Shown here in pieces: positions 1 through 5,509 of a stretch of DNA of 5,509 nt. The DNA comes from Deltaproteobacteria bacterium (GTDB taxonomy: Bacteria > Desulfobacterota_E > Deferrimicrobia > Deferrimicrobiales > Deferrimicrobiaceae): assembly GCA_023489025.1 (NCBI GenBank), contig JAMDCN010000084.1, forward strand, positions 1 through 5,509, written 5' to 3'. The notes under the pieces were generated by a model, which saw nothing but the letters and a program-made list of their open reading frames with translations, searched no databases and was not told the DNA's origin. Position 1 is the first letter of the stretch, and each line of letters opens with the position of its first letter. A program made the position numbers and the translations under genes.

Positions 1-142
1 GCCAGGTGTTTTCGAAGACACAATCCTTCGTCATGGCCGCCATCACCGCGTCGACATCGTGCCGGTTGAAGGCCTCGTTGAAGCGATGTACCGCCGCAAT
101 CGTCGATTTCGTCAGTGCATCCGCCCGCGGGTCGCCTGGCAT
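1..142 (-). CDS. NTF2/SnoaL-like protein, N-terminal part, cut by window edge
   Basis: An open frame starting at ATG 142 runs off the left edge, giving 47 residues. The visible part contains AAVHRFNEAFNRHDVDAVMA followed by a segment ending DCVFENTW. This is the amphipathic first helix and following acidic strand seen at the start of SnoaL-like/ketosteroid-isomerase-like proteins of the NTF2 superfamily. Those are small cone-shaped alpha+beta folds that bind hydrophobic ligands or act as isomerases, hydrolases or stress proteins. A purine-rich ribosome binding site (AGGGAAGGGG) lies just before the ATG. The ATG begins 10 bases after the stop of the DUF3617-like gene, so it is probably the last visible member of the same transcript. 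The substrate cannot be inferred, because the pocket residues lie outside the window. The fold call is fairly secure; the function is open. Confidence 0.75.
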   Translation of the reverse strand, partial: MPGDPRADALTKSTIAAVHRFNEAFNRHDVDAVMAAMTKDCVFENTW

Positions 143-152
143 GGCCCCTTCC

Positions 153-620
153 CTACTTTTTACAATCGCCGATGCGTTGCGCGACGAGCAGCTCCTTCGT
201 CGCCTGCCCATCGGCCGACCCGTTGATCTCGACCCTGTATGCGCTGTCGCTCTCCACGGTTATAACGGTCGTCGAGCGGCTGCTTGTCACGGCTCCCGAA
301 GGACCCTGGATCGAGCAGTCCGCGGTGAACGTGTAGGTATTGCCGGACTTCTTGGCGGGAGAGAACCGGCACCCGACTTTTTTGAGCATCGCATTTTGCT
401 TCTTCATGTCTTCCGTCGGGCTGGAGCACTTCGTCATCTCGATCGTCTTCGTGCCGACCGTGCGCTGGAATTTCCACATCCCCTGCCGGAACACCGGCAT
501 CTCGTCGGCATGGGCGGGGCTGCAGACCGCCATGGACCCGAAAACGGCCAGAAAAATCATGACGACCCTCGTCCCGCGGTTCCGGGGCGAACGGTTGCAT
601 GTGCTATTCATCCATTTCAT
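153..620 (-). CDS. secreted DUF3617-like protein
   Basis: The product has 155 residues. Residues 19-38 form a hydrophobic signal segment ending in SPAHA, with likely cleavage before DEMP. The mature part begins with FRQGMWKFQRT, matching the 'G.W' opening of DUF3617 proteins. It carries four cysteines (65, 84, 102, 153) spaced as in that family, the last in a terminal GDCKK, so two disulfides in the periplasm are likely. DUF3617 has no established function. I chose ATG 620, which follows the stop of the zinc-ribbon gene by four bases, with GAGGA 14 bases upstream inside that gene. ATG 611, three codons later, is an equally reasonable start. Longer upstream starts would overlap the preceding gene and bury the signal peptide. 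It sits inside a four-gene run of small envelope-type proteins. Confidence 0.8.
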   Translation of the reverse strand: MKWMNSTCNRSPRNRGTRVVMIFLAVFGSMAVCSPAHADEMPVFRQGMWKFQRTVGTKTIEMTKCSSPTEDMKKQNAMLKKVGCRFSPAKKSGNTYTFTADCSIQGPSGAVTSSRSTTVITVESDSAYRVEINGSADGQATKELLVAQRIGDCKK

Positions 621-624
621 CTGT

Positions 625-918
625 TTATAATGAATCCTCATCGAACTTGATTCCGCAACGAGGGCAATGGCCAAGTGTTTCCTCGGCAAATACGAATTTA
701 AGCCCCAAGATCGCCTTGCACTTGGGACATTTAATTCCAAAGTACACCAATAAAACGCCAACCACGAATACCGTTATGGCGCCAAGCGATAGTGTCTCGT
801 ACAAGGATCGCGGGAAATATTTGTCGAAGAATGCGACGATTGCCATGACGAAAAAGCTTATTCCCACGATCAGCAAGTAAATCTTTTTTCTTCGATTCAG
901 TACCTCTCTCGGTCTCAT
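625..918 (-). CDS. small membrane protein with C-terminal zinc ribbon
   Basis: The product has 97 residues. A basic N-terminus (MRPREVLNRRKK) precedes two hydrophobic segments, about residues 12-31 and 43-62. A soluble tail follows with paired CPKC (64-67) and CPRC (85-88) motifs, a typical zinc-ribbon knuckle pair 17 residues apart. The positive-inside pattern places both ends, including the ribbon, in the cytoplasm. The ATG overlaps the stop of the preceding gene by four bases (ATGA, 918-915), indicating translational coupling. Its base composition is more AT-rich than the flanking secreted-protein genes. I do not recognise a named family. The ribbon could bind protein or nucleic acid, but nothing here shows which. 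Confidence 0.8.
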   Translation of the reverse strand: MRPREVLNRRKKIYLLIVGISFFVMAIVAFFDKYFPRSLYETLSLGAITVFVVGVLLVYFGIKCPKCKAILGLKFVFAEETLGHCPRCGIKFDEDSL

Positions 919-1226
919 CGCACGGTGATACGGAAGACGCGGCGCTGTCCGAAGGTGGTGGCCGCCGAGCAGAGCGTCGTCCCGGGGCCGACGCCCTGGA
1001 ACCCCAACCCGTCCGGCGTGTCGACAGGCACGGCAACCTTCGGATCGTCGCAGATGGGGCTGATCGCCGGACAGACGATCTGCCCGGACTTACAGACCTT
1101 GAAGATTTCTCCGGCCGACAGTTCGACCGGATAAGGCTCGTCGCGCAACCGTTCCGCGTCCTGCGCATGGCTCGCGGATACGGTGAGCAAAAGCAACCCG
1201 ACCACTACGGCAATCGTCGTCCTCAT
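915..1226 (-). CDS. secreted four-cysteine protein of unknown function
   Basis: The product has 103 residues with a classical signal peptide (MRTTIAVVVGLLLLTVSASHA, likely cleaved before QDAE). The mature domain is about 82 residues with cysteines at 45, 52, 59 and 86. The first three are evenly spaced by six residues. It has strand-like segments and ends in RRVFRITVR. The pattern suggests a small disulfide-stabilised periplasmic or extracellular protein; I do not recognise the family. I chose ATG 1226 because GGGGTGAT lies directly upstream and the signal peptide then begins at once. ATG 1250 in the same frame would add eight residues and place the ribosome binding site inside the gene. The stop overlaps the start of the zinc-ribbon membrane gene (ATGA), so the two are co-translated. 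Confidence 0.8.
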   Translation of the reverse strand: MRTTIAVVVGLLLLTVSASHAQDAERLRDEPYPVELSAGEIFKVCKSGQIVCPAISPICDDPKVAVPVDTPDGLGFQGVGPGTTLCSAATTFGQRRVFRITVR

Positions 1227-1292
1227 GCAATCACCCCAAAAAGCATGCAAGCCCGTGACAAGTCAGATGCAAGCCGTTGCCAGACCGCTTCC

Positions 1293-1679
1293 TTATCTCC
1301 TCCGAAGATGAAAATTCTCAAGCACTATGCCAAAACCCGTTGTGATGGTCGGTATCATCACATATGTAAGTCCAATATCTGCAGCATAATCCTTCAAATT
1401 CATCTTCATCGGACCGTACGAAAAGAACGGTAGGTCAATTAAAATACTCATGGCAAACCAAAGTAAACCAATGAAAATGCCCTCTTTTAAGTAATTATCT
1501 TCAATATGTTTGAAATATATTGAAGCACTTATAACAACAATTACCGACAATACAAGTGCCATAATTGACTCAAATAATGCTCGCCATAATTCTCGAACCG
1601 GATAGGAAATTAACCCAATGACAAATGGTACAATCCACACTAAAAACCCCAATAATAAAGCTCTTCTCCTGGATGTCAT
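1293..1679 (-). CDS. four-helix integral membrane protein, conserved hypothetical
   Basis: The product has 128 residues with four hydrophobic segments at about 7-25, 37-56, 66-84 and 101-120, and basic ends (MTSRRR, HLRRR). The stretches EGIFIGLLWFAMSILIDLPF and GPMKMNLKDYAADIGLTY resemble a widespread uncharacterised small membrane family, from memory; I know no assigned function. AGAGGATAGG precedes the ATG, so the start is well supported. The gene begins 22 bases after the R' box of the attC at 1701-1776, the short leader expected of an integron cassette gene. It is clearly the most AT-rich gene in the window, unlike the GC-rich ftsZ end, which fits independent origin. No attC follows its stop codon, so the downstream border of its cassette is not seen. 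Confidence 0.85.
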   Translation of the reverse strand: MTSRRRALLLGFLVWIVPFVIGLISYPVRELWRALFESIMALVLSVIVVISASIYFKHIEDNYLKEGIFIGLLWFAMSILIDLPFFSYGPMKMNLKDYAADIGLTYVMIPTITTGFGIVLENFHLRRR

Positions 1680-1700
1680 CCTATCCTCTATGCCATGTTC

Positions 1701-1776
1701 GGCTAACGCTCCGTTTAAGCTGCGGGTGCCGAGGATTTAACCCAGGCGAGCCGTCAGCTTCAACCTGTGGTTAGCC
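1701..1776 (-). other. integron attC recombination site (site 1, 76 bp)
   Basis: Read on the minus strand, R'' is GGCTAAC (1776-1770) and R' is GTTAGCC (1707-1701), exact complements. L'' is TTGAAGCTG (1763-1755) and L' is CAGCTTAA (1722-1715); these pair fully except for one extra G in L'' at 1761. That unpaired base is the orientation marker of attC sites and shows that the array reads leftwards. The site is as long as the one at 2932-3007 and identical at about 60 of 76 positions without gaps. The stop codon of the gene at 1771-2226 lies inside R''. The boxes depart slightly from the RYYYAAC/GTTRRRY consensus. Confidence 0.85.
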
Positions 1777-2226
1777 ACTGCTGGAAAATGGTTCTCCCTT
1801 AATTCTTGGAACAACTTGAACCCTCAGCATGACTTCTCCATAACCGTAACACTCGACACCAGCATCCAGGCATCTCACGTACCGCATGAAATGAAAATCG
1901 TTCGGCTCTAGTCCTTCACTAAGCCGTTCGTTGATCAGCGCCACGGGGACTGCCAACTGAGAAATCAAATAGACGCACATCTTCTTCGGGCAGAATTTCG
2001 AGATGAAGTTGCCATCCACATCGAGAACAAATTTTTCCCCGACCGCATGGCCCGAATTGCAGTGCTTAACCTGGACGACCTCCGCCTGTATGGAATAGCG
2101 TGATGCCGCCCGGGAAAGCCGATTGACCTGCCTGACTCTGTGGCCCCCCTCATGAAACTTCTCAATCTCAGACTCCGTGTACCCAACTCTTTCTCCGTAT
2201 TTTTTTATTATTTTTTCATCTGCCAT
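1771..2226 (-). CDS. TIGR04076-like protein
   Basis: The product has 151 residues. An N-terminal charged helical region (about 1-45: DEKIIKKYGERVGY) precedes a compact domain. That domain begins AEVVQVKHCNSGHAVGEKF, continues with a conserved CPKKMCVYLI segment, and ends with an RCLDAGVECYGYGEVMLRV strand region. The 'V.v...C..GH.vG..f' opening and later paired cysteines resemble TIGR04076 proteins, whose function is unknown; the match is from memory. Cysteines 56, 79, 84, 119 and 126 with His60 could bind metal, but this is speculation. ATG 2226 was chosen because AAGGGGG lies five bases upstream; an in-frame GTG at 2232 overlaps that site. The TAA stop is embedded in the R'' box of the downstream attC, so gene and recombination site share bases. 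Confidence 0.8.
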   Translation of the reverse strand: MADEKIIKKYGERVGYTESEIEKFHEGGHRVRQVNRLSRAASRYSIQAEVVQVKHCNSGHAVGEKFVLDVDGNFISKFCPKKMCVYLISQLAVPVALINERLSEGLEPNDFHFMRYVRCLDAGVECYGYGEVMLRVQVVPRIKGEPFSSSG

Positions 2227-2326
2227 CTGCACCCCCTTGAAACATGTGGATATCGTTGCGTCTCCGAGGCACCGCCCTAACGGGGCGTCATTTGGGAGCG
2301 CCTATTGGACGGATAGATCATCCTCA

Positions 2327-2743
2327 TCATGTCTCAACCTTTGAGTACGTGAGGACGTGGTGGGCCACCAAACCGGAGGCGGCGCCATGACATTCGGCGG
2401 TACCGTACATACTGCGTTTCCCGGGCTTCAGGACACGAGCCGTGCACAAGATATCTTCCTCTCGCGCGCCGCGCAGAAATGCCGTCTTCATGTCCGACGT
2501 CACCCAACGCTCAGCGGTCCCCCGCAGCGTCATGATCGCCAGCCACATTGCCACGTCTGCGGCCCCCATAAGCATCATGCCGCTGACGAGGCCCCCCGGG
2601 CGCTCGAGAGAATGCATGAACGGAACAAGCACCGTGCATTCGCCTGGAGCACATGCTTTCACGGTGAATCCATATGGCTTGAGAAATGGTGTGGCCGCCA
2701 AGATGCCATTCAACTCTTCAATAGATGCGGCTGGAGTTTTCAT
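2327..2743 (-). CDS. PaaI-type hotdog-fold thioesterase
   Basis: The product has 138 residues, the usual length of a single hotdog domain. The segment LERPGGLVSGMMLMGAADVA (46-65) corresponds to the central helix of PaaI-family acyl-CoA thioesterases. Asp63 falls at the usual catalytic acidic position. 'RPGG' replaces the classic HGG, as in a subgroup I recall with RPGG-x-SGP. Later strands (WVTSDMKTAFLRG, DILCTARVLKPGKRSMYGTA) fit the hotdog sheet. It would hydrolyse a small acyl-CoA or aryl-CoA in the cytoplasm; the substrate is unknown. It is the main gene of cassette 2. GGGAGG lies 15 bases before the ATG, which is rather far. A short upstream frame ends at the start codon (ATGA overlap), so translation may be coupled. 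Confidence 0.85.
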   Translation of the reverse strand: MKTPAASIEELNGILAATPFLKPYGFTVKACAPGECTVLVPFMHSLERPGGLVSGMMLMGAADVAMWLAIMTLRGTAERWVTSDMKTAFLRGAREEDILCTARVLKPGKRSMYGTAECHGAASGLVAHHVLTYSKVET

Positions 2744-2871
2744 AGACCGTCCGGCTCGCCTCCCTTCCCGGGTTGCACCTTTTCAGCCCCCACCCAAATG
2801 TGTTCTTTAAGACGGCGGTTTTCCCGATTCGACGCAATACATAATATCGCGTTTATCGGGGAAGTCTCCAC
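2740..2871 (-). CDS. possible small coupled ORF upstream of the thioesterase gene
   Basis: An open frame of 43 codons begins at GTG 2871 and stops at TGA 2742-2740, overlapping the thioesterase ATG as ATGA. The same frame stays open back to 2910, but no ATG is present in it. The product would begin VETSPINAILCIASNRENRR and end PGKGGEPDGL, a mixed and protein-like composition. No convincing ribosome binding site precedes the GTG. It occupies most of the otherwise unexplained leader of cassette 2. It could be a coupled leader peptide, the remnant of an older cassette gene, or chance. I recognise no homologue. Confidence 0.22.
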   Translation of the reverse strand: METSPINAILCIASNRENRRLKEHIWVGAEKVQPGKGGEPDGL

Positions 2872-2931
2872 GTCTGCATAGCTGAATAATTGCCTGTTAA
2901 GTTCGATTCTTCATCCATAAGCCCTACATGT

Positions 2932-3007
2932 GGCTAACGCTCCGGCTAAGCTGCGGGCGCTCACGTATTACGGCAGGCGAGCCGTCAGCTTCAAACGGTT
3001 GTTGGGC
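2932..3007 (-). other. integron attC recombination site (site 2, 76 bp)
   Basis: On the minus strand, R'' is GCCCAAC (3007-3001), a perfect RYYYAAC, and R' is GTTAGCC (2938-2932). L'' TTGAAGCTG (2994-2986) pairs with L' CAGCTTA (2953-2947), leaving one extra G at 2992. This is the same asymmetric unpaired base as in the site at 1701-1776, so both point leftwards. The outer arms are nearly constant between the two sites; the 14-base centre (2961-2974 in this copy) is the least conserved part, as expected for the variable region of attC. R'' starts three bases after the stop of the NTF2-like gene, typical of cassette architecture. Confidence 0.88.
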
Positions 3008-3462
3008 GGCTTACATCGGATTCGGTGAAAAATGATCCGCAACAGCCCACCAACGGTTGCTTTCCATAACAAACACATACATATCGCGCCCGCCAAAGTC
3101 TATTTTTTGCCCGCCTCTTTCAAATGAGATTTCAAAATAATATGTCACGACGGCTGTATTTCCATAAATTTGAATCTTGGGGTCTATTTCCTCCCAATTA
3201 TGAATCTTTGCCGTCTTCGAAAATTCAGTCCAGTCCGCCACGCATGCCTCACGACCTTCCCGTCGTTTTTTATCGGTTGGCGTTATGGCAACCATATCCG
3301 CATGAAAATAATTCTTCAAATCATCCGGATTTCCTTTTATCCACGTATTATTCAAATCTTTTAATGTCTTCCAAACCTCATTCTTGGCCTTATCCTGAAA
3401 GTCAACCATCGTGATCCGCTCCTTTCTCAAATGGCCAATTGAATTCGTTGATGTCTGCCCAA
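2938..3462 (-). mobile_element. integron gene cassette 1 (525 bp)
   Basis: The cassette opens with TTGGGC (3462-3457) and closes with an attC whose R'' is GCCCAAC (3007-3001), an exact complement, so the two ends belong together. It holds a single gene of 132 codons reading leftwards, a leader of about 50 bases and one attC: a textbook cassette in size and layout. It directly adjoins the GC-rich radical SAM gene, and base composition falls sharply across the border. Its expression probably depends on an outside promoter, since no clear -35/-10 pair is seen in the leader. Confidence 0.82.
3011..3409 (-). CDS. SnoaL/DUF4440-like protein of the NTF2 superfamily
   Basis: The product has 132 residues. 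It begins with an N-terminal helix EVWKTLKDLNNTWIKGNPDD, then LKNYFHADMVAITPTDKKRREG (about 31-52). Strands follow (IQIYGNTAVVTYYFEISFER, GGRDMYVFVMESNRWWAVAD), with a short tail FSPNPM. This is the complete helix-then-curved-sheet pattern of SnoaL-like/DUF4440 proteins, at normal length. Members are ketosteroid-isomerase-like enzymes or ligand-binding proteins of the cytoplasm; no specific reaction can be assigned. ATG 3409 was chosen because AAAGGAG (3425-3419) lies nine bases upstream. An in-frame ATG at 3430 would bury that site. It is the only gene of cassette 1. A second, unrelated-looking NTF2-like gene starts at the left end of the window. Confidence 0.85.
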   Translation of the reverse strand: MVDFQDKAKNEVWKTLKDLNNTWIKGNPDDLKNYFHADMVAITPTDKKRREGREACVADWTEFSKTAKIHNWEEIDPKIQIYGNTAVVTYYFEISFERGGQKIDFGGRDMYVFVMESNRWWAVADHFSPNPM

Positions 3463-3475
3463 CTAAAATTAGGCG
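3457..3475 (-). other. cassette entry point: attI-like or secondary integration site
   Basis: On the minus strand, CGCCTAA (3475-3469) is followed by TTTTA and then GTTGGGC (3463-3457). This is the L-spacer-R layout of a simple integron site, similar to the end of attI1 (GCCCTAA...GTTAGGC, recalled). The TTGGGC part belongs to cassette 1, so only the G and the L-like box belong to the host side. No matching R''/L'' half lies upstream, where the radical SAM gene ends 21 bases away, so it is not a complete attC. It may be a displaced attI, half of a decayed attC, or a chance secondary target of an integrase. Confidence 0.55.
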
Positions 3476-3484
3476 GCAAGGCGG

Positions 3485-5185
3485 TCACCCGCGCAGGATT
3501 GCCTCGTAACGCTTGCGGAGGACGGCTCTCGGAAGCCCGCCTTCGATGACGTCCCAGGGGAAATATTCGTCCCCCCTTTTTTCTCGGTAGACGATCTCGG
3601 AGAGGGGAACGGCGAGGTTTTCTGGAGAGAGTTTGAGCCTCCCCTTGCGGGCGTGACGCAACGCTTGCTCCACACGTCGGTCCGACAAACCGAGGAATCC
3701 TTGTAATATGGCTGTCTGCGGGGCTTCGGGGTCGATGCGCAGATTGGGAATCGACCGCACGACGGCGGCGATCTTCTCCTGGCGCAGCTTGAGTTCGGCC
3801 TCGGATGTCATCGGCGCCCACTGCAGCGGAGTAAAGGGTTTCGGAACGAAGGGAGAGAGCACCACGGTCACAGTTCCCATTCGTCCAATCGCCTTGCATT
3901 CCTCGAGCATCGCCACCCGAAACTTTCTCAGGAAACCGACGGCACCCTCGACCTCCTCGTCGCGCTCCGCGCCTGGGACCCCCACCAGGAAGTAGAGCTT
4001 GAACGAGACGATCCCCGCGCGGGCCAAGGTTGTTCCCGCGGAGAAAAAGACCCGGTCCGGCACCCGCTTGCCGATCCGCGCGCGCAGCCGCTGGCTCCCG
4101 CACTCGGGAGCCAGCGACACCGTGCGGTGCCCGCTGTGCCTCAGGATGTCCGCGATCTCCTCGTCCACCAGGTCCGCCCGGACCGAGGCGGGGGAAACCG
4201 CCCCCCCGCGGGCGAGAACTTCCTTTGAAAACACCCGGAAATGGCTCCAGTCGAGCACCGCGGCGCCGATCAGCCCGATCCTGCGGCGATGGGGCCAGGC
4301 GGCGTCGACGACCGCGCGCACGAAAGGAAGGGGCATTTCGCGGAACTCCGGGCAGGCGTGCGCCGCGGCGCAGAACCCGCACATCTTGGGGCAGCCCCGG
4401 GAAGTCTCTACCAGGGCCATCCTCCCCAGTTCTGCGTCTTCGGCCAGGACGGTGGGGAGCGGAGGATAATCGGAGAGAGATACTGTCTCCCGCGCGACGC
4501 ACCCGGGGAAGCCGGGAAGGTGGATCAAGGCTCGCAGCCTTCCTTCCTTCCCGGGATCCCCGCCGACGGGTTCGATGGTTTCGGGAACATAACCGGCCGG
4601 AACGTACACTCCGGGAATGGCGGCAAGGCTTTTCAGGTATCCCTTGTCCGCGGGATGAGGATCTCCCAGGTCGAGAACCGCCTCTACCGCTCTTTCCCCG
4701 TCGCCCACCACGACGGCATCGGCGAAAACCCCGGCGGGCTCGGGGTTGAGGGATGCGGCGAACCCTCCTGCGAGGACCATCGGCCGGGGGCCGCCGGCTT
4801 CCTCCCGGTCCTTGCGAAACGGCAGGACACCCCCTGCTGCAAGGATCGATGGGATATTCAGCAGGTCGTTCTCATACGACAGGGAAAAGGCGACGATGTC
4901 GAAATCCTTGAGGGGGCCGCCGCTCTCCAGCGTCGATAGGGGAAGCGGCCGGCGGGCTGAGATCCGCTCCTCCGCCGCAGACGGCAAAAAGGCCCGCTCG
5001 CACAGGGCGTCGGGCCTTTCGTTGATGCGCGCGTGGATGGAGAGGAAGCCCAAGTTCGACATCCCCGCCGCGTACCGGTTCGGGTAGACCAGCGCGATCC
5101 GGAGCCGGCCGCCCCACTCCTTCCTCTTGGCGCCGACCTCCCGGGACAGTATGGCGTCGTGGAGTTTTCGGATCTCCCACGCCAT
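3485..5185 (-). CDS. radical SAM protein with N-terminal B12-binding-like domain
   Basis: The product has 566 residues. Residues about 28-175 form a Rossmann-like cobalamin-binding-type domain (LRIALVYPNRYAAGMSNLGF, VLAGGFAASLNPEP, then ADAVVVGDGERAV). Residues about 255-480 form the radical SAM barrel. Its cluster motif is ETSRGCPKMCGFC, with Cys265, Cys269 and Cys272 as CxxxCxxC ligands of the 4Fe-4S cluster that cleaves S-adenosylmethionine. A C-terminal region (about 480-566) contains SPFVPKPFTPLQW-type and terminal helical elements known from this family. Its DxHxxG cobalamin motif appears absent: the aligned loop reads NRYAAGMSNLG. It follows ftsZ by 27 bases and probably shares its transcript. 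The reaction is unknown. The ribosome binding site is weak (GGGGCTAGG), but no better start is in frame upstream. Confidence 0.9.
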   Translation of the reverse strand: MAWEIRKLHDAILSREVGAKRKEWGGRLRIALVYPNRYAAGMSNLGFLSIHARINERPDALCERAFLPSAAEERISARRPLPLSTLESGGPLKDFDIVAFSLSYENDLLNIPSILAAGGVLPFRKDREEAGGPRPMVLAGGFAASLNPEPAGVFADAVVVGDGERAVEAVLDLGDPHPADKGYLKSLAAIPGVYVPAGYVPETIEPVGGDPGKEGRLRALIHLPGFPGCVARETVSLSDYPPLPTVLAEDAELGRMALVETSRGCPKMCGFCAAAHACPEFREMPLPFVRAVVDAAWPHRRRIGLIGAAVLDWSHFRVFSKEVLARGGAVSPASVRADLVDEEIADILRHSGHRTVSLAPECGSQRLRARIGKRVPDRVFFSAGTTLARAGIVSFKLYFLVGVPGAERDEEVEGAVGFLRKFRVAMLEECKAIGRMGTVTVVLSPFVPKPFTPLQWAPMTSEAELKLRQEKIAAVVRSIPNLRIDPEAPQTAILQGFLGLSDRRVEQALRHARKGRLKLSPENLAVPLSEIVYREKRGDEYFPWDVIEGGLPRAVLRKRYEAILRG

Positions 5186-5212
5186 GCCTAGCCCCGGGGG
5201 TCGTACAGCGGA

Positions 5213-5509
5213 TTACTCTCCGCGCCTGCGCAGGAACGTCGGGATCTCGAATTCCTCGAGGGCCTCCGCTTCGCTCTCCTTGTCGATGACGGGAAGGTCC
5301 TCGATCCGCTCCGGCGGTTTCTGCGGCCCGGCCCGGAGGAACGTCGGCTTTTCCAGGTCCTCCTTCCCCACCAGCTTGATCGGGCGGCGCGGGCCCTTCC
5401 ACAAGTTCTCCGCCACCCCCGCTTCGAACCCGGTCGCGATGACCGTCACCTTCAGCTCCTCGCCCACGCTTTCGTCGATCACGGTCCCGAAGATGATGTT
5501 CGCCTCGTC
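5213..5509 (-). CDS. ftsZ: cell division protein FtsZ, C-terminal part, cut by window edge
   Basis: The last 98 codons are present; the 5' part, with the GTP-binding domain, lies beyond the right edge. The fragment begins DEANIIFGTVIDESVGEELK and VTVIATGF, the end of the tubulin-like C-terminal subdomain. A short charged and proline-rich linker follows, then EEFEIPTFLRRRGE, the conserved tail peptide that docks FtsZ to FtsA and other membrane anchors. FtsZ is the cytoplasmic GTPase that polymerises into the division ring. The linker contains a second PTFLR (positions 5347-5333) resembling the terminal one (5242-5228). The stop is 27 bases before the radical SAM gene, with no terminator hairpin between them. 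Confidence 0.97.
   Translation of the reverse strand, partial: DEANIIFGTVIDESVGEELKVTVIATGFEAGVAENLWKGPRRPIKLVGKEDLEKPTFLRAGPQKPPERIEDLPVIDKESEAEALEEFEIPTFLRRRGE

Follow-up and report, generated by a model that had tools for sequence, protein, structure and literature searches.

A cassette array with an attI-like core and no integrase gene behind ftsZ and a radical SAM gene, probably the remainder of a sedentary chromosomal integron

The row of small genes that follows ftsZ and a radical SAM gene in a 5,509-nucleotide stretch of DNA (the window, that is, the whole stretch analysed) is, with a probability of roughly 0.88, a sedentary chromosomal integron of the radical SAM-yjbQ junction that has lost its integrase gene and has kept an attI core, two attC sites and two cassettes. 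A CALIN comprises two or more attC sites with no intI in the vicinity; the 5509 bp hold two attC sites and no intI, and the array would formally be a CALIN, one with an attI-like core still in place. The preliminary description of this DNA had offered a sedentary array or a CALIN as alternatives: the comparison with relatives favours the first, in the form of a sedentary integron without intI, and the second is left as the formal class. The span that it gave, 1701-3463, agrees with the two cassettes; the description did not name the attI-like core (3457-3476), which precedes cassette 1 and places the array start at 3463. The features are as follows.

5213..5509, minus: 3' end of ftsZ, upstream host gene (Pfam FtsZ_C, E 5.8e-7)
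3485..5185, minus: radical SAM gene, right flank of the integron (Pfam Radical_SAM_N2 and Radical_SAM; 90% identical to the G009 orthologue)
3457..3476, minus: attI-like core at the array start, CCGCCTAATTTTA/GTTGGGC, 8 bp past the radical SAM stop
2938..3462, minus: cassette 1, 525 bp, starting G/TTGGGC and closed by R'' GCCCAAC
3011..3430, minus: cassette 1 gene, SnoaL/DUF4440-like, 139 aa from TTG (Pfam DUF4440, E 2.1e-15)
2932..3007, minus: attC site 2, closing cassette 1 (model R1, 78.6 bits)
1707..2937, minus: cassette 2, 1231 bp, two genes, starting G/TTAGCC and closed by R'' GGCTAAC
2327..2743, minus: first gene of cassette 2, hotdog-fold thioesterase, 138 aa (Pfam 4HBT, E 6.9e-10)
1771..2232, minus: second gene of cassette 2, 153 aa, without a Pfam family, many homologues
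1701..1776, minus: attC site 1, closing cassette 2, last attC of the window (model R1, 78.5 bits)
1293..1679, minus: 128-aa gene that comes next after the last attC; GC 0.36, without a Pfam family
915..1250, minus: gene of a 111-aa protein, no family, with a 43% relative in G001
625..918, minus: gene of a 97-aa protein, without attC here; in G003 and G004, its relatives form bounded cassettes
153..587, minus: DUF3617 gene, common to G009 (Pfam DUF3617, E 1.4e-8)
2..211, minus: SnoaL-like gene cut by the window end; adjoins yjbQ in G009

attC sites and cassettes

The radical SAM gene and the row of small genes behind it all lie on the minus strand. Most of what the preliminary description had seen in the letters held on measurement. 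Both sites are 76 bp long, have the same leftward orientation and are identical at 60/76 positions, as it had estimated (a repeat search gave 81% over 72 nt); the R'', L'', L' and R' boxes, the L''-L' pairing and the single unpaired base, which is the A of GCTG-A-CGG on the gene strand, occur in both sites and in the consensus of 35 sites from relatives. The sites had also been said to follow stop codons directly, and the stop of ORF 1771-2232 lies inside the R'' box of site 1, with that of ORF 3011-3430 standing 3 bp before the R'' box of site 2. The differences in composition are likewise real, with GC fractions of 0.42 (ORF 3011-3430), 0.59 (2327-2743), 0.49 (1771-2232) and 0.36 (1293-1679) against 0.66 for the radical SAM gene and 0.65 for ftsZ. 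No attC follows the gene at 2327-2743.

The check by covariance model that had been proposed was carried out with a model of our own, R1, built from relatives' sites with the window sites left out; 35 of the 41 listed sites were used for training, the other six being degenerate or backward readings of a site. R1 matched both window sites with E about 2e-20, a score that by itself is partly circular and not independent evidence, because motifs seen in the window guided the choice of the training sites. On the opposite strand the same two sites scored 15.6 and 8.5 bits. With the filters off, nothing else in the whole window exceeded 7.7 bits besides the two sites and their backward readings, and no further attC above 5.1 bits was found in positions 1-1700. 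An Rfam scan of the window returned six matches up to E 10, none of them at its gathering score and none to an attC family.

In the training alignment, 88.3% of the cells pair, against 20.6-42.6% in slid controls, and both the percentage paired and the covariation score lie above column shuffles (1 and 10 of 500 were as high); two of the five pairing measures do not, namely the pairs changed on both sides (382 of 500 shuffles as high) and the further pair types (449 of 500). Single-strand folding, the other check proposed, bore out site 1, which as 79-nt DNA beats its shuffles on both strands (z -3.0 and -2.6; 2/200 shuffles each), and did not clearly do so for site 2 (z -1.2 on the plus strand, 26/200 shuffles; z -0.3 on the minus strand, 76/200). 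Folded as 75-nt minus strands, the sites gave z values of -1.9 and -0.8.

The boundaries of the cassettes provide a further signature. In a circular cassette, its own first bases complete its attC, so that they are expected to be complementary to the R'' box of the closing attC. In the window, the seven-base start is the reverse complement of the closing R'' at both of the two testable boundaries; among the relatives, the seven bases match in 35 of 52 neighbouring site pairs, against 5.8 expected from box shuffles, a count that none of 2000 shuffles reached (the remaining 17 pairs mismatch). This pair count leaves out the weak hits L149:5120, L149:7902 and L135:2802 and two half sites of L001. 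Together with the attC family that adjoins integrases in relatives, the boundary signature bears out the earlier reading of this DNA as an integron cassette array, and we regard the identity of the two 76-bp sites as attC sites as confirmed.

The possibility that the sites are an ordinary intergenic repeat with no link to integrons had been named beforehand as what would overturn that reading, and it has next to nothing left in its favour. An 18-base arm of the site (up to 2 mismatches) is indeed present in 19 of the 24 relatives and in a few places lacks the second half (L001); however, R1 matches both window sites, the R boxes are conserved, the boundary signature lies far above shuffles, and same-strand rows of sites adjoin intI, as in G004:C8, where 14 of the genome's 18 arm matches lie at 8.8-28.3 kb and intI at 6.9 kb. 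The arm occurs 0 to 18 times per genome and at 70 places in the 24 related genomes, some of them half sites, compared with 2 places for a reversed-pattern control.

The gene of cassette 1 has an ATG 7 codons past its TTG start. In cassette 2, some homologues of the 153-aa protein are named TIGR04076 by a source, and a 77% relative in G003 ends 98 bp before the contig end. Judged by its boxes, cassette 2 would have moved as one unit, and its two genes suggest a fused cassette. A search for a broken attC between them, in 2233-2326, yielded a GTTAGGG box with no partner box by eye and no model match; the fusion is therefore offered as an inference.

The attI-like core and the radical SAM-yjbQ junction

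The pattern of the window core, drawn up like the similar pattern below after the sites were known, occurs once in the window, with 0.01 expected. A similar pattern occurs 6 times in 332,534 strand-bases from 17 relatives' loci, and five of these six are attI cores; it missed the attI cores of G003:C45 and G010:C4, whose last bases do not fit RRRY. When the box was predicted from the first attC of each locus, it was found between intI (or its remnant) and the attC in 10 of 11 relatives' loci; G010:C45 had none, and G018 had a second match in addition. CTAAT precedes the box in the 10 loci, with CCAAT in G003. The spacer to GTT comprises four bases in the seven loci whose intI is co-directional to the cassettes (L133, L138, L142, L145, L146, L028 and L001) and five bases in the three whose intI reads away (G002, G017 and G018; L029, L144 and L147). 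G009, G012 and G013 carry a four-base core behind intI (CTAAT or CTAAA), and their contigs end before any attC. The window core has the four-base form and agrees with the cores that adjoin intI in relatives. By its sequence, a putative attI thus stands at the start of the array, which is one of the marks of a sedentary chromosomal integron.

It is important to consider where the same junction stands in other genomes. A search of the genome collection with the radical SAM protein gave four loci, three of them 78-81% identical, and the comparison set is the 24-genome family around the radical SAM loci, a set of relatives that does not include the source genome of the window. A near full-length orthologue is present in 20 of the 24 genomes, and an integron integrase above the curated cut-off in 10. 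In G009, G012 and G013 a full intI lies directly behind the radical SAM gene on the same strand, and G001 holds an intI remnant of 75 aa at this place. A gene that we take to be yjbQ lies on the same fetched stretch in 16 of the 20 genomes with an orthologue: in 13 of these 16 it is the immediate neighbour of the radical SAM gene (within 32 bp by alignment ends), and in G003, G014 and G022 a gap of 1.0-2.4 kb without intI separates the two, so that other insertions use the radical SAM-yjbQ junction too. These gap insertions start after 7698 in L003, after 2327 in L069 and after 1921 in L082. The remaining four of the 20 are G001, G009, G012 and G013, precisely those with intI or its remnant.

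From the radical SAM gene to yjbQ, G001 measures 6026 bp on one contig, and this eroded locus is the only one in which intI, attI, attC and yjbQ share a single contig. The contigs of G009, G012 and G013 break shortly after attI; the yjbQ of G009 is on a different contig, where its neighbours are relatives of the genes at the left end of the window (92%, 81% and 76% DNA identity; the 81% extends over 153-602, to G009:C47). We conclude that radical SAM and yjbQ probably enclose an integron island, to which the part of the window left of 3484 would belong. The location is stable in the window and four relatives, with yjbQ itself outside the window. The distance from the radical SAM stop to the attI core is about 1.3 kb in G009, including intI, and 8 bp in the window, where no match to IntI was found in 5,509 bp; the arrangement of intI next to attI that characterizes a sedentary chromosomal integron is thus absent from the window. 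Nor does the array resemble a mobile (class 1-like) integron, its flanks being ftsZ and the radical SAM gene, and no family of transposases or resistance proteins was identified among ten window ORFs scanned.

An integrase tree of 10 rows sets two divergent integrases apart from eight co-directional ones; 4 of its 7 inner branches are open, and so is the branching order among the eight. Fourteen sequences had been prepared for it and four were dropped: G013C18 (no frame by the motif filter), G003 and G017 (below 250 aa) and the G001 remnant.

Origin of the array and comparison with known systems

Under the favoured reading, the ancestor would have carried, between the radical SAM gene and a convergent yjbQ, an integron with intI co-directional to its cassettes. 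By the insertion and excision chemistry of IntI, the integrase would have taken up circular cassettes at attI, with excision or reordering at the folded single strands of attC. In the lineage of the window, a deletion between the radical SAM stop and attI would then have removed intI. What survived would be the attI core and two cassettes with their two attC sites, one cassette holding two genes, and behind them genes that lack attC. Such a deletion is probably the simplest account, and the four-base core and the four relatives suggest that the lost intI read with the cassettes.

Whether the array might still be served is a separate question. It may be a satellite integron, expressed by read-through from the ftsZ row and not from a promoter of its own, with attI and attC served in trans by a second integrase elsewhere in the genome (G013 has two integrases at two loci); we consider this rather unlikely. 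The terminator scans revealed no terminator-like site on the minus strand in 1600-3700 and none on the coding strand of the radical SAM-intI gap of G009, and the promoter scan found none between radical SAM and cassette 1 (promoter-like sites numbered 5 against 2.0 expected and 5 against 1.2 expected). Read-through from radical SAM into cassette 1 is permitted by these scans, and only permitted.

The lack of intI in the window would also be accounted for if an IntI from elsewhere had used a secondary site behind the radical SAM gene, so that a complete integron never stood here. According to the cited extract of PMC8618304, off-target insertion of this kind is one proposed origin of CALINs, and sources within the family exist, given its other integron loci and the two integrases of G013. 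An origin of this kind is nevertheless improbable in our view: the array begins with an attI-like core of the co-directional type, and a full or remnant intI occupies the same junction in four relatives. More improbable still is that the integron is complete in the organism and that intI was lost only from the assembly, through misassembly or a mixture of strains in a metagenome. The locus appears hard to assemble, as the contigs of three relatives break there, and the window is apparently a short contig; against this, the sequence at the join, 8 bp past the stop, is clean, with a continuous attI core and no notable repeat.

The proposed loss of intI from a resident integron has parallels, which we compare here as far as the cited portions of the papers go. 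Treponema phagedenis carries an intI-less chromosomal integron with attC sites and cassettes at the syntenic place, in a genus in which intI reads with the cassettes (PMC3607928). The window is similar in keeping attC and cassettes at a syntenic place with intI missing; it differs in phylum and locus and in keeping an attI-like core, none being reported for T. phagedenis in that portion. In Xanthomonas, integrons lie downstream of ilvD, and the inactivation of intI is widespread and repeated, with arrays that are more stable afterwards (PMC12444791, in the part cited). The window array resembles these integrons in having one conserved chromosomal home; taxon and locus differ, and here the whole intI is absent from beside attI. 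A CALIN is defined, in the cited text of PMC8618304, as a cluster of attC sites without an integron integrase, which the window resembles in its attC sites and cassettes without intI; unlike an off-target CALIN, its attI-like core and its relatives point to loss of intI. A covariance model for Deltaproteobacteria attC sites has been described, by which attC can be recognised by taxon from sequence and structure (PMC8352920, likewise in part). Among the best-ranked titles and abstracts of our literature search, there was no report of an integron behind ftsZ and a radical SAM gene.

The array represents a known type of element, seen at an informative point in its decay, and not a new mechanism. 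It adds a chromosomal home for integrons, the radical SAM-yjbQ junction behind ftsZ, in a little-studied group deposited as Deltaproteobacteria. It also takes its place in a graded series that runs from intact intI (G009, G012 and G013) through the absence of intI with attI and attC kept (the window) and an intI remnant with half-eroded attC (G001) to the empty junction of 13 relatives, a series that lets one ask how an array freezes after the loss of its integrase and if cassette genes then become fixed genes of the host.

Distal genes and other integron places in the family

The genes beyond the last attC may be former cassettes. Relatives of the 97-aa gene are flanked by an attC at either end, scoring 62.4 and 81.3 bits in G003 and 37.7 and 48.2 bits in G004, and the alignment of the window copy matches through the stop codon and diverges before the R'' box. 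In G001, the gene that directly follows the attI core encodes the 43% relative of the 111-aa protein; the fetched stretches contained no attC around closer relatives of this protein. In G001, the half sites L001:7783-7838 and 8536-8609 retain chiefly the R''-L'' half (31.0 and 24.8 bits), and this half-eroded attC pair sits in the genome with the integrase remnant. Next to the G009 relative of the 97-aa gene, frames at L165:10640-11713, judged by eye, resemble what we take to be an IS110-type transposase.

The family has a second integron place, where intI lies beside a gene that we presume to be larC-like, in G002, G005 and G013:C18 (L019, L138 and L136; probably L142 as well); in G010, only antisense frames of this gene were among those listed. 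A long array in G004 (L133 and L134; G004:C8:6000-30000) has 23 model matches on one strand behind an intact intI. In G009, the first genes behind attI (L067:4130-4717) resemble, by eye, a toxin-antitoxin pair of the MazE/MazF type.
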